NCBI RefSeq assembly: GCF_003628535.1
Contig: NZ_RBCI01000001.1
Coordinates: forward strand, 744,001-808,000
Source of the DNA: Flavisolibacter nicotianae
GTDB lineage: Bacteria; Bacteroidota; Bacteroidia; Chitinophagales; Chitinophagaceae
Direction: 5' to 3'
Length of the DNA stretch: 64,000 nt
The translations under genes were made by a program, and so were the position numbers. The notes beneath the pieces are model-generated. The model searched no databases, was not told where the DNA came from, and worked only from the letters and a program-made list of their open reading frames with translations. Positions 1 through 64,000 of the stretch are shown in pieces. The first letter of the stretch is position 1, and every line of letters begins with the position of its first letter.

Positions 1-73
1 GAGAGCAAAAGTAGGGTGTGAGTCATGAATCGTTCGGACCAGGTCGGGCGTTTAATGTCTCACCAGTCACCGT

Positions 74-898
74 TCACGATTTCATTCTCCCGAAGGGCTT
101 TTTCAACAGGAGCAAAAAGTTCTCGTCGTGCTCATTGGGATAGTGACGGTCGAGGCCATATTTCAGTTGCGATGGCTCGAGCTCACGAAAGGTGCCAAAC
201 AGCCGGTCCCAAATGGAAAGCACCGCGCCGTAATTGCTGTCGGTGTAGGGCTGCACCCAGTGGTGATGCACCTTGTGCATATTGGGTGAAACAAAAAACC
301 AGGAGAGGGCTTTGTCGAGCTTTCGTGGCAGGCTGATGTTGGCATGCGTAAACGCGGTGAAGAAAACCAGGATGGTCTGGTAGATCATGAGCGCATAAAC
401 CGGTGCACCGGCTACGATTGTTGCAAGCAGGAAAAACACGCCGCGGATCATGCTTTCTACGGGGTGATGACGCAGGCCCGTTGTGGCATCCACATTGTTA
501 TCGGCGTGGTGAACGGTATGAAAACGCCAGAGTACAAAGGTTTGGTGCAAGACGAAGTGGGCCATCCACCCGATAAAAAGATCGTACACAAAAAACGAAA
601 TAACGAGGGTGCCCCACACACCCGCCCCGGCCCAGTGCACGAGCCCGAATTGCTGCCGCTGGCACCAGTCGGCCAGCAGCACAATGACGATGGCAATGCC
701 GGTTTGAATAACAAGGTGCATAACCGTAAAGGCAAAGTTTACCGCCGCATGCCGGGTCTTGTTCTTTTTGTATTGCTGTTCCAGCAGGGGAATGGCGCTT
801 TCCATCATCCAAAAAAACAGCAGGCCGCCCACCAGGATCAGGAGCCGCTGCACGGGGTGCTGTTCAAGCGTTTTGAAATAGGAGAGAATGTTTTCCAT
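74..898 (-). CDS. Sterol desaturase / fatty acid hydroxylase family membrane protein
   Basis: 274-aa integral membrane protein. Histidine clusters of the di-iron hydroxylase family are visible: HFVLH near residue 114, HTVHH near 127, RHHP near 143 and NMHKVHHH near 205. Several hydrophobic segments lie before and between them. The family inserts oxygen into lipid or sterol chains at a membrane di-iron centre; the substrate here cannot be told. The start was placed at MENILSYF because the upstream extension is encoded by a CT-rich palindromic repeat (940-970) and does not look like protein. The gene points toward the window edge and no partner is visible on that side. It is clearly different in sequence from the other desaturase-like protein at 28624. 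Confidence 0.88.
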   Translation of the reverse strand: MENILSYFKTLEQHPVQRLLILVGGLLFFWMMESAIPLLEQQYKKNKTRHAAVNFAFTVMHLVIQTGIAIVIVLLADWCQRQQFGLVHWAGAGVWGTLVISFFVYDLFIGWMAHFVLHQTFVLWRFHTVHHADNNVDATTGLRHHPVESMIRGVFFLLATIVAGAPVYALMIYQTILVFFTAFTHANISLPRKLDKALSWFFVSPNMHKVHHHWVQPYTDSNYGAVLSIWDRLFGTFRELEPSQLKYGLDRHYPNEHDENFLLLLKKPFGRMKS

Positions 899-939
899 AT
901 AGCAAAATGTGGGTATGTGAATATAAGGAAATAACAGCA

Positions 940-970
940 CCTCACCCCGGCCCTCTCCGCAAGGAGAGGG
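940..970. repeat. CT-rich palindromic repeat, copy 1
   Basis: CCTCACCCC is followed by the 8-bp palindrome CCCTCTCC-GCAA-GGAGAGGG. The same design recurs at 37204-37234 in the opposite orientation, and variants occur at 36830-36910 and inside rlmD (27940-27970). It lies just upstream of the desaturase gene. Confidence 0.75.
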
Positions 971-1048
971 AGTCCTCGTGCACAAAGGCCGGCTTCGGAA
1001 AGATGCTTTTTCCTATCGGGGACTTCAACTGAAATGTTGGCGACAAAA

Positions 1049-1176
1049 AGGGACGCCATCCCTTCGAGGATGGCGTCCTTCAAAAAAGCCGCGAGCAGAA
1101 TGCTGGCGGCTTTGAACTATCGTGTAAAAGCAAGGGTCTGTGCAGATGCCACTTCCCCCTTGGGGGATCGAGGGGA
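1049..1176 (+). repeat. Composite hairpin repeat with TATCGTG tag, copy 1
   Basis: Three modules follow each other: a hairpin GGACGCCATCC / GGATGGCGTCC (1051-1078), a second hairpin opened by AAAAAAGCCG and closed by CGGCTTT (1082-1113), and a tag starting TATCGTGTAAAAG at 1118-1142, then a CT-rich palindrome. The same order appears at 35163-35486 and, inverted, at 36800-37158. It sits just past the dnaN stop and could also end transcription. Confidence 0.75.
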
Positions 1177-1177
1177 T

Positions 1178-2293
1178 TTACTGGTTCAGCATCAGCGGCA
1201 TCACCAGCATCAGCAGTTCCTCGTTCTCGTCTTTTTCGGTAGGTTTTATCAACCCTGCCTTCGTGGGTGTGCTCAGTTCCATGCGCACGTCGTCGCTGTC
1301 GGCGGCGTTGAGCATTTCAATCAGGAAGCGGGCATTGAAGGCAATGGTGATGTCTTCGCCATCGTACTGGCACTTCATGCGTTCGTTTCCTTCAAAGGAA
1401 AAGTCCACGTCCTGCGCCGCCAGTTGCAGTTCGCTACCGTTGATCTGCAGGGCCACCTGGTTGGTGCTTTTATTACTGAAGATACTTACCCGGCGAAGGG
1501 CACTTTGAAACTCACTTTTGCCAACAACCATTTTGTACGGATTGTCCGCGGGGATCACCACTTTGTAATCCGGGAAGCGGGCATCGATCAGGCGACAACT
1601 CATCTGCGTGGTGCCATGCTTCACAAAAAGATGGTTGCTGTTGTAGCTGACGGTGATTTCGTCTTCATTCAGCGGCAGGGCAGACTTCAACAGGTTCAGC
1701 GGTTTTTTCGGTACGATGAACGAGTCGTTCTTCGGGCAGCTTACATCGGTTCGCTTGTAGCGTACCAGCCGATGTGCATCGGTCGCTACAAACTGGATAT
1801 AGTCTTTATTCAGCTCGAAGAACACGCCGGTCATTGCCGGGCGAAGATCATCGTTGCTCACGGCAAACAGGGTCTTGTTGATGGCTGTTACCAGGGCCGA
1901 TGCGGTCATGGTAAAGTTTGTTGTATCGTCGGCAGCAGGCTCTTTGGGAAAATTGTCGGGATTTTCGCCCATCACTTTGTACTTACCATTATCGCTGGTG
2001 ATCTCGATGGCAAAATTTTTATCGATGTTGAACGACAACGGCTGATCGGGAATGTTTTTCAGCGAGTCCATCAGGATTTTGGCCGGGATACAAACCTTGC
2101 CGGCCTCCTTTGCTTCCACATCGAGCTGGATGCGCATAACGGTCTCCAGGTCGGTTGCCACCACACTCAGCTTGCCCTTGTCAATTTCAAATAAAAAATC
2201 TTCGAGGATCGGCAGGACAGTGTTGGCGTTGATGACGCCGGCGATATGTTGCAGTTGTTTAAGTAATTGGGTAGAGGAAACAATAAATTTCAT
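1178..2293 (-). CDS. dnaN: DNA polymerase III subunit beta (sliding clamp)
   Basis: 371 aa, the usual length for the bacterial clamp. It forms a ring around DNA and tethers the replicative polymerase. The N-terminus MKFIVSSTQLLKQLQHIAGV and the internal ATDAHRLVRYKR and SRLIDARFPDYKVVIP-type motifs are typical. The C-terminus MLVMPLMLNQ matches the conserved end of Bacteroidota clamps. The start at 2293 was chosen over the ATG two codons upstream because clamps usually begin MKF. It stands alone here, not next to dnaA or recF, which is common in this phylum. Confidence 0.97.
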   Translation of the reverse strand: MKFIVSSTQLLKQLQHIAGVINANTVLPILEDFLFEIDKGKLSVVATDLETVMRIQLDVEAKEAGKVCIPAKILMDSLKNIPDQPLSFNIDKNFAIEITSDNGKYKVMGENPDNFPKEPAADDTTNFTMTASALVTAINKTLFAVSNDDLRPAMTGVFFELNKDYIQFVATDAHRLVRYKRTDVSCPKNDSFIVPKKPLNLLKSALPLNEDEITVSYNSNHLFVKHGTTQMSCRLIDARFPDYKVVIPADNPYKMVVGKSEFQSALRRVSIFSNKSTNQVALQINGSELQLAAQDVDFSFEGNERMKCQYDGEDITIAFNARFLIEMLNAADSDDVRMELSTPTKAGLIKPTEKDENEELLMLVMPLMLNQ

Positions 2294-2609
2294 GAACATC
2301 CGGTTTCAATGGTGGCGAAACTAAGGAATTTTGGGGCAAAGTTCTTTCTTGTTTATCAACCTTTATCCCTCCCTACCTTTCGGGCGGAAACAAGCAGTAT
2401 GCGGCCCGTATTTTGAAGTAATGGATTGCTTTTTGCGACGGAAGAGCGGTTGAGAGTTGGCAGATTATACGTGGCTGTTGGTGCTGCAAAACCCAACCCT
2501 TACGGACGAACGCTTGCTTTTGTTGGAACTGTTTGCAAGAGGGCTGCCAATGGAAAGCTGCTGACTGCCAATTTTCAATCGAAAAAGATCGTTTGCGTTA
2601 AACTTATCT
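2294..2609. other. Intergenic region between dnaN and the gene at 2610
   Basis: Divergent promoter region of about 316 bp. No convincing gene is seen. A degenerate word pair (GAGAGTTGGCAG near 2451 and CTGCCAATTTTC near 2565, 9 of 12 complementary) resembles the intergenic inverted repeats found elsewhere in the window. Confidence 0.4.
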
Positions 2610-3941
2610 ATGCTGGAAAAACTGTTTAGCTGGTCGAAAAAAAAGGAAGAGGAAGGTATTGCGCAGGACGAGCCTGCCATCCGGTTTGGCCGATATTCGG
2701 ACAACAATAAATCCGTGGCAAAAGTGGACCGCTGGAACGAAGCCGAAAGCCTGTTCAAGGAAAAAAAATACACCGAGAGCATCCTGGCTTTTTTTGATTA
2801 CCTCCGCGACGAAGACGAGGACAATGTGAAAGTGGTGCCGGAAGGACCGCAACACAAGTTCCTTCTTTACCAGGGCTCCAAAATCATCCGCGGCTATTTC
2901 AACAGCGAGAAGATGGAAGCCGAAGTGATGCTGGCACAAATGCCGCAGCCAAGCGTGCCGGTGATGCGCCGCTTGCTCGAAATGAACTTCAACCTTTACT
3001 ACACCCGCTATGCACTGTACCAGGACAAGATCTACATGTTCTTCGACAGCGACATTGAAACCGCCAACCCCAGCAAATTGTATTATGGGCTGAAAGAACT
3101 CGCCACCAAAGCCGACAAGCAGGACGACCTGCTGGTGCAGGATTTTACCACGCTGGTGCCAATCGACACAGCGCACGTCATTGCCATACCCGAAGAAGAA
3201 AAAGAAACCAAGTTCCGTTTTTTTAAAAAATGGATTGCAGAAACGCTGGAGCTGGTTAGTACGATCGACAGCGACAAATACTCCGGGGGGATTGCGTACA
3301 TACTGCTGGCACTTGCGTACCGCATCGATTACCTCATTTTGCCGGAAGGCCGGTTGCTGACGGAGCTGGAAAAAATCGTGGAAGTGTATTTCCGCAAAGA
3401 CAACCGGCCTGTCACCGAAAAAAACCAGGAGATGATCGACTGCTTTCAAAAACTGGCGGCCAAAGAACCGGTGACGTTTTTTCCCTATCTCTTCCGGTCG
3501 AAGTTCACGTTCTCGATCGTCACGCCGCAGAACTATAAAACCGCTGCCGATGCGATCTACAATGCCAACCAGAACATTGCCTGGTACAAAGAGCACAAGA
3601 TGCCCAAAGTGGCAGCCCAGATCAGCGAGTACGGTTTTTCGTACTGCCAGTATTCCTATAGTTTGCCGCGGCCTGTCAGCGACCTGTTTCATCTTTTTAT
3701 GATGATCAACTACGCCGATTATTTTAAAGCACTGGGCCTGAAGGAAGGCTACTACGATACGGAAAAAGGCGTGTACAACCAGGAAAAAATCGCGGCCGCC
3801 GTCGCGTCAATCGTTGAGAAATGGAAAGAGAAATATCCCGAGCTGAAGTTTGATACGGCGAAACTGAAATACGACAACCCGGTCGCCTTCAACCAAACCT
3901 TTACCACCGAAGTGGAATATCTAAATTTAGAAACACGGTGA
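2610..3941 (+). CDS. Conserved hypothetical protein, possible YbjN/CesT-like fold
   Basis: 443-aa soluble protein, no signal peptide. Residues about 90-180, with a hydrophobic pattern around PVMRRLLEMNFNLYYTRYAL and a following acidic strand DKIYMFFDSDI, resemble the YbjN / type III chaperone-like fold; this is by eye and tentative. The N-terminus is rich in Lys and Glu. The rest is predicted to be helical with aromatic residues and no recognisable catalytic motif. Its stop overlaps the start of the trypsin-like protease gene by 4 bp (GTGA), so the two are almost certainly co-translated and may work together. Function unknown. Confidence 0.8.
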   Translation: MLEKLFSWSKKKEEEGIAQDEPAIRFGRYSDNNKSVAKVDRWNEAESLFKEKKYTESILAFFDYLRDEDEDNVKVVPEGPQHKFLLYQGSKIIRGYFNSEKMEAEVMLAQMPQPSVPVMRRLLEMNFNLYYTRYALYQDKIYMFFDSDIETANPSKLYYGLKELATKADKQDDLLVQDFTTLVPIDTAHVIAIPEEEKETKFRFFKKWIAETLELVSTIDSDKYSGGIAYILLALAYRIDYLILPEGRLLTELEKIVEVYFRKDNRPVTEKNQEMIDCFQKLAAKEPVTFFPYLFRSKFTFSIVTPQNYKTAADAIYNANQNIAWYKEHKMPKVAAQISEYGFSYCQYSYSLPRPVSDLFHLFMMINYADYFKALGLKEGYYDTEKGVYNQEKIAAAVASIVEKWKEKYPELKFDTAKLKYDNPVAFNQTFTTEVEYLNLETR

Positions 3942-5038
3942 ACACACAGCAGATCATAGAATTATACAGGCCCGCCATCATCCAGATCGCCACGCAAACG
4001 AGCACGGGTACGGGCTTTTATGTAAAGGAGTTCGACCTGATTGTGACCAATGAGCACGTCGTGGGAAAGAACGCGGAGGTTACCATTGCGGGCCGTCTCT
4101 TTGAACGGCGGCTGGGACGGGTGTGGTATACCGACAAAAAGCACGACCTGGCATTTTTGCAACCGCCGGCTGATGTGGCCATGCCGGAAGTAAAACTGGG
4201 CGACTACGAAGACACTAAAGACGGCGATGTTGTGGTGGCGATCGGCCATCCGTTTGGACTGAACTATACGGCCACGCAGGGGGTGATCTCGAAAGTGGAC
4301 CGCATTCGCGAAGGCGTAAAGTATATCCAGATCGATGCGGCCATCAACCCCGGTAACAGCGGTGGCCCGCTGGTTAATAAAAAAGGAGAGATTATCGGCA
4401 TCAACTCCTTTATTATCCGCGGCGGCGACAACCTTGGCTTTGCCCTGCCGGTGAGTTACCTGCGTGAAGCCCTGGCGCTGTACGCACCGCACAAAGGCGA
4501 GGCTTCCACCCGCTGCCACAGTTGCAACAACCTGGTACTGGCGTCGACCATCGAAGCCACCAAGTATTGTCCTTACTGCGGCACGGAAGTAAAGCTGCCA
4601 CAGCCGCCCGAAAAAGAAAGTAAACCGGTTGGCGTTGCCAAAACCATCGAAGACATTTTGGGCGACCTGGGGAAAGATGTGAAGCTGGCCCGCGACGGTG
4701 CCAACAACTGGACCGTAAAGGAAGGGGGCGCCAAGATCAAGATCAATTACAATCCCGAAAACTATTTTGTGGCCGGCGATGCCTACCTCTGCCAGTTGCC
4801 AACCGATACCACGAAGATCAAGCCCCTGTACCAGTTCCTGCTGCAGGAAAACTTTACACTGGACGGGCTCGTGCTGAGTTGCGTCAAGCAAAACATTGTT
4901 CTTTCCTGCATCATGTACGACCTGGACATGACCAAGGAAAACGGCATCGACATGTTTCGCGACCTTTTTCAGAAAGCCGATTTTTACGACACCCTGCTGG
5001 AGAAAGATTATGGCTGCCAGGAACTGCTGGAGGAATAG
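3938..5038 (+). CDS. Trypsin-like (HtrA-type) serine protease with zinc ribbon
   Basis: 366 aa, GTG start overlapping the previous stop. The S1C catalytic triad is visible: His40 in TNEHVVG, Asp70 in KKHDLAFL and Ser141 in NPGNSGGPLV. A rubredoxin-like zinc ribbon follows (C193-x2-C196 and C211-x2-C214). The last 120 residues form a third domain with the hydrophobic pattern of YbjN/CesT-like proteins (PLYQFLLQENFTLDGLVLS). There is no signal peptide, PDZ domain or membrane segment, so a cytoplasmic protease is likely, unlike periplasmic DegP. The coupling to the 443-aa protein suggests a shared task, possibly protein quality control. Substrate unknown. Confidence 0.88.
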   Translation: MNTQQIIELYRPAIIQIATQTSTGTGFYVKEFDLIVTNEHVVGKNAEVTIAGRLFERRLGRVWYTDKKHDLAFLQPPADVAMPEVKLGDYEDTKDGDVVVAIGHPFGLNYTATQGVISKVDRIREGVKYIQIDAAINPGNSGGPLVNKKGEIIGINSFIIRGGDNLGFALPVSYLREALALYAPHKGEASTRCHSCNNLVLASTIEATKYCPYCGTEVKLPQPPEKESKPVGVAKTIEDILGDLGKDVKLARDGANNWTVKEGGAKIKINYNPENYFVAGDAYLCQLPTDTTKIKPLYQFLLQENFTLDGLVLSCVKQNIVLSCIMYDLDMTKENGIDMFRDLFQKADFYDTLLEKDYGCQELLEE

Positions 5039-5070
5039 TTCGCGGGTTCACAAGTTTCGTATAACAACTG

Positions 5071-5577
5071 GTGAACGACTACACGTGTAAACTTTTAGCG
5101 TTGCAGAAAAAGCACTTAACAAAAGAACAGGCCATTCAAAAGCTGCGGCAATACTGCGCTTACCAGGAACGCAGCCACAGCGAAGTCAAACAAAAGCTGT
5201 GGGATCTAGGTGTGTGGCGCTCCGATCACGACGAGATCATCGCTTCTTTGATCGAAGACGACTACCTGAACGAAGAACGGTTTGCCAAAGCCTTTGTCGG
5301 CGGCAAATTCCGCATGAAAGACTGGGGCCGGAAGAAGATTTATTATGGACTAAAGGAGAAAGGTATCGGCGACTACATCATCAAACGGGCCATGAAGGAA
5401 ATCGACGAAGAGGCGTACCAGCAATCACTCCGCGACCTGGCCGAAAAAAAATACGAAAGCCTGAAAGGCGAGCAATACCTCGTACGGAAGAAAAAAACAA
5501 TGGACTATCTTTTGCAGAAAGGATACGAACCGGAGCTGGTCTCGGGTGTGGTCAACAGTTTTGGCCAAAAAGAATAG
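5071..5577 (+). CDS. recX: Regulatory protein RecX
   Basis: 168 aa, GTG start. Three-helix RecX repeats are recognisable: QKLRQYCAYQERSHSEVKQKL, then LIEDDYLNEERFAKAFV and GRKKIYYGLKEKGI. RecX binds RecA filaments and limits recombinase activity. It lies 32 bp after the protease gene on the same strand, so it may be in that transcription unit. recA is not in the window. Confidence 0.93.
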   Translation: MNDYTCKLLALQKKHLTKEQAIQKLRQYCAYQERSHSEVKQKLWDLGVWRSDHDEIIASLIEDDYLNEERFAKAFVGGKFRMKDWGRKKIYYGLKEKGIGDYIIKRAMKEIDEEAYQQSLRDLAEKKYESLKGEQYLVRKKKTMDYLLQKGYEPELVSGVVNSFGQKE

Positions 5578-5597
5578 GTGAAACGAAATCCTGTAAC

Positions 5598-5789
5598 GTG
5601 AAGTATTTACTGGCAGCCTGCTTTTCTTTTCCTGTGCTTTTCCTGTTTGCACAGACCGACAGTGTCCGCAAAATCGAACCCGACAAAGAAAGTAGTTTTG
5701 ATAATTATGAGCTGCTGGTCATTGCCATCGTTGGCTTTCTGCTCCTGATGGGTCTTCGGTTTTGGTTTAAACGAACCCGGAAGCACTGA
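5598..5789 (+). CDS. Small membrane protein (63 aa)
   Basis: GTG-started reading frame of 63 codons directly after recX (20-bp gap). It begins MKYLLAACFSFPVLFLFAQ, a convincing signal peptide, followed by a short acidic stretch. A single membrane helix (about residues 40-56, LLVIAIVGFLLLMGLRF) and a basic end KRTRKH complete it. No family was recognised. The clean signal peptide plus anchor makes a real gene likely, but it is short and the GTG start is assumed. Confidence 0.6.
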   Translation: MKYLLAACFSFPVLFLFAQTDSVRKIEPDKESSFDNYELLVIAIVGFLLLMGLRFWFKRTRKH

Positions 5790-5899
5790 GTACCTAGTTC
5801 GGTCATTCGTTTGCCGTGCTCCACAAAAACAAAACAGCGCATTGGCCTGGTTCATATTTGCCGGGCTTTCCGCACCTTTGACGCCATAAATTCATTTGT

Positions 5900-7537
5900 G
5901 TGCGCAGACTTCCCGCCGAACTGATAATTGTCGTTGGTGCCCTTCTTCTTTTTGTGCCTTTTCTTGGCACAACCCACCTTTTCGATTGGGACGAAATCAA
6001 TTTTGCCGAGGCCAGCCGCGAGATGCTGGTCACAAAGAACTACGCCATTCCGCAGATCGGTTTTGAGCCGTTCTGGGAAAAACCGCCGCTGTTTTTTTGG
6101 TTGCAGGTCATCTGCATGAAGATCTTCGGTGTGAATGACTTCGCAGCCCGCCTCCCCAATGCCGCCTGCGGCATCCTTACCTTAGTCCTTCTTTATCGCC
6201 TGGGAAAAAAACTCGTAAACGAACAGTTTGGACGGATATGGGCGCTGATTTATGCCGGTTCGTTGTTACCGCAGCTTTATTTCAAATCGGGCATTATCGA
6301 TCCCTGGTTCAACCTCTTTATTTTTTTAGCCGTATACCAGTTGGCCGCCTACACCGACAACCGTACCGACAGGCCGCTGAAACGCATTCTGCTGGCCGGG
6401 CTGTTTACCGGTCTTGCCGTGATGACAAAAGGTCCCGTTGCTCTTTTGATCACGGGTCTTTGTTATGGCGTGTTTGCTATCAGCACCAGGTTTCGGAAAT
6501 TTATGAAGCCGCTGCACATCCTGCTTTTTTTGCTGGTTGCGGCACTGGCAGGCGGCATCTGGTTTATCGCCTTGCTTGCAAACGGACAGCAACACATCAT
6601 CACGGAGTTCATCGTTTACCAGATCCGCCTTTTCCGCACCGAAGACGCCGGGCATGGCGGGCCTTTTTTCTATCATTTCATCATCCTTCTGCTGGGTTGT
6701 TTTCCCGCCGCGGCGCTGAGCATTTTATCCATGCGCATCCGCAAGCGACCCGATGAAACGCCACGGCATTTCCGGCTGTGGATGTCCCTCCTTTTTTGGG
6801 TGACATTGCTGCTATTTTCTATTGTAAAGACCAAGATCGTCCACTATTCATCGCTTTGCTATTTCCCCCTGACCTACCTGGCCGCCATCAGCTTTTACCA
6901 TTTGTACCGGCGCAAATGGGACCTGCCTTCCTGGAACAAATGGCTGCAGGCCGGAACCGGTCTTTTGCTTTCGTTACTGATCCTCGGAGTTACCTTTATC
7001 GACCAACTCAAGCCATTTCTTTTGCAACCCGGGCGGATCAAAGATCCGTTTGCCCGTGCCAACCTTGCGGCCCAGGTCTCGTGGACCGGTTGGGAAAAGC
7101 TTCCCGGCGTGCTGTTGCTGGGCGGTGTGCTGTTTTTTGTGCTGCGTGCCAACAGGAATATCCGCAGTGCGCTGACGGGTTTGTTCCTTGCTTCCCTTCT
7201 TGCCATTAATCTTACCATTGTGCTGATCACGCCCAAAGTGGAGCCGTATTCGCAGGGTGCCGCTATTGAATTTTACCAAAGCAAAAAAGGCGAGGCTGCC
7301 ATTGTGGAACCCTTGCGGTTCAAAAGCTATGCGCACCTGTTTTACACGCAGCGTCCGCCGCAATTTACCCGGTCACTGGCCGATAGCATACGGCAGTTCA
7401 ACACCCATCCCGAAATTCCTGTGTATTACGTAGGCAAAATTCAAAACAGGGAGGAGAATGAACGGGAGATGCCCTACCTGCAGAAGCTGTACGAAAAGAA
7501 CGGTTTTGTTTTTTACAGGCGGATAAGTACGCCCTGA
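5900..7537 (+). CDS. GT-C glycosyltransferase (ArnT/PMT-like, family 39)
   Basis: 545-aa polytopic membrane protein starting with GTG. The N-terminal motif DWDEINFAEASREML matches the conserved acidic loop of ArnT/PMT-type enzymes, which move a sugar from a polyprenyl-phosphate donor to lipid A or protein on the outer face of the inner membrane. About a dozen hydrophobic helices follow, then a soluble C-terminal domain of about 100 residues. Donor and acceptor cannot be told. It stands alone here, without arn genes beside it. Confidence 0.88.
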   Translation: MRRLPAELIIVVGALLLFVPFLGTTHLFDWDEINFAEASREMLVTKNYAIPQIGFEPFWEKPPLFFWLQVICMKIFGVNDFAARLPNAACGILTLVLLYRLGKKLVNEQFGRIWALIYAGSLLPQLYFKSGIIDPWFNLFIFLAVYQLAAYTDNRTDRPLKRILLAGLFTGLAVMTKGPVALLITGLCYGVFAISTRFRKFMKPLHILLFLLVAALAGGIWFIALLANGQQHIITEFIVYQIRLFRTEDAGHGGPFFYHFIILLLGCFPAAALSILSMRIRKRPDETPRHFRLWMSLLFWVTLLLFSIVKTKIVHYSSLCYFPLTYLAAISFYHLYRRKWDLPSWNKWLQAGTGLLLSLLILGVTFIDQLKPFLLQPGRIKDPFARANLAAQVSWTGWEKLPGVLLLGGVLFFVLRANRNIRSALTGLFLASLLAINLTIVLITPKVEPYSQGAAIEFYQSKKGEAAIVEPLRFKSYAHLFYTQRPPQFTRSLADSIRQFNTHPEIPVYYVGKIQNREENEREMPYLQKLYEKNGFVFYRRISTP

Positions 7538-7649
7538 TTGTCCGCCGTCTGTCAGCACTTTTTCACCGCTGGTCTCGCCTAAAAAAATAAAACCGGCTTT
7601 TTTGTATGGAAGTTCTTTTTTCCTGCGTCTAAAGCAGTAAAACCAATTT

Positions 7650-8084
7650 ATGAAGAAAGCATTCCTTGTGGCTGGTGCCCTGTTGACCCTGGCTATTGCA
7701 GCGCATGCACAGAGCAAAAAACAACCGCCGCCACCCCCTGCCCCTCCCGTGGAAATGACAAATGATGTTCCGCCCCCGCCGCCTCCGCCGCCTCCGCCGC
7801 CAGCGCCGCCTGTTAAAGACGAGGAAAAAACAACGCATCCCAAAGATTACCAGGATTTCCTGGACCGTAACCCTTCAGTGAAGTCAGTGGGATGGAATTT
7901 CAGGAACGAGGTCATCGTTTATTTAAAATCGGGCAAGGAAGAGCGGTACAAACTGGATGAAGAAGGCCGTAAAGAAGCCGAAGCAAAATATGGCAAGCTC
8001 CCGGTGCCGCCACCCCCGCCGCCCATTCCGCCCAAACCTCCCGTAGCGCCCAAACCACCGGTACCGCCCCGGCCAGAAGACTAA
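7650..8084 (+). CDS. Secreted proline-rich hypothetical protein
   Basis: 144 aa with a clear signal peptide (MKKAFLVAGALLTLAIAAHAQ). Two polyproline blocks (about residues 25-52 and 120-143, the first with a run of 11 prolines) flank a central folded segment of about 60 residues containing YQDFLDRNPSVKSVGW and a strand pair VIVYLKSGKEERY. The central segment resembles a small beta-rich repeat seen in Bacteroidota TonB-like exported proteins, but this is only a resemblance. A hairpin terminator follows at 8205. Likely periplasmic; function unknown. Confidence 0.8.
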   Translation: MKKAFLVAGALLTLAIAAHAQSKKQPPPPPAPPVEMTNDVPPPPPPPPPPPAPPVKDEEKTTHPKDYQDFLDRNPSVKSVGWNFRNEVIVYLKSGKEERYKLDEEGRKEAEAKYGKLPVPPPPPPIPPKPPVAPKPPVPPRPED

Positions 8085-8204
8085 GAGGCATCGCACAAAT
8101 TCGGTTGTGAGTCGTGCGCTGTGAAGCGTAAGGTGGAAACGCTTTACGTGCGACCGGCTACAACCATTTTCGAACGCCAGCGCTCATGAACGAGTTTTTC
8201 ATGT

Positions 8205-8240
8205 AAAACGTCCCGCATTCAGGCGGGACGTTTTATTTTT
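8205..8240. terminator. Bidirectional rho-independent terminator
   Basis: 12-bp perfect stem AAAACGTCCCGC / GCGGGACGTTTT with a 6-nt loop, flanked by A-rich and T-rich runs. It sits between the convergent genes ending at 8084 and 8255. Confidence 0.9.
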
Positions 8241-8254
8241 CGTTGTCTGGTGAA

Positions 8255-9187
8255 TTAGCCAACATGGTTTTTTAACACACCCACCGGCCTGCCGCTGCGG
8301 GTGACGATGTTGCCCTTGGCGTCCACCAGCAATTGCGTGTTTTGGGCATCGTAGATCAGGTAGGGAAACCGGTTGCTGTTGAGCCGCGCCAGTTTTCCGA
8401 ATACATGCACACCGCCATTGTTTATTTTAACGAGGTTGTACGTGTCGGTCACGTAATAGATAGTGGACGGATCGGCATGAAAATACACGTCGCCCAAAAT
8501 GCTTTGCGTACGGGTTGCCGCCCGGGAGTCATTGCGAACAACCGCATCCGGTGAAACAGGCGCCGTTTGCGTTTCGGTGATCACCGGTTTTTTGCGAATG
8601 GTCTGGCGACCGGCCAACTGGTCGTCGGCATGATTCCAGCCGTATTCGATCGCTGCCAGGCGGTCGTATTGCGCCGGGTGTGTGTAGGTGGCTCTTGTTG
8701 TTGCCAGTGTTTTCATGGCGGCCTGCGCCTGCGCCAGCGATGCGCCCATCTTGCGCAGCACATAACCCGAGAATTCATCGGCTTCCAGCTCCTTTGCCGG
8801 CTGGCTGCCGGTAGCCGTCACCGTATGGCCGTCGAGGTGGTGGCCAATCTCGTGTGCCAGCACGCTGATGGCGGCCCACTCGGTACCGGTGGTTTTAATC
8901 AGGTTGTTGACGAAAGTGGGATTGTACAACACATAGCGCTTGCCGCCATAGACCACCGCAGCAGCGTTTTCGATATTGGCGGGTTGAATTTCAAAGTTGG
9001 CATTGAGGCCAACGGCATCGAGTATACGTTCGGCGATCTGCCGTCCCTGCGCTGCCGTGGTGAAGCTGTTTTCCGGCACCGTCCAACTGGTGATGGCCTG
9101 GTGCTCACCAATCCGGCCGTTGCTCTGTGCCATCGCGGCAATCGACAAAAAAGAGGCAAAAATTGCGAATAAACGTTTGTTTTTCAT
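8255..9187 (-). CDS. Secreted zinc metalloprotease with HEIGHH motif
   Basis: 310 aa. A signal peptide is present (MKNKRLFAIFASFLSIAAMAQ). The zinc motif HEIGHHLDGH is at residues 112-121, and ELEADEFSG near 133-141 supplies the third ligand, as in M48-type metalloproteases. The C-terminal 80 residues contain beta-rich repeats (YYVTDTYNLVKI, PYLIYDAQNTQLLVDAKGNIV) with no assigned domain. The start was set at the second ATG because the signal peptide begins there. A 9-bp inverted repeat abuts this start codon. Confidence 0.85.
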   Translation of the reverse strand: MKNKRLFAIFASFLSIAAMAQSNGRIGEHQAITSWTVPENSFTTAAQGRQIAERILDAVGLNANFEIQPANIENAAAVVYGGKRYVLYNPTFVNNLIKTTGTEWAAISVLAHEIGHHLDGHTVTATGSQPAKELEADEFSGYVLRKMGASLAQAQAAMKTLATTRATYTHPAQYDRLAAIEYGWNHADDQLAGRQTIRKKPVITETQTAPVSPDAVVRNDSRAATRTQSILGDVYFHADPSTIYYVTDTYNLVKINNGGVHVFGKLARLNSNRFPYLIYDAQNTQLLVDAKGNIVTRSGRPVGVLKNHVG

Positions 9188-9218
9188 CGTAAGATTTCTC
9201 CTGTTTTTCAATCTTACG
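9188..9218 (-). promoter_or_regulatory. Inverted repeat directly before the metalloprotease start
   Basis: CGTAAGATT (9188-9196) and AATCTTACG (9210-9218) are perfect 9-bp complements with a 13-nt spacer. The arm touches the ATG of the gene at 9187. It could be a protein operator about two helical turns across, or a 5' RNA hairpin hiding the start. Confidence 0.55.
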
Positions 9219-9303
9219 AGGATCAATATCTGCGCCGGATGATGTTAAGAAATTCCCCTGCAGAAGGCATTAACAGAGGCTTAAATTAATTTAGGTTAAT
9301 GAA

Positions 9304-9455
9304 GGAATTGAACCTCGAATAGTGGAACGGGGAATAATGGTTTTAGACCTGTTTCAGGTTCATCATTTCCTTCGACATGCAGGAATGCCGCTATTCAAAA
9401 AAAGAAGAACAGAGGACATCCCTTCGACATTCGAGGTTCCTTGTTCATCTGTTCT
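9304..9455. repeat. Intergenic word-type repeats before the tatC stop
   Basis: Degenerate inverted words: AACCTCGAAT near 9309 matches ATTCGAGGTT near 9430, and GAACAGA near 9408 matches TCTGTTC near 9448. CCTTCGACAT occurs twice. The right end touches the tatC stop codon (9456-9458). The same vocabulary (GAACAGAGGAACAAGG) appears at 12719-12859. Confidence 0.5.
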
Positions 9456-10310
9456 TTAGCTCCACTCCTTTTCTTCTTCCGCTTGTTCCTTTTCCACCCG
9501 CTTCGCCAGGAGGATGCTGACGCCGTAGAGGATCAGCAGGGGAATGGCAACCGTCATCTGGCTCACCACGTCAGGACCGGGGGTGATAATGGCGGCAATG
9601 ATCAAAATAAGGACCACGGCGTACTTCCACATTTTGCGCAGGTAGGTGGCCGACACCAGTCCAATCTTTGCCAGCACCAGCATCACTAGGGGCAACTGGA
9701 ACGCCAGGCCCGTACCGAGGATCAGCGGGATCATCGTATCGAAATAGCTCGAAAGCTGCCAGCGGTTTTCGATGTTCTCGTCCAACTGGAAATTGCCAAA
9801 AAAGTTCAGCGTGTAGGGTGCAATGACAAAGTAGCCAAAGAACACCCCGAGGAAGAAAAGAAAGGACACCCAAAAAATAACCCCGCGGGTACTTTTCAGT
9901 TCCTTCTTGGTGAGGGCCGGACGGATAAACCGCCAGAACTCGTAGAAGATATACGGAAAGGCAATGATGATGCCGCCGATCAGTAAAATCGAGATAAAGG
10001 TGCTGAACTGCCCGGCTACCGACGTGCTTTGCATTTTAATGCCGATGCCCTGCATGCAAAGCGCTTTTTCGAGGTGAAGGGCCCTGCCGATACGGCAAAA
10101 AAAGCCATAGGTCGGAAAGTCGGGCCGCGTGGGTCCCAGCAAGACATGTTTGATGAAAAAGCTCTGGTAGATTGCAATGATCACCGCACCGATAACAATT
10201 GCGACCACGCTGCGGAACAGGTGTCCCCGTAATACTTCCAAATGGTCGATGAACGACATTTCTGCCCGCTCCCCATTTGAATTGCCTCGTTTGAAAAATG
10301 ATAACGCCAT
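9456..10310 (-). CDS. tatC: Sec-independent protein translocase TatC
   Basis: 284 aa with the six-helix TatC layout. The conserved N-terminal MSFIDHLEVLRGHLFRSV and the AFPYIFYEFWRFIRPALTKKE motif in the first periplasmic/second helix region are diagnostic. TatC binds the twin-arginine signal of folded proteins and, with TatA, moves them across the inner membrane. No tatA is adjacent. A perfect -7 box TATCTTTG lies 17 nt upstream, and the region where the -33 element should lie is occupied by an arm of an inverted repeat. Confidence 0.96.
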   Translation of the reverse strand: MALSFFKRGNSNGERAEMSFIDHLEVLRGHLFRSVVAIVIGAVIIAIYQSFFIKHVLLGPTRPDFPTYGFFCRIGRALHLEKALCMQGIGIKMQSTSVAGQFSTFISILLIGGIIIAFPYIFYEFWRFIRPALTKKELKSTRGVIFWVSFLFFLGVFFGYFVIAPYTLNFFGNFQLDENIENRWQLSSYFDTMIPLILGTGLAFQLPLVMLVLAKIGLVSATYLRKMWKYAVVLILIIAAIITPGPDVVSQMTVAIPLLILYGVSILLAKRVEKEQAEEEKEWS

Positions 10311-10326
10311 TTTGGAAAAAGTCGGT

Positions 10327-10334
10327 CAAAGATA
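10327..10334 (-). promoter_or_regulatory. -7 promoter box of tatC
   Basis: Read on the minus strand this is TATCTTTG, a perfect match to the Bacteroidota TAnnTTTG box, 17 nt before the tatC start. The expected -33 position falls inside the inverted-repeat arm that begins at 10343. Confidence 0.65.
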
Positions 10335-10342
10335 GGAGGAAT

Positions 10343-10375
10343 AGCGAGTAGTGAGTAGTAAGTAGTGAATAGCCC
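10343..10375. repeat. Left arm of inverted repeat around the four-helix gene (cassette 1)
   Basis: Word-type sequence AGCGAGTAGTGAGTAGTA... Its complement lies at 10793-10829; the best 31-bp alignment has 5 mismatches. The arm itself is made of degenerate GAGTAGT units. Confidence 0.8.
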
Positions 10376-10413
10376 TTAGAATTCAGTTTTTCTTTTCTAT
10401 TTTAAAAAGAAAA

Positions 10414-10773
10414 ATGTTGGAGTTAAGCCATAAAAAGCTAATTGCCTGGCAAAAGTCTATTGCCTTAATGCCGCTTATTTATCAAATCTGCCAAAAGCTG
10501 CCGAAAGAGGAAACATACAACCTTATTGGACAAATGAAGAGGGCCGGACTTTCCGTTTCAAATAATCTTGCCGAAGGCGCTTCCCGAAAATCAAAAGCTG
10601 AAAAGAACCGCTTTTATGAGGTATCCCGTTCGTCAGTTGTTGAAATTGATAACTGCTTGGTAAATTGCTTGGTGCTGAAATTCATTATGCCTGATGACTT
10701 GAAAGAGATCAACCTTGCTTTACTGGAAGAATTTAAATTGCTCACTGGTCTTATCGACTCTAACAACAAATGA
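10414..10773 (+). CDS. Four-helix bundle protein (23S rRNA intervening-sequence family), cassette 1
   Basis: 119 aa. The family signature is present: HKKLIAWQKSIALMPLIYQI at the start, then LIGQMKRAGLSVSNNLAEGASR and NRFYEVSRSSVVEIDNCLV. These proteins were first described from ORFs inside 23S rRNA intervening sequences; the related bAvd protein belongs to diversity-generating retroelements. No reverse transcriptase or rRNA is present here. The gene lies between the arms of an inverted repeat and points against its neighbours. Codon use looks AT-richer than the flanking genes. Molecular function is not known; the fold is basic and may bind nucleic acid. Confidence 0.85.
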   Translation: MLELSHKKLIAWQKSIALMPLIYQICQKLPKEETYNLIGQMKRAGLSVSNNLAEGASRKSKAEKNRFYEVSRSSVVEIDNCLVNCLVLKFIMPDDLKEINLALLEEFKLLTGLIDSNNK

Positions 10774-10792
10774 GTAAAGGCAGCATTAAATG

Positions 10793-10829
10793 GCTACTCG
10801 CTACTTACCACTCACCACTGGCTACTTCA
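10793..10829. repeat. Right arm of inverted repeat (cassette 1)
   Basis: Complement of the arm at 10343-10375. On the minus strand the arm begins at the TAG stop codon of the CNNM gene (10822-10824), so gene end and repeat overlap. Confidence 0.8.
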
Positions 10830-12078
10830 GCACTTTCATCTTTACCATTTCGATGCGGGTATCGCTGACGCTGAGAATGTCGAATTCGAAATCATCGATG
10901 ATGATGCGCTCTTTCTGCCGGGGAATGGTCTCGTGGTGCGAGATGATAAAACCGGAAAGCGTTTCGGATTCGTTTTCCGGAAAATCGAGGTCGTATTTTT
11001 CGCAGATGTAATCCAGCTCCAGGCGGCCGGAAAAAATGTACTCGTTTTCGGACAGGCGCTTCTCTACAAACTCTTCGCTGTCGTATTCATCCTGGATCTC
11101 GCCAAAGATCTCTTCCAGCACATCTTCCATGGTGACGATGCCGGCCGTGCCGCCAAATTCATCTACCACCCAGGCAATGCTCTTGCGCTCCTTGGTGAAT
11201 TTGCCGATCAGGTCCGTAGCGCTCATGCTCTCGGGCACGGCCGGTATCGGCAGCAGGATGCTTTGCAGGACCGGCGGATTTTTGAACAGGTCCAACTGGT
11301 GCACGTAGCCCACGATGTTGTCGATCGTTTTTTCGTACACCACCAGCTTACTCAGCTTGGTGTCCATGAACTTTTTCCGGGCTTCATCCACCGAGCTGCT
11401 GATGTCCACACCGATGACTTCTTTGCGGGGCACCAGGCACTGACGGATTTTGACCCTGGGCAGTTCCAGCGCATTTTCAAACAGCTCGGTATTCATTTCT
11501 TCCGCTTCAAAATCGACTGCCTCGTTTTGCTGGAACAGTGTTTCCAGCGTGCCGGCCGGCAGGTTATCCTTTGCCTCTTTGATGCGGATGTTGAAAATGT
11601 ATTCCAGCGTCCAGTTGGCCAGGGCCAGAAAAAGGCGGGCAACAGGCAGCAGGATTTGGTAGATGATGTTAATGAACCACACGATGCGTGTGAGGATAAA
11701 GTTGCTGTGTGCACGGAACAGGGCCCGCGGCACAAACTCGCCCAGCACCATTACCACAAAGGTCGATAGTACGATGTTGAGGATGGTACGCAGCCATTCT
11801 TTTTCCAGGTGCAAAAAATCCCAGACCGGGTGGGTCACGGTTTCAAAAAGAAGTGCAAACCATACAAGGGAAAGGGTAAAGCCAATGAGCATCGTGCTCA
11901 GAAACAGCTCGGGATTTTCGAAGTACCGCGACAGCAGCAAGGCATCGGGGCTGCCCTGTTTTTTACGCAGTTCGATGCTGAAGCGGTTCACGCTGTAAAA
12001 CGCCATTTCCACACCGGCAAAAAAACCCATCAGCAACAGGGTTACGATAAACCACACAACAATGTTTACGGCGATCAT
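10822..12078 (-). CDS. CNNM/CorC-HlyC family membrane protein with CBS domains
   Basis: 418 aa. The N-terminal DUF21/CNNM membrane domain (about residues 1-180, four helices, FFAGVEMAFYSVNRFSIELR) is followed by a CBS pair (VPRKEVIGVD... and FTKERKSIAWVVDEFGGTAGIVTMEDVLEEIFGEI) and a C-terminal CorC_HlyC domain. Relatives export magnesium or cobalt, and in gliding Bacteroidota the GldE protein has this layout. Whether this one is GldE-like cannot be told without gld neighbours. It is transcribed after gmk with a possible own promoter at 12084. Confidence 0.9.
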   Translation of the reverse strand: MIAVNIVVWFIVTLLLMGFFAGVEMAFYSVNRFSIELRKKQGSPDALLLSRYFENPELFLSTMLIGFTLSLVWFALLFETVTHPVWDFLHLEKEWLRTILNIVLSTFVVMVLGEFVPRALFRAHSNFILTRIVWFINIIYQILLPVARLFLALANWTLEYIFNIRIKEAKDNLPAGTLETLFQQNEAVDFEAEEMNTELFENALELPRVKIRQCLVPRKEVIGVDISSSVDEARKKFMDTKLSKLVVYEKTIDNIVGYVHQLDLFKNPPVLQSILLPIPAVPESMSATDLIGKFTKERKSIAWVVDEFGGTAGIVTMEDVLEEIFGEIQDEYDSEEFVEKRLSENEYIFSGRLELDYICEKYDLDFPENESETLSGFIISHHETIPRQKERIIIDDFEFDILSVSDTRIEMVKMKVLK

Positions 12079-12083
12079 TAGAT

Positions 12084-12091
12084 TAAAGATA
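12084..12091 (-). promoter_or_regulatory. Possible -7 box of the CNNM gene
   Basis: TATCTTTA on the minus strand, 7 of 8 to TAnnTTTG, 5 nt before the ATG and between gmk and this gene. No clear -33 TTTG. Confidence 0.4.
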
Positions 12092-12105
12092 GCATTTGGC
12101 GTCTA

Positions 12106-12681
12106 TTACAGGAAATTCAGGATCGCTTCTTCCGCCTCTGCGCAGGCACGCTGCAGATCGTCGTTCACGATGATGCGATCGAAGGAATTTTTGAACGAAA
12201 TTTCGTAGGCGGCTTTGTTGACGCGGGTATTGAGGGATTCTTCGGTTTCGGTGCCGCGACTCATCAGCCGGCGCTTTAGTTCATCGACGCTCGGCGGCTC
12301 AATAAACAACGAAAGTGTTGTATCGGGATATTGCTGCTGCACGTGAATGGCACCTTTAACGTCGATGTCGAGCACCGGCGCCTTGCCTTCGGTCCAGATA
12401 CGCTGCAATTCTGATTTGAGGGTGCCGTAATATTTTCCTTTGTACACCATCTCCCACTCCACGAATTCTTCGTGTTGAATCTTGTCGGTAAACTCTTCTT
12501 CGCTCATAAAATAATAATCCGTGCCGTTTGTTTCGGCGCCTCTCGGCTGCCGTGTGGCGGCCGATACCGAAAAAGCGAGTTTGTCGGAATACTTGTTCAG
12601 CAGGTAGCGGGTAATGCTGGTTTTGCCGGCACCGGAGGGAGCCGTGATGATGATGATCTTCTGCTGGTTATTGATGGTCAT
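12106..12681 (-). CDS. gmk: Guanylate kinase
   Basis: 191 aa. Phosphorylates GMP to GDP with ATP. The P-loop APSGAGKTS is at residues 14-22, and the GMP-binding region has SVSAATRQPRGAETNGTDYYF and EFVEWEMVYKGKYYGT. The lid region contains RRLMSRGTETEESLNTRV. The start at MTINNQQKIII was chosen because the sequence upstream is repeat-derived and carries a likely -7 box. Confidence 0.96.
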   Translation of the reverse strand: MTINNQQKIIIITAPSGAGKTSITRYLLNKYSDKLAFSVSAATRQPRGAETNGTDYYFMSEEEFTDKIQHEEFVEWEMVYKGKYYGTLKSELQRIWTEGKAPVLDIDVKGAIHVQQQYPDTTLSLFIEPPSVDELKRRLMSRGTETEESLNTRVNKAAYEISFKNSFDRIIVNDDLQRACAEAEEAILNFL

Positions 12682-12701
12682 GCGTCGCTTGCGTAAAGGA
12701 G

Positions 12702-12709
12702 CGAAGGTA
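12702..12709 (-). promoter_or_regulatory. -7 box of gmk
   Basis: TACCTTCG on the minus strand, 20 nt before the start. The identical box lies before the AlkA-like gene (20833-20840). The inverted-repeat arm begins about 10 nt further upstream. Confidence 0.5.
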
Positions 12710-12718
12710 GAGGAAAAG

Positions 12719-12859
12719 AACAGACGATCAGAGGAACAAGAAACGGAAGAAGGATTTCCCTTGTTCACCCCATTCTTTGAATAGCAGCCTTTCTGTGAAC
12801 GGAAGAAAAGGCTGAAGAAAAGCTTTTGTTCTGTTCATCGGTTCCTTGTTCCTCTGTTC
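12719..12859. repeat. Word-type inverted repeat upstream of gmk
   Basis: Left arm with GATCAGAGGAACAAGAAACG (12730-12749) and right arm 12826-12859, whose complement reads GAACAGAGGAACAAGGAACC. About 18 of 21 positions pair. The enclosed 75 bp hold no gene. Confidence 0.7.
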
Positions 12860-12860
12860 A

Positions 12861-12892
12861 AAAAGAAAGTCCCGCTCTGGAAAGAGCGGGAC
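12861..12892 (-). terminator. Terminator of the ompH-ompH-bamA block
   Basis: 10-bp perfect stem GTCCCGCTCT / AGAGCGGGAC with a GGAA-type loop; on the minus strand it is followed by TTTCTTTTT. It lies 29 nt after the second ompH gene. Confidence 0.88.
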
Positions 12893-12920
12893 GATATTTA
12901 TTCACTTTAAAAAGACGTGG

Positions 12921-13496
12921 TTATTGGCGGGGTCTGGCACCGGTTCCCGCAGTTGGACGTACACCGCCAGGCTGGCCTGCACCGGCCGGCAGTTTGATGT
13001 TCAGCTTTTTGGCAACCAGCGGCAACAGGTTGTCGCTCGGCGGCGCTACCAGCAGCACTTCCTGGTTGTAGACAAATGCATAGCCGTTTTCTTTGGCAAC
13101 ATCGTTAATGGCACGCATCACTTTCTGGTACACGGGTGCCAGCAATTCCTGCTGCTTCGACTGCATAACATTCTGAGAGATCTGCTGCCAGTTCTGCACC
13201 TGGTAAGCGATCTGCTCCAGGTCCTGACGGTGCTGTCTTTTTACAGCGGCAGGGATCTTGGTGGTATCTGTTTTTGTCAGAAGGCTGTCTTTATAATTGT
13301 ATTCCTGAATTAAGGAAGCAAATTCTGTGTTCAACGAGTCGGCCTGGAATTTTTGCAGGGCCGTATCAATCCGTCCGACTTCCGGCATCAGGGATACGAC
13401 CTGCTCCACGCTGATGTAGCCAGACTTCTGCGCCTGCACACTGCCCACACCTGCCACAAACAGGGCAGCAAAGAGAAATAACTTGATCTTGTTCAT
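12921..13496 (-). CDS. OmpH/Skp family outer-membrane chaperone (second copy)
   Basis: 191 aa with signal peptide (MNKIKLFLFAALFVAGVGSVQAQ). The Skp pattern is present: a short N-terminal strand GYISVEQVVSLMPEVGRIDTAL, a long charged coiled coil, and a closing strand pair near GYAFVYNQEVLLVAPPSDNL. Skp-like trimers carry unfolded outer-membrane proteins across the periplasm to the Bam machine. The C-terminal 25 residues are Gly/Pro/Arg-rich, which is an addition to the usual fold. Last gene of the bamA-ompH-ompH run. Confidence 0.9.
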   Translation of the reverse strand: MNKIKLFLFAALFVAGVGSVQAQKSGYISVEQVVSLMPEVGRIDTALQKFQADSLNTEFASLIQEYNYKDSLLTKTDTTKIPAAVKRQHRQDLEQIAYQVQNWQQISQNVMQSKQQELLAPVYQKVMRAINDVAKENGYAFVYNQEVLLVAPPSDNLLPLVAKKLNIKLPAGAGQPGGVRPTAGTGARPRQ

Positions 13497-13576
13497 TGAG
13501 GTTTTTTTTGTGATGTTATTTTTATGATAGTGGTTTTACGTTCAACGTTGCTTCGCAACGGGCTTTTTGCATTTCT

Positions 13577-14089
13577 TTATTTCACGCCCAGTTCGCGAAG
13601 TACATCATCGCTTTTTTCCAGTTTCGGGTCGGCAAATATAACGGTAATGCCTTCACTTTTATCCAGGATGAAATCATACCCGCGCTGAACGGCTAATTTT
13701 TGCACAGCGTTATAAACTTTGTCCTGCACCGGCTTGATCAGTTCCTGCCGTTTTTTGAATAATTCGCCTTCAAAACCAAAGCGGCTTTTTTGCAGGTCGC
13801 GAAGGGTTTTCTCCTTTACAAACAACTGGTCTTCGCGTTTCTTTTTCAGGTCGTCGCTCAGCATCACCTGCTCGGCCTCGAAGTCCTTGTACATTTTGTC
13901 AAGTTCTGCCTGCATGCGGTCGATGTCTTTTTGCCAAACGGCGGCAATGTCATCCAGTTGCTTTTGCGCCGTCTTGTATTCCGGCATTTTGTCCAGGATG
14001 TACTTGGTGTCGATAACGGCATATTTCTGCGCCTGGAGAGAAGCGGCAAGCGTCAGGCTGATAGCGGCAAGCAAAAAGAATTTTTTCAT
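13577..14089 (-). CDS. OmpH/Skp family outer-membrane chaperone (first copy)
   Basis: 170 aa, signal peptide MKKFFLLAAISLTLAASLQAQ. The first strand KYAVIDTKYILDKMPEYKTA and a long Lys/Asp/Glu-rich coiled coil (about 45-125) are typical for Skp. It ends with YDFILDKSEGITVIFADPKL, the returning strands. Located between bamA and the second ompH copy, as usual in Bacteroidota. The start was placed at the signal peptide; the longer frame upstream reads through a hairpin. Confidence 0.93.
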   Translation of the reverse strand: MKKFFLLAAISLTLAASLQAQKYAVIDTKYILDKMPEYKTAQKQLDDIAAVWQKDIDRMQAELDKMYKDFEAEQVMLSDDLKKKREDQLFVKEKTLRDLQKSRFGFEGELFKKRQELIKPVQDKVYNAVQKLAVQRGYDFILDKSEGITVIFADPKLEKSDDVLRELGVK

Positions 14090-14123
14090 ATTGGCTTGAT
14101 TGAATGTGTTTCTATTTTCAGGA

Positions 14124-14143
14124 GGACACGCCGTGGCGTGTCC
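14124..14143. repeat. Perfect hairpin between bamA and ompH
   Basis: GGACACGCC / GGCGTGTCC, 9-bp stem with a 2-nt centre, in the 88-bp gap. No U-tract follows on the minus strand, so it is more likely an RNA processing or stability hairpin than a terminator. Confidence 0.6.
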
Positions 14144-14177
14144 CTGCGAATATCTGAATATCCCAATATCATTTTCT

Positions 14178-16904
14178 TTATTCCGGCTCAACACCCAGCA
14201 TGAAGGTAAAGCGGGACGCATTCTTCAACCCGTTTCCACCCTGGATGCGATCCAGCCCCACACCATAGTCAAATCCCAGCAAACCAAACATCGGCAGGAA
14301 GAAGCGCATGCCCACACCCACGCTGCGACGCAGCTTGAACGGGTTGTAGTCCTTGAAATTATACCATCCGTTGGCTGCATCGAAGAAGGTCAGCGCATAG
14401 ATGGTACTCGCCGGGTTGGTTACCAGCGGGAAGCGCAATTCCATGGAGTATTTGTTGAAAATGGTAAAGTACTTGTTGGTGCTGGTTTGATCCGGGTTGT
14501 TCACCGTAGGATCGGACACGTCGAATACCGGGTAACCACGCAGGGCAATGATATCGTAACCAAGAACACCGCTGTAATTGGTCATCCCGTCGCCGCCCAA
14601 CTGGAAGCGCTCAAACGGCGAGATCTCGATCTTTTTGTTGTAGCGGCCAATGAAACCGTATTTGGCAGCCAGCTTCATCACAAACTGGCGGCTTTTTTCG
14701 GCACCCATCGGCTTGCCGATCGGCACAAACCATTCGGAGGTAAAGCGCCATTTGTGGTATTCCGGCGTTTTATACGGGTTGGCGGAACTTTCCAGGCTTT
14801 TGTTGAACAGCGAATAGGGCGGCGTCAACTGCACGGTGGCCGAAAAATTGGAACCGCTGCGCGGGAAGGTCGGGTCGAAAACCGACGAACGCTGCAAGCC
14901 CAAACGCAGGCTCACGTTGTTGGAGTTACCGTTGCTCAGGCCCTGGAAGATCGGGTAGTTGCGCAGGCTGTACTTGGTGAAGTTCAGCGAATACACGAGG
15001 CTGAAATAGTCATCGGGCCATTTCAACTGTTTGCCCAGCGAAACATACACGGAGGTCGTTGACAGATAATTCGTGTCGGATTTTGCTTTGTCGAACATGC
15101 CCGTGATATAATCGTAAGCATTCGAGAACTTGCTGCTGCTGGCACCCAGCGTCAACGAATTCCTCTTTTTGCCACCCAGCCACGGCTCGGTGAACGAGAA
15201 GTTGTAGGAGCGGTAGGCACGGCCGTTCGACTGGTAGCGGATGCTCAGTTTTTGTCCGTCGCCCATCGGCAGCGGATCCCATGCTTCCTTCTTGAAAATA
15301 TTTTTGATGGAGAAGTTGTTGAAGGTCACACCCAGCGTACCGGTAAAGCCGATACCGCCACCAAAACCGGCCGAGAGTTCCAACTGGTCGGACGATTTTT
15401 CCTCCAGCTCCCAGGTAATGTCCACCGTACCGTCGTCCTGGTTGGGCACCACGTTCGGGTTGATCTTTTCCTGGTTGAAATAGTTCAACTGCGCCAGTTC
15501 GCGCTGCGAACGAATAAGCAATGTACGGTTGAACAAGTCACCCGGCACGGTGCGCAGTTCGCGGCGGATCACGTGGTCCTTTGTTTTTTCGTTGCCGGTA
15601 ATGATCACATTTTTAATGCGGGCCTGCGGGCCTTCGGTCACACGGATCTCGTAATCGATCGTGTCGTTGTACACGGCTGTCTCTACGGGGTCCACACGGA
15701 AGAAGAGATAGCCTTCGTCCATGTACAAGCCGCTGATGTCGCCGCCTTCGGGACTCAGTTGTTTGCCGAGGCGTTTGTTCAGCAGGTCAATGTTATAGAT
15801 ATCGCCTTTCTTGATGTTCAGGATGGCCGAGAGCACCGAGTCTGGGTACTTGGTGTTTCCTTTCCAGGCGATGTTGCCAAAATAATATTTGTTGCCTTCC
15901 TTCACCTTGATGTGCACCTGCATGCGGTTTTTCTCGGCGTTGAAGGTGAGGGTATCGTCGATGATCTGCGCATCGCGGAAGCCAAGCGAGTTGTAATAGG
16001 CCAGTACTTTTTCCTTGTCTTCGTCGTACTTGCTCTGACTGAATTTCGCCGCGCTGAACGGGCGGATGCGGACATAGGGATCTAAAAATTCCTTGGTTTT
16101 GGTGGGCTGCAAAAAACCGTAGTTTTTAATATAATCACTGAACGCCGGTTTGACCACCGGGCCGTAGGGATGCGGAATAGAGTCGGGGGAAAAATCGAAA
16201 CGGCTCTTCTCTTTTGTGTTTGACAATTTCCGTTTCAGTGCTGTTGCCGACACGGCTTCGTTGCCATAAAAGACAACGTCGCTGATGCGCACCTTGTCGC
16301 CTTTGTCGATATAAAAAGTCAGAGTGCGGGAGTTGGCCAAAGAATTATCCACTTTCTCGTCGATGCGGACAGTTGTATTCAGGTATCCTTTTTCGGCAAA
16401 AAACTTCCGGATCACTTCAACGGCATTCCGCTTGGTGTTTTCGGTAATGATGGTGGATTTTGCCAGGCCGATCTTGCCGGTCAGGTCGTCGATCTGTCCC
16501 TTGGTGGCACCCACGATTTTAAAGTTGGCCAGGCGGGGGCGCTCCTGCACGTTGATCTCCACGTCCACATTGCTGCCTTCGATCCGCGTGATAAAAACCT
16601 GCACGTTGGCAAACAGGCGCTGCTTCCACAAATTGCTGATGGCTTTTGAAAACGCTTCGCCGCCGGGCAGCATGACTTTATCGCCGGCCTGCAGCCCGGA
16701 AATGGATTGCACGATGCCGGAATCGAGTGTGTTGATGCCGGTGACGGTGATGGTGCGAACGGTATATTCCCGGGGAACTTTGGAGGAGTTGATGTTTAAA
16801 AGATCAGGGTCGACGGACGTAACTTTTGATGTATCCTGTGCAAACAAAACAGAGCCAAGCAGCACCAAAGCAAGAGCAAAAAATCCGGACAAATATCGTT
16901 GCAT
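14178..16904 (-). CDS. bamA: Outer-membrane protein assembly factor BamA
   Basis: 908 aa. The signal peptide (MQRYLSGFFALALVLLGSVLFAQ) is followed by five POTRA-like repeats (about 50-480; for example YTVRTITVTGINTLDSGIV, RISDVVFYGNEAVSATALKRKL, ARIKNVIITGNEKTKDHVIRRELRT-type patterns) and a C-terminal 16-strand barrel domain. The barrel shows the GGDGMTNYSG region and a final strand ending FMLGVEPE. BamA folds and inserts beta-barrel proteins. The two Skp-like genes directly downstream feed substrates to it. Confidence 0.96.
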   Translation of the reverse strand: MQRYLSGFFALALVLLGSVLFAQDTSKVTSVDPDLLNINSSKVPREYTVRTITVTGINTLDSGIVQSISGLQAGDKVMLPGGEAFSKAISNLWKQRLFANVQVFITRIEGSNVDVEINVQERPRLANFKIVGATKGQIDDLTGKIGLAKSTIITENTKRNAVEVIRKFFAEKGYLNTTVRIDEKVDNSLANSRTLTFYIDKGDKVRISDVVFYGNEAVSATALKRKLSNTKEKSRFDFSPDSIPHPYGPVVKPAFSDYIKNYGFLQPTKTKEFLDPYVRIRPFSAAKFSQSKYDEDKEKVLAYYNSLGFRDAQIIDDTLTFNAEKNRMQVHIKVKEGNKYYFGNIAWKGNTKYPDSVLSAILNIKKGDIYNIDLLNKRLGKQLSPEGGDISGLYMDEGYLFFRVDPVETAVYNDTIDYEIRVTEGPQARIKNVIITGNEKTKDHVIRRELRTVPGDLFNRTLLIRSQRELAQLNYFNQEKINPNVVPNQDDGTVDITWELEEKSSDQLELSAGFGGGIGFTGTLGVTFNNFSIKNIFKKEAWDPLPMGDGQKLSIRYQSNGRAYRSYNFSFTEPWLGGKKRNSLTLGASSSKFSNAYDYITGMFDKAKSDTNYLSTTSVYVSLGKQLKWPDDYFSLVYSLNFTKYSLRNYPIFQGLSNGNSNNVSLRLGLQRSSVFDPTFPRSGSNFSATVQLTPPYSLFNKSLESSANPYKTPEYHKWRFTSEWFVPIGKPMGAEKSRQFVMKLAAKYGFIGRYNKKIEISPFERFQLGGDGMTNYSGVLGYDIIALRGYPVFDVSDPTVNNPDQTSTNKYFTIFNKYSMELRFPLVTNPASTIYALTFFDAANGWYNFKDYNPFKLRRSVGVGMRFFLPMFGLLGFDYGVGLDRIQGGNGLKNASRFTFMLGVEPE

Positions 16905-17031
16905 GTTGTAGTATTCTATCAGAAAAATCGATTGGCTAAAGCAGTTCGAACGGGCAAATTAGGGTGAAAAATCAAATGGGATTGTTAAATAGTCCGAACT
17001 GGGATTTGCTTGATTTTAGGGATTTTGACGG

Positions 17032-17062
17032 AAATAAAGAAGTCGTTCCTTGTAGAACGACT
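17032..17062 (-). terminator. Terminator after the DUF4290 gene
   Basis: 8-bp stem AGTCGTTC / GAACGACT; on the minus strand followed by TCTTTATTT. It separates DUF4290 from bamA transcription. Confidence 0.75.
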
Positions 17063-17128
17063 CTTAGATTATGACGACTGATTTCATTTCTTCTTCATCC
17101 GGATAATTCACTCAAATCAAGGTTCAGA

Positions 17129-17821
17129 CTACTTAAACCTTTTTTTCCCACCATGACGGTTGCGGTCGTTGCGCTGGCTGCCGCCACCGCTGCCGTTGCT
17201 GCCGCCGCGCTGCTGGAACTTACCACGCTGCTGCTGGCGTCCGTAACCGCTGCCACGTTCGCCCCAGCCTTCCTGCTGCGGACGGTAGGCTTTGACATAC
17301 GGCGTGTTGGTAAATTCCAACTGCCCCTTGGTGATGGAATTCAATTCGCTTTGAATGGCATCGTCGTGCACGGTGTCTTTGTGCCAGTTGTTGTAGGCGA
17401 GCTTCATATAATAGGCAATCGCATTGGCGAAGCCCTGGCGCTTATCGGGGTTTTCTTCTTTCAGTGCTTTGTCGATCACCAGCTCGAGGTTCTTACCCAG
17501 GTGCGAAAACCGGGGATAGCGCTTCGGGTAAGGCAGGGGATCGGGCTTGGCCTTGTAGGTTTCTTTTTGGGGAATGGGATAGGGCGAATCCACATCCAGC
17601 TTAAAGTCGGAGATATAAAAAAGATGGTCCCACAGCTTGTGCCGGAAGTCTTCCACGTTTTTCAGGTGCGGGTTCAAAAAACCCATCAGCTCAATGACGG
17701 CCATGGCATTGGCCTGGCGGCGGTCGCGGTCTTCAATGGTCAGAAGATGCTCCACCATTTTTTGTATATGACGACCATACTCCCGCATGGTCAGGTAATT
17801 CCTTGTTGTATTGTATTCCAT
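17129..17821 (-). CDS. DUF4290 protein with RGG-like tail
   Basis: 230 aa. The N-terminal 170 residues match the Bacteroidota DUF4290 pattern, starting MEYNTTRNYLTMREYGRHIQKM and containing ELMGFLNPHLKNVEDFRHKLWDHL. The last 50 residues are almost only Gly, Arg, Gln, Ser and Asn, like eukaryotic RGG boxes or bacterial RNA-binding tails. Function is unknown. The tail suggests contact with RNA, but this is inference. A perfect -7 box lies only 5 nt before the ATG. Confidence 0.88.
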   Translation of the reverse strand: MEYNTTRNYLTMREYGRHIQKMVEHLLTIEDRDRRQANAMAVIELMGFLNPHLKNVEDFRHKLWDHLFYISDFKLDVDSPYPIPQKETYKAKPDPLPYPKRYPRFSHLGKNLELVIDKALKEENPDKRQGFANAIAYYMKLAYNNWHKDTVHDDAIQSELNSITKGQLEFTNTPYVKAYRPQQEGWGERGSGYGRQQQRGKFQQRGGSNGSGGGSQRNDRNRHGGKKRFK

Positions 17822-17826
17822 CAAAG

Positions 17827-17834
17827 CAAATGTA
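17827..17834 (-). promoter_or_regulatory. -7 box of the DUF4290 gene
   Basis: TACATTTG on the minus strand with TTG 17 nt further upstream. Transcription would start at or next to the ATG, suggesting a leaderless mRNA. Confidence 0.55.
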
Positions 17835-17972
17835 GGGAAGTGGCGGCTTTTCAACCGCAAAATTCAAAAGTTAAAAAAGGGCTCCCGGCCCGCAGTTGCA
17901 GCGTTTATCGTTCCGAAATGCCGGCACGAACAGGTTCTTTCTGTTATTTTTACCGCCCTTATTTGTACTTGT

Positions 17973-19733
17973 ATGAAATACGGCGCACTCGTTTTGCTCT
18001 TCGTTGTTTTGATCGCCTGCAATACCGTTCCGGGAAAGGAAACACCGCAGGCAGATACCTCTTCTGACCTTGCGGCTTTCTTCGACCGCTACTGGAAGGA
18101 ACGCCTGCCGCTCTTCCCGCTGGAGGCCACGGCTACCGGCGACACCACTTACAACGACCGGCTGGCGATTGCGTTTACCGATTCGTTCCGGGACACACTG
18201 CGCCGTTTTTACACCACCTATCTGACGGGCATCCGGCAATTCAGGCGGGACGACCTGAACGAAAATGACCGCATCAGCTACGACATTTTCAAACGCGAAA
18301 TGGAGATGCAGCTCGAAGGCCTGACATTTCACGACAACGAAATTCCCTTTAACCAGTTTTGGGGCCTTCCGCTGGATTTGGGCCAGTTGGGTTCGGGTAC
18401 CGGCAACCAACCGTTCAAAACGGAAAAAGATTACCAGGCCTGGATGCAGCGAGCCGGCCGCTTTTCGGCCTGGGCCGACAGTGCAATTGTTTACTTCCGC
18501 AAAGGCGTGGCGTCGGGCAGGGTGCTGCCCAGGGCATTGGTGATAAAAATGATCCCGCAGATGCAGGCGCTGGCAAAAAACGATCCGTCGAATGTGTTTT
18601 ATGGTCCCCTGAAGAACATGCCTTCGCTGGCAAATGCCGACAGCCTTAAAAAGCAGTTGACAGTGCTGGTGCAAACCGCGGTGCTGCCCGCTTACCAGCG
18701 CCTGGGTCATTTCCTGCAGACAGACTATTTGCCAAAGGCAAGAACCACCACCGGCATCAATGCGATTCCGCAGGGCAGTGAACTGTACGCCTACCTTGTG
18801 CGCCAGTGGACCACCACCAGCAAAACACCGGACGAAATTTACAACACGGGCCTGGCCGAAGTAAAGCGTATCCGCGCCGAGATGGAACGGATCAAGGACA
18901 GTGTCGGCTTTAAAGGTGACCTGCCGGCTTTCTTTGCCTACATGAAAAATGACCAGCGCTTTATGCCCTACAAAACCCCGGAGGATGTGCTGAATGCATT
19001 TCGGTCGATTCACCAGCGCATGGAGCCCAACCTGAAAAAGATGTTTGGCCGCACACCGAAAACGCCGTTCGAGATCCGCCAGACGGAAGCCTTCCGCGCC
19101 GCATCGGCCAGTGCCGAGTACCAGCAAGGCACACCCGACGGAAAGCGTCCCGGCATTTTCTACGTACCCATCCTGGATGCCACGAAGTTCAATACGACGT
19201 CCGGAATGGAAAGCCTTTTCCTGCACGAGGCCATCCCGGGTCATCACTACCAAACTTCGTTGCAGCAAGAGAATGAAAGCCTACCGAAATTTCGCCGCTT
19301 TGCCTGGTACGGCGCCATGGGTGAAGGCTGGGCGCTCTATTGCGAGTCGCTGGGGAAAGAGCTGGGTCTTTACACCGATCCCTATCAATACATGGGTGCA
19401 CTGGGCGATGAAATCCATCGTGCCATTCGCCTGGTGGTGGATGTGGGCATGCACACCAAAGGCATGACCCGCGAAGAAGCCATCAACTACATGACCGACA
19501 ATGAAGCCATCAACACCGAAGGCGCCACAGCCGAAATTGAGCGCTACATGGCCATCCCGGGACAGGCGCTTTCGTACAAGGTGGGGGCACTAAAAATCCG
19601 AGAACTGCGAAACAAATACCAGCAACAGTCGGGCAACAAATTCAGTCTTTCGGCTTTCCACGACGAGATCCTGAAAGATGGCGTGATGCCGCTCGACGTT
19701 TTGGAAAGGAAGATGGATGCGTGGGCGAAATGA
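17973..19733 (+). CDS. DUF885 family lipoprotein (putative zinc peptidase)
   Basis: 586 aa. Lipobox LLFVVLIAC near residue 16 predicts attachment to a lipid anchor, probably in the outer membrane. The motif HEAIPGHHYQ (about residue 417) with GEGWALYCESLG about 30 residues later is the metal-site signature of DUF885 proteins, which resemble thermolysin-like carboxypeptidases. The start at MKYGALV was chosen because the lipobox follows it. The stop codon TGA is also the first three bases of the inverted-repeat arm at 19731. Confidence 0.9.
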   Translation: MKYGALVLLFVVLIACNTVPGKETPQADTSSDLAAFFDRYWKERLPLFPLEATATGDTTYNDRLAIAFTDSFRDTLRRFYTTYLTGIRQFRRDDLNENDRISYDIFKREMEMQLEGLTFHDNEIPFNQFWGLPLDLGQLGSGTGNQPFKTEKDYQAWMQRAGRFSAWADSAIVYFRKGVASGRVLPRALVIKMIPQMQALAKNDPSNVFYGPLKNMPSLANADSLKKQLTVLVQTAVLPAYQRLGHFLQTDYLPKARTTTGINAIPQGSELYAYLVRQWTTTSKTPDEIYNTGLAEVKRIRAEMERIKDSVGFKGDLPAFFAYMKNDQRFMPYKTPEDVLNAFRSIHQRMEPNLKKMFGRTPKTPFEIRQTEAFRAASASAEYQQGTPDGKRPGIFYVPILDATKFNTTSGMESLFLHEAIPGHHYQTSLQQENESLPKFRRFAWYGAMGEGWALYCESLGKELGLYTDPYQYMGALGDEIHRAIRLVVDVGMHTKGMTREEAINYMTDNEAINTEGATAEIERYMAIPGQALSYKVGALKIRELRNKYQQQSGNKFSLSAFHDEILKDGVMPLDVLERKMDAWAK

Positions 19734-19767
19734 GTTTGGAGTCTGGGGTTTGGAGTTTGGGGTTGTT
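19731..19767. repeat. Left arm of 37-bp inverted repeat (cassette 2)
   Basis: Word-type arm TGAGTTTGGAGTCTGGGG... ending GGGGTTGTT. It matches the complement of 20198-20234 at 36 of 37 positions. It starts exactly on the stop codon of the DUF885 gene. Confidence 0.95.
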
Positions 19768-19773
19768 CAGGGG

Positions 19774-20172
19774 CTAGTTTCTTTCTTTGAACTTTTGTCC
19801 TCTGATGTTTGAAAAGTTGAGGTAGTTAATAAAGGCACCGATCTTTTTGACAAGCAAATCGGCATCGGCATAGAGTTCGCTGAAAAGGGCTGCTGAGAAA
19901 TAGTGTATGTCCAGTCCTCTGTGCAACTGCGATTTCAACTCTTCTGCTTCTCCCTTTGCAGTGGTTAAGGAATGCACGAATTCATGCTTGCTTCCGCGAC
20001 TGAAGCCTTCGGCGATGTTGTCCATGATAGCGCCACTGGTGCCTCTTATCTGATCTTTATAGCGAAAGTCTTTAGCAATTGGCTCTTCAAACGTCAGCGG
20101 ATAAATTTTCCGGCAAAGCTGCCTTGCTAACTGCCAAATCTCCAACTCTTCAAATTGATGAACGGTTGCCAT
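19774..20172 (-). CDS. Four-helix bundle protein (23S rRNA intervening-sequence family), cassette 2
   Basis: 132 aa from MATVHQFEEL (an ATG two codons earlier is possible). Family signature: LEIWQLARQLCRKIYPL, then KDQIRGTSGAIMDNIAEGFSRGS and EFVHSLTTAKGEAEELKSQL. It shares the NxAEGxSR core with the protein at 10414 but is otherwise diverged, so the two cassettes are not recent copies. The gene fills nearly all of the space between the two arms of a 37-bp inverted repeat, with 6 bp left on one side and 25 bp on the other. Function unknown. Confidence 0.88.
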   Translation of the reverse strand: MATVHQFEELEIWQLARQLCRKIYPLTFEEPIAKDFRYKDQIRGTSGAIMDNIAEGFSRGSKHEFVHSLTTAKGEAEELKSQLHRGLDIHYFSAALFSELYADADLLVKKIGAFINYLNFSNIRGQKFKERN

Positions 20173-20197
20173 ATACAAAGTTTGACTAAACTAAGAT

Positions 20198-20234
20198 AAC
20201 AACCCCAAACTCCAAACCCCAGACTCCCAACTCA
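20198..20234. repeat. Right arm of 37-bp inverted repeat (cassette 2)
   Basis: Complement of 19731-19767 with one mismatch. It ends exactly on the stop codon (TGA on the minus strand, 20232-20234) of the AlkA-like gene. Confidence 0.95.
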
Positions 20235-20828
20235 ACTGTCTTTCCATTGCCACAGGTGCAAACAGGCATAGGTGCGGTAGGGCGACCATTTGGCGGAGAT
20301 TTTTTGCATGGCTGCTTTCAATTCTTTTTTGTTGCTGTCATCCAGCTTGTAGATCTTTTTCATGGCCACCTGGATGCCGTAATCGTCCACGGCAAACACA
20401 TCTTCCCGGCCCAGCGTAAACATCAGCAGCATTTCCACCGTCCACTGGCCCACCCCCTTGATCTGCGTGAGCAGGTCGATGATCTCCTCGTTGCTCATCT
20501 TCTTCAGCTTTTTATCGTTCAGGCCATGGTCGATGCAGAATTGCGCAACGTTCAACACGTATTGTGCCTTGGCGTTGCTCAGGCCAATCCCTCGCAACGT
20601 TTCCAACGGCGTGGCAACGATCTGTTCCGGCGTGGGCTCCTCGCCGCCGTAGAGTTCCAGGAAGCGGTGAAAGATCACTTTGGCAACCTTGGTTGAAAGC
20701 TGCTGGCTCATGATGGAAGCGCAAAGGCGGAGCGGAATGTTTTTGTGTGCGGATAGTGTTAGGGCATCCTGGTCGGCAAGCACTTTTCGCAGGCGGCTAT
20801 CTTTGGAGAGGTGATCGATATACGACAT
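20232..20828 (-). CDS. DNA-3-methyladenine glycosylase, AlkA-like (HhH-GPD)
   Basis: 198 aa. Helix-hairpin-helix IKGVGQWTVEML at 123-134 and the catalytic aspartate in FAVDDYGIQ (D148/D149) define the HhH-GPD fold. Such enzymes cut alkylated bases from DNA to start base excision repair. It is shorter than E. coli AlkA and lacks the N-terminal domain, like many bacterial homologues. A TACCTTCG box (20833-20840) is just upstream. Confidence 0.92.
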   Translation of the reverse strand: MSYIDHLSKDSRLRKVLADQDALTLSAHKNIPLRLCASIMSQQLSTKVAKVIFHRFLELYGGEEPTPEQIVATPLETLRGIGLSNAKAQYVLNVAQFCIDHGLNDKKLKKMSNEEIIDLLTQIKGVGQWTVEMLLMFTLGREDVFAVDDYGIQVAMKKIYKLDDSNKKELKAAMQKISAKWSPYRTYACLHLWQWKDS

Positions 20829-20832
20829 GGCG

Positions 20833-20840
20833 CGAAGGTA
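20833..20840 (-). promoter_or_regulatory. -7 box of the AlkA-like gene
   Basis: TACCTTCG on the minus strand, 4 nt before the start, same box as before gmk. The word-type repeat arm begins 5 nt upstream. Confidence 0.45.
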
Positions 20841-20845
20841 GGTAC

Positions 20846-21003
20846 GCGAAACGTCAAACGTGAAATGTGAGACGTGAAAGGGTGCAGTTCACAAGCTCAC
20901 GATTAGGAGGCTGCAAAAACCCGGCGCAACGTGTCGCAGGAGAAACAGCGGTGTAACGTAGCTCCCGGTTCATGTTTGACGTTTGCCGTTTCATGTTTGA
21001 CAT
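20846..21003. repeat. CGTCAAACGTGAAA-type inverted repeat, copy 1
   Basis: Left arm 20846-20880 (GCGAAACGTCAAACGTGAAA...) and right arm 20970-21003, complementary with a few mismatches; both arms are tandem degenerate copies of one 10-15 bp word. About 90 non-coding bp lie between. It fills the divergent space between the AlkA-like gene and mnmD. Confidence 0.8.
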
Positions 21004-21014
21004 AGTTTTACGCT

Positions 21015-21677
21015 ATGAAAGAACGGGTGGTGACCAGGGACGGCTCGCATACGATTGCCATTCGCGAAAAAGAGGTGATGTACCATTCCATTCATGGTGC
21101 GATCCGGGAGTCGGTGCATGTGTTTATCCAGTCCGGTCTGGCGCCGGTAGCGGCAAGGCTGGAAAAGCCGGCGCTTGCTGTTTTTGAAATGGGTTTCGGC
21201 ACCGGCCTGAATGCATTCCTGACGGCAATTTTTGCCCTCGAAAAAAAGATAGCCGTTGCGTATACAACAGTGGAACCGGACCCGCTTTCTGCAGAAGAAA
21301 CCAGCGCTTTGAATTATGCAACGAAACTCGGACATGCCGAACTGTTTCGGCAGTTGCACACCAGTCCGTGGAATGAAACGATCAAACTGCACGACGGCTT
21401 CACCTTGCATAAAGTGCAAACAACGCTTTCGGACTTCTCTCCATCACAAACCTATGACCTCATTTACTACGACGCTTTTGCTCCGTCCGCACAACCGGAA
21501 CTTTGGACAAAAGAAGCATTCGAAAAAATGTTCTCCCTGCTCTCTCCTGGCGGCGTGCTGGTGACGTACTGTGCCAAAGGGGTTGTGAAACGAGCGATGA
21601 AGGCTGCAGGTTTCCGGGTAAAAAAATTGCCCGGACCGCCGGGCAAAAGAGAAATGGTATGGGCAGAAAAAGCGTGA
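21015..21677 (+). CDS. mnmD: tRNA 5-methylaminomethyl-2-thiouridine methyltransferase MnmD
   Basis: 220 aa. MnmD carries out the last methylation in making mnm5s2U at the wobble base of certain tRNAs. Diagnostic motifs: DGSHTIAIREKEVMYHSIHGAIRES with HVFIQSGL, the SAM site FEMGFGTGLNAFL (about 57-69) and DAFAPSAQPELW. The FAD domain of the bifunctional MnmC is absent, so this is the stand-alone form. A weak -7 box TAGTTTTA (21003-21010) is joined to the end of the repeat arm. Confidence 0.94.
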   Translation: MKERVVTRDGSHTIAIREKEVMYHSIHGAIRESVHVFIQSGLAPVAARLEKPALAVFEMGFGTGLNAFLTAIFALEKKIAVAYTTVEPDPLSAEETSALNYATKLGHAELFRQLHTSPWNETIKLHDGFTLHKVQTTLSDFSPSQTYDLIYYDAFAPSAQPELWTKEAFEKMFSLLSPGGVLVTYCAKGVVKRAMKAAGFRVKKLPGPPGKREMVWAEKA

Positions 21678-21686
21678 TGCCTGTTT

Positions 21687-22241
21687 TCACTTTTCATACG
21701 CATTCGCATCCAACGCCGCCAACTCTTTTTGAATTTGTGCTTCCCATTGTTTTTGCGCTGTTCCATCCGTGCCAAACCTTGTTTCCCCGTCGTAGGCTAC
21801 CCGCCTTTTTGCAAATTCCGACATGTATTGACTGTTCAACGCTTTGGCGATGTCCGTTCCTTTTAAAAATTGTTTCCTGTTCTCTCTGAGCGCCCTGCGA
21901 AATTGCCGGGTGTAAATTTCACAAAGATCAAACAGCGTTTGCTGGTACCGGAGTGTTTGCAAAAGATTCGATGTTGTATCAATCCAGGAAGCATTTCTCA
22001 GAAAATAATTGTGCACCTTTTGGTTGAAGTTCCTGGTAAAAAAGCTGAAGCCGCCGACTTCGTAGTCAACAGTAAATTGGCCGAACGAGGAGGTCGTTTC
22101 CGATTGCTTTGTTTTCATAGCAAAATCGTCTACACGCAAACGCCGTGTGGCATTCCAAAGAAGGTAGTCGTTGGCCGTTTGTGCAAACGAGGTTGCCGCA
22201 CCTGCCAGCAGCAAAAAAACAAACAAGCTTTTCCTGGTCAT
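21687..22241 (-). CDS. Secreted hypothetical protein, possible degenerate DUF922-like
   Basis: 184 aa, signal peptide MTRKSLFVFLLLAGAATSFAQ. The body reads like the DUF922 / predicted secreted zinc protease pattern in Bacteroidota: an early LLWNATRRLRVDDF, a strand pair FTVDYEVGGFSFFTRNF, then a helix RYQQTLFDLCEIYTRQFR. In the family as I recall it that helix carries HExxH-type residues, which are missing here. If the assignment is right this is a pseudo-enzyme. The family call is tentative. It converges on mnmD with a 9-bp gap. Confidence 0.7.
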   Translation of the reverse strand: MTRKSLFVFLLLAGAATSFAQTANDYLLWNATRRLRVDDFAMKTKQSETTSSFGQFTVDYEVGGFSFFTRNFNQKVHNYFLRNASWIDTTSNLLQTLRYQQTLFDLCEIYTRQFRRALRENRKQFLKGTDIAKALNSQYMSEFAKRRVAYDGETRFGTDGTAQKQWEAQIQKELAALDANAYEK

Positions 22242-22279
22242 TTTCCGGATGTTTAAATTGAATACGGTTCGATTTGCCC

Positions 22280-23773
22280 TTACTGCATGTTCCAGCTGAT
22301 ATTCCCGTCCTTGTCATCCTTCAACTGGATCCCGATTTCGGCCAGCTGGTTGCGGATCTTGTCCGAGGTCGCCCAGTCTTTTTTGGTACGGGCTTCCTTG
22401 CGCAGGTCGATCAGCACTTTCATCACGCCTTTCAGTTTATCTTCTTCCGCAGCGCTTTCGGCCTGCAGGCCCAGGATGTCTTCCACATAGGTTTTCATTT
22501 GGGTTTGCAAAAGCAGCAGCGTTTGGCCCGAAAGCGCATCGGCTTTGATTTGTTTATCCTTGATGGAATTGATGACCGGTACCAGTTCAAACATGTTGGC
22601 CAGCACTTTGGCCGTGTTGAAATCATCGTTGATAAAATCGTCAAACTCGCTGACCAGCTTCACCACTTTCTCGTCCAGTTCCGTGTCGGTACCGGCCGAC
22701 TGGTGATCAAAGGTTGTCTGCTTCAGCCATTCGTAGGCTTCCATCAGCCGCTTCAATCCTTTTTCCGATGCAACGAGGGCTTCGTTGCTGAAATCGACCG
22801 TGCTGCGGTAATGCGTTTGCAGAATGAAAAAGCGAATCGTCATCGGCGAAAAAGCTTTCTCCAACATCGGATGATCGCCGCTGAACATTTCCGTTAGCTT
22901 GATCACGTTGTTGTAGCTCTTGCCCATCTTCTTGCCGTTAATGGTGATCATGTTGTTGTGCATCCAGTAGCGAACCGGCGCGATGTGGTTGCAGATGGTG
23001 CTTTGCGCAATCTCGCTTTCGTGGTGCGGGAACTGCAGGTCCATGCCACCGCCATGAATATCGAACTGTGCACCCAGGTATTTTGTGGCCATCGCCGAGC
23101 ACTCGATGTGCCACCCGGGGAATCCTTCGCCCCAGGGGCTTTTCCACCGCATGATGTGTTCCGGCGGCGCTTCTTTCCAAAGGGCAAAATCGGCTTTGTC
23201 TTTTTTCTCTTCCTGTCCTTCCAGTGCCCGTGTGGTTTCGAGAAGGTCGTCGATAATACGACCACTCAGCTTGCCGTAATCGTGGTTCTCGGCGTATTTC
23301 TTCACATCGAAATACACGCTGCCGCCGGCCACGTACGCATAGCCGGCATCGATCAGTTTTTCGATCATGCCGATCTGCTCCACGATATGGCCCGTTGCCG
23401 TTGGCTCAATGCTGGGCGGCAGGTTGTTGAATTTCTCCATGGCCCAGTGATAGAGGTTGGTGTACTTCTGCACCAGCTCCATGGGCTCCAGTCGTTCGAT
23501 CTGTGCTTTTTTGGAAATTTTATCCTCTGCTTCGCGGCCTTCCTCTTCAAAATGCCCGGCGTCGGTGATGTTACGCACATAGCGAACTTTATAACCAAGG
23601 TGCATCAGGTAGCGATACACCACATCGAACGTAATGTAAGGACGAGCATGACCCAAGTGACTTTCTCCGCTGACCGTCGGACCACACACATACATGCCCA
23701 CGTGCCCCGGTACCAGCGGCTCGAACTCTTCTTTTTCCCTTGAATAAGAATTATAGATTTTCAACTTGCTCAT
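22280..23773 (-). CDS. cysS: Cysteinyl-tRNA synthetase
   Basis: 497 aa, class I synthetase that charges tRNA-Cys. The HIGH-type motif is SHLGH (38-42) and the KMSKS loop is KKMGKS (about 283). Zinc ligands are visible: C30 in YVCGPTV, then the ECS of [13 protein letters not shown] and the HHES of PHHESEIAQ. Full length. The promoter box TACTTTTG lies only 4 nt before the start codon, and a repeat arm begins 1 nt beyond it. Confidence 0.97.
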
Positions 23774-23777
23774 GCGG

Positions 23778-23785
23778 CAAAAGTA
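23778..23785 (-). promoter_or_regulatory. -7 box of cysS
   Basis: TACTTTTG on the minus strand, perfect TAnnTTTG. A TTTG inside the repeat arm lies 22 nt upstream and could act as the -33 element, the same spacing as before the gene at 28624. Confidence 0.6.
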
Positions 23786-23786
23786 A

Positions 23787-23936
23787 GAAACGTCAAACGT
23801 GAAACGTCAAACGTGAGACAGGAGCAGCATACAGGTTTGCCAAATGCGTGAAAGAAAGCCTGTGCAGGCACTTGCCAATATGCTTACAACAGTAAAAAGC
23901 TTCTGCGGTTTCTGGTCTCACGTTTGACGTTTCACC
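23787..23936. repeat. CGTCAAACGTGAAA-type inverted repeat, copy 2
   Basis: Perfect 21-bp arms: 23799-23819 and 23915-23935; the left arm carries the word twice. The right arm contains the stop codon of the EEP gene (23932-23934), the left arm ends 1 nt before the cysS -7 box. The 94-bp centre is non-coding. Confidence 0.92.
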
Positions 23937-25053
23937 TCTTCAGCTCCACATCCGCAACCAGCATGTAGTGGTCGGAAAGGCTTTTGACAATGCGGTTAAA
24001 CTGGTGGATCTTGAAATCCGGGGTGGTAAAAATATAATCGATCCGCAGCGTGGGAGAGATGGCGTCGAAGGTGCGGCCAACGCCAAACCCATGCTCGAGG
24101 AAAACGTCTTTGAACCTGTCGTCCTTCACCGTCGCATAAGCATACGAGTTGGGCACGTCGTTAAAGTCGCCGGTGAGAATGGTGGGATAGGGATCGTTCG
24201 ACACGACCTCCCTGATGATCTCGGCCTGCTCCTTCCGTTTTATCACCGCATTGCGAATTTTCCCGAAAATGCCGCGGGACTTTTGGAGCTCGACTTTTTG
24301 TTTGTCCTTGATGTCTTCGATGGTTTCGTAGTCCTGTTTTTGAAAGCGCAGCGAGGCAAGGTGCGTGGTGTAAACGCGGATGGTATCGCCGTGAAACGCG
24401 ATGTCTGCATGCAACAGGCTCTCTGGGTATTTGTCGCCGGGCAAATTGATCTTACCGCTGTCCACAATCGGGTACCGCGAAAAAATGGCGTTGCCAAACC
24501 ACGACTCGGCGCCATCATCCCGCCAGGCGAAATAAAAATACGGGTAACCGATCTCCTTTATCAGGTGGCTGATGTTGTTGTAATAGACCGTATCGGTGGA
24601 CGTAAAAAATTCCTGCATGCACAACACATCGGCATTCTGCTCTTTGATCTGGTCCATCATTTTCAGCCTTGTCTGACTTCCCTTGTTGTTGTTGCGCTTC
24701 CACTCGACAAACCGGGCCACGTTCCAGTGTGCCACCCGCAACACCGATTTGTCTTTCTGGTAATTGAATTTTTCCGCCACGTGAAAACCAAAGAACACGG
24801 AAATGCTCTTGTAGCCGACAAGCAGGGGCACCAGCGCCAGCAAAATATACCGTGGACGCACCACCAGCCAGAACAGGATAAATGCAATAAGGGTCACCAC
24901 CAGTAAGCCAAAGCCAAGGCCCAGGAGAGAAACAAACCACCACTTGGTCGGGTCGAGACGGGAGGCGAGACAGGCAAGCAGGAAAGCCGCCGACACCAGG
25001 ATGTTCAGGATTAAAAAAACAATTTTCGTTATTCGACGGTAGGTGGCGGCCAT
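23932..25053 (-). CDS. Endonuclease/exonuclease/phosphatase family membrane-anchored protein
   Basis: 373 aa. Three N-terminal membrane helices (about 8-95) precede an EEP catalytic domain with RVAHWNVARF, CMQEFF, GDFNDVPNSYAY and the closing SDHYMLVADVEL. The family uses a metal to cut phosphoesters in nucleic acids, lipids or inositol phosphates. With its membrane anchor the active site probably faces the periplasm, so DNA repair is unlikely. The start at MAATYRRITK was chosen as it begins the first helix. Confidence 0.9.
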   Translation of the reverse strand: MAATYRRITKIVFLILNILVSAAFLLACLASRLDPTKWWFVSLLGLGFGLLVVTLIAFILFWLVVRPRYILLALVPLLVGYKSISVFFGFHVAEKFNYQKDKSVLRVAHWNVARFVEWKRNNNKGSQTRLKMMDQIKEQNADVLCMQEFFTSTDTVYYNNISHLIKEIGYPYFYFAWRDDGAESWFGNAIFSRYPIVDSGKINLPGDKYPESLLHADIAFHGDTIRVYTTHLASLRFQKQDYETIEDIKDKQKVELQKSRGIFGKIRNAVIKRKEQAEIIREVVSNDPYPTILTGDFNDVPNSYAYATVKDDRFKDVFLEHGFGVGRTFDAISPTLRIDYIFTTPDFKIHQFNRIVKSLSDHYMLVADVELKR

Positions 25054-25160
25054 GGCCTTGCAAGATATAAAAAGTCGATTGTGAATGTTCAATGGTCAAT
25101 GAAGAAACCGAAATACTTCACGATCCTTTTGCGTAACGTTGAAATGCCTGTTGTAAGTAC

Positions 25161-25187
25161 AAAAAAAGCTGTCATTTCTGACAGCTT
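25161..25187 (-). terminator. Terminator of the rhomboid pair
   Basis: 9-bp stem AAGCTGTCA / TGACAGCTT, TTTC loop; on the minus strand followed by seven T. Confidence 0.88.
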
Positions 25188-25218
25188 GCTTCTTCGTATA
25201 ATTCGTTTGTATTTCTTC

Positions 25219-26154
25219 TTACAACATGTCTTCCTGGCTGGCCCGCTTCAGCATTTCCTTTTCGTCTTCGGTCAGGGAGTGATAGCCCTTTTGCGAAATT
25301 TTATCGAGGATTTCGTCGATGCGCTGCTGGGTAATGACATTGGCTTTGCGATAAGGCGGCACTTTGCTGTTGTAGTACAGCGTGGTTTTAGGCGATGTGC
25401 CTTTCCGTGGCTTGTCGGGATTAAACAGGTTGTTCACCCAATCGAAAAAGTTGTTGATCCAGGCGCCCCAGTCGTGTCCGCGTTGCAGGGCCAGGATGAA
25501 GGCATAGCCCATGCCGGCGCCTGCCAGGTGCGCTATGTGGCCGCCGGGGTTGCCGTTGGTGATGGAAGCCAGATCGATAACGAGGTAGATAATGGTGATG
25601 ACCCACAACGGAATCCCGCCATTGAGCATTTGAAAAATGCGGTAGTTGGGAGCGAGGGCCGTGGTACCGATGGCGATGGCCATTACGCCGGCCGAGGCAC
25701 CGAAGGCCTGTGCATTGGCCAGATCTACTTTGAGAGGGCCGATCAGGTTAAAGGCCAGCATATACGCAGCGGCACCACCCATGGCACCGTAGAAGTAGAG
25801 CGGAAAAAGTTTGCTGTTGCCGGCCAGGTCCTGGAGAATATAACCAAAGGCCCAAAGCCAGATCATGTTGCCGAGAATGTGCCAGATACTGGTGGTGTCG
25901 TGCACAAACATGTGGGTCAGCAAGGTCCACGGGCGGGTAATGAACACATTCAGATCAGCAGGCAACGTAAACCATCGGAAAATCTGTTCATGGAACAGGC
26001 TCACTCCCTGGTCGCCAAAACTGAAATAATAAACGACTTTGATAAAGGCCAAGATAGCGAAGACACTCAGGTTGATGGCGAGCAGCAAGGTCAGCGAGTT
26101 GCCATCCTGACCGATGGAGAATCTTGATCGGTTGCGTTGCTGATAGTAGCTCAT
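25219..26154 (-). CDS. Rhomboid family intramembrane serine protease (with C-terminal extension)
   Basis: 311 aa. Six or more membrane helices with the rhomboid catalytic serine in GASAGVMA and the histidine in HIAHLAGAGMGYAF. The N-terminal WTLLTHMFVHDTTSIWHILGNMIWLW supplies the conserved HxxxxHxxxN-like region. The last 80 residues are soluble and charged and end in a helical DEILDKISQKGYHSLTEDEKEML segment, a feature of Bacteroidota rhomboids. Second of a tandem pair. The start at MSYYQQRN avoids overlap with the upstream rhomboid. Confidence 0.92.
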   Translation of the reverse strand: MSYYQQRNRSRFSIGQDGNSLTLLLAINLSVFAILAFIKVVYYFSFGDQGVSLFHEQIFRWFTLPADLNVFITRPWTLLTHMFVHDTTSIWHILGNMIWLWAFGYILQDLAGNSKLFPLYFYGAMGGAAAYMLAFNLIGPLKVDLANAQAFGASAGVMAIAIGTTALAPNYRIFQMLNGGIPLWVITIIYLVIDLASITNGNPGGHIAHLAGAGMGYAFILALQRGHDWGAWINNFFDWVNNLFNPDKPRKGTSPKTTLYYNSKVPPYRKANVITQQRIDEILDKISQKGYHSLTEDEKEMLKRASQEDML

Positions 26155-26186
26155 AACATTTTCAATTCTGCAATTAATCTGCCACA

Positions 26187-26891
26187 CTAATAAAACCGGC
26201 GGCGATCGGTTTTGTTCCAAAAGAGCACTAAAAGAAAGCCTGCTAAAGCCCCGCCCAGGTGAGCAAAATGCGCAACATTATCACCGGCGGAGTTACGGAT
26301 TCCAAGCCAAAGTTCGAGTCCTGCGTAGATTAAAACAAACCATTTTGCCTTGAGTGGAAGCAGGAAATAAACATAGATCATCGTGTTAGGAAAAAGATAG
26401 CCAAAAGCGGCCAAACAACCAAAAATTGCCCCCGAGGCGCCCACGGTTTCCACGTTGATCTTGAACTCCGGCGACCGAACGATTTCGGCCTGCTGGTCGG
26501 CCGGCAGCGAGCGGAAAAGTTCCCATACGGGCTGTAGCTCGAAATACAGTACGGCCAGGTGCAGCAAGGCGGCCCCCAAACCGGCAACGAGGTAAAAAAT
26601 CAAAAACCGTTTGGAGCCGAAGCGGTTCTCCAGCGTTTGGCCAAACATCCACAGGGCAAACATGTTGAAAAAGATGTGGCCCATGCTGCCGTGCATGAAC
26701 AGGTGCGTCAGCAACTGGTGCGGCTTGAAATACACCGACCGCACGTCGTGCAGCGCAAACAGGTTTTCGAGGTGTACGGTTTCACTGTTCTGAAAAGTCA
26801 CCTGTGCCAGGAACACCAGCACGTTAATGATCAAAAGATTCTTCACCACGGGTGGAAAAGCATCCGGTCTGTAGTATCGGAACTCACTCAT
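26187..26891 (-). CDS. Rhomboid family intramembrane serine protease
   Basis: 234 aa. Catalytic serine in VGASGAIFGCLAAFG and histidine in VAHFAHLGGALAG; LTHLFMHGSMGHIFFNMFALWMFG has the conserved HxxxxHxxxN. Rhomboids cut transmembrane substrates within the membrane. It has the minimal six-helix form without a tail, unlike its neighbour 32 bp downstream. Transcribed with rlmD upstream: it begins 1 nt after the rlmD stop. Confidence 0.93.
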   Translation of the reverse strand: MSEFRYYRPDAFPPVVKNLLIINVLVFLAQVTFQNSETVHLENLFALHDVRSVYFKPHQLLTHLFMHGSMGHIFFNMFALWMFGQTLENRFGSKRFLIFYLVAGLGAALLHLAVLYFELQPVWELFRSLPADQQAEIVRSPEFKINVETVGASGAIFGCLAAFGYLFPNTMIYVYFLLPLKAKWFVLIYAGLELWLGIRNSAGDNVAHFAHLGGALAGFLLVLFWNKTDRRRFY

Positions 26892-28421
26892 TTATCGCAT
26901 TTTTAGCTGAACAACGTTTTCAATATGATGGGTGTGCGGGAACATATCGACAGGCTGCACCCGCGTAACCTGGTATTTCTCGTCAAGCAGGGCAAGGTCT
27001 CGTGCCTGCGTGGCCGGGTTACAACTGACATACACCACCGTCGGCGCTTCCATCTCCAGGATTTTTTCGACGAGCTTCGGGTGCATGCCGGCCCGCGGCG
27101 GGTCGGTAATGATCACGTCGGGGCGGCCGTGCGCTGCAAAAAATGCGTCGTCACAAACCCTGATCACATCGCCGGCATAAAATTCCGCATGACCGATGTT
27201 GTTGAGGGCTGCATTCTCTTTCGCATCTTCCACGGCCGCCTCAATGGCTTCCACGCCAATGATCTTTTTGGCACCGCGGCTGCAGAAAATGCCAATGCTG
27301 CCCGTGCCGCAGTACAGGTCGTACAAAACCTGTGAACCATCCAGTTCGGCAAAATCGCGGGTGACCTGGTACAGCTTTTCGCCCTGTTTGGTGTTGGTCT
27401 GAAAAAAGGATTTAGGCCCGATCTTAAAGCGGAAGTCTTCCAACTGCTCTACCACGTAGCCTTTTCCTTTGTAGGTAATGGGCTCCAGGTCAAAAATGCT
27501 GTCGTTCATTTTGAGGTTGACCGTGTAAAGCAGGGTGGTGATTCCGGGAAAGCCGGTGTCGATAAACTGCATGATCTCTTCCCGGCTTTTTTTGTCGTCT
27601 TCGCCAAACACCACGTTCACCATTACCTCACCGGTAGTGCAAATGCGGAACTGGAGAAGGCGCAGCAAACCCCGGTGCCCGCGGAAATCATAAAAGCTGT
27701 AGCCTTTTTCAAGCGCAAAGCCGCGCAGGGCATTGCGCAGGGCATTGGTTGGCTCCGGTTGCAGCCAGCATTTTTCAATGCTGACGATCTTATCAAAAAA
27801 GCCACGGGCATGAAAACCAAGAACACCTGGCCCTCCCGTCTCCCCAAAGGGGGATTGGCCAGGCTGCAATGCCTCGCTATGCGACGGACCGGTGTGACTA
27901 TTTGCCTCTTGCGTAAGCGGGGGCTGTGTGTTGGCTGTTCCCCCTCCAGCGGAGGGGGTTAGGGGGAGGCCGGACCGTGGCGGGGGGGCCGGCGTGTATT
28001 CCTTTGTGCTGAAGGTGTACTCCAGTTTATTGCGGTAAAACTTGTCTTCTTCGGCGCCGATGATCGGCTGAAAGGGCGGCAGGGCCACCTTCCCGATACG
28101 GGTCAGGTTGTCGTACACCTGCTGATGCTTGTACTGCAACTGCTTGTCGTACGGCAGCATTTGCCACTGGCAGCCGCCGCACACGCCAAAGTGCTGGCAA
28201 AAAGGTGTGGTTCGCTCGTTGGCATATGCATGAAACCGGATCGCATGGCCTTCGGCCCAGTCTTTCTTGTTTTTGCCCAGCCGCACATCCACGACGTCGC
28301 CCGGTACCACGCCTTCGATAAAAATCACTTTTCCGTCGCGCCGTGCCAGGGACTTGCCTTCTGCCGCATAATTTTCGACCAAAACCTGTTCTAAAACAAT
28401 CGTCTTCTTCTTGTTTCTCAC
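26892..28421 (-). CDS. rlmD: 23S rRNA (uracil-5-)-methyltransferase RlmD, with in-frame repeat insertion
   Basis: 510 aa from a GTG start (VRNKKKTIVLEQVLVENY). It has the TRAM domain, the iron-sulfur cysteines C75, C81, C84 and C218, the SAM site LYCGTGSIGIFC, and TDPPRAGMHPKLVE plus the catalytic YVSCNPATQARDL. RlmD methylates U1939-type uridine in 23S rRNA. Residues about 142-200 are Pro/Gly/Ser/Thr-rich and encoded by sequence that matches intergenic palindromic repeats of this window. The insertion keeps the frame and sits in a linker between the iron-sulfur cysteines, so the enzyme may still work. GTG was chosen because upstream codons look non-coding. Confidence 0.93.
   Translation of the reverse strand: MRNKKKTIVLEQVLVENYAAEGKSLARRDGKVIFIEGVVPGDVVDVRLGKNKKDWAEGHAIRFHAYANERTTPFCQHFGVCGGCQWQMLPYDKQLQYKHQQVYDNLTRIGKVALPPFQPIIGAEEDKFYRNKLEYTFSTKEYTPAPPPRSGLPLTPSAGGGTANTQPPLTQEANSHTGPSHSEALQPGQSPFGETGGPGVLGFHARGFFDKIVSIEKCWLQPEPTNALRNALRGFALEKGYSFYDFRGHRGLLRLLQFRICTTGEVMVNVVFGEDDKKSREEIMQFIDTGFPGITTLLYTVNLKMNDSIFDLEPITYKGKGYVVEQLEDFRFKIGPKSFFQTNTKQGEKLYQVTRDFAELDGSQVLYDLYCGTGSIGIFCSRGAKKIIGVEAIEAAVEDAKENAALNNIGHAEFYAGDVIRVCDDAFFAAHGRPDVIITDPPRAGMHPKLVEKILEMEAPTVVYVSCNPATQARDLALLDEKYQVTRVQPVDMFPHTHHIENVVQLKMR
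27822..27998. repeat. CT-rich palindromic repeat inserted in rlmD
   Basis: Contains CCCCCTCC-AGC-GGAGGGGG (27940-27958) followed by TTAGGGGGAGGCCGG, the complement of the GGCCTCCCC-AACCCCTCC-GGAGGGG design at 36875-36910. A second palindrome CTCCCC / GGGGGA lies near 27840. Length is a multiple of three and has no stop in the rlmD frame. Confidence 0.8.
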
Positions 28422-28593
28422 CGTGTAAAAATACGGCTGAATAAAAGCGCAGGCGGTTGAAAAATGAAGCGGCCGCGGTTTTAACACGAGGTTTGTGTTT
28501 GGCCGCCGGCACCGCTTGTCGTTCAACGGTTTCCTGTTATCGTCAGAATAACGGCATTTAACACCGCTTTGCCGCTCTTACCACCGCAAGCCT

Positions 28594-28601
28594 TAAATTT
28601 G
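28594..28601 (+). promoter_or_regulatory. -7 box before the desaturase at 28624
   Basis: TAAATTTG, perfect TAnnTTTG, with TTTG at 28568-28571 (22-nt spacing). The start codon is 22 nt downstream. Confidence 0.55.
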
Positions 28602-28623
28602 CAGCCACAAATTCACCATCACT

Positions 28624-29292
28624 ATGAAGTTTGAGAAAATCCATAATAAAGGCCAGGCGCAGCTTTTTGAGAATCCTGTGTTGGAATTTTTCACCAAAGG
28701 CCATCCCCTCGTGATCTGGGGCATGTACCTGCCGTTTATTATCGGTCTTCCCATTTATGCCGGTGCGAAGCTGGGTTTTAGCGGCAGCAAAATCGCTCTC
28801 TGGTTTATCGGTGCCATGCTGTTCTGGACGTTTTTTGAATACCTGGCGCACCGTTATGCCTTCCATCTTTCGCCCAAAAGTGAGGGGGCCAAGAAATTCG
28901 TGTACATCATGCACGGCAACCACCACCACTATCCCCGCGACCGCCAGCGCCTGTTTATGCCGCCGCTGCCCAGCCTGATTTTGGCTTCGGCGCTTTTTGG
29001 CATTCAATACGTAATCCTGAAAGAGAACGCCTTTGTTTTCTTTCCCGGTTTTATTCTCGGCTACCTGGCCTATGCCTCCATGCACTACGCCATCCATGCC
29101 TGGAACCCGCCGTTCAAATGGATGAAGCCTCTTTGGAGAAACCACCACCTCCACCACTACAAGGATGAAGAAAAAGGCTTTGGTGTAAGTTCCACGCTGT
29201 GGGACTACATTTTCGGCACCATGTTCGACCTGAAAAGAGAAAAAGAGGACAAGGAAAAAGTAAAAGCCCTGATGTTCGAAAAATCAAAATAA
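28624..29292 (+). CDS. Sterol desaturase / fatty acid 2-hydroxylase family protein
   Basis: 222 aa. Histidine boxes: HRYAFH (about 78), HGNHHHYPRD (about 98), HYAIH (about 156) and HHLHHYKD (about 176). The pattern and short length match fatty acid hydroxylases acting on sphingolipid or fatty acyl chains; Bacteroidota often contain 2-hydroxy fatty acids in sphingolipids. Four hydrophobic helices surround the boxes. The assignment to sphingolipid hydroxylation is inference. Well separated from other lipid genes. Confidence 0.9.
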   Translation: MKFEKIHNKGQAQLFENPVLEFFTKGHPLVIWGMYLPFIIGLPIYAGAKLGFSGSKIALWFIGAMLFWTFFEYLAHRYAFHLSPKSEGAKKFVYIMHGNHHHYPRDRQRLFMPPLPSLILASALFGIQYVILKENAFVFFPGFILGYLAYASMHYAIHAWNPPFKWMKPLWRNHHLHHYKDEEKGFGVSSTLWDYIFGTMFDLKREKEDKEKVKALMFEKSK

Positions 29293-29303
29293 TCAACGCT
29301 GCA

Positions 29304-29377
29304 CGCTGTTAGCTGCAAGCCGCAAGCAAATTTGCTTCCCACTTGAAGCTAATAGCCTGTAGCTTGCAGCTTTTTTT
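29304..29377 (+). terminator. Terminator-like word repeat between desaturase and trmB
   Basis: AGCTGCAAGC (29311-29320) and GCTTGCAGCT (29362-29371) are perfect complements, and the second is followed by TTTTTTT up to the trmB ATG. Additional short AGC/GCTT words sit between. It fills the whole intergenic space, so it may also form the trmB leader. Confidence 0.65.
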
Positions 29378-30088
29378 ATGGGTCAGAAGAAATTGGTACG
29401 CTTTGCCGAACTGGAAACCTTCTCCAACGTGCTGCAATACCCGGAAGAGGTCCAGGGAACCTGGAACGGCTTTTTTGAAAACCGCAACCCGATCGTTTTG
29501 GAACTGGCCTGCGGCAAAGGCGAGTACACCGTTGGTCTGGCCGGGATGTTTCCGGCCAAAAATTTTATCGGCGTGGATAAAAAAGGCAACCGCCTGTGGG
29601 TGGGCGCCAAAAAAGCCATTGCCCATCACCTGCGCAATGTTGCTTTCCTGCGCATCCAGATCGAGCAGATCGAGCAATATTTTGCCAACGAAGAAGTGGA
29701 CGAGATCTGGATCACCTTTCCCGATCCCCAACTGCGCACGTCCAAAGCCAAGAAGCGCCTTACCCATCCCCGCTTTTTGCGCAGCTATTTCCAGATTCTG
29801 AAGCCGGGCGGAAAAATCCATTTGAAAACCGACAGCCCCGACCTGTACAACTTCACGCACAGGGTGATCAACATGTATGGCTGCCACCTGCACCGTGATA
29901 TCCCGGACGTGTATGCCGAACCGGGCATCCCGCCGGAGCTGCACATCAAAACGCATTACGAAGCCCTGGATATTGCCGGCAGCAAACGGGTGCACTACCT
30001 CTGTTTTTCGCTGCCTGAAAGCCTGCCCTCGGCGCTGCTCGACAAAACCCTGCAGGAACAATTGAAAAATGAAACAGACCTGGACTGA
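29378..30088 (+). CDS. trmB: tRNA (guanine-N7-)-methyltransferase
   Basis: 236 aa. TrmB puts the N7-methyl group on G46 of tRNA. SAM site VLELACGKGEYTVGLA (about 44-59), then DEIWITFPDPQLRTSKAKKRLTHPRFL, the family hallmark, and LKTDSPDLYNFT. First gene of a tight run of three; its 3' end overlaps the DUF5522 gene by 20 bp. Confidence 0.95.
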   Translation: MGQKKLVRFAELETFSNVLQYPEEVQGTWNGFFENRNPIVLELACGKGEYTVGLAGMFPAKNFIGVDKKGNRLWVGAKKAIAHHLRNVAFLRIQIEQIEQYFANEEVDEIWITFPDPQLRTSKAKKRLTHPRFLRSYFQILKPGGKIHLKTDSPDLYNFTHRVINMYGCHLHRDIPDVYAEPGIPPELHIKTHYEALDIAGSKRVHYLCFSLPESLPSALLDKTLQEQLKNETDLD

Positions 30089-30269
30089 AGGCGAGGATTA
30101 TTACGTGGACGGAAATGGCCGCGTGGTACTGACGGCTGCCTGGTTGCAGGCAAGAGGCTACTGCTGCGGCAACGGCTGCCGCCACTGTCCCTATGCCTAC
30201 GAAGCCGTACCGGAACCGGGGCGCTCCCGCTTGTTGGAAAAACGCGGTAACTTGAATGCCGATAACTAA
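30069..30269 (+). CDS. DUF5522 cysteine-rich small protein
   Basis: 66 aa. Core motif YCCGNGCRHCPYAYE with four cysteines fits the DUF5522 family of small, probably metal-binding proteins. It overlaps trmB by 20 bp and the ATL gene by 14 bp, so the three are translated together. Function unknown; company with tRNA modification suggests an RNA link (inference). Confidence 0.85.
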   Translation: MKQTWTEGEDYYVDGNGRVVLTAAWLQARGYCCGNGCRHCPYAYEAVPEPGRSRLLEKRGNLNADN

Positions 30270-30669
30270 CCCATTCATGCCAACCAGAAAAAGCATCGAC
30301 AGCGAGCCGTTAAAAAGCATCAAGCCTTCTGGCAAGAAAGACGAAAGTTTTTTTGAACAGGTGTTCGAGGTGGTGCGGCTGATTCCAAAAGGACGAGTGA
30401 CTTCTTACGGCGCCATTGCTGCGGCCCTGGGTACCAAACTTTCGGCCCGCATGGTGGGCTGGGCCATGAATGCGTCGCATCTTACAAAGCCCAAAGTGCC
30501 GGCTCACCGCGTGGTGAACCGCAATGGCCTTCTTTCCGGCAAAATGCATTTTCGCTATCCCGAACAAATGCAGGAGCTGCTCGAAAAAGAAGGAGTCAGG
30601 GTTGTGGACGACAAGGTCCAGGACTTCGACAAACGGTTTTGGGATCCGGCAAAAGAATTACTCTTGTAA
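30256..30669 (+). CDS. Alkyltransferase-like (ATL) protein, MGMT family lacking the active cysteine
   Basis: 137 aa. MGMT DNA-binding domain with FFEQVFEVVRLIPKGRVTSYGAIA. The active-site PCHR motif reads P82-A-H-R, so the alkyl-accepting cysteine is alanine. ATL proteins bind O6-alkylguanine without repairing it and hand lesions to nucleotide excision repair. ATLs best known have tryptophan at this site; alanine is found in a subset. A second ATG at 30277 is an equally possible start. Confidence 0.9.
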   Translation: MPITNPFMPTRKSIDSEPLKSIKPSGKKDESFFEQVFEVVRLIPKGRVTSYGAIAAALGTKLSARMVGWAMNASHLTKPKVPAHRVVNRNGLLSGKMHFRYPEQMQELLEKEGVRVVDDKVQDFDKRFWDPAKELLL

Positions 30670-30703
30670 ATAAAAAATCAATACGATTAAACCAACCTGC
30701 CCC

Positions 30704-31084
30704 ATGAAAAAACACCTTCTCCTGCTGGCTGTTTCCCTTTTCGTTTCCCTGTTCCTTTCTGCCCAGGCGCCAACGGCAAAAGCCGTTCAATACGGCAAAT
30801 ACGGCTGCACCGCATCGACGTACAAAAACGGCTATTACGAATTTTTGCCCAAAGGTTCGTTTGTCCTGGCCAAAGGCGGTTCGTACACCTACCTGGGTTT
30901 CAGCAAGCCCAGTTCGGGCACCTTCAAGGTGGATGGGGCCAGCGGCGTGATTTCGTTCAGGGGCGGTTATTTCGATAAAGGTGTTGCCACGCCGATTGAA
31001 GGAAAGCCAAACCGCTACTACCTTGTTTTTCCAACGATAGCCGGTGGCCGGTGGACCTGCGGCCTGACCGAGGAAAAGAAATAA
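30704..31084 (+). CDS. Secreted hypothetical protein
   Basis: 126 aa with signal peptide MKKHLLLLAVSLFVSLFLSAQ. The mature part is Gly/Tyr/Lys-rich with repeated aromatic strands (QYGKYGCTASTYKNGYYEFLPKG, SYTYLGFSKPSSGTFKV), two cysteines near 35 and 120 that may pair. It looks like a small beta-sandwich. No family recognised. It lies 34 bp after the ATL gene on the same strand. Confidence 0.75.
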   Translation: MKKHLLLLAVSLFVSLFLSAQAPTAKAVQYGKYGCTASTYKNGYYEFLPKGSFVLAKGGSYTYLGFSKPSSGTFKVDGASGVISFRGGYFDKGVATPIEGKPNRYYLVFPTIAGGRWTCGLTEEKK

Positions 31085-31107
31085 CCCGGGATTGCAGCCT
31101 TTTTGGA

Positions 31108-32151
31108 TCAATTCAGCGAAATCGTAAACACCGACCCCTTGCCGGCGCCTTCGCTGGTGGCGGTCAGGTTCCCGTTGTGGTGCTTGATGATCTTGCGGGA
31201 AAGATAAAGCCCGATACCGGTGGAGGGTTCACCAGCCGTGCCCTTGCGGCCGTTTTTGGTAAAGCGGTCAAACAGCCGTTCCGCTACTTCCGGTTCAAAA
31301 CCCATCCCCGAATCCCGGATGTCGATAACCGTTTTTCCTTTTTTCTGGTAGAGCGAAAATTTGACTTCTGTTCCTTCAAAAGAAAACTTGATGGCATTGC
31401 TGGCCAGGTTTTTCAACACCTGCGAGAAAAGTTCCGGCTGCACTTCGATCGGGCCAGTGTACGCCACTTCTTTTTTGAGCGTAATGCCCTTCTGCCGGGC
31501 CGCCTGTTCAAAGCTGACCAATGTTTCATCGATCAGCTGAACCGGGTTGATCTTGTTATACTGGCTGCTGGCAAAAAAGAGGTGATCCTGCCGTAAAATA
31601 TCCAGGATGTTCTCCAGCAGTGCCGATTGTTCTTCGGCCGACTGGTAGATCATGTCGGCGATTTCACTGACAGAGGTGTGGTCGCGGTGTGTTTTCAACA
31701 GCCGGCTAAAGGTTTTTACATTTCGCAGCGGGATTCGCAGGTCGTGCGACAGCAAAGACGTAAGGTCCTTTTTTTCTTCCAGCAGGTCGTTCAATTCGGT
31801 CAGCGTAAACTGCACGTTTTGCATCAACTGCCCGGCCTCGTCCAAAAAATGGGTTGGCAGGCTGGGAAGGGTTCGTTTCAGGCGGTAGTCGAAAAGGGCT
31901 TTCTTGCTTTTGCGCAGGGGCTGGAGCAAGCCATTCAGAATATACAGCGTCGCTCCTGTGGCGAGGAGTGTCATCAGCAGCGTGATACCGATCACCGACC
32001 ATTTATTGATGTTGTCGGGTTTGAAGAGCACAAACACAATCAACCCGATGAGCGGGATGTGAATACCCAAAAAAGCGATAAACAAAAATTTGAAGGTGTA
32101 GCTCTTCGCCAGCGGCCTGACGGCGGAAAGGCGCTCGTAAATTGTTTTCAT
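31108..32151 (-). CDS. Sensor histidine kinase (HisKA type)
   Basis: 347 aa. Two membrane helices (21-43 and 51-74) with only a short loop, so sensing is probably within or near the membrane. Dimerisation box with H136 in SHDLRIPLRNVKTFS, then N box LKNLASNAIKFS, G1 DIRDSGMGF, and G2 TGIGLYLSRKIIKHH. No response regulator adjoins, so it is an orphan kinase in this window. It converges on the gene ending at 31084. Confidence 0.92.
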   Translation of the reverse strand: MKTIYERLSAVRPLAKSYTFKFLFIAFLGIHIPLIGLIVFVLFKPDNINKWSVIGITLLMTLLATGATLYILNGLLQPLRKSKKALFDYRLKRTLPSLPTHFLDEAGQLMQNVQFTLTELNDLLEEKKDLTSLLSHDLRIPLRNVKTFSRLLKTHRDHTSVSEIADMIYQSAEEQSALLENILDILRQDHLFFASSQYNKINPVQLIDETLVSFEQAARQKGITLKKEVAYTGPIEVQPELFSQVLKNLASNAIKFSFEGTEVKFSLYQKKGKTVIDIRDSGMGFEPEVAERLFDRFTKNGRKGTAGEPSTGIGLYLSRKIIKHHNGNLTATSEGAGKGSVFTISLN

Positions 32152-32265
32152 GGTACGTGAGTGGACGTGGAAAAACTGTAATGTTAGGCAGGAAACGCCA
32201 TGCCAGCAAGTATTTCAGCGTTTGTTGCACGATTTTCTTTCAGCCCTGCACAAACCTGAAACAAG

Positions 32266-32289
32266 AAGGCTGTCCCGAAAGACAGCCTT
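32266..32289 (-). terminator. Terminator of the sigma/anti-sigma unit
   Basis: 9-bp stem AAGGCTGTC / GACAGCCTT; on the minus strand followed by CTTGTTT. 77 bp past the anti-sigma stop. Confidence 0.75.
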
Positions 32290-32365
32290 TGGATAACCAA
32301 CTATTGCGAACAGGTGTGGAAACATCCATCCTGTTATCCTATACGTTGAATAAAATTTTCCGGAT

Positions 32366-33157
32366 TTAGAGTTTTCCCACCACGTAGGCCTTGCCTTCGG
32401 GCACTTCGGGATTGGGCCGGCCGCGTCGTTCCAGCGTGATGGCAAAGGCCTGTGCTTTTTGCACATTCTTCATTTTGACCAGAAGGCGTTTTTCCTTCAC
32501 GTCGAAGTCAAACACACCGAGGTCGATGGGTTTTCCGTCGAGCAGGGCCCAGAGTTGGTACTGCTGATCCGAGGTGGGTTGCGGCAGGTTGTTGATCAGC
32601 ATGTACACGTCTTTGGTCCCGGTGGTATCCCAAAAAACAGTGGTTTGGGCCTGCGGTGCCATCTCCGTTCCTTTCAGGGCCACCGTTTTCATTGGATGGC
32701 GCAGGATGTCGGCATCCTGCTGCAACAACTGCAACGCTGCGGTGGACTGCTGCAACTGTTTTTCCATCGTGGCTTGCCGTGCTGCCAGGTCTTGATATTT
32801 TTCGTTGGTGGAGTACGCCCAATACGCCGCACCGGCCAGCAGGAGAAGGGATGCTGCGGCCACCCATTTCCACGGGTTCAGCCGGCGCACGGGAGCTTCC
32901 GTCATCCCGGCCACGCCATCGTCTTCCACCACAGGCGGGGCGATCTGCTGCAGTAGCTTTTCTTTCACGAATGCCGGCGGTGCCGGGGCTTCCTGCATTA
33001 AAGCTGTTTCCAGTGAACGTTCAAACGAATCGCGGGCTTCGGCCACTTCCGGATGGGACGCACAGATCTGCTCGAACTCCTGGCGTTCGGCTTCCGTGGC
33101 CATGCCCAGCACATAGCTTTCGATGATACCGCTGTTTATGTATTCTTTTACGTTCAC
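32366..33157 (-). CDS. Anti-sigma factor, RskA-type
   Basis: 263 aa. The N-terminal zinc-less anti-sigma helix bundle (about 1-90, with YVLGMATEAERQEFEQI) is followed by a single membrane helix (WVAAASLLLLAGAAYWAY), a coiled coil with Gln/Leu heptads and a periplasmic RskA domain (about 165-263, VFWDTTGTKDVYMLINNLPQPTSDQQYQLWAL). It holds the ECF factor encoded just upstream at the membrane until released. Its start overlaps the sigma stop by 4 bp. Confidence 0.93.
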   Translation of the reverse strand: MNVKEYINSGIIESYVLGMATEAERQEFEQICASHPEVAEARDSFERSLETALMQEAPAPPAFVKEKLLQQIAPPVVEDDGVAGMTEAPVRRLNPWKWVAAASLLLLAGAAYWAYSTNEKYQDLAARQATMEKQLQQSTAALQLLQQDADILRHPMKTVALKGTEMAPQAQTTVFWDTTGTKDVYMLINNLPQPTSDQQYQLWALLDGKPIDLGVFDFDVKEKRLLVKMKNVQKAQAFAITLERRGRPNPEVPEGKAYVVGKL

Positions 33158-33690
33158 TGCAAGAGGCTTCTTAATTGTGTTAATGCACTCCGGATGCGGG
33201 TCTTTACGGTTCCCAGCGGAATGTCAAGGGCTTTGGCAATCTGTTCATGCGTGTAGCCCTGGAAATAGGACAGGTCGATGAGCAGGCGCTGTTCGTCTTT
33301 TAATTTCCCCAGCACTTTTTTCAACCCGTAATCGTCCATACCCGGCCTTTCGCTGGTATACACCGTCTCGCCGTCGAGCAGGGGCAGCACCCGGCTGCTT
33401 TGCTGAAAGCCCTTGGAGCGTGTCTTGTCGATGGCGGCATTGCGGGCAATGTTCAGCATCCAGGTAAACAGGCGGCCCTTGCTTTCATCGTACTGCTCTA
33501 TTTTTCGCCAGATGTTGACAAAAATTTCCTGCAACACATCGCTGCTCACGTCCGTATCCACCACCACCTGCTTCACGACATTGTACAGCGCTCCGGCATA
33601 ATGATCGTACAGGTAACTGAATGCCTGTTCGTCCTTGCGCCGAAGAGCTGCCACCAGCTCCCGCTCATCGTATGTCTGCGTCGTGCCCAA
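33154..33690 (-). CDS. RNA polymerase sigma factor, ECF family
   Basis: 178 aa. Region 2 contains SYLYDHYAGALYNVVKQVV and DVLQEIFVNIWRKIEQYD; region 4 contains LIDLSYFQGYTHEQIAKALDIPLGTVKTRIRSALTQLR. The partner is the anti-sigma gene with ATGA overlap. Such pairs (SigK/RskA type) respond to envelope or oxidative signals. The regulon is unknown. Confidence 0.95.
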   Translation of the reverse strand: MGTTQTYDERELVAALRRKDEQAFSYLYDHYAGALYNVVKQVVVDTDVSSDVLQEIFVNIWRKIEQYDESKGRLFTWMLNIARNAAIDKTRSKGFQQSSRVLPLLDGETVYTSERPGMDDYGLKKVLGKLKDEQRLLIDLSYFQGYTHEQIAKALDIPLGTVKTRIRSALTQLRSLLQ

Positions 33691-33762
33691 TAGTTGGTTC
33701 AGAGTGGATGCCGTACGACACCGGTTTCAAATACGTAAAATTGTTTCGTTTTGGATTGAGCC

Positions 33763-34140
33763 CTATGCCACCAAATTCTGGTAAGCCGTCGTGTCCATCA
33801 GCGAATCGGCATCGGATGGATTGGCCAGCCGCATGCGGATCATCCAGCCTTCGCCGTATGGATCGTTATTCACCAATTCGGGATTGTTGTTCAGTGTGGG
33901 ATTCACTTCCGTGATGGTACCGGCCAGGGGCAGGTAAAGATCCGATACGGTCTTCACGGCTTCCACGGTACCAAACACATCGCCGGCGTTCATTTCCTGG
34001 CCAACGGTTTCGATTTCCACGTACACGATGTCGCCCAGCTCGTGCTGCGCAAAATCGGTAATGCCAATCACAGCCTCATCGCCTTCGATACGGATCCATT
34101 CGTGGTCTTTCGTGTAACGCAAGTTATCGGGATAGTTCAT
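33763..34140 (-). CDS. gcvH: Glycine cleavage system H protein
   Basis: 125 aa. Lipoyl carrier of the glycine cleavage system. The lipoylated lysine is K63 in VEAVKTVSDLYLP, preceded by GITDFAQHELGDIVYVE. No gcvP or gcvT is adjacent, which is usual in the phylum. Confidence 0.96.
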   Translation of the reverse strand: MNYPDNLRYTKDHEWIRIEGDEAVIGITDFAQHELGDIVYVEIETVGQEMNAGDVFGTVEAVKTVSDLYLPLAGTITEVNPTLNNNPELVNNDPYGEGWMIRMRLANPSDADSLMDTTAYQNLVA

Positions 34141-34249
34141 ATTGTGAATTTAGGTTGCAATATTAACCACAGTTTTACAGGAATGAAAAAGATTTCAACC
34201 GGACGGAAACCTTACGTCCGGCGGCGACGGCAAAGCCGTCTGTCTCCAT

Positions 34250-34597
34250 TCAAATCACATCGTTGTTTTGAAAGTAGAGAAGGATATGGTCTTTGAGAAA
34301 ATTCTCCTGCTCAAAGGGATTCAGTTCCGGCATGGCTTTGAGCTGCCGGAAGTGCGGCCACCCGTCTTCGTCTACCCGCTCCAGTTCGTAATAGCCACTC
34401 GGCAGCAGCACCGTGCAAACGGCCACGTGCATCAGGTCCTGCTTTTGTTCTTTGGTAAATTTTTCCCGTATGTCGCCCAGCTCCTGTATGCCGATCAGGA
34501 ACAAAATGGATTCCACGTCGGGTTTTTTCCCAAACCGTTCCAACAGCTTTTCTTCCAGTTTCCACCACCGGCTTTGCAGGTCATCACTAAAATTCAT
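34250..34597 (-). CDS. Conserved hypothetical protein
   Basis: 115 aa, all alpha with acidic and aromatic residues; no signal peptide. Motifs that look conserved: VESILFLIGIQELG, KEQKQDLMHVAVCTVLLPSGYYE and DGWPHF. The regular hydrophobic pattern and lack of low-complexity make it a real gene. I know similar proteins from Bacteroidota without assigned role. Divergent from the acetyltransferase at 34647. Confidence 0.8.
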   Translation of the reverse strand: MNFSDDLQSRWWKLEEKLLERFGKKPDVESILFLIGIQELGDIREKFTKEQKQDLMHVAVCTVLLPSGYYELERVDEDGWPHFRQLKAMPELNPFEQENFLKDHILLYFQNNDVI

Positions 34598-34616
34598 CTT
34601 TGCATTGTTTAAATCG

Positions 34617-34624
34617 CGAAGTTA
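34617..34624 (-). promoter_or_regulatory. -7 box of the gene at 34250
   Basis: TAACTTCG on the minus strand, 19 nt before the start; TAnnTTCG variant as before gmk and the AlkA-like gene. Confidence 0.45.
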
Positions 34625-34646
34625 GACCTCTGCAAATTCTTTCAGC

Positions 34647-35120
34647 ATGGAATGGACAAAAGACAATTATTGCATCAGCACCGACAAGAACAAGATCAAC
34701 CTTGCGTATGTCCATGCCTTTCTCAGCCAGTCGTACTGGGCGCAGCACATTCCTGTTGATGTTGTGCGCCGGTCAATCGACGGTTCGCTTTGCTTTGCCC
34801 TTTTTTACCAGGGCGAACAGATCGGCTTTGCCCGTGTCATTACCGACGAAGCCACCTTTGCCTACCTGGCCGATGTGTTTGTTGACGAGCGTTATCGCGG
34901 CCGGGGCCTGAGCAAATGGCTGATGGAAATTATTCTGCAGTACCCGTCGCTGCAAGGCCTGCGGCGTTTTTTGCTGGCCACGCGGGACGCACACGGTCTT
35001 TACCGGCAGTTTGGATTTGCACCGCTCACCTTCACCGACCGCTGGATGCAGATCCACCAGCCGGACGTGTACAGCAATCCTGCCTTCAAAGTCTTCCCAA
35101 CCCCTCCGGTAAAGGGGTAA
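34647..35120 (+). CDS. GNAT family N-acetyltransferase
   Basis: 157 aa. Acetyl-CoA site VDERYRGRGLSKWLMEIIL (about 77-95) with the R/Q-x-x-G-x-G/A loop, preceded by the strand FARVITDEATFAYLADVF. The C-terminus HGLYRQFGFAPLTFTDRWMQI is typical for a subgroup common in Bacteroidota. Substrate unknown. Followed by a strong hairpin at 35163. Confidence 0.9.
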   Translation: MEWTKDNYCISTDKNKINLAYVHAFLSQSYWAQHIPVDVVRRSIDGSLCFALFYQGEQIGFARVITDEATFAYLADVFVDERYRGRGLSKWLMEIILQYPSLQGLRRFLLATRDAHGLYRQFGFAPLTFTDRWMQIHQPDVYSNPAFKVFPTPPVKG

Positions 35121-35162
35121 CCGGCGCACAATGGCCGGTCTGAGAAATGTTTTTCAATTCGG

Positions 35163-35486
35163 AAAGAATTCCATCTCTTGAAGGGATGGAATTCTTTGTT
35201 GTGTTGTGATCCGAACGCTGAAGAGTGCGACGCAACAGGTGTTCAATCGACGTTCTGTCGCTGGTGCCATAAAAAATATTTCGCTCCTACGGAGCTTTAT
35301 TCTCTTTACTACTCTTTCTTTCTATTAACACGATGCCCCTCTGGGGGCAAAAGAAAAGCCGTTGGCGGGGACGCCGAACGGCAGCAAAAAGCCTCCACCA
35401 AAATGACTGATGGAGGCTTTGAAATATCGTGCAAAAGCAAGGGTCTGTGTAAATGCCACTCCCCTCCTTCAGGAGAAAGTTGGGGT
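35163..35486 (+). repeat. Composite hairpin repeat with TATCGTG tag, copy 2
   Basis: Order on the plus strand: 13-bp perfect hairpin AAAGAATTCCATC / GATGGAATTCTTT (35163-35197), a block with CGCTGAAGAGTGCGACGCAAC-like sequence, GCCGTTGGCGGGGACGCC (35359-35376), a hairpin from AAAAAGCCTCC to GGAGGCTTT, the tag 35425-35449, and a CT-rich end. Its inverted counterpart is 36800-37158. The space 35121-35490 holds no gene. Confidence 0.88.
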
Positions 35487-35490
35487 AAGG

Positions 35491-36759
35491 TTAAATCATC
35501 TCCCCGCCAAAATATCCTTGCAGCACCTGCGGCAGCCGGATGCCATTTTCGTCCTGGTTGTTTTCCAGCAACGAAGCGAGGATCCGGGGCAGGGCCAGCG
35601 AACTTCCGTTGAGGGAGTGTGCCAGTTGTGTTTTACCATTGCCGTCTTTAAAGCGGATCTTCATGCGGTTGGTCTGGAAGGCTTCGAAGTTAGAAACGGA
35701 ACTTACCTCCAGCCATTTATCCTGGGCGGCGCTGTATACTTCAAAGTCGTAGGTCAGGGCAGAGGTAAAGCTCATGTCGCCGCCGCACAGCCGCAGGATG
35801 CGGTAGTGCAGGCCGAGTGATTGAATGAGTTTCTCCACATGGGACACCATTTCTTCCAGTACGTCGTAGCTTTTTTCGGGGTGCACCAATTGCACGACTT
35901 CCACCTTGTCGAACTGGTGTACACGGTTCAGGCCACGAACGTCTTTGCCATAGCTTCCGGCCTCGCGGCGGAAGCAGGGTGTGTAGGCCGTCATTTTAAC
36001 GGGCAGGTCGGCCTCCTTCAAAATTACATCGCGGTAAATATTGGTCACCGGCACTTCGGCTGTCGGGATCAGGTACAGGTTGTCGCCGGTTACGTGGTAC
36101 ATCTGTCCTTCTTTATCGGGTAACTGCCCGGTGCCGTAGGCTGTGGCTTCGTTTACCATGTGCGGTGGCAGGTATTCGGTATAGCCCGCCTGCGTGTTGT
36201 ATTCCAGGAAGTATTGGATCAGGGCCCGCTGCAGTTTGGCACCTTTGCCTTTGTACACCGGGAAGCCGCTGCCAGTGAGTTTGTTGCCCAGTTCAAAATC
36301 AATGAGGTCGAATTTTTTGGCCAGTTCCCAGTGCGGCACGGCGCCGGCGTAGAGTTCAGGCTTACTGCCGCCGGTGCGAACCACTTCATTGTCTTCCGGC
36401 GTTTTTCCCTTGGGCACTTTCACCGACGGAAGATTGGGCAAACGAACCAATAGCTCGTTCAGCTGCTTTTCGGTTGCCTCCAATTCTTCCTGCACGGGAC
36501 CCAACGTCGTTTTCAGGGCCTCGACTTCTTTTTTCTTGCCCTCGGCTTCTTCTTTCTGGCCCCTGGCCATCAGTCCGCCAATTTCTTTGGAGGCCGCATT
36601 GATCTTGCCTTTTGTTTCATCAAACTGAAAGGTCAGTTTCTTGCGGCTGTCGTCCAGGGAAATGATCTGGTCCACCAGCTCCGGCTCCTTGAAATTCTTC
36701 ACTGCCAAACGTTCTTTGACTTCCGTGGGATTGTTGCGCAAAACGGCCAGTTGCAGCAT
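35491..36759 (-). CDS. serS: Seryl-tRNA synthetase
   Basis: 422 aa, class II synthetase charging tRNA-Ser. The N-terminal antiparallel coiled coil (about 30-105) grips the tRNA; motif 2 is CFRREAGSYGKDVRGLNRVHQFDKVE, and motif 3 is SLNGSSLALPRILASLLENNQ. Complete and normal. The gene is enclosed by inverted copies of a composite repeat, ending 5 bp from one and starting about 40 bp from the other. Confidence 0.97.
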   Translation of the reverse strand: MLQLAVLRNNPTEVKERLAVKNFKEPELVDQIISLDDSRKKLTFQFDETKGKINAASKEIGGLMARGQKEEAEGKKKEVEALKTTLGPVQEELEATEKQLNELLVRLPNLPSVKVPKGKTPEDNEVVRTGGSKPELYAGAVPHWELAKKFDLIDFELGNKLTGSGFPVYKGKGAKLQRALIQYFLEYNTQAGYTEYLPPHMVNEATAYGTGQLPDKEGQMYHVTGDNLYLIPTAEVPVTNIYRDVILKEADLPVKMTAYTPCFRREAGSYGKDVRGLNRVHQFDKVEVVQLVHPEKSYDVLEEMVSHVEKLIQSLGLHYRILRLCGGDMSFTSALTYDFEVYSAAQDKWLEVSSVSNFEAFQTNRMKIRFKDGNGKTQLAHSLNGSSLALPRILASLLENNQDENGIRLPQVLQGYFGGEMI

Positions 36760-36799
36760 AGGTCTGAAAATTTTAAGGGGGCAAAGATAACGATGGCTA

Positions 36800-37158
36800 C
36801 CGGCCCCCCCAAACCACGCCGGAGGAGCGGCTTTGCAGGCACAGACCTATTAGGCCCCTCGATTCCCGAGGGGGAGTGGTGGCCTCCCCAAACCCCTCCA
36901 GGGAGGGGCTTACAACCGCACAGACCCTTGCTTTTGCACGATACTTCAAAGCCTTCATCAGTCATTTTGATGGAGGCTTTTTGCTGCTGTTTGGCGTCCC
37001 CGCCAACGGCTTTTCTTTTGCTCCGAAGGCGCGACATATTTTTCTTTTGCTACCAGCGACAGAATAACTATTAAGCTCCCGTTGCGTCGCACTCTTCAGC
37101 GCTCGGAAAACTAATGGGCAAAAAAGAATGCCATCCCTTCAAGGGATGGAATTCTTCG
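36800..37158 (-). repeat. Composite hairpin repeat with TATCGTG tag, copy 3 (inverted)
   Basis: Read on the minus strand it repeats copy 2: hairpin with CCATCCC / GGGATGG (37124-37156), the GAGTGCGACGCAAC block, GCCGTTGGCGGGGACGCC, a hairpin AAAAAGCCTCC with GAAGGCTTT, the tag (36919-36943), and a longer CT-rich palindromic end (36800-36910). The 36760-37265 space has no gene. Confidence 0.88.
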
Positions 37159-37203
37159 ATAAATAAAATCACCTTGCCCAAGCGGATCCTGTGCGCAGAA
37201 ACT

Positions 37204-37234
37204 CCCTCTCCTTGAGGAGAGGGTTAGGGTGAGG
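37204..37234. repeat. CT-rich palindromic repeat, copy 2
   Basis: CCCTCTCC-TTGA-GGAGAGGG followed by TTAGGGTGAGG, the inverted form of the element at 940-970. It lies 32 bp upstream of the acetyltransferase start. Confidence 0.75.
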
Positions 37235-37265
37235 TGTCTGGAGATGGCCGGCTGTATATTCGCAC

Positions 37266-37787
37266 ATGGACTTTACCCTCCGCTATGCCACCCGTAACGA
37301 CGCAGAGCTGATTGCCGACATTAGCCGGCAAACGTTTTACGATACGTTTGCGGCCGACAACACTGAAGAAGACATGGCCAAGTTCCTGGACGAGCAGTTT
37401 ACCAGGGGAAAGCTGATGATGGAGGTGGGCTCGCCGGAAAACAGTTTCCTGCTGGCCTACAGCGGCGAAGACGTTGCCGGCTACATCAAACTCCGCGAAG
37501 GCAAAAAGCTAAAGGCGCTCGAAGGGAAACAGGCGCTGGAGATCGCCAGGATTTACGTGGTGAAAGAATTCATCGGCAAAGGCGTTGGCAAACTGCTGAT
37601 GCAGACCGCTCTTGATATTGCCAGGCAAAAAGAAAAAGATGTTGTCTGGCTTGGCGTGTGGGAGCGAAACCAGCGTGCCATTGCTTTCTATACATCCTGG
37701 GGATTTGAAAAATTTGACGAGTGCGACTTCCTGCTGGGCGACGATTTGCAAACGGACTGGCTGATGCGGAAAGATCTTCCCGCCTGA
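37266..37787 (+). CDS. GNAT family N-acetyltransferase
   Basis: 173 aa. The CoA-binding region IARIYVVKEFIGKGVGKLLMQTAL (about 97-120) with G-x-G-x-G/L and a later GVWERNQRAIAFYTSWGFEKFDECDFLLG are typical of RimI/PaiA-like acetyltransferases; the N-terminal TLRYATRNDAELIADISRQTFYDTF matches too. Substrate unknown. TATATTCG ending 3 nt before the ATG may be a -7 box of a leaderless message. Confidence 0.92.
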   Translation: MDFTLRYATRNDAELIADISRQTFYDTFAADNTEEDMAKFLDEQFTRGKLMMEVGSPENSFLLAYSGEDVAGYIKLREGKKLKALEGKQALEIARIYVVKEFIGKGVGKLLMQTALDIARQKEKDVVWLGVWERNQRAIAFYTSWGFEKFDECDFLLGDDLQTDWLMRKDLPA

Positions 37788-37866
37788 CGATCGTCGTTTT
37801 TTTTGGTGAGGCCGGTCATAGGATGCACGTGTTTAATTGCACTCCTTTGTTGGACAATACAACGTC

Positions 37867-38502
37867 ATGAAAGGATTAGCCTTCCTGTTGTTTGTCCTGG
37901 CAGCCGGGTGTTCCTCGTCGAAGATCCTTTCCTCCTGGACGGCTCCCGAAGCCGGCAGCAACAGTTACCAGAAAATTTTAGTGGCCAGCATTCTTTCCAA
38001 TGAAGACAGCCTTCTGCGGCGGCAAATGGAATCACATGTCGTCGGCGATCTGCAGGCGCTTGGGTACAAGGCCGTATCCTTTCACCAACAATTTGATGCA
38101 AATGACTTTCGCAGCATCCGGTACGACAGTGCCCGCGCACTCTTTCAGCGCGAAGGCATCGATGGTGTCATCACGGTCAGCCTGCTGGCAAAAGAAAAAC
38201 AATCGGTCTATGTTCCCGATAAACCGCCACTGCCGGCAGAACCGCCGCAACGAACGGACTTCTGGGATTATTACACCCGTGTGCGGGAGGCGATTGGCAG
38301 GCCGGGTTATTACGTCAACTCCACGGAATTGTTTTGGGAAAGCAATTTTTACGACCTCAGCTCCCTCGCCCTTCTCTACCATGTGCACTCCAAATCGTTC
38401 GACCCTTCCTCCACGCAAAAGCTGGCCCACGAGTATGGAAAGCTGATCGTGGACGACCTGCAAAAGCGTTCGGTGCTTACCGCCAAAAAGCTCAGCGAAT
38501 GA
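37867..38502 (+). CDS. Hypothetical lipoprotein
   Basis: 211 aa with lipobox FVLAAGCSSS (Cys near 16). The mature part has an alternating strand-helix pattern: YQKILVASILSNEDSLLRRQMESHVVGDLQALGYKAVSF, then a segment GIDGVITVSLLAKEKQS and late STQKLAHEYGKLIVDDL. This resembles periplasmic DUF4136/CsgG-like nucleotide-free alpha/beta domains, but the match is by impression only. It overlaps the 3' end of the aldehyde dehydrogenase gene by 11 bp (convergent). Confidence 0.8.
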   Translation: MKGLAFLLFVLAAGCSSSKILSSWTAPEAGSNSYQKILVASILSNEDSLLRRQMESHVVGDLQALGYKAVSFHQQFDANDFRSIRYDSARALFQREGIDGVITVSLLAKEKQSVYVPDKPPLPAEPPQRTDFWDYYTRVREAIGRPGYYVNSTELFWESNFYDLSSLALLYHVHSKSFDPSSTQKLAHEYGKLIVDDLQKRSVLTAKKLSE

Positions 38503-39868
38503 TCTTTTTAAACCATTTCAGCTTGCCCTGGAACGGCGGGTACCGGATGGCCGGATCGAACCAGGTCGGTGTCTTCATCACGCTTTTCCGGTGACTGAAA
38601 ACGTCGAAGGAAAAGCGGCCATGATAGGCCCCGATGCCGCTGTTGCCACGGCCGCCGAACGGCAGGTTGAAATTGGTGAGGTGCCAGGAGGCATTGTTCA
38701 CGCAGCCGCCACCGAAAGCAACCGCTGTCAGCCACCGTTCTTCTTTTTTCGTGCTGCCGGTAAACACATAAAAGGCCAGGGGATTGGCGTTTTGTGCGAT
38801 GACGGCTTTGGCTTCCTCGAAGGTGTTGAAGGAGAGAACCGGCAGCAGGGGACCAAAAATCTCTTCTTGCATAACGGGAGCGCTGCAATCGGAAATTTCC
38901 AGCAGGGTCGGTTCGATGTAGCCGGCGGCAGCGTCGTGTTTACCCCCGTGTAAGATCGTTCCTTGCTGCAGGTAGCCTACCAGCCGGTTGAAGGCTTTTT
39001 CATTAACGATCTTCCCGTAGTTGTAGCTGCCCGAAGGATCGGCGGTAAAAAAATCAGCGATCGTTTTTTTCAGGGCGTCGACAAGTTCGTTCTTCACACT
39101 TTGGTGTACCAGCAAATAATCCGGCGCCACGCACATTTGTCCTGCATTCGAAAACTTGGTCAGGGCAATGCGCCTGGCCGCCACTTTCAGGTTGGCATCG
39201 CTCTCCACCACGCAGGGACTTTTCCCGCCCAGTTCCAGTGTCACCGGCGACAACTGCCTTGCCGCCATTTCATAAATGTTCTTCCCTACCTGCGTGCTGC
39301 CGGTGTAAAACACATGATCGAAACGGAAATTGTTCATCATCTGCGGCACCACCTCTGCCCCGTTGCCTTCCACGTAAAGAATGTACTGTTTGGGAAACGT
39401 TTCTTCGATGATCTTTTTCATCACCGCTGCTGTTGCCGGTGCAAACTCGCTTGGCTTCAGCACAACGCAGTTGCCGGCGGCAATGGCGCCTGTCAGCGGT
39501 GTAAACAGCAATTGCAGGGGATAGTTCCAGGGACCGATGATGAGCACCACACCCAATGGTTCTTTGTAAATCGAGCTTTTGCCGGGCAGGTTGAGTAAAT
39601 TGGTTCCAACCGTTTCGGGCTTCATCCAGCGTCGAAGATGCTTCAGCGTGTGCCGGATCTCGGCCTGCAAAAAACCTATCTCCGTCACCCAGCTTTCTTC
39701 CCTGCTTTTTTTCAGGTCTGTATGCAAAGCCTGCATCAGTTCTTCTTCGTGTTTGGAGACCGCATGGCGCAAGTCTTCCAGTGCCTTTTTGCGAAATGAA
39801 TACTCTTTCGTCGCACAGGTGGCAAAGAAGGTTTTTAACTGCTGAAGATTTTGTAACAGGTGTTGCAT
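38492..39868 (-). CDS. Aldehyde dehydrogenase (class 3 type)
   Basis: 458 aa. It oxidises aldehydes to acids with NAD(P). Catalytic glutamate in TLELGGKSPCVV (about 208) and cysteine in NAGQMCVAPDY (about 243) are present, as is the cofactor region IGPWNYPLQLLF. Short length and C-terminal helix match class 3 / fatty-aldehyde enzymes. The start at MQHLLQNLQQ was preferred; the first six codons of the longer frame overlap a word-type repeat. Confidence 0.95.
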   Translation of the reverse strand: MQHLLQNLQQLKTFFATCATKEYSFRKKALEDLRHAVSKHEEELMQALHTDLKKSREESWVTEIGFLQAEIRHTLKHLRRWMKPETVGTNLLNLPGKSSIYKEPLGVVLIIGPWNYPLQLLFTPLTGAIAAGNCVVLKPSEFAPATAAVMKKIIEETFPKQYILYVEGNGAEVVPQMMNNFRFDHVFYTGSTQVGKNIYEMAARQLSPVTLELGGKSPCVVESDANLKVAARRIALTKFSNAGQMCVAPDYLLVHQSVKNELVDALKKTIADFFTADPSGSYNYGKIVNEKAFNRLVGYLQQGTILHGGKHDAAAGYIEPTLLEISDCSAPVMQEEIFGPLLPVLSFNTFEEAKAVIAQNANPLAFYVFTGSTKKEERWLTAVAFGGGCVNNASWHLTNFNLPFGGRGNSGIGAYHGRFSFDVFSHRKSVMKTPTWFDPAIRYPPFQGKLKWFKKIIR

Positions 39869-39876
39869 GATGCGGT

Positions 39877-39956
39877 TTTGAACCATGGAGGCACAGGGCC
39901 AGGATTTAAACGGAGATTGCCTGTGATCCTATATGTCTCCGTGCCTTCGTGGTTCA
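39877..39956. repeat. ACCACGAAGGCAC-type inverted repeat
   Basis: Arms TTGAACCATGGAGGCACAGG (39877-39896) and the complement of TTGAACCACGAAGGCACGG (39936-39956), 17 of 21 positions pairing. It fills the gap between the aldehyde dehydrogenase start and the serine hydrolase stop. Confidence 0.75.
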
Positions 39957-39969
39957 ATCATTCTCAAAG

Positions 39970-40833
39970 CTACTGAAAGCGCTCCCACACCAGCTTCGAC
40001 AGCTTGCGTGTCAGCACCCAGGCTTCATTGTTCTCCGTCCAGCTCTTGTCTTTGTTGTTTTTGGTGCACACGCAAAAAACATAGCGTGCCCCGTGCCCGT
40101 TCACAAACATCACTTCGCCGCGGCTTTCGTCCACGGCCCCGTTTTTACTGGCCACGAAAACATCGGATGGAATTTGCGAAACCGCCTGCTCATCCCAATA
40201 GTTGCGTCCCAGCAACCGAAGCATTCTTGCGCTCCGCTCCGGGTTGATGATCTCACCGTTGGAAATTTTTTCCATCACTGTTGCCATTTCTCTCGGCGAT
40301 GTTTGTCCCCAGCCATACACACTGCGGGCCGTTTCCCTTCCAGGTGTGCGGGAATTCACCCTGGTATGGATAAAGCCCAGGCTGTCCAGGATCTCATTGA
40401 TGCGGGTGCCTTTACCGGCAAGGCTTTGGAGCCAGAGGGATGCCGTGTTGTCGCTCATGGTCAGCATCAGCATCATCACTTTGCTCAACTCGATCTTTTC
40501 ATCGCTTTTGAAAGAGCCCAGGATATCCACGCCTTCATAGAGCAGCGAATCTTTGTAGGTCAGGGTTTGGTGATAATCCAGCTCGCCCCGGTTCAGCTTA
40601 TCCATGATCCCGACAAGAATGGGAATTTTCACCATGCTGGCGGTGGGAAAAACCGAATCGGCATCGATGGCCACCGTCTTTCCGTTTTTCAGGTTTTTTA
40701 CGTACACGCCGATGTTGCCACCAAAGCCCCTGATCAGCTCTTCCATCTGTCGTTGCAGTTTTTTATCCCGCTTTTGCGCCGGCGCCTGCAGTCCCAGACA
40801 GAGGACGGCAAAAAAGAAAATAACTGTTCTCAT
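39970..40833 (-). CDS. Class A beta-lactamase-like serine hydrolase
   Basis: 287 aa, signal peptide MRTVIFFFAVLCLGLQAPAQ. The SxxK motif is S66-M-V-K69, the SDN motif lies in MLTMSDNTASLW, and KTG is replaced by KNG in VASKNGAVDESRGEVMFV. The omega-loop glutamate of true class A enzymes is not obvious. It may be a penicillin-interacting peptidase or lactamase; activity unknown. The start overlaps the M20 peptidase stop by 4 bp, so the two are coupled. Confidence 0.9.
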   Translation of the reverse strand: MRTVIFFFAVLCLGLQAPAQKRDKKLQRQMEELIRGFGGNIGVYVKNLKNGKTVAIDADSVFPTASMVKIPILVGIMDKLNRGELDYHQTLTYKDSLLYEGVDILGSFKSDEKIELSKVMMLMLTMSDNTASLWLQSLAGKGTRINEILDSLGFIHTRVNSRTPGRETARSVYGWGQTSPREMATVMEKISNGEIINPERSARMLRLLGRNYWDEQAVSQIPSDVFVASKNGAVDESRGEVMFVNGHGARYVFCVCTKNNKDKSWTENNEAWVLTRKLSKLVWERFQ

Positions 40834-42179
40834 CGTACGGGTTTATCTTTTTTGGTGGACACACTGCTCTTGTTCGATCCGGCGGTTTGCATATAGTCGG
40901 TCACGAGGTACAGAAAAGCTTTGATGCCGGTTTGCATTCCGCTTTCATCCACATAAAAATCGGGTGTGTGGTGCGAAGGCGTTTTCTTCGGGTCTTTTCC
41001 CTTGGGCATGCCGCCAAGATTAAAAAACAGGGCCGGCACTTTTTCTCCAAAGAACGAAAAATCTTCGGCGCCCATCTTTGCCGGAATGGTCGATACGTTG
41101 GTTGCACCCGCTGCCTTTTGCAGGGAAGGGAGCATCTTCGCTGTCAGTGCTTCGTTGTTGAACGTAACAGGGTAGTGTGAGCTGTACGGCGCTTCCACTG
41201 TTGCCGTGGCGCCCATGGCTTCGGCCGTATTGGTCACAATCGTTTTGATGCGGGCTATCTGGAAATCTTCCTGTGCTTTGGAAAGGGAGCGGATGGTTCC
41301 CAGCATGGTGACTTCTTCGGGAATAATGTTGGAACGAACGCCACCGTTAATGGCGCCGATGGTAACCACGCCGGCATTCTCGGTAACATCGACATTGCGG
41401 CTGATGATGGTTTGCAGGGCATTGATGATTTGCGCCGAGGTCACGATCGGGTCGACCGAATCCCAGGGTGCCGCGCCGTGCGACTGCCGGCCTTTCACCG
41501 TGATCTTCATGTCGCTCACACCGGCGTAAAAGCCACCGGGGCGATACGTGATCTTGCCTACCTCGGTTTGCGCATTGATGTGCAGGCCAAACATCACGTC
41601 TACCTTCGGGTTGTCCAAAACGCCTTCTTTGATCATCAGTTCCGCACCGCCTTCTTCTCCCTTGGGTGATCCTTCTTCCGCCGGCTGAAACACAAATTTG
41701 ATAGTGCCATTGAGGTCCGCTTTGTTAGCCGCCAAAATTTCGGCAACGCTCAGCAGCATGGCCACATGCGTGTCGTGCCCGCAGGCATGCATCACGCCAA
41801 CCTGCTGGCCGTTGTATTCGGTTTTGACTTTCGAGGCAAAGGGAAGGTCGCCTCTTTCCACGACGGGCAGGGCATCCATATCGGCACGAAGCCCGATCAC
41901 AGGACCCGGCTTTCCTCCTTTCAGGATTCCCACCACGCCGGTATGCGCCACGCCTTCTTTCACCTCGATGCCGAGGGAGCGCAGGTGGTCAGCAATCAAC
42001 TTGGCTGTTTTGAATTCACGGTTGCCCAGTTCCGGGTTTTCGTGGAGCTGGCGGCGCCAGGCAATGCATTTGGATTCGATTTTGGCAGCCGATGTACTGA
42101 TAACGCTTTCCCAGTTCTTTTGCGCCGGAGACTGCAGGGAAAGAGCAGCCAGTGCACAGACGGCAATCATTTTCTTCAT
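40830..42179 (-). CDS. Secreted M20 family amidohydrolase/peptidase
   Basis: 449 aa with signal peptide MKKMIAVCALAALSLQSPAQ. Metal ligands: C133 and H135 in MHACGHDTH, the acidic pair in FQPAEEGSPKGEEGG, and late HHTPDF. The fold matches aminoacylase / hippurate hydrolase / IAA-amino acid hydrolase relatives, which cut N-acyl amino acids. An extracytoplasmic location is unusual for many members but common in Bacteroidota. Translationally coupled to the serine hydrolase after it. TATCTTCC upstream may be the -7 box. Confidence 0.93.
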   Translation of the reverse strand: MKKMIAVCALAALSLQSPAQKNWESVISTSAAKIESKCIAWRRQLHENPELGNREFKTAKLIADHLRSLGIEVKEGVAHTGVVGILKGGKPGPVIGLRADMDALPVVERGDLPFASKVKTEYNGQQVGVMHACGHDTHVAMLLSVAEILAANKADLNGTIKFVFQPAEEGSPKGEEGGAELMIKEGVLDNPKVDVMFGLHINAQTEVGKITYRPGGFYAGVSDMKITVKGRQSHGAAPWDSVDPIVTSAQIINALQTIISRNVDVTENAGVVTIGAINGGVRSNIIPEEVTMLGTIRSLSKAQEDFQIARIKTIVTNTAEAMGATATVEAPYSSHYPVTFNNEALTAKMLPSLQKAAGATNVSTIPAKMGAEDFSFFGEKVPALFFNLGGMPKGKDPKKTPSHHTPDFYVDESGMQTGIKAFLYLVTDYMQTAGSNKSSVSTKKDKPVR

Positions 42180-42391
42180 TGATCAAGTCTTTGCAGGGAA
42201 GATAAATCTTCTGGAAAGAATAACGTTATCCGTCACGCATAAAAACGCAAAAGCCCCAGCACCCGGGATCATTTCAGGCACCGCTCCTGTTTTTGAAATT
42301 TGTCCTTTCACTTCTTACAAAATATTTAACCAAACCGATTTGCAAAACCCTTCCTGCTGATTCTACATTCAACCATAAATTTTCTTTTTAT

Positions 42392-43285
42392 ATGGAAACC
42401 TCCGATGAGGAGGGAGACAGTGCCTCCCTCCTTTCCAAAGCCGCACTGATTTTTGCCGTTCTTCTTCCCTTTGCGATTTACAAACCACACCACTCTTTCC
42501 GGGCTTTTTCCGTTGCCGCTTCACCACCGCCAGGCAGGGTCATTGCGCCGGTGGCTGAACGCAAACCGCCAAAGATGGCACGGAAAAAGAAAAAGCTCTA
42601 CATCACCTTCGACGATGGGCCCAACAAAGGCACACGAAACGTGCTGCACATTGTCAAAGACGAAGGGGTGCCGGTGTCTTTTTTCGTCGTTGGCGAACAC
42701 GTATTTGCCTCCCGCACCCAGGGCGCTCTTTGGGACAGCCTGAAGGCAATGCCGCAGGTGGCCCTGTGCAACCACAGTTTTTGCCATGCTCATGGCCGTT
42801 ATGCCGCGTATTACGAGAAACCAGATTCCGTGGTCAGCGATTTCAAACGAACACGGGACAGCCTGCAGCTCACCAACCCCATTGCCCGCACGCCGGGCCG
42901 CAATATCTGGCGGATCGATTCGCTGCAGTTCACCGATCTGAAAAAAAGTACCGCTGCGGCCGACTCGCTGCAAAAGGCCGGCTTTGTGCTGATGGGATGG
43001 GACATGGAATGGCAGTTCGATCCAAAGACCATGAGCGTGACCTCGCCAGCCGAATCGATGGTGGCCCAAATTGATTCTGTTTTCAAACGGGGCCGCACAA
43101 AAAAGAGGGACCATCTTGTACTGCTGGCCCACGACCAGGTATACCAGAAGAGCGAGGACTCTTTCCAGTTGCGGCAGTTTTTTCAACTGCTGAAAAAGAA
43201 GGACGATTACGAGTTTACGCTGGTAAGCCAGTATCCCGGCACCGACAGGCAACGGGATACGATGAGCACCGGTTCCGTGCAGTAA
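42392..43285 (+). CDS. Polysaccharide deacetylase family protein
   Basis: 297 aa. NodB motif 1 is TFDDGPNKG (D74, D75), motif 2 is NHSFCHAH (about 126-133); RTPGRNIWR corresponds to motif 3. An N-terminal membrane helix (about 14-30) anchors it. NodB-domain enzymes remove acetyl groups from chitin oligomers, peptidoglycan or exopolysaccharide; the substrate is not evident. The start at METSDEEG was chosen since upstream codons look non-coding; the longer frame is possible. Confidence 0.88.
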   Translation: METSDEEGDSASLLSKAALIFAVLLPFAIYKPHHSFRAFSVAASPPPGRVIAPVAERKPPKMARKKKKLYITFDDGPNKGTRNVLHIVKDEGVPVSFFVVGEHVFASRTQGALWDSLKAMPQVALCNHSFCHAHGRYAAYYEKPDSVVSDFKRTRDSLQLTNPIARTPGRNIWRIDSLQFTDLKKSTAAADSLQKAGFVLMGWDMEWQFDPKTMSVTSPAESMVAQIDSVFKRGRTKKRDHLVLLAHDQVYQKSEDSFQLRQFFQLLKKKDDYEFTLVSQYPGTDRQRDTMSTGSVQ

Positions 43286-43390
43286 TGCGGAACTACTGTC
43301 TCATGGGAAGGGTGTTATTCAATGACAGATGACGGGTGGCGGCAGGGAACATCACACCAGACCACCATCAAGAAGTCCTGCTGCTTTTGT

Positions 43391-43474
43391 GAGACGTGAA
43401 AAGTGAAACGTGAAAACGCAGTGAACGTCAAACGAAAAGACTCTTCGGTTTAACGTTTGACGTTTCGCGTTTCC
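43391..43474. repeat. CGTCAAACGTGAAA-type inverted repeat, copy 3
   Basis: Left arm 43391-43434 (GAGACGTGAAAAGTGAAACG...) and right arm 43449-43473 whose complement reads GAAACGCGAAACGTCAAACG. Same word as at 20846 and 23787. It sits between convergent genes, not touching either stop. Confidence 0.8.
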
Positions 43475-43510
43475 TCATAGCATGATGGAAGTTGGACATA
43501 CAGCAAAAAA

Positions 43511-43532
43511 GCGGCTTCCTTCCGGAAGCCGC
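43511..43532 (-). terminator. Terminator of the M48 lipoprotein gene
   Basis: 9-bp perfect stem GCGGCTTCC / GGAAGCCGC with TTCC loop; on the minus strand followed by TTTTTTTGC. Confidence 0.92.
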
Positions 43533-43557
43533 CTGCTATTCCAATTAAAGCTGTTTT

Positions 43558-45003
43558 TTATTCACCGATTGTTTTTACCAGGGTACCCTGCGACACACGA
43601 TCGGTCAGGTTCATGCCGTTGAGGATCGCCAGTTCATTCAGCCGCGCCTGCGGCATGTTGAAGCTGCGCAGGACCTGCTCCAGCGTGCCGGCCGTGGTCA
43701 CGGTTTTCAGCCGGATCTTCTCGGGCTTGCGGTTTAGCTTCGAAGCGTCCGTCAGTGACCGGAAGCTTTGCATGCTGTTGAGAAAATACTGCGAGTAACT
43801 GCTATAGTTTGCCGCCGTTGTTACACCGATCATGTGGTAAATCGTGCCGTTGTATTGAACGAAAGCCGACAGCGTTCGGATCACGCCACCGTTCTGCTGC
43901 TGCGCCTGTCCTTCCACCAGCAAGGCGGGTAGGCTATTGATGGTTGTTTCCCTGGAGTTAACCACCTGCAACTGGTACTGCTGCATGGTGGTGCTGGCCG
44001 CCTGCTGCAGGTTGGATCCCTGCGCAAGTGTAAAAATCATGAGTGCACTTCCGTCCTTCGGTGCCATCTGTACCTGTTGCGGCGTGTTCTGGTATTGCCA
44101 GCCTGTTGGAATGGCAAACTGGAAGCGCAGCTCGGGGTGATAAAAAACCGAAGATTCCACAAACCCTTCCCGCGGATCTTCACCGTAGACGATTCCTTCG
44201 ATCAGGCGCAGGTAGGTATCGCGGTTCACCTTGGGGTTGGTAAGACCGGTTTTTTGTTTCCATTCGGTTGCCAGCTGGGCAACGGTTTGGTTGCGTTCGC
44301 CGGGATCGGGGTGGGTGGATAAAAGATTGGGAACGGGTTCGGCACCGCTTTGCTCGCCCTGCCGTTTCAACGTGTTGAAAAAATCGGCCATCTGCGTCGC
44401 GTCGTAACCGGCTTTGGTGGAGTATTCCACGCCGAGACGGTCGGCCTCGCGTTCGTCGTCGCGGCTGTTTTTCAGGAGCAGCAGGCCCAGGCCTTGCGAC
44501 GCGGCATTGGCAATCTGCCCGAACTGCGGCGAAAGAATGACACCGGCCAGGATACCTACCTGCCCGAGCATTTGGTTGCGCTGCTGGATCACGCTATGCC
44601 GGGCAGCAATGTGTCCGAGCTCGTGTCCCAGCACACCTTCAAACTGGGCTTCGTTGTTGAAATGCGCCATGATGCCGCGGGTAAAATATACGTAGCCCGG
44701 GATAGCAAAGGCATTAATGACATTGGAATTCAAAACCCGGAATTCGTACTGGATATTGGGCCGGTGCGAAAGGGCAGCCAGTTGAAGTCCTTTCTGGCGC
44801 ATGTAGCGTTGAATGGCCGAATCGGGATAAAGCCCGAATTGCGAAACCACCTGGGGATCGGCTTCCTTGCCCATCGCAATCTCCTGTGCTTCGGACATGG
44901 TCACGATCTGGCTTTTGCCGGTTACAGGATTACGGGCACACTGCTGGAAAAGAAGCGATGATGTGGCAAGGCCCATCGCCAGCACAAAATGTTTTGTTGT
45001 CAT
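43558..45003 (-). CDS. M48 family metallopeptidase lipoprotein
   Basis: 481 aa. Lipobox SSLLFQQC (C22). The zinc site HELGHIAARH is at 127-136, and DDEREADRLGVEY gives the third ligand. This is the BepA/LoiP-like group of periplasmic M48 proteases acting in outer-membrane quality control. A long C-terminal region (about 270-481) contains a beta domain and a final LysM-like segment (TLEQVLRSFNMPQARLNELAILNGM). The combination is typical for Bacteroidota. Confidence 0.93.
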   Translation of the reverse strand: MTTKHFVLAMGLATSSLLFQQCARNPVTGKSQIVTMSEAQEIAMGKEADPQVVSQFGLYPDSAIQRYMRQKGLQLAALSHRPNIQYEFRVLNSNVINAFAIPGYVYFTRGIMAHFNNEAQFEGVLGHELGHIAARHSVIQQRNQMLGQVGILAGVILSPQFGQIANAASQGLGLLLLKNSRDDEREADRLGVEYSTKAGYDATQMADFFNTLKRQGEQSGAEPVPNLLSTHPDPGERNQTVAQLATEWKQKTGLTNPKVNRDTYLRLIEGIVYGEDPREGFVESSVFYHPELRFQFAIPTGWQYQNTPQQVQMAPKDGSALMIFTLAQGSNLQQAASTTMQQYQLQVVNSRETTINSLPALLVEGQAQQQNGGVIRTLSAFVQYNGTIYHMIGVTTAANYSSYSQYFLNSMQSFRSLTDASKLNRKPEKIRLKTVTTAGTLEQVLRSFNMPQARLNELAILNGMNLTDRVSQGTLVKTIGE

Positions 45004-45476
45004 TGATACAGTCTTTGAAAGCTAGCTATGCAATGCGAGTGCCATTGGGCAAAAGAAAAGGGCAGCCCAAGACCTGCCCTTTTCGCGATTATCCACCTTA
45101 TCCAATACACACAAAAAACACAAACTTTCGTCGGAAGTACGGAGGTTGAAAAAAACAGGATCGCTTGCCTCTTTCCTTTTTCTCTCCCTGCTTTTTTCAC
45201 AACCGCAACCTTTCTATTCTTTCCAAAACCAATGCCAGTCTGTATTCTACGCTTTGCAATCGGCCTGGACCAAAGCTCTTGTGTAGACGTCTATTACCGT
45301 TTTGTGTAATGTCTTGCACAGGCAAGCCTGGGATGTTTAACTCCCCTGTTTGGATGCAGAGGGTATTCCTTTTGCCGCCTTTAGTTTTCTCAATCCCGGT
45401 TATGACGTTGCAACAATTCCGCGCTGTATCCTGTTCTTCGCAGGAGAGGCTGGTGAAGAGAAAAGGGGTGTTTCTG
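45004..45476. other. Long intergenic region with a hairpin
   Basis: About 470 bp between divergent genes. A 10-bp perfect hairpin AAAAGGGCAG / CTGCCCTTTT (45056-45083) looks like a terminator, which is odd in a divergent promoter region. It may mark a lost or short unseen gene. The rest shows no supported gene on either strand. Confidence 0.55.
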
Positions 45477-45656
45477 ATGGAGCGCAAATCATTGGGTGTT
45501 GCCGTTCTTCTTTTCCAGTTGGATGGCTTTTACGTTGAAGTGTTTTACAACACGGCCACGGCCACTGTCAGCTTTATCAAAAGCTTCAATGACATGGATG
45601 GCATCGAAGCCTACCTGACCAACATCGACATTTCGGAACTGCTGGCGATTTTGTAG
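45477..45656 (+). CDS. Small hypothetical protein (59 aa)
   Basis: MERKSLGVAVLLFQLDGFYV... gives a compact alpha/beta pattern with two aromatic strands (FYVEVFYN, TVSFIKSF) and an amphipathic end DISELLAIL. Small proteins with a similar layout, ending in a -DISELL-like helix, are common in Chitinophagaceae as I recall; no function is known. The start could be further upstream, but the leading part of the longer frame is low quality. Confidence 0.55.
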   Translation: MERKSLGVAVLLFQLDGFYVEVFYNTATATVSFIKSFNDMDGIEAYLTNIDISELLAIL

Positions 45657-45891
45657 TGCCCGCAGCATTCCGCTACCCTTCACATTGCGGCAAACCTTGC
45701 TTCGTTCCAAGTGCCGCATGCAGTAAATCTTATTTTCAATCCTACGCAAAGTTTAGTAGCTTCCTTTACCAAAGATCCCTGCCGTCAACGCCTCAATCGG
45801 CATCGTTGCATTACCGGCGCTGGCGGCGCTCCCTGTTGAAACAACTGCCCTATACAAACGCTGTCGGTCTTCTTTTACAAAACGTTTATTT

Positions 45892-47169
45892 ATGGAACAA
45901 AAAGATCTGATCGGCTTAAGCCGTTCGCCGCTGGTCAATAAACTGCATGCGATCAAAGAAAGCATTACCAAACCGGCGCCGGGTCACAACATGCATGGTT
46001 ACATGCCGCAAAACAAGCTGGCCTGGATCTGGCAAAACCTGCTTCACCTGGGCAACAGCCGCTATCCCTACCAAACCTACAAGGATCCCCGGCAAAACAA
46101 CGGCATCTTTACCATGCCCGATGATCCCGAGATTTCCGTGGCCCTCCTGTCCGACTGGGCATCAGACACACCCGAGTCCTGTAACGTGGCTTCGCTGTGT
46201 GACAGCACGAAACGGGACTTCACCATTCACCTTGGCGATACGTATTACGTGGGCAACGAAAAAGAGATCGACTGCAATTTCAACAGCACCTTTGGCGCTC
46301 CCTGGCCCTATGGCAAGCGGGGAAGCTTTGCCCTGCTGGGCAACCACGAAATGTACTCCAGCGGCAAGTCTTATTTTACCCAGCTTTTACCCTATATGAC
46401 CATGAGCGAGAACGGAGAGGTGCGACAACAGGAAGCGCCCTTTTTCTGCCTTGAAAATGCACATTGGCGCATCATCGGCCTGGACACGGGCTACTACTCG
46501 CTGAAAGGGTTTTTGGGTGTCCGCGCCAACCCCGATCTCGAACTCCACAAAGAACAGGTCAAATGGCTACGCGACATCGTGCAGCCGGGCAGGGACAACC
46601 GCGGCCTGATCCTGCTTTCGCACCACCAGGCATTTTCGGCCTTCGACAAGGAAGAATACCCACAACCGGCCCGCCAGTTTGCCGAACTGCTGCCGGCCGG
46701 CCGCAACGTCTTGTGGTTTTGGGGACACGAACACCGCCTCTCGCTCTATGGCGAAAACGACATCAGCAACGGCCTGAAGGTGTTTGCCCGCTGCATGGGC
46801 CACGGCGGTATGCCGGTACCCATCGGCGAGGAACCAGGGACTCATAAATCGCTTCGCAACATCGTGGTGTTTGACCGGCGCGAACGGAAACAGATCGACG
46901 GTTTTCCGGTTGGCTACAACGGTTACGTGGTGTTGCGGCTGAAAGGCCCTGAACTCACCATCGACTATTACGACGACAACGACAACAACGACCTGAAACA
47001 GGAGCGAAAAATCCTCGAAGAAAAATGGCGCTGCAACAACGGCGAGCTGCAGGGTGTTGCCATTACAGACTTCACCGCCAATGCACCCAAGAAGCTGACG
47101 CCGTTGCAGGACCTGGAACGGGCCCTGGCCAAATCACCGGCACTGGCACCACCGCCGGTGGTTCCCTAG
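45892..47169 (+). CDS. Calcineurin-like metallophosphoesterase (purple acid phosphatase-like)
   Basis: 425 aa, cytoplasmic (no signal peptide). Metal-binding motifs in order: LLSDWASDT (D88; the DxH position has W as in purple acid phosphatases), HLGDTYYVGNEKE (D116), LGNHEMYSSG (N151, H152), LLSHHQAF (about 240) and FWGHEHRLSLY (about 278). The C-terminal 60 residues are charged and end in a Pro-rich tail. Substrate unknown. It converges on the caspase cluster and shares a bidirectional terminator with it. Confidence 0.9.
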   Translation: MEQKDLIGLSRSPLVNKLHAIKESITKPAPGHNMHGYMPQNKLAWIWQNLLHLGNSRYPYQTYKDPRQNNGIFTMPDDPEISVALLSDWASDTPESCNVASLCDSTKRDFTIHLGDTYYVGNEKEIDCNFNSTFGAPWPYGKRGSFALLGNHEMYSSGKSYFTQLLPYMTMSENGEVRQQEAPFFCLENAHWRIIGLDTGYYSLKGFLGVRANPDLELHKEQVKWLRDIVQPGRDNRGLILLSHHQAFSAFDKEEYPQPARQFAELLPAGRNVLWFWGHEHRLSLYGENDISNGLKVFARCMGHGGMPVPIGEEPGTHKSLRNIVVFDRRERKQIDGFPVGYNGYVVLRLKGPELTIDYYDDNDNNDLKQERKILEEKWRCNNGELQGVAITDFTANAPKKLTPLQDLERALAKSPALAPPPVVP

Positions 47170-47331
47170 ATCTTCGGGATCGTGAAGGAATAACGGCTTT
47201 GCGCAGCAGAAAACAACCGGCCATGACGGGGAGAAGGCTAAAGACAAACGGTGTGACTGCACAAATGAGACAACCAGGGTTGTTTTACACAAAGACGGCA
47301 GTGTTGTTTTTTTAGAATACCTGATTGGGAT

Positions 47332-47370
47332 AAAAAATGCCCATGCAGAACAGTCGCTTCTGCATGGGCA
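47332..47370. terminator. Bidirectional terminator between phosphoesterase and 273-aa gene
   Basis: 12-bp stem GCCCATGCAGAA / TTCTGCATGGGC with a 7-nt loop, flanked by AAAAAA and CTTTT. Serves mainly the minus-strand cluster. Confidence 0.9.
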
Positions 47371-47375
47371 ACCTT

Positions 47376-48197
47376 TTACAGTGGATACATGTCGACCAGC
47401 ACTTCTTCCACCTCCGTGGCCGCCAGTGCCCGCTTCGCCCCTTTTTTCGGTGCGGCGCCTCTTGCCGAACGCGGTGCTTCTTTTGCCGCGTTGCGAACAA
47501 CCATTTGAAAATCGAAGTCGACATTCCGGGTGGCATAACTAAGCTGGGAAACACCCGGCGTATCGAAATCGCCGTGCAAGGTGGTGTAGCTGTTGATCAC
47601 GGTGCCCAGCGGCTTGTCTTCCACCTTGCCGAGGTAGGTCCCGACCACGCCGGCAACCTGCGTGATCACATCCGTCACCATCCCGATTTGGGTGGCGTCT
47701 TTGGCCAGCTTTTTCAATGTTCCGATCAGCGACTGGTAATTTTCGTCGCCTTTTACTTTGGTTAAGATCTCTCCTACGTCGCGCAGGTCTTTTTTGCTTT
47801 TGACCACCGAACACATGGTGTGGATCTGGCTTGGTGGCTTGTCGTTGCCGTTTTGGCTTTGCCAGTAAAAAATGGTTTTGTTGATGGGCAGGTTTTCGCG
47901 GTCGCCGATGCGCTGGAAGCCTTTCAGGTCGATGTTGCCGGCCAACTGGTTGTCCACATCACTCACCACGATGGTGAGGCAATACAGCCGGGCAAAACCG
48001 GGAAACGGAAATACCGCCGGTGTGCCGTTGTCTTTAATGAACGGGGGCAGCATGCGCAGTTCAATGCCGGTTACATCGGCCGAGGTGGGCATGCGCTCCG
48101 GCAACTTTCCATCCCGGGAAAGCACTTTGAGTTTTTTGATAAACGCGGCGTGGTTGGACTGAAAGGTGACGGAAGGATCGGTAAAATCAAGTTTCAT
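47376..48197 (-). CDS. Hypothetical protein of the caspase cluster (273 aa)
   Basis: 273 aa, no signal peptide. Features seen: an early basic-aromatic part, a segment FPFPGFARLYCLTIVVSDVDNQ, a helical middle with KKLAKDATQIGMVTDVITQVAGVVGTYL that is hydrophobic enough to be membrane-active, then GDFDTPGVSQLSYATRNVDFDFQMVV. The last 45 residues form a tail rich in Ala, Lys, Arg and Pro (RSARGAAPKKGAKRAL) ending in an acidic-hydrophobic EVEEVLVDMYPL. No family recognised. It lies 67 bp after the caspase gene, with a 37-bp repeat in the gap. A basic linker before a short C-terminal peptide would suit cutting by an Arg/Lys-specific caspase-like protease; this is inference. Confidence 0.8.
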   Translation of the reverse strand: MKLDFTDPSVTFQSNHAAFIKKLKVLSRDGKLPERMPTSADVTGIELRMLPPFIKDNGTPAVFPFPGFARLYCLTIVVSDVDNQLAGNIDLKGFQRIGDRENLPINKTIFYWQSQNGNDKPPSQIHTMCSVVKSKKDLRDVGEILTKVKGDENYQSLIGTLKKLAKDATQIGMVTDVITQVAGVVGTYLGKVEDKPLGTVINSYTTLHGDFDTPGVSQLSYATRNVDFDFQMVVRNAAKEAPRSARGAAPKKGAKRALAATEVEEVLVDMYPL

Positions 48198-48213
48198 AAA
48201 AAAAGATTTGTGT

Positions 48214-48250
48214 GCCTACTCTTTGTTCCCGTTTTCGGCATCCCGGCTAT
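48214..48250 (-). promoter_or_regulatory. Upstream direct repeat of the caspase cluster, copy A
   Basis: Minus-strand core GATGCCGAAAACGGGAAC..., 16 nt before the 273-aa gene start. It matches copy B (49421-49458) with one mismatch in the first 33 bp. Position suggests a promoter-proximal operator or a 5' leader element. Confidence 0.75.
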
Positions 48251-48264
48251 ACAACATTGTTTCA

Positions 48265-49080
48265 TCAGGAAAAAACCTTCCACTTCTTCATGCTGGCAGC
48301 GCCAAAGAGATTGGGCGTTTGGGCATAGTCTTCCGAAGGAAGCTTTTTGCTGATCTCTGCGAACCAGTCGGTATAGGTGGCAGATGCCTTTAGCTTTTTC
48401 AGGGTCTGCAGGGCAACATAGGAGAAGGCGCCGTTGGCTTTGTTGGCAAATTCTGCATCGAAGCTTACCTGCTGGTCCTGGCAGCCGGCCATCAGCAGTC
48501 CGGCATAACGCCCCGGGGGCGAGGCAGACCGGAAAGCCCTTGTGTTGGTTGTGCCGAATTTTTTCAGTTCCGATTCCGGCAAAAAAGTTTCCGGTGGAAG
48601 GAATCGCATCTTCCGCACAGGGCCATCCGTACCCAGGAGTGGTCCTACTCTTGACACGGTACCGGAGTGACAGGAATCGGAAATGATCAGCAGCTTGCAG
48701 TCTTTGTCCCGCAACGAATAAAGAGCAAAGAGCTCATCGTCGGTAATGAAATTGGGTTTGCCGTTTACCACGATGTCGTAGGGGCAAATGCATTCGTCTT
48801 TGCCATCCGGTTCATCGCCATTTTCGTCGGGCACATAAGAGCCGTGCCCGGAATACTGGACCACCACCGAGTCGCCTTTTTCCGTTTTGGACAAAAGGCT
48901 TTTAAGTTCTTTAAGGATGTTGTTGCGGGTGGCTTTGTCGTTGAGCAGTTTTTTAACCGTGAAGCCTTTTTGGGTCAATACATCGGCCCAGTCGTTCACA
49001 TCGTTGACACAACCATTCAGGTCATTGTTGGTACCGGGATAATCGTTGATCCCGATGCAAAGTGCGGTTTTCTTTGGCAT
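48265..49080 (-). CDS. Caspase-like protease (peptidase C14, metacaspase type)
   Basis: 271 aa. The p20 fold starts KKTALCIGINDYPGTNNDLNGCVNDVNDW; the catalytic dyad is His79 in VQYSGHGSYV and Cys137 in IISDSCHSGT. An acidic loop DENGDEPDGKDE (about 85-97) resembles the calcium-binding region of metacaspases. Metacaspases usually cut after Arg or Lys. There is no fused sensor or repeat domain. The neighbours upstream (88 aa) and downstream (273 aa) are small unknown proteins, a layout known from caspase-associated death effectors but not identifiable as one of them here. Confidence 0.93.
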   Translation of the reverse strand: MPKKTALCIGINDYPGTNNDLNGCVNDVNDWADVLTQKGFTVKKLLNDKATRNNILKELKSLLSKTEKGDSVVVQYSGHGSYVPDENGDEPDGKDECICPYDIVVNGKPNFITDDELFALYSLRDKDCKLLIISDSCHSGTVSRVGPLLGTDGPVRKMRFLPPETFLPESELKKFGTTNTRAFRSASPPGRYAGLLMAGCQDQQVSFDAEFANKANGAFSYVALQTLKKLKASATYTDWFAEISKKLPSEDYAQTPNLFGAASMKKWKVFS

Positions 49081-49108
49081 GCAGTAACGTTGAAAGGTGA
49101 AGAAGAAA

Positions 49109-49126
49109 GGAGCCCTGCAGGCTCCC
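49109..49126 (-). terminator. Hairpin between the 88-aa gene and the caspase gene
   Basis: GGAGCC / GGCTCC with a 5-nt loop; on the minus strand followed by TTTCTTCTTC. It may partly end transcription before the caspase gene. Confidence 0.55.
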
Positions 49127-49131
49127 GGTTG

Positions 49132-49398
49132 TTATCGCGGACACAGGGTGTCCAGGGCAGACATGAGCAGCTTGATGCCCTCTTTTGCCTTCGCAGGAAT
49201 AAAAGGAATGCGCAGGATGATGTCGAGGAAAGGACGAACCTTTGCATACACACCGCAAACATCCACTCCTCTTGCCACAGCGCCACCCCTGGTTTGAAGT
49301 TTGGAAAAATCGGCGCGGTTGGCCGCTTTGTGCAATTCGTTCAGGGAGTCGATAAACTCGGTTGAAACATCGCCGGCAGCTTTTTTTGCTTTCGCCAT
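49132..49398 (-). CDS. Small hypothetical protein upstream of the caspase (88 aa)
   Basis: 88 aa. The N-terminus MAKAKKAAGDVSTEFIDSL is basic, the centre has QTRGGAVARGVDVCGVYAKV, and the C-terminus VRPFLDIILRIPFIPAKAKEGI plus LLMSALDTLC is a hydrophobic, amphipathic segment that could touch membranes. No family recognised. First gene of the cluster, with the 37-bp repeat 22 nt before its start. Confidence 0.7.
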   Translation of the reverse strand: MAKAKKAAGDVSTEFIDSLNELHKAANRADFSKLQTRGGAVARGVDVCGVYAKVRPFLDIILRIPFIPAKAKEGIKLLMSALDTLCPR

Positions 49399-49420
49399 AA
49401 CGCAGAATTTAAAGGATAAT

Positions 49421-49458
49421 GCCTACTCTTTGTTCCCGTTTTCAGCATCCCGGGTTAT
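49421..49458 (-). promoter_or_regulatory. Upstream direct repeat of the caspase cluster, copy B
   Basis: Same element as 48214-48250, 22 nt before the 88-aa gene. Its presence before both outer genes, but not before the caspase, suggests separate control by one factor. Confidence 0.75.
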
Positions 49459-49867
49459 GCGTGGTTACGCAGTGCAACAAATGAGGGTAAAGACGTCAGC
49501 GTGTGTATTTCGCAGGGAGAGAATGGTATGACGACAAATATGTAAACATATCCTTTCAATGTCAAGTGTTGCCGCGATATTTTTCAGGAAGTAGGGTATA
49601 CAAAACGGTGTGCAGGGAACGGGAAGACTCTTCCGCCTTCAGCCAGCCCTGTACCCACCCTGCAGATGGCAGGTGCTAAGGAACACTGTAGCTTACCAGA
49701 GGGATGACTGAAAACAGTCGCATAAAAAAAACAGCCTTCACCAGGATTGGCTCAGGCTGTCAATGGTACTTACGGTAAGGGCGACTATGTGGCAGAGAAG
49801 ACATGAGAAAAATTTTGGAAAAACAAACCGGAAGAAAGCCACACTTCCTCCCGGTTGCCGTCAGCAC
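49459..49867. other. Intergenic region with the terminator of the LuxR-type gene
   Basis: No gene seen in about 400 bp. On the minus strand a hairpin ACAGCCT / AGGCTGT followed by eight T (49722-49760) ends the gene at 49868. The rest probably includes the promoter of the 88-aa gene. Confidence 0.6.
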
Positions 49868-50116
49868 TTAGTTTCGGTTGTTGAAAAGTGAGGCAATCAG
49901 CCATTTTGTTTTGTTCAGTGCTTCAATTTTGTTGTGCACGTCCAGTTTGCGGTAGATGTTCTTGGTGTGTTTGGTTACCGTTTGCGTACTGATGTGCAGG
50001 GAGGAGGCAATTTCCTTGTTGGACTTGCCTTGCGACATCATGTGCAGGATTTCTGTTTCACGGCGGGTGATGGTTGCGGCTCCGGTTGGCAGAACAGAAA
50101 GTAAAGACTGGTTCAT
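49868..50116 (-). CDS. Stand-alone LuxR-type HTH regulator
   Basis: 82 aa, only the GerE/LuxR DNA-binding domain: ITRRETEILHMMSQGKSNKEIASSL then HISTQTVTKHTKNIYRKLDVHNKIEA. No receiver or sensing domain. It may be controlled by abundance or dimerise with another regulator. It stands between the caspase cluster and the two-component cluster. Confidence 0.9.
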   Translation of the reverse strand: MNQSLLSVLPTGAATITRRETEILHMMSQGKSNKEIASSLHISTQTVTKHTKNIYRKLDVHNKIEALNKTKWLIASLFNNRN

Positions 50117-50287
50117 GGCTTTGATTGACTACCCCAAAATTGGTATTTCGCAGGGCGAAAGTCAAGGGTGTTTTCACGGTTTTCCGTACCGTTTTTTCAC
50201 GGTGGAGACTCCGTAAAAAATTCCCCTAGCAGTTCGCTTATGCCGCATCTTTGTATCTTGCAGGCTACTCATCTTTAAACTCTGTTT

Positions 50288-50512
50288 ATGGCAAACAATC
50301 TTGAATTCATCTTCCGGACCGAAGACATGAAAAAGCTGCTGGAGCTGAACACCGACTTTATCGTGGTTCATTCCTTCCTTGAAAACGTGACGCTGAATGA
50401 CGGAAAAGAGGCTGGTGCCCTTCGCGTTTATGCCAGGGCCGTAAACAAGGGAAAAGTGGATGCCGTTGACTCCATTGAAGGTTGTCCCAATCCGCCGTGC
50501 AACACCCAATAA
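50288..50512 (+). CDS. Small hypothetical protein (74 aa) with GCPNPPC end
   Basis: 74 aa. A helix-strand pattern FIFRTEDMKKLLELNTDFIVVHSFLENVTL is followed by a strand ALRVYARAVNKG and the C-terminal SIEGCPNPPCNTQ. A Cys-Pro end of this type recurs in small Bacteroidota proteins. Possible -7 box TATCTTGC about 25 nt upstream. First gene of a likely run with the membrane protein, kinase and regulator. Confidence 0.7.
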   Translation: MANNLEFIFRTEDMKKLLELNTDFIVVHSFLENVTLNDGKEAGALRVYARAVNKGKVDAVDSIEGCPNPPCNTQ

Positions 50513-50564
50513 TGAACGCTTCGCACGACGCTATTGAATTTCTTTTTTGAATCAACCAGCACAG

Positions 50565-51260
50565 ATGGCGACCATCCTGCGAAACCTGCTTGTCAATTAC
50601 CTGGAGCCGCTGGCCTACCTGCTTTATTTGGTAGCCGTCTGGTTTTATGGACGAAAGAAGGACGATACCCGACTGCGTCCCTTACGCCTGTATTATTTCC
50701 TGGCATTTGGCCTGATGATAACAGCGAGCCTGCTGATTGAATTCGATAGGAGTACGACCCTGTATTATCATATCCATGCATTTTTTACCATCTGGTTTCT
50801 CGGTCTTTATTTCAGGGGCCTGTTGAATAGCCGGTTTCAAAAAAATACAGTTCTTGCACTGATTCTTGCCACTACTGTGTACATGGTTGTCAAAACCCTG
50901 GTGCTGAAAGAAACCCGGTTGTTTGACTCCATTGGCTACAGCATGATTTCCGCATTCGTGGTGCTGTTTGTTTTCCTGTATTTTCACCAGGAGCTGCGGA
51001 ATGTAAAGGATAAAAACATTTTGGACGACATCAACTTCTGGCTTTCTTCGGGCTTCCTGATTTATTTTCTGGGCAGCTTCATTATCTTTCTCACTTATCA
51101 TTATTTTACCCTTCAAATTCTGGCAACCTATACGCAGGCGGAGCGGGACGTGCTGACAAACTTGTGGGGATTGCACAACTGCCTGCTTTTTGTGGGTGCA
51201 CTTTCGCTGCTGGGAGGAAGTTTATGGATCATTTATCGGAACAAGTCGGCATTATCGTAA
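50565..51260 (+). CDS. Polytopic membrane protein next to histidine kinase
   Basis: 231 aa with about seven hydrophobic helices and short loops, no known motif. The last 37 bp overlap the start of the kinase gene, so both are co-expressed. The layout suggests a membrane sensor domain encoded as a separate protein for the short kinase that follows (inference). The ATG at 50565 was preferred over a TTG six codons upstream. Confidence 0.8.
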   Translation: MATILRNLLVNYLEPLAYLLYLVAVWFYGRKKDDTRLRPLRLYYFLAFGLMITASLLIEFDRSTTLYYHIHAFFTIWFLGLYFRGLLNSRFQKNTVLALILATTVYMVVKTLVLKETRLFDSIGYSMISAFVVLFVFLYFHQELRNVKDKNILDDINFWLSSGFLIYFLGSFIIFLTYHYFTLQILATYTQAERDVLTNLWGLHNCLLFVGALSLLGGSLWIIYRNKSALS

Positions 51261-52006
51261 TTGGCTCCGCCTTTTTTTTGTTGGTGGCCATCGGCATCAT
51301 CCTTCTTGTTTTTGTGTACCAGAAAAAACAAGCCCGGTATCTCCAGGAAAAGGCCGCCCTGAAAGCTGCCTTTGAAAAAGAACTGCTGGAGGCACAACTG
51401 GACATGCAGGAACTGACGCTGAAAAACATTGCCCAGGAAATTCACGACAACATCGGCCAGACCCTCAGCCTGGCAAAGCTGAACCTCAATACCATCAACC
51501 CCGAAAAAGCGGCTGCTCTTCCCGAAAAACTGGCCAACACCAAAGAGCTGGTGAGCAAGGCCATTACCGACTTGCGCACCCTGTCGAAAACCCTGCACAA
51601 CGAGGCCGTGCTCTCGCTTGGCCTGGCGGAAGCCATCGAACTGGAATTGCGCCTGATTGAAAAGGCCGGCGTCTTTCAAACGGCGCTCAACATAAACGGG
51701 TCGCCGGCTTCGCTCGACCCGCAGAAAGAGCTGATCCTTTTCCGCGCCGTGCAGGAAGCCCTCAACAATGCTATCAAGCATTCCGGGGCCAGCCGCATCG
51801 ATGTGAACCTCCGGTATACCGAAGCCGAGTTGCAGGTGGCGGTCAAAGACAACGGGAAAGGATTTCGTACCGACGTGGCGGGGCAGGGCTCGGGCATGCG
51901 CAACATGCAAAACCGGGCACGGCTCATTGGCGGCCATTTCCGGGTGAGCAGCGGCGAGACTGCAGGAACAGAAATCCGGTTGAACCTCCCTATTATTGCG
52001 GCATGA
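51224..52006 (+). CDS. Sensor histidine kinase, NarX/LytS-like (HisKA_3)
   Basis: 260 aa. One N-terminal membrane helix (8-31), a coiled coil (32-66) and HisKA_3 with H74 in AQEIHDNIGQTLSLAKLNL. The ATPase part has AVQEALNNAIKHSGA (N box) and DNGKGF, ending SGETAGTEIRLNLP. It has no periplasmic sensor domain. The response regulator follows with 4-bp overlap (ATGA). Confidence 0.93.
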   Translation: MDHLSEQVGIIVIGSAFFLLVAIGIILLVFVYQKKQARYLQEKAALKAAFEKELLEAQLDMQELTLKNIAQEIHDNIGQTLSLAKLNLNTINPEKAAALPEKLANTKELVSKAITDLRTLSKTLHNEAVLSLGLAEAIELELRLIEKAGVFQTALNINGSPASLDPQKELILFRAVQEALNNAIKHSGASRIDVNLRYTEAELQVAVKDNGKGFRTDVAGQGSGMRNMQNRARLIGGHFRVSSGETAGTEIRLNLPIIAA

Positions 52007-52656
52007 AAGCATCCATCGCCTTAGTAGACGACCATGTGCTGCTCCGTAACGGGCTGGCCAACCTGCTGCGGGATCTCGACTATACCATCTGCTTTGAAGC
52101 CGGCAACGGCGAGCAAATGATCCGGCACCTGTCGGCGAACCCCTTGCCACAGGTGGTGCTGATGGACATCAACATGCCGGTGATGGATGGCCTGGCCGCC
52201 ACGCAATGGCTGAAACAACACCATCCCGATATCAAAGTGCTGGCGCTTTCCATGCTCGACGATGAAGGCATCATCATCAAAATGATTAAGAACGGCGCAA
52301 AGGGTTATGTGTTGAAAGACTGCGAGCCGGATGAATTGCAAACGGCCATTCAAAATGTGCTGAACAAAGGCTTTTATCATTCCGAACTGGTAAGCAGCAA
52401 GCTGATTCATGCCCTGTCGAAGGAAGACAGCGACAGCGGTGCCGGGCAACCGAAACTGCAGCTCAACGAAAAAGAGCTGGAATTTTTGAAATGGGTCTGC
52501 ACCGATCTTTCGTACAAGGAAATTGCCGACAAAATGCACGTCAGTCCCCGCACCGTGGACGGCTACCGCGATGCCCTGCACGAAAAACTGGAAGTAAAAA
52601 GCCGGGTGGGCATGGCCATCTTCGCCATCAAGAACGGGATTGTACTGCTCGGCTAA
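52003..52656 (+). CDS. Response regulator, NarL/FixJ type
   Basis: 217 aa. Receiver with D55 in VVLMDINMPVMDG, then a LuxR HTH (about 150-217, LELNEKELEFLKWVCTDLSYKEIADKM-like pattern). Partner of the kinase upstream. Confidence 0.95.
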   Translation: MKASIALVDDHVLLRNGLANLLRDLDYTICFEAGNGEQMIRHLSANPLPQVVLMDINMPVMDGLAATQWLKQHHPDIKVLALSMLDDEGIIIKMIKNGAKGYVLKDCEPDELQTAIQNVLNKGFYHSELVSSKLIHALSKEDSDSGAGQPKLQLNEKELEFLKWVCTDLSYKEIADKMHVSPRTVDGYRDALHEKLEVKSRVGMAIFAIKNGIVLLG

Positions 52657-52698
52657 AGCCACCTGCGCTGCCTTTACTCCACCACCTACCTTTGCCCG

Positions 52699-53136
52699 AT
52701 GAACGACGACTATTTCATGCAACAGGCCCTGCGCCAGGCGCAAACGGCATTTGATGCCGACGAGGTTCCGGTGGGCTCGGTGATCGTCATTGACAACAAG
52801 ATCATCTCCCGCGGTTACAACCAGGTGGAACTGCTAGCCGACCCGACTGCACATGCTGAAATGATTGCCCTGACCTCCGCCTTCAACTACCTAGGAAGCA
52901 AATACCTGCCCGAGGCAACGCTTTATGTGACAGTAGAACCCTGCCTGATGTGTGCCGGCGCCCTGTACTGGAGCAAAATCGGCCGCATTGTCTACGGCGC
53001 TTCCGACGAAAAGAACGGCTACCTGCACATCACCAAAGAAACATGGCCCTTTCACCCGAAAACAACCCTTTCACATGGTGTGCTGCACCAGGAGTGTGCC
53101 TCGCTGATGAAATCTTTTTTTCAACAAAGACGGTAA
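52699..53136 (+). CDS. Nucleoside deaminase (TadA-like)
   Basis: 145 aa. Zinc site H52-A-E54 and P81-C82-x2-C85 (EPCLMCAGAL) are present. Length and the PVGSVIVIDNKIISRG start fit the tRNA-specific adenosine deaminase TadA, which makes inosine at the wobble base of tRNA-Arg. A guanine deaminase-like activity cannot be ruled out. Confidence 0.93.
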   Translation: MNDDYFMQQALRQAQTAFDADEVPVGSVIVIDNKIISRGYNQVELLADPTAHAEMIALTSAFNYLGSKYLPEATLYVTVEPCLMCAGALYWSKIGRIVYGASDEKNGYLHITKETWPFHPKTTLSHGVLHQECASLMKSFFQQRR

Positions 53137-53612
53137 CCCCAGTGAAAAGTCCCGGTAAAGTGCCCCCCTGTAATGGTGTAAAAAAATGGGGACGAAGAAG
53201 GCATCCCCACAAATGGTCAGAGCCGGCTTTTGCAAGGCTTTCCAAAGCAAGGATTCAATGCCCATGTTCAATAAACTGGCCTGGTAACCACTGACCCGGA
53301 AAACATCCCGCGACAGGAAGACAGGAACACGATGCACAAGGTTGCGTCCTAACCCCGCGTCAAAGAATCACAGGCAGGAGCATTTCACCTTTTTGCCAAC
53401 GTTTAATTCTTTTGCGGTTGAGAACTAAAACGCTGGCCGGTTTAGCACATTCTGCGGCTGCCGTTGGCTTTGCAGCTTTTTTTGGAAAAGGGACAACAAA
53501 TAGCAATCAACAATTATTTGTTGCGGTTTTTTTCCTCAACCCCGAACAAATACTTACTGTTTTTGCAGGTTTATGCATGTTTTTCCTTTATTTTGAACAA
53601 CTCTGCTTTTGA
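53137..53612. other. Intergenic region before the DeoR gene
   Basis: About 475 bp without a supported gene. Contains a weak hairpin TGGGGA / TCCCCA (53187-53209) and, near the DeoR start, a 9-bp inverted repeat (53494-53523). Base composition becomes AT-richer toward the DeoR gene. Confidence 0.6.
53494..53523 (+). promoter_or_regulatory. Candidate DeoR operator
   Basis: CAACAAATA (53494-53502) and TATTTGTTG (53515-53523) are perfect complements with a 12-nt spacer, 21 bp from centre to centre, about two helical turns. 90 bp before the DeoR start. Confidence 0.55.
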
Positions 53613-54362
53613 ATGCTTAAACGAGAAAGACACGCCTACATTCTCCACCAAATCAATCTGCGCAACAAGGTTTTGTCAGCAGACCTGAGTTTGGATATCA
53701 ATGTATCTGATGATACCATCCGACGTGACTTGCATGAATTAGCAGAAGCAGGGAAACTGATCAAAGTTCATGGTGGCGCTTTGTCCACCGCCTTTCACAG
53801 TGGTCATTTAGCCAAACGGGATGTTTATTCTTACACACAAAAAAGAATGATCGCCCAAAAAGCAGCGTCCCTGATCCGGGACGGGATGTTTGTCCTCACC
53901 GGAGGAGGAACCACCATCATTGAAATGGCCAGGGCGCTTCCGCAACACCTGCATGCCACTTTTATCACCGGCAGCATACCGGTGATTTTTGAATACATGA
54001 ACCATCCCACAATTGAAGTCATTGCGATTGGCGGAAAGGTGTCAAAGAATTCAAAGATTACGGTTGGCCTGGAAGCCATTTCCAGGATCAGGGGGATCAG
54101 GGCTGATCTTTGTTTTCTGGGGATCAATGCCATCAATCTTGAAAATGGCGTTTCGGACAATGATTGGGATGTTGTGCAAATCAAAAAAGCGATGGTCGAA
54201 TCATCGCAAAAGCTGGTTTGTTTAACTATCGCTGAAAAAATAAACTCGCAACAACCCATACAGGTTTGCGAGCACGCAGACATTGATATATTAATTACAG
54301 AACGATCACCTGATGATCCACTGCTTAAACCTTACAAAGAAGCAGGAATTCAGGTGCTGTAG
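53613..54362 (+). CDS. DeoR family transcriptional regulator
   Basis: 249 aa. N-terminal winged helix (ILHQINLRNKVLSADLSLDI with VSDDTIRRDLHELAEAGKLIKVHGGAL) and a C-terminal sugar-phosphate sensing domain (DGMFVLTGGGTTIIEMARAL, IAIGGKVSKNSKITVGLEA, DLCFLGINAINLENGVSD). These regulators usually repress sugar genes until bound by a phosphorylated sugar. The susCD pair 68 bp downstream is the obvious target. Confidence 0.94.
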   Translation: MLKRERHAYILHQINLRNKVLSADLSLDINVSDDTIRRDLHELAEAGKLIKVHGGALSTAFHSGHLAKRDVYSYTQKRMIAQKAASLIRDGMFVLTGGGTTIIEMARALPQHLHATFITGSIPVIFEYMNHPTIEVIAIGGKVSKNSKITVGLEAISRIRGIRADLCFLGINAINLENGVSDNDWDVVQIKKAMVESSQKLVCLTIAEKINSQQPIQVCEHADIDILITERSPDDPLLKPYKEAGIQVL

Positions 54363-54429
54363 AATCCATTCCTGAAATCATTTTAACTACGCTTTTTTTG
54401 GACACGCTTAAGAATTTAAATCGCTAATT

Positions 54430-57400
54430 ATGAGAAAATTACTACAGCTACTGACCCTCGTCCTGTTGCTGATCGTTTTGCTGCCGTGGCAGGGAATGGC
54501 ACAGCAAAGAACGATTAGCGGCACCGTAAGAACAGAAAATCAAAATCCGTTAGAAGGAGCAACCATTACGATCAAAAACACGAGCCGGATTACACAAACA
54601 GGTGATAATGGTCGTTTCACTATCCAGGCGGCTACCGGCGAAACCCTGGTCATTACATCGGTCGGTTATGAACCACAGGAAGTGAAAGTAAACAATGGTT
54701 CCGCTGTTGCCGTCACCATGAAGGCCTCCGGCAACAACATGAACGAAGTGGTGGTTACGGCATTGGGTATCCGAAGGGAACGAAAGGCCCTGGGGTATTC
54801 GGTATCTGACCTGAATGCGCAGGAATTGATGAAAAATAAAAACACCAACGTCGTGAATTCGTTGGTCGGCAAAGTTCCGGGTGTAAATATCACGCAATTC
54901 AGCGGTTCGGCAGGTGCCGGAGCATCCATCACCATCCGTGGCGGTAATTCAACATCAGAAGGCAGGCAAAACCAACCGTTATTTGTAATTGATGGCATTA
55001 TTTACGACAACTCCACTACGGTTACGGGCAACACCGGTACCGATGGCCTTTCCCGCAGTAATACAACGTACTCCAACCGGATCATGGATATCAACCCGGA
55101 GGACGTTGAAACCCTATCGGTATTAAAAGGCGCTGCTGCAGCGGCTTTATATGGCTCCCGTGCGGCTGACGGCGTTGTGATTATTACCACAAAGAAAGGA
55201 GCTGAAGGCAGGGTAACGGTCAATGTCAACAGTAAAATAAGCACCTCCTGGGCAAATAAATTACCGGAGGTTCAAACTGTCTTTGGTCCTGGGGTTTATT
55301 CCAGCAATGGCGTTTTAAACACGGCGAATACCTATAACTCATGGGGAGCAAAAATTCCTTCCGACAGTACGATCTATGACAACATCGGCAATTTCTTTCG
55401 TCACGGCCTTATCTACGACAATAACGTAAATGTATCGGGCGGTTCAAAGAACGGATCTTTCTATTTGTCCGGCTCCAATTTTAATCAAACCGGTATTGTA
55501 CCCGGCACCGGTTATAAAAAAACAACGTTTCGGTTTAATGGCGAACAGAAATACGGACGGTTGACGTTAAACGCGAATGTTGCCTATTCCAATGCCAATA
55601 CCGACAGAACATTGACGACGGCCGGGTTATATGGAAGCGGCGTGGGAAGTATGCAATCCCTGTATAGCTGGCCGGTAACATTCGATATCAAAAATTACCT
55701 CAATCCGGATGGGACACAACACCGGGTCTATGCCGGAACCCTTGCGTTGGAAAGTGATAGAGACAACCCTTACTGGATTATCAACCAGGATAATTTAACC
55801 TCGCAAACCCGGCGTTTCACCGGGGGAATTAACGCTAATTTTAAAATCACCAACTGGTGGGACATTACAGGACGTTTGGGTTACGACCAGTATGCTACCA
55901 ATGACTATACGTTCATCGCTCCGGGTTCTGCCCTGGCTCCCCTGTATCAGAACGGGCGCCTGAGCAAAGACCTTTATGATTATACCTATATTACAACAAC
56001 GGTAATGAGTAATTTTCATAAGACCTTTGGTGATTTTGATACGCACCTGATGATGGGGACCACTTCAGAAGATACAAAAATCGTCAGTCAAAATCATTGG
56101 GGATACGGCTTTACGATTCCCGGTACCATCAGCTTTAATAATATACCAACCACGAGTAAGTTTCTTTCAGATGGTACCACCAGGAAACGCTTGGTAGGAG
56201 CTTATGGGGAAGCCGGCGTATCGTATAAAGACCTTCTCTATCTCACCGCAACAGGACGCAATGACTGGTCATCCACGCTGCCTGTAGAGAACCAGTCTTA
56301 TTTCTATCCTTCCATCAGCGGTTCGTTTGTATTTACACAATTGTTGCCTGCAAACACCCTTCTTTCTTTTGGTAAAATGCGGGCAAGCTGGGCGAGAGTC
56401 GGTAAAGACGCCAATGCCTATGCCACCAATACATACGTCAACCCTTCGATCAGCATTGGCTCTTACATCGGTGTTGGTAACCAGTGGGCTGCAGGTAATC
56501 CTAATTTGATCCCTGAAATTCAAAATTCCTGGGAAGTTGGAGGAGAGTTTCGATTCCTTAAAGGCCGCATCGGTTTGGACTATACGTACTACCATAGCCA
56601 AACAGAAAATCAAATCGGGCAACCACGTTTAGCCCAATCCGGCGGGTTTATTTTCAGTACCCTCAATTCCGGCTCGGTCATCAACAAGGGTATGGAAATC
56701 GCCCTATCGGGTAAACCGATCGTGCAAAAGAATTTCAGCTGGGACGTCATGCTGAACTTCTCTTACAACAAGGGCCGCTTGGGAGCTTTCATTCCGGGTG
56801 TTGCCTATTTTTACCCGACGGACGCTCAGTTCGGAACAGTGAAAGCAGCTTCCATTCCGAACGGCAGCTATTTCCTGGGCATGACGGGTCAATCGTATTA
56901 TCGTGAACTTGACTCAAAAGGAAAAGAAATTTCAAACGGACGCTACCAGGTTGATCCGACAACAGGCTTCTATAAAATCAATGCGAATAACCCGGTTGTC
57001 GGGAACCGTGAACCGGATTTCCTCGGCGGGTTTAATAATACCTTGCGATACAAAAAGCTCACCCTGTCATTCCTTCTTGACCTTCGCAAAGGTGGAGATG
57101 TATTTAATGGTACTGAATATGCTTTGGTCGTAAACGGTTTAAGCAAACAGACCTTGCTGAATGACCGCCAGTCGGTAACCGTGACCGGGGTGAATAGCGT
57201 AACAGGCGCTGATTTTACACAAACCTACAATGCAAACCAGTCGTATACCGTCGGCAGCACAACCGTTTCAGGCTACGATATGATTCAACGGTATTGGGCA
57301 AACTACGCAGCCAACTCGTATAATTTTATTACGTCAGTCAATTGGTTAAAACTGCGTTCCCTCTCATTAACGTATGACTTCTCCGGTCTGGTGAAAAACC

Positions 57401-57588
57401 AAAAAGTTATTAAGGGTATTTCAGCAACAGCCGTGGGCACCAATTTGCTTACGTGGACCAACTACAAAGGAATGGATCCGGAAGTCAGCGCGGCAGGAGG
57501 AACAGGAGGCTCGGGCTCTACAGGTATCGATTATTTAGGCGTGCCTGCTGTAGCAAGTTTAACCTTCGGATTAAATGTCACATTTTAA
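54430..57588 (+). CDS. SusC/RagA-type TonB-linked outer-membrane transporter
   Basis: 1052 aa. The signal peptide is followed by a carboxypeptidase-like domain (about 28-100, TISGTVRTENQNPLEGATITI), a TonB box region (NEVVVTALGIRRERKALGYS), the plug with VVNSLVGKVPGVNITQ and SITIRGGNS, and a 22-strand barrel ending LTFGLNVTF. SusC channels take up oligosaccharides or peptides with the SusD lid. No hydrolase is next to the pair, so the substrate is not suggested by context. Confidence 0.97.
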   Translation: MRKLLQLLTLVLLLIVLLPWQGMAQQRTISGTVRTENQNPLEGATITIKNTSRITQTGDNGRFTIQAATGETLVITSVGYEPQEVKVNNGSAVAVTMKASGNNMNEVVVTALGIRRERKALGYSVSDLNAQELMKNKNTNVVNSLVGKVPGVNITQFSGSAGAGASITIRGGNSTSEGRQNQPLFVIDGIIYDNSTTVTGNTGTDGLSRSNTTYSNRIMDINPEDVETLSVLKGAAAAALYGSRAADGVVIITTKKGAEGRVTVNVNSKISTSWANKLPEVQTVFGPGVYSSNGVLNTANTYNSWGAKIPSDSTIYDNIGNFFRHGLIYDNNVNVSGGSKNGSFYLSGSNFNQTGIVPGTGYKKTTFRFNGEQKYGRLTLNANVAYSNANTDRTLTTAGLYGSGVGSMQSLYSWPVTFDIKNYLNPDGTQHRVYAGTLALESDRDNPYWIINQDNLTSQTRRFTGGINANFKITNWWDITGRLGYDQYATNDYTFIAPGSALAPLYQNGRLSKDLYDYTYITTTVMSNFHKTFGDFDTHLMMGTTSEDTKIVSQNHWGYGFTIPGTISFNNIPTTSKFLSDGTTRKRLVGAYGEAGVSYKDLLYLTATGRNDWSSTLPVENQSYFYPSISGSFVFTQLLPANTLLSFGKMRASWARVGKDANAYATNTYVNPSISIGSYIGVGNQWAAGNPNLIPEIQNSWEVGGEFRFLKGRIGLDYTYYHSQTENQIGQPRLAQSGGFIFSTLNSGSVINKGMEIALSGKPIVQKNFSWDVMLNFSYNKGRLGAFIPGVAYFYPTDAQFGTVKAASIPNGSYFLGMTGQSYYRELDSKGKEISNGRYQVDPTTGFYKINANNPVVGNREPDFLGGFNNTLRYKKLTLSFLLDLRKGGDVFNGTEYALVVNGLSKQTLLNDRQSVTVTGVNSVTGADFTQTYNANQSYTVGSTTVSGYDMIQRYWANYAANSYNFITSVNWLKLRSLSLTYDFSGLVKNQKVIKGISATAVGTNLLTWTNYKGMDPEVSAAGGTGGSGSTGIDYLGVPAVASLTFGLNVTF

Positions 57589-57606
57589 CCAGTAAAAAAT
57601 TACATT

Positions 57607-59646
57607 ATGAGAACGATAAAATATAGCATACTGGCCTGTCTACTTGTGATGGTGTCGGCTTCGTGCAAAAAGTGGTTGGATGTGAATACCGACCCGGATA
57701 ATCCAAACAATCAAAGTGTATTGGTTCAAAACCGGTTGCCCTGGATCGAACATTTTTACCAGTACACGTCAGGGGTGACCAATTTTCGTACTTCGCTCCA
57801 GGCAGGCGTTTATTACACGACTTCCGCTGCCGGTAATACGTTTAGCACCACCTGGCAATGCTCCAACAGCAATTCGACAACACCCTATCAAACATGGTTT
57901 GTTTCGGTATCGTCCAATGTGGTTGACATGTATAAGACCGCCCAGAAACAAGGCGCTTATCATTATATGGCTGTGGCTGATGTATTCCATGCACTGGGTT
58001 TTATGGAAATGCTGGATTTGTATGGCGAGATGCCTTATACGGAGGCAGCAACAGGAAATCCGAGCCCCAAGCCGGATGACGGCAAAACCATTTACAATGG
58101 CTGTATGTCTAAGCTGAATGAAGCGATCAGCCTGTTCAGCAGAACACAGGATGCCGGATCGCCCCAGCTTGCTGCAGGCGATTTATGGAACAATGGAAAT
58201 GTAGACAAATGGCTCAAACTGTGCTGGGGGTTAAAAGCCCGTTATATGCTGAAACTGTCGAAAAAAGCAGACCTGTTTAATGCAGATTCTATTTTGTATT
58301 GTTTGTCCAAAGGACCGCAATCGAATGCCGATAATACGGTCGGGCCAGGATTCAACAACAGTACGGTAACCGATTACCTGCTGGGCGATCCCGTAGTCAC
58401 AAACGGCAACTTCGATTATGCAGCGTATGGCAGTACGAACCGTATTTCCCAGTTCCATTACAACCTGCTGACGAATATGCGCGGCTCCGGAGTGGTTGAT
58501 CCGCGGATGACGAAAATTGTCCCGGCTTCTATGGCCAATGTTCGGTTGGATGGCAGCGGTAAGGTCGCATCTTACACCTGGAACCGTTCCATAGGTGTTG
58601 ATTCGTACAATCCCCAGGATAAAAATGCCCCGTTAAGCCTGGCAAACCGGTTGGTAAAAGGTGGCCCTACTTCTATTCAAACGGCCAGTTATGCCGCTGC
58701 AGCGACACCGATAAAATATACCATCACCGATGCAACGGACCGTGCCAATTTCATTGCGGCACAGGATGCGGCCGGCCGTACATACACCACCAGCGGCAAC
58801 GACGTAACCGTGACCTATAAGGCAGGTTCCATTTTTATCAACAGCACCAACTACCTCTATGCCGGCGACACGGTTTATGTAAACATGCGCAGCAGTGCCC
58901 TGGCTACATCAGGCATCGCCGCCCAGCCTGCAAATGATGTGAACTGGTATCCTTCAGCAGCAGCCTATAACGCAGGCGTTATTGGTTCGACAGGATCCTT
59001 CCAGGTTCGTCCTGTTTCCGACCAGGAGATTTTGACCTATCATGAAATGTGCTTTATAAAAGCCGAAGTGTACATGCGAAAAGGTGATGCCGCAAATGCC
59101 TACACTGCCTACAAGGCAGGTATCCAGGCCCACCTCGATATGATGCAGGCGAAGCTCACGCAATGGAAAGCCGGCGGGTTTAACAAAAATGCTGCTGGTG
59201 TTACCATACCTGATATGGAGCCGATGGATCAAACGGCTATCACCGATTATCTTTCGAGCAGTGCAGTTGCCCAGGGTGCCGGTACGTTGACAATGTCAGA
59301 CATCATGCTGCAGAAATATATTGCCATGGGATGCAGCATTGAAAACTGGAACGATATGCGCCGGTTTAATTTCAGCGCAGGAAATGTCGGTAGCTTTGGC
59401 GTTGTTTACCCGGGTTATCAACGAGGTCCCTTATTCACAGGTCAGGCCCAGTTGACAGGTGGTTCTCCAACTGATGTCAAGTACTGGATGCGCCGCTGGG
59501 CTTTACCGCCAACCTATGAAATCAATTATAACTCTATCAATACACTGGCCTTGAATCCCCATGCCACTGATCCAAACATTTGGAGTATGCCAATCTGGTG
59601 GGATTGTGCAACTGATACTGAGTATTACGACTACCTCAAAAAATAA
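57607..59646 (+). CDS. SusD/RagB-type nutrient-binding lipoprotein
   Basis: 679 aa. Lipobox LLVMVSASC (C20) and the N-terminal KKWLDVNTDPDNPNNQSV are typical; helices with TPR-like pattern follow (YHYMAVADVFHALGFMEMLDLYGEMPY) and the C-terminus has WNDMRRFNF and a final SMPIWWDCAT part. It is longer than average, with an inserted beta segment around residues 360-460. Forms the lid on the SusC channel upstream, 18 bp away. Confidence 0.95.
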   Translation: MRTIKYSILACLLVMVSASCKKWLDVNTDPDNPNNQSVLVQNRLPWIEHFYQYTSGVTNFRTSLQAGVYYTTSAAGNTFSTTWQCSNSNSTTPYQTWFVSVSSNVVDMYKTAQKQGAYHYMAVADVFHALGFMEMLDLYGEMPYTEAATGNPSPKPDDGKTIYNGCMSKLNEAISLFSRTQDAGSPQLAAGDLWNNGNVDKWLKLCWGLKARYMLKLSKKADLFNADSILYCLSKGPQSNADNTVGPGFNNSTVTDYLLGDPVVTNGNFDYAAYGSTNRISQFHYNLLTNMRGSGVVDPRMTKIVPASMANVRLDGSGKVASYTWNRSIGVDSYNPQDKNAPLSLANRLVKGGPTSIQTASYAAAATPIKYTITDATDRANFIAAQDAAGRTYTTSGNDVTVTYKAGSIFINSTNYLYAGDTVYVNMRSSALATSGIAAQPANDVNWYPSAAAYNAGVIGSTGSFQVRPVSDQEILTYHEMCFIKAEVYMRKGDAANAYTAYKAGIQAHLDMMQAKLTQWKAGGFNKNAAGVTIPDMEPMDQTAITDYLSSSAVAQGAGTLTMSDIMLQKYIAMGCSIENWNDMRRFNFSAGNVGSFGVVYPGYQRGPLFTGQAQLTGGSPTDVKYWMRRWALPPTYEINYNSINTLALNPHATDPNIWSMPIWWDCATDTEYYDYLKK

Positions 59647-59678
59647 GCATCGCTCATAACGACCATGTCCTTTTCAAA

Positions 59679-59712
59679 AGGCCGCTCAAAAATTTTGAGC
59701 GGCCTTTTTCTT
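59679..59712 (+). terminator. Terminator of the susCD unit
   Basis: Perfect palindrome AGGCCGCTCAAAA / TTTTGAGCGGCCT followed by TTTTCTTTTT. Confidence 0.93.
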
Positions 59713-59855
59713 TTTGTGGATGACTTAAAAAAACAAAGCATGATAGAACCTATGTTCCCGCCAACTTTGCCAGCAGCAAGCCTTGCGTAAAAACCTTTTA
59801 TGAATGAACGCCGATAGTTATTTCCCCTCGCTGATAAAAAAGCTGCAAAGAGCAA

Positions 59856-59863
59856 TAACTTTG
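59856..59863 (+). promoter_or_regulatory. -7 box of the superoxide dismutase gene
   Basis: TAACTTTG, perfect TAnnTTTG; no clear TTTG at -33. The start is 46 nt downstream. Confidence 0.5.
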
Positions 59864-59909
59864 TAAGGCTCAGGACAAATATTATTGTAAAATTTAAATC
59901 GAAAAAGTT

Positions 59910-60518
59910 ATGGCATTTACACTCCCGCCTCTTCCGTATGCACCCGATGCATTGGAACCGCACATTGACACCCAGACGATGCAAATACACCACGGCAAGC
60001 ACCACCAGGCCTACGTGGACAACCTGAATAAAGCCATTGCCGGCACCGAGAACGAAAACAAAAGCCTGGAAGAACTGGTTCGCAGTGCGGGTTCCATTTC
60101 GCCGGCTGTTCGCAACAATGGTGGCGGTCACTGGAACCACTCTTTCTTCTGGGAAATTTTGGGACCTAACGCCGGCGGTCAACCCACAGGCGCCCTGGCC
60201 GATGCCATCAACAGTACGTTCGGCTCGTTCGATGCGCTGAAAGAAAAAGTCAACACTGCCGGTGCGACCCGTTTCGGAAGCGGCTGGGCCTGGCTGCTTG
60301 TTAAAGACGGTAAGCTGGAGGTAAGTTCCACACCCAACCAGGACAACCCGCTGATGGATGTAGCCGAAGTAAAAGGCACGCCGATCCTGGGAATTGACGT
60401 GTGGGAACATGCGTATTACCTGAAGTACCAGAACCGCCGCCCCGAATACCTTACCCATATCTGGAATGTAATTAACTGGAACAAGGTGAGCGAACATTTT
60501 GCAAAGGCTTCCAAGTAA
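59910..60518 (+). CDS. Superoxide dismutase (Fe/Mn family)
   Basis: 202 aa. Metal ligands: H27 in [18 protein letters not shown]77 in [13 protein letters not shown], and the D-x-x-x-H of [19 protein letters not shown]. Converts superoxide to peroxide and oxygen in the cytoplasm. Iron or manganese preference cannot be fixed by eye. Own promoter and terminator. Confidence 0.96.
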
Positions 60519-60540
60519 TCCTAAAAAAGGTTTAAATCGA

Positions 60541-60569
60541 AACCGTCCTGTAGCCAGGATGGTTTTTTT
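60541..60569 (+). terminator. Terminator of the superoxide dismutase gene
   Basis: Stem AACCGTCCTG / CAGGATGGTT (one G-T pair) with TAGC loop, then TTTTTTT. Confidence 0.88.
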
Positions 60570-60614
60570 ATGCCTGTTCAGCCTACATTTATCCATCCAC
60601 CCAAATACCGGCTT

Positions 60615-61217
60615 ATGAAATATTTTATTCCGCTTTTTCTCCTGCTTCATCTTGGCTTGCTGGCAACCGCACAAAACAAAAAACAACTTTCGCTCGACCT
60701 GGACAGGTCCTTTCATGGCACAGGCGATATGCAAGGCGCCGGCTTTGCCGTGGAATATGGAAGTTATCTTGGCAGGCGGATCGAACTTACCGCGGGCCTC
60801 GGCGCCAACCTTCACCACGCAGAAGAAAAGCTCCTGCTGACACAATGGGGACAAACGACCGACGCCTCGTACCGCATGGTCACCGGCGGCCTGCAGCTTC
60901 ATGCACAGGCCAACCTGGCACCGCTGCGCACCCGGGTGCATGAACTGAAACTGGGCCTCGGGCCGGTGCTTCGTTACCAGTCGTCTTCCATGCCCAACGT
61001 GTATGGCATCACACGGGATCCCAATTATCCCGAACCCTTTTTCACGTTCCGTAACAACGAAGCGCAAAACCTCGTTACGCTTGGCTACCTGTGTTCCGTT
61101 TCGTACTCGTTTACGCTGCCACGCCAGTTCCTGATTGGCGCAAAGGCCAGTTTTCAAAACGATACAAACTCCGACGTAATTACCCAGTATGGCTTGCGAA
61201 TCGGCAAGCGGTTTTGA
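60615..61217 (+). CDS. Secreted or outer-membrane beta-barrel-like hypothetical protein
   Basis: 200 aa with signal peptide MKYFIPLFLLLHLGLLATAQ. Alternating strands such as ELTAGLGANLHHA, MVTGGLQLHAQANLAP, LKLGLGPVLRYQSSS and a final DVITQYGLRIGKRF (aromatic C-terminus) suggest a small 8-strand outer-membrane barrel. No known family. Confidence 0.8.
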   Translation: MKYFIPLFLLLHLGLLATAQNKKQLSLDLDRSFHGTGDMQGAGFAVEYGSYLGRRIELTAGLGANLHHAEEKLLLTQWGQTTDASYRMVTGGLQLHAQANLAPLRTRVHELKLGLGPVLRYQSSSMPNVYGITRDPNYPEPFFTFRNNEAQNLVTLGYLCSVSYSFTLPRQFLIGAKASFQNDTNSDVITQYGLRIGKRF

Positions 61218-61286
61218 GGTCGGCCGGCGCAACAATCGCTGGCAGGAAAAGGAGACCCTTCCCTGAGGGGATGCAGCCCTCAAGAA

Positions 61287-61342
61287 AAAGCCCCGATCAC
61301 TCAACGTGATCGGGGCTTTTGGTATCGTGTAAATGCCTGTGT
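61287..61342 (+). repeat. Terminator hairpin with degenerate TATCGTG tag
   Basis: AAAAGCCCCGATCA / TGATCGGGGCTTTT is a strong 14-bp stem ending in a T run; TATCGTGTAAATGCCTGTGT follows at 61323-61342. It has the same order as the composite repeats at 1082-1142 and 35390-35449 with a different stem. Confidence 0.8.
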
Positions 61343-61373
61343 TTAGCCAAATCAAATGGGGATCAACGGGCCA

Positions 61374-62600
61374 TTAGTTCCCTGAGACCATGCCTCCCGA
61401 AGGCCGTTTCGGCAGCCAGGGCATGGCAGGGATAGGAGCCTGTTCGCGGTAATAGGTTGTTCGCAGCAGGTCGTTCCAGCCAAAGGGGTTGCGGTCGAAG
61501 GTGGTGCTGCTGAAATAGATCTGTCCCTGTACGTTGGGCATGGCACGGGTAGAGTCAATCTGCCGCGGAAGCTGCGTACTGTCTCGCCAGGCGGCATTGC
61601 TTCCGGCGCGGTAAATGCCCAGGCCAATGTAACAGTTGCGGCCATAGGTATGCTCATTCCACCATTTCAGGATGGGCAGAAAAGGCGCGTTGGGCTGCGA
61701 GAACTCCCAGTAGATCTGCGGCGACACGTAATCGATCCAGCCGTTGCGCAGCCAGAGCAGCACATCGGCATAGAGGTCGTCGTAATTGGTTTGCCCGGCT
61801 TTTGTAGGGCTTCCCTCCGGGTCTTTGTCCTGGTTGCGCCACACGCCAAAGGGCGAGATGCCAAACTTCACCCATGGCTTGGTCTCGTGGATTACCGTGG
61901 AAAGCTTCAGGATGATGGAGTCGGTATTGCTGCGGCGCCAGTCTTCTTTGTTCATCCCGTTGCCGTACTTGCGGTAGGAAGCGGTATCGGGAAACTCCTT
62001 GCCGGCAATGCGATAAGGGTAAAAATAGTCGTCCATGTGAATGGCATCCACATCGTACCGGCTAACGATGTCTCTGATAACATCGACCACCCAGTGCTGC
62101 GCTTCTTTGTTACCCGGATCGAAATAGAGCGTGTTGCCGTAGCGCAAAAACCACTCTGGATGCAGGCGGGTGATGTGTGCCGGTGCAATGGAGGCCTTGC
62201 CGATGGCAAAATTGGCCCGGTAGGGATTGACCCAGGCGTGGTACTCCATGCCGCGTTTGTGCGTTTCGGCGATCGTGAAGGCCAGCGGATCGTAAAACGG
62301 CTCCGGCGGACGTCCCTGCGCACCGGTAAGCCACTGGCTCCAGGGCTCGTATGGCGAGGGGTAAAGGGCATCAGCGGCAGGACGCACCTGCACAATGGCG
62401 GCGTTCATGCCGTTTTGCTTGTGCATGTCCAACTGGCGAATAAACTCCGTTTTCTGGCTGTCAACATTCCATTGGTTTCGTTTGGGCCAGTCGATGTTGT
62501 CTACCGAGGCGATCCACACGCCGCGGAATTCAGCCTTTGGCTGGGCAAACGAAAACAAGGCAATCAATGCAAAGCTGAGGAGAGAGGTGGCTTTCTTCAT
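61374..62600 (-). CDS. Secreted GHL10-type glycoside hydrolase-like protein (DUF187)
   Basis: 408 aa with signal peptide MKKATSLLSFALIALFSFAQ. Starts with KAEFRGVWIASVDNIDWP, then MNAAIVQVRPAADALYPS, HAWVNPYR, DAIHMDDYFYPY and KFGISPFGVWRNQDKDPEGS, all typical of the GHL10 TIM barrel. Likely acts on cell-wall or exported polysaccharide. The start is 26 nt before TATCTTCA, a possible -7 box. Confidence 0.92.
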   Translation of the reverse strand: MKKATSLLSFALIALFSFAQPKAEFRGVWIASVDNIDWPKRNQWNVDSQKTEFIRQLDMHKQNGMNAAIVQVRPAADALYPSPYEPWSQWLTGAQGRPPEPFYDPLAFTIAETHKRGMEYHAWVNPYRANFAIGKASIAPAHITRLHPEWFLRYGNTLYFDPGNKEAQHWVVDVIRDIVSRYDVDAIHMDDYFYPYRIAGKEFPDTASYRKYGNGMNKEDWRRSNTDSIILKLSTVIHETKPWVKFGISPFGVWRNQDKDPEGSPTKAGQTNYDDLYADVLLWLRNGWIDYVSPQIYWEFSQPNAPFLPILKWWNEHTYGRNCYIGLGIYRAGSNAAWRDSTQLPRQIDSTRAMPNVQGQIYFSSTTFDRNPFGWNDLLRTTYYREQAPIPAMPWLPKRPSGGMVSGN

Positions 62601-62738
62601 AGTGTCTTGGTAAAAAGAATGAAGATAAGGAAACAGGTTTAGCCTGTAGCCTGTTAATGTCTATAAAAAGTTCAATGGCATGCCTGTGGCGGCAAACAGG
62701 GATAAAGGAGGGATTGAAAAACAGGGATGAGGAAACGG

Positions 62739-63203
62739 TTAGGTCGTTTCTTCACTGCCGCGAAGCTTATCGAGCAGGCGGCTCAGGATTTCGGCTTCTT
62801 CTTCCGAAACGCCGCTGGCGATCTGGTCCATCTCATCCTGCTGGGCATCCAGCTTTTTTAGCAGCTCCTGGCCTTTTGCGGTAATCACCACATCCACCAG
62901 GCGCTTGTCTTTGGGACAGGTGCTTTTTTGAACCAGGTCTTTTACGATCATTCGGTCCACAATCCGGCTGGTATCGCTCATCCGGTCCAGCATGCGCTCA
63001 CGGATCTGCAGCGTGGAGAGCGGCTCGGGATGGGCACCCCGCAGGATGCGGAGGATGTTGTACTGCTGGTGGGTGATGTCTTCCTGCGCCAGGAAATGTT
63101 TGATCTTTTCGATCACCCATCCATAGGTGTACAGAAGGTTGATGATTGCCTTTTGGCGGTGGTTGCGGAAGGTTTGCTGGTGGATTTCTTTCTCAATGCC
63201 CAT
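62739..63203 (-). CDS. MarR family transcriptional regulator
   Basis: 154 aa winged-helix regulator: HQQYNILRILRGAHPEPLSTLQIRERML with MSDTSRIVDRMIVKDLVQKSTCPKDKRLVDVVITAKGQELL. Binds DNA as a dimer and responds to small molecules. Its target is not evident; GHL10 downstream on the same strand is possible. Confidence 0.94.
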   Translation of the reverse strand: MGIEKEIHQQTFRNHRQKAIINLLYTYGWVIEKIKHFLAQEDITHQQYNILRILRGAHPEPLSTLQIRERMLDRMSDTSRIVDRMIVKDLVQKSTCPKDKRLVDVVITAKGQELLKKLDAQQDEMDQIASGVSEEEAEILSRLLDKLRGSEETT

Positions 63204-63337
63204 CGTACTGCGAATTAAATGGAATGAAACGGAACACTACAGTTCCCGAAGATAGGATATCCGACCGGGCAAAGTTTTTGTAACTACTTGTTGGTCTTCC
63301 CTGAATTGAACAGTCTCATCTTTTAAAATAAAAATGT

Positions 63338-63772
63338 ATGAACTACAATTATGAACAGTCATTCCTGTCGAGAACGATTTTGACGAGTGTCTTGGTTGGC
63401 TTTGCAGCGACAGTCCTTTGCCTGGCGTACAACATTTTTTACCGCGAGAGCACGGGCTACCAGCCGGCCGATTTTATCAATGTCTCGTCGCTGATCTTTG
63501 CCGTCAACATTATCTTTTTTGTGATCGGTCTGATTTACTTCGTTCTTCTGCGCACGGTGAAAAAAGCCGATTTGGTGTTCACGGTGCTGTTTGCGCTGGT
63601 TACCATTCTTTGCGTGTGGCGTGCCAGCCAGGCAACGATGCAACACAACGCGTTGCTCTCTTCCGAGTTCAGGACATTGTTGACCGGTGTTATTGTGATC
63701 ATGGGAATTGGCGCCTCGTTCTTTGTGCCGTATTTATTCCGTCATAAGAACCTAACCGATCGCATCCTGTAA
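63338..63772 (+). CDS. Hypothetical four-helix membrane protein
   Basis: 144 aa with four membrane helices (about 14-33, 51-72, 80-97, 116-136) and short loops; N-terminus MNYNYEQSFLSRTILTSVL. No family recognised. Divergent from the MarR gene, which could control it. Confidence 0.8.
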   Translation: MNYNYEQSFLSRTILTSVLVGFAATVLCLAYNIFYRESTGYQPADFINVSSLIFAVNIIFFVIGLIYFVLLRTVKKADLVFTVLFALVTILCVWRASQATMQHNALLSSEFRTLLTGVIVIMGIGASFFVPYLFRHKNLTDRIL

Positions 63773-63777
63773 GAGCC

Positions 63778-64000
63778 CTAGCCCCACACTTTCACGCCTT
63801 CGGAGCAGTTGGCGCAGATGTCGATGTTCTTGCGGCTTTGCAGCACCTGGCCGCGAAATTTTTTGTAGTCGGGATTTTGCCACAATTCTTTGAAAGGCAT
63901 TTGCTGCAGGCTTCCGAGTTTGTGCTGTGCGTCCTTGTCGAAGCAGCAGGGCACCACGGTGCCGTCCCAGGTAATCACGGGATCGTGCCAGAGCCGCCAG
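63778..64000 (-). CDS. Radical SAM / SPASM-domain protein, 3' part (cut by window edge)
   Basis: Only the last 74 codons are in the window. They form a SPASM domain: RLWHDPVITWDGTVVPCCFDK, then LGSLQQMPFKELWQNPDYKKFRGQ and ICANCSEGVKVWG. The cysteines bind extra iron-sulfur clusters. SPASM proteins modify peptides, enzymes or cofactors; no substrate can be told. It converges with the gene at 63338 (5-bp gap). The start lies outside the window. Confidence 0.9.
   Translation of the reverse strand, partial: WRLWHDPVITWDGTVVPCCFDKDAQHKLGSLQQMPFKELWQNPDYKKFRGQVLQSRKNIDICANCSEGVKVWG

Follow-up and report, generated by a model that had tools for sequence, protein, structure and literature searches.

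The S23 gene studied here is carried by one of many similarly built cassettes in Bacteroidota, and this cassette is a chromosomal relative of the intervening sequences of 23S rRNA. It lies in the window, by which we mean the whole stretch of 64,000 nucleotides analysed, and consists of an S23 gene enclosed by two inverted arms and placed between convergent neighbours (Table 1). The gene product matched the 23S_rRNA_IVP family (PF05635) with an E value of 4e-26 and 91.7 bits, against a curated cut-off of 33.8, and TIGR02436 with 84.7 bits (curated cut-off 24), in agreement with the family to which the first-pass annotation of this DNA had assigned it. That annotation had also described a near-perfect inverted repeat of 37 bp whose arms start on the TGA stop codons of both neighbouring genes, and both observations were confirmed: the arms, separated by 430 nt, pair at 36 of 37 positions (score of 34, with +1 for a match and −2 for a mismatch), and each outer end falls on the TGA of the DUF885 or the AlkA-like reading frame. 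Beyond this, each arm is a tandem repeat of a 7-nt unit and the window contains a further S23 gene built alike; the heptameric units, their link with the S23 subfamily, the hairpins without S23 and the slot fidelity of one lineage are all new with respect to that annotation. The variant unit GTCTGGG of one arm is mirrored in the opposite arm, so that one arm seems to be an inverted copy of the other, rather than both being arrays that grew independently. The nearest named relative of the S23 protein, from Flavisolibacter longurius (78%), is encoded in an element whose arms have the same unit as those around the S23 gene studied here, but its flanking genes encode an outer-membrane protein and a thioredoxin-like protein.

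Table 1. Coordinates of the S23 elements, flanking genes and other heptamer repeats in the window.
Feature	Position	Strand	Remarks
S23 element, left arm	19731..19767	+	degenerate heptamer array GTTTGGA GTCTGGG GTTTGGA GTTTGGG; opens on the DUF885 TGA stop
S23 four-helix-bundle gene (PF05635/TIGR02436)	19774..20172	-	ATG start at 20172; alternative TTG at 20178
S23 element, right arm	20198..20234	-	inverted copy of the left arm, 36/37; outer end is the TGA stop of the AlkA-like gene
DUF885 gene (PF05960), flank	17811..19733	+	stop codon forms the opening triplet of the left arm
HhH-GPD (AlkA-like) gene, flank	20232..20828	-	stop codon coincides with the outer end of the right arm
ACGTGAA-type heptamer array	20844..20879		beyond the start of the AlkA-like gene
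Second S23 element, left arm	10342..10374	+	unit TAGTGAG
Second S23 gene, different subfamily	10414..10773	+	PF05635 match
Second S23 element, right arm	10792..10824	-	ends on the stop (TGA) of ORF 10822-12078 (-)
S23-less heptamer hairpin	23799..23935		arms 21/21 (GTGAAACGTCAAACGTGAGAC), loop 95 nt

The S23-less hairpin of the window has a class I tRNA-synthetase gene (22280-23773, -) starting on one side and, on the other, an Exo_endo_phos gene (23932-25092, -) whose stop is overlapped by the outer end of the hairpin; the hairpin gave no S23 signal. An inverted array facing the ACGTGAA-type array was noticed, by eye only, at about 20970-21000; no gene was recognised between the two arrays, and this place gave no S23 signal.

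Armed S23 loci recurred within the genus. The genome containing the window presented 17 PF05635 rows, 15 of them above the cut-off, and 13 loci from these rows entered a set of 42 S23 loci drawn from this and three other genomes of the genus, the remaining four rows being left out as fragments or stop-broken copies (C1:832751, two rows at C1:183167, and C2:159130); the other loci came from G005, G017, and G016 (12 of 14, 12 of 16, and 5 of 8 matches fetched, respectively). An inverted repeat between the flanks scored 15 or more in 22 of the 42 loci vs. 3 of 589 control ORFs from the same stretches (Fisher, 4e-26); one of these three controls scored 52, and none of the 239 control ORFs shorter than 700 bp reached 15. 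Strong arms were missing in 20 of the 42 loci. The arm unit varied depending on the locus (GTTGATA, ATGGTGA, AGCTATG, and TTGTTCAC among others) and was mostly 7 nt long, elsewhere 8 or 9 nt. Across the phylum, an S23 match was found in 193 of 247 genomes searched and exceeded the cut-off in 183. Arm scores of at least 14 were obtained for 12 of 30 high-scoring loci taken phylum-wide, whose genus members overlap the set of 42, and, among 73 named loci whose S23 is akin to that of the window, for 48, the rest being weak or armless in both sets. The named loci were 80 kept of 533 found, and among those kept one appeared by its name to belong to a Planctomycetes bin (L333) and the others to Bacteroidota. 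Inverted arms, which the first-pass annotation had proposed to seek around other copies of the family, and without which its reading of gene and arms as one element would lose ground, were thus present at many of them, if not at all.

In the 22 strong-armed loci, 19 of 20 stop-facing ends were situated within 15 nt of a stop codon and 11 of the 20 overlapped the gene end (median −2), with the start-facing ends at a median of 15.5 nt from the start codon (n = 24), taking simple ORF calls as neighbour genes. This indicated that the coincidence with stop codons remarked on for the window is a general rule. Heptamer hairpins without S23 were also found at this position, 27 of 43 being within 15 nt of a stop vs. 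25 of 104 non-periodic inverted repeats. In 862 kb of genus sequence we counted 131 inverted repeats, 47 of which had arms with a 7- or 8-nt period. The 16 periodic repeats with S23 displayed loops of 360-464 nt, and 28 of the 31 listed as S23-less had loops of 8-178 nt; one of the three remaining long loops, L101:3617-4043, contains a truncated S23 copy. Evenly spaced pieces of G005 amounting to 400 kb contained 10 heptamer hairpins, with loops of 17-67 nt. The units of the hairpins were related to the S23 arms of their own genome: at a score of 12, 7.1% of same-genome pairs matched and 1.5% of cross-genome pairs, and 14 of 28 hairpins had their best S23 partner in their own genome, vs. a mean of 6.25 under permutation (8/5000 permutations).

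Arrays of this kind were not restricted to genomes with S23. The genus member G002, without any S23 match, has GTTTGGA arrays; the pattern of four successive GTT-N4 units gave 66 hits in it vs. 45 for the reversed pattern, and the places listed were mostly GTTTGGA/GTTTGAA arrays. The same pattern exceeded the reversed control in only 9 of 18 genus genomes, and in the genome of the window it gave 109 hits vs. 125, a comparison in which the control is an unclean null, since arrays with a TTG core also exist. The picture was heterogeneous elsewhere, with 1 hairpin in 300 kb of the S23-free genomes G149, G020, and G022, and, in 100 kb of each S23-rich genome, 1 hairpin in G118, 8 in G221, and no heptamer hairpin in G045 or G241; the count used for G005 in this comparison was 11 in 400 kb. 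Both the arrays of S23-free G002 and the frequent location of S23-less hairpins at stop codons favour a first alternative, according to which the hairpins are host elements of gene 3′ ends (terminator, stability, or processing), S23 is a DNA- or RNA-binding regulator encoded in some of them, and ordinary homologous recombination is the only process by which cassettes are exchanged. We regard this explanation as possible, although rather improbable, in view of the relationship between unit and protein and of the events at fixed slots.

Arm similarity followed the identity of the S23 proteins (Mantel r of 0.49 vs. a permutation maximum of 0.13) in the 100 loci with arms, out of 174 with S23. A composition control with reversed arms accounted for the rise in similarity at 40-50% identity, not for that above 50%; duplicate loci in the Mantel and cluster sets (for example L073/L121, L087/L110, and L090/L134) inflate the bin of 0.8-1.0 identity. 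Of the 59 consensus units in the S23 cluster to which the window belongs, 49 contained the triplet GTT. It was present in 4 of 27 units of clusters 5 and 7, of which cluster 7 is also inflated by duplicates, and in 9 of 37 units across all clusters other than that of the window; in the small cluster 6 it was found in 4 of 4 units, as an 8-nt unit, and in cluster 3 in 1 of 2. These sequence comparisons link the repeat unit to the S23 subfamily in different genera and at different slots, which exceeds what passive carriage in host elements would produce.

Presence and absence of the gene could be compared at fixed slots. In the genus of the window, an AlkA homologue adjoined DUF885 in a single relative, G015, where the pair has no S23 gene in between and one GTTTGGA-like arm at the DUF885 stop; no S23 remnant was found in this gap (best E 0.44). 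The first-pass annotation had suggested looking for an empty site in close relatives, and G015 provides the gene pair without S23, so gene and arms are not always kept together as an old fixed locus. Since this genus is too diverged, the comparison was moved to a dense genus from another family of the same class, in which gB (PF07929) and ndpA (PF04245) flank an S23 element. Among 299 genomes searched, 92 listed rows span the whole locus and 4 more do so in two overlapping pieces; S23 was present in 55 of 55 loci read of these 96. Fifteen other species were read, of which 14 had no S23 and one carried a different S23 (36% over 77 residues). Gaps of 92-161 bp were found at 13 of the 14 S23-less sites, and a scan detected a hairpin in 12 of these 13 gaps, heptamer-periodic in 11; that species without S23 mostly keep the hairpin is again what host elements would give. 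At a second slot, groES-groEL, S23 occurred in at least 7 of 150 genomes, G319 being likely one more, and 22 other genomes read had a gap of 72-135 bp without S23; in this set the gap of L287 was mis-called. The absence of S23 from some species at two slots, together with arms that hug stop codons, supports the selfish-looking unit at gene ends that had been proposed initially. No target-site duplication was noticed by eye at either slot.

Replacement of one S23 type by another was evident at the gB-ndpA slot. The 50 filled species presented two main S23 types, in 29 and 19 species, respectively. Elements of the first type contained GGTTCT 66 times and GGTTCA never, vs. 2 and 54 times in the second, so that the arm unit follows the S23 type and not the flanks. 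In the comparison of types and flanks, which omits the nested L218-L221 and L208, S23 distances correlated at 0.06-0.12 with the flanks, whereas flank segments correlated at 0.58-0.73 with each other. Five of the eight nearest pairs with flanks less than 6% apart carried different S23 types, and in three of the differing pairs the flanks were 97% identical whereas the S23 genes shared only 71-73% identity. A distance of 27-29% between S23 types despite such similar flanks is difficult to reconcile with host hairpins that carry the gene passively, and so is the arrangement in L221, one of the four two-piece species, which, read base by base, displayed a full element followed by a residual piece of S23 and by an older arm. 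Mapped on the flank tree, the S23 type required 15 changes against a shuffled mean of 17.2, and 157 of 1000 shufflings were as low, indicating no signal. Conflict was also seen among the trees of the flank genes themselves (12 of 18 and 9 of 13 supported splits; 17-18 of 21 for S23 vs. flanks). Recombination is therefore general in the dense genus, and ordinary recombination could cause much of the cassette exchange, a point in favour of the host-element explanation. Long close matches to the type-2 gB-ndpA element in 150 genomes were at its own slot, thus indicating that moves to new sites must be rare; frequent transposition was rejected for this lineage on account of its slot fidelity.

The two arms of an element changed together. 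In 51 gB-ndpA elements, the match between arms of the same species stayed at about 18 at any distance, whereas the match between arms of different species fell to 9.4, and 0 of 10000 permutations reached the observed sum. At 75-80% S23 identity the values were 19.5 within vs. 14.8 across species, and no difference appeared at 85% identity or above. Replacement by another element type explains part of this co-change. An RNA-level intervening element was the other possibility raised by the first-pass annotation; in such an element the arms would pair in the transcript, RNase III would cut the stem, and the messages of the neighbours would be spared or processed. When folded as RNA, the element of the window does form a long stem (z −5.9), and its anatomy is that of the Coxiella intervening sequence, in which heptamers precede the S23 start (PMC4990558). 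The arm mismatches, in contrast, comprised 32 G-U wobbles vs. 36 of A-C type in 50 loci and 34 vs. 63 in 49 orthologs, with S23-less gB-ndpA hairpins leaning the opposite way in small numbers (5 vs. 2); the lack of a G-U excess gives no sign of RNA-level pairing kept in the sense strand. Moreover, the element of the window is situated between two convergent genes and therefore interrupts no message. On these grounds the RNA-level proposal found no support and we hold it to be unlikely.

The AlphaFold model of the S23 protein of the window (mean pLDDT 91.5) presented four helices and matched the S23 structures 2GSC and 2RLD. Avd (4DWL), a protein of diversity-generating retroelements (DGR), was matched more weakly (TM 0.69-0.89, Foldseek E 0.015-0.065, sequence identity of 13-15%), as was one chain of a DGR ribonucleoprotein; in PHROG, the Avd family was the only match (0.0024). 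These similarities are the basis for an explanation in which an Avd-like S23 would act together with a reverse transcriptase, the hairpin RNA being reverse-transcribed into the ends of genes. A PF00078 match was indeed found in G005 and G017. Conversely, PF00078 was not detected in three S23-bearing genomes, that of the window, G016, and G001 (17, 8, and 10 S23 rows, respectively), whereas S23-free G002 has a match, and we consider a retroelement-like mode highly improbable. No domain other than PF05635, and no HuH (Y1) transposase, was found in the protein, and the PADLOC defence library gave no hit. An insertion sequence or transposon was also discarded, as the arms differ between copies, no terminal repeats are shared, and only PF05635, with no transposase, was found. 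Among the gB-ndpA orthologs, the dN/dS medians were 0.091 and 0.068, with dS near saturation, and none of 50 contained an internal stop, which shows that S23 is under purifying selection at this slot. According to PMC4990558, S23 proteins have no known function and that of X. campestris forms a homopentameric ring.

Taken together, S23 cassettes look like a little-noticed kind of mobile DNA as far as can be read from sequence. The explanation to which we give an even chance is that of an exchangeable cassette of about 500 bp, with S23 between inverted arrays of its own repeat, in which S23 would recognise its own unit and aid the exchange. We infer that the S23 ring, homopentameric in the solved relative from X. 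campestris, may recognise the repeat units of its own arms and bring both arms together, probably in the form of a DNA hairpin or cruciform. In this way it would assist the copying of the cassette into heptamer hairpins and arrays without S23 at the 3′ ends of genes, or its exchange with them; these hairpins would represent both targets and gene-less derivatives. As no domain besides PF05635 was detected, strand transfer itself would be the work of recombination or replication enzymes of the host. The odds stay even because one lineage keeps to its slot, contrary to frequent transposition, because arrays occur in S23-free G002, and because movement is deduced from comparing genomes. A broader version, which we find doubtful, is a selfish system of two parts without transposase, where each S23 ring would recognise a unit of 7 or 8 nt and maintain or propagate mirrored arrays of it at gene 3′ ends, the gene being optional and the 23S rRNA intervening sequences being one branch. 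If true, it would explain the heptameric intergenic repeats of Bacteroidota and perhaps of Xanthomonas, and would join two puzzles, that of where rRNA intervening sequences come from and that of heptameric intergenic repeats in unrelated bacteria. S23 is common in the phylum and two of its structures are solved, and a unit that tracks the subfamily offers a concrete candidate substrate.

The cassettes resemble REPIN/RAYT systems, in which a gene is placed between inverted repeats, related hairpins without the gene are found in the genome, and the protein subfamily is matched to the repeat sequence. S23 cassettes are likewise accompanied by gene-less hairpins of related units in the same genome (14 of 28), whereas S23 is a four-helix bundle in which no HuH transposase domain was found and its arms are arrays of 7-8-nt units instead of palindromes. 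REPIN/RAYT (REPtron) systems are treated in PMC8266576 and PMC3116915. The kinship with 23S rRNA intervening sequences, put forward in the first-pass annotation, was also upheld. In Coxiella burnetii, as reported in PMC4990558, the intervening sequence has 428 nt, with an S23 ORF in the loop and a 28-bp stem of terminal inverted repeats; its transcript is excised by RNase III, tandem heptamers (GACAGAT) in strain-variable number precede the S23 start, and the ORF is decaying. The S23 ORF of the window is also located inside terminal inverted repeats, but between DUF885 and AlkA-like genes and on their stop codons instead of in a 23S rRNA helix; the arms are longer heptamer arrays than in Coxiella, and S23 is under purifying selection in the gB-ndpA orthologs, in contrast with the decay reported for Coxiella in PMC4990558. 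With Avd, S23 shares the fold and a weak profile match, though PF00078 was not detected in the genome of the window.

Heptameric intergenic repeats have been reported separately. PMC4692102 describes 186 intergenic GGGAATC arrays in X. campestris, with 70 pairs in inverted orientation, located close to where upstream ORFs end, and PMC4679880 describes TAACTGA repeats in Beggiatoaceae, cyanobacteria, and Bacteroidetes; the term S23 is absent from the main texts of both. In the literature retrieved, consisting mostly of listings and with subscription papers largely outside it, no work links S23, rRNA intervening sequences, and heptameric intergenic repeats. The Xanthomonas arrays are intergenic heptamers like those described here, and X. 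campestris also encodes the S23 protein 2GSC (XCC0516). The S23 element of locus L126 has the unit AATCGgg, related to GGGAATC, and its protein matched the Xanthomonas S23 (1e-19); the S23 of L165, with another unit of AGGTTCT type, matched it too (1e-20), which makes this tie with Xanthomonas a loose one.

Flanking genes were common to 21 of the 105 pairs of loci carrying S23 elements (the four-helix-bundle gene with its arms) related to that of the window. Loci of this group from several named taxa (L289-L292, L294, L295, and L297) had flanking genes in common and represent another long-lived S23 slot. In the groES-groEL slot of another genus, visual inspection revealed additional short-hairpin copies next to S23 at filled sites (L258, L259, and L261), and a single hairpin of the same unit at L265 and L266, which carry no S23. 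A nested element was found at L221, in the gB-ndpA slot of that genus, where part of an older S23, together with an arm that is likewise older, comes after a complete S23 cassette; L218-L220 appeared to be similarly nested, as judged only from their match pattern.

Long direct GTTTGGA arrays were present in the window's own genome (G000), which suggests that heptamer arrays can expand. The unit of the tandem array at window 43389-43416 belongs to a family common to other S23-less arrays of G000. The inverted repeat around a window ORF was strong, but its arms lacked heptamer structure.

Repeat features of the window and of G000
Feature	Location	Details
Long direct GTTTGGA array	G000:C1:993542-993656	
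Long direct GTTTGGA array	G000:C13:703311-703383	
Long direct GTTTGGA array	G000:C64:124-238	
Tandem array without S23	window 43389-43416	unit GTGAAACGTGAAAA
ORF (422 aa) with inverted repeat on both sides	window 35491-36759	repeat score 52, AAGCCTCCACCAAAATGACTGATGGAGGC...
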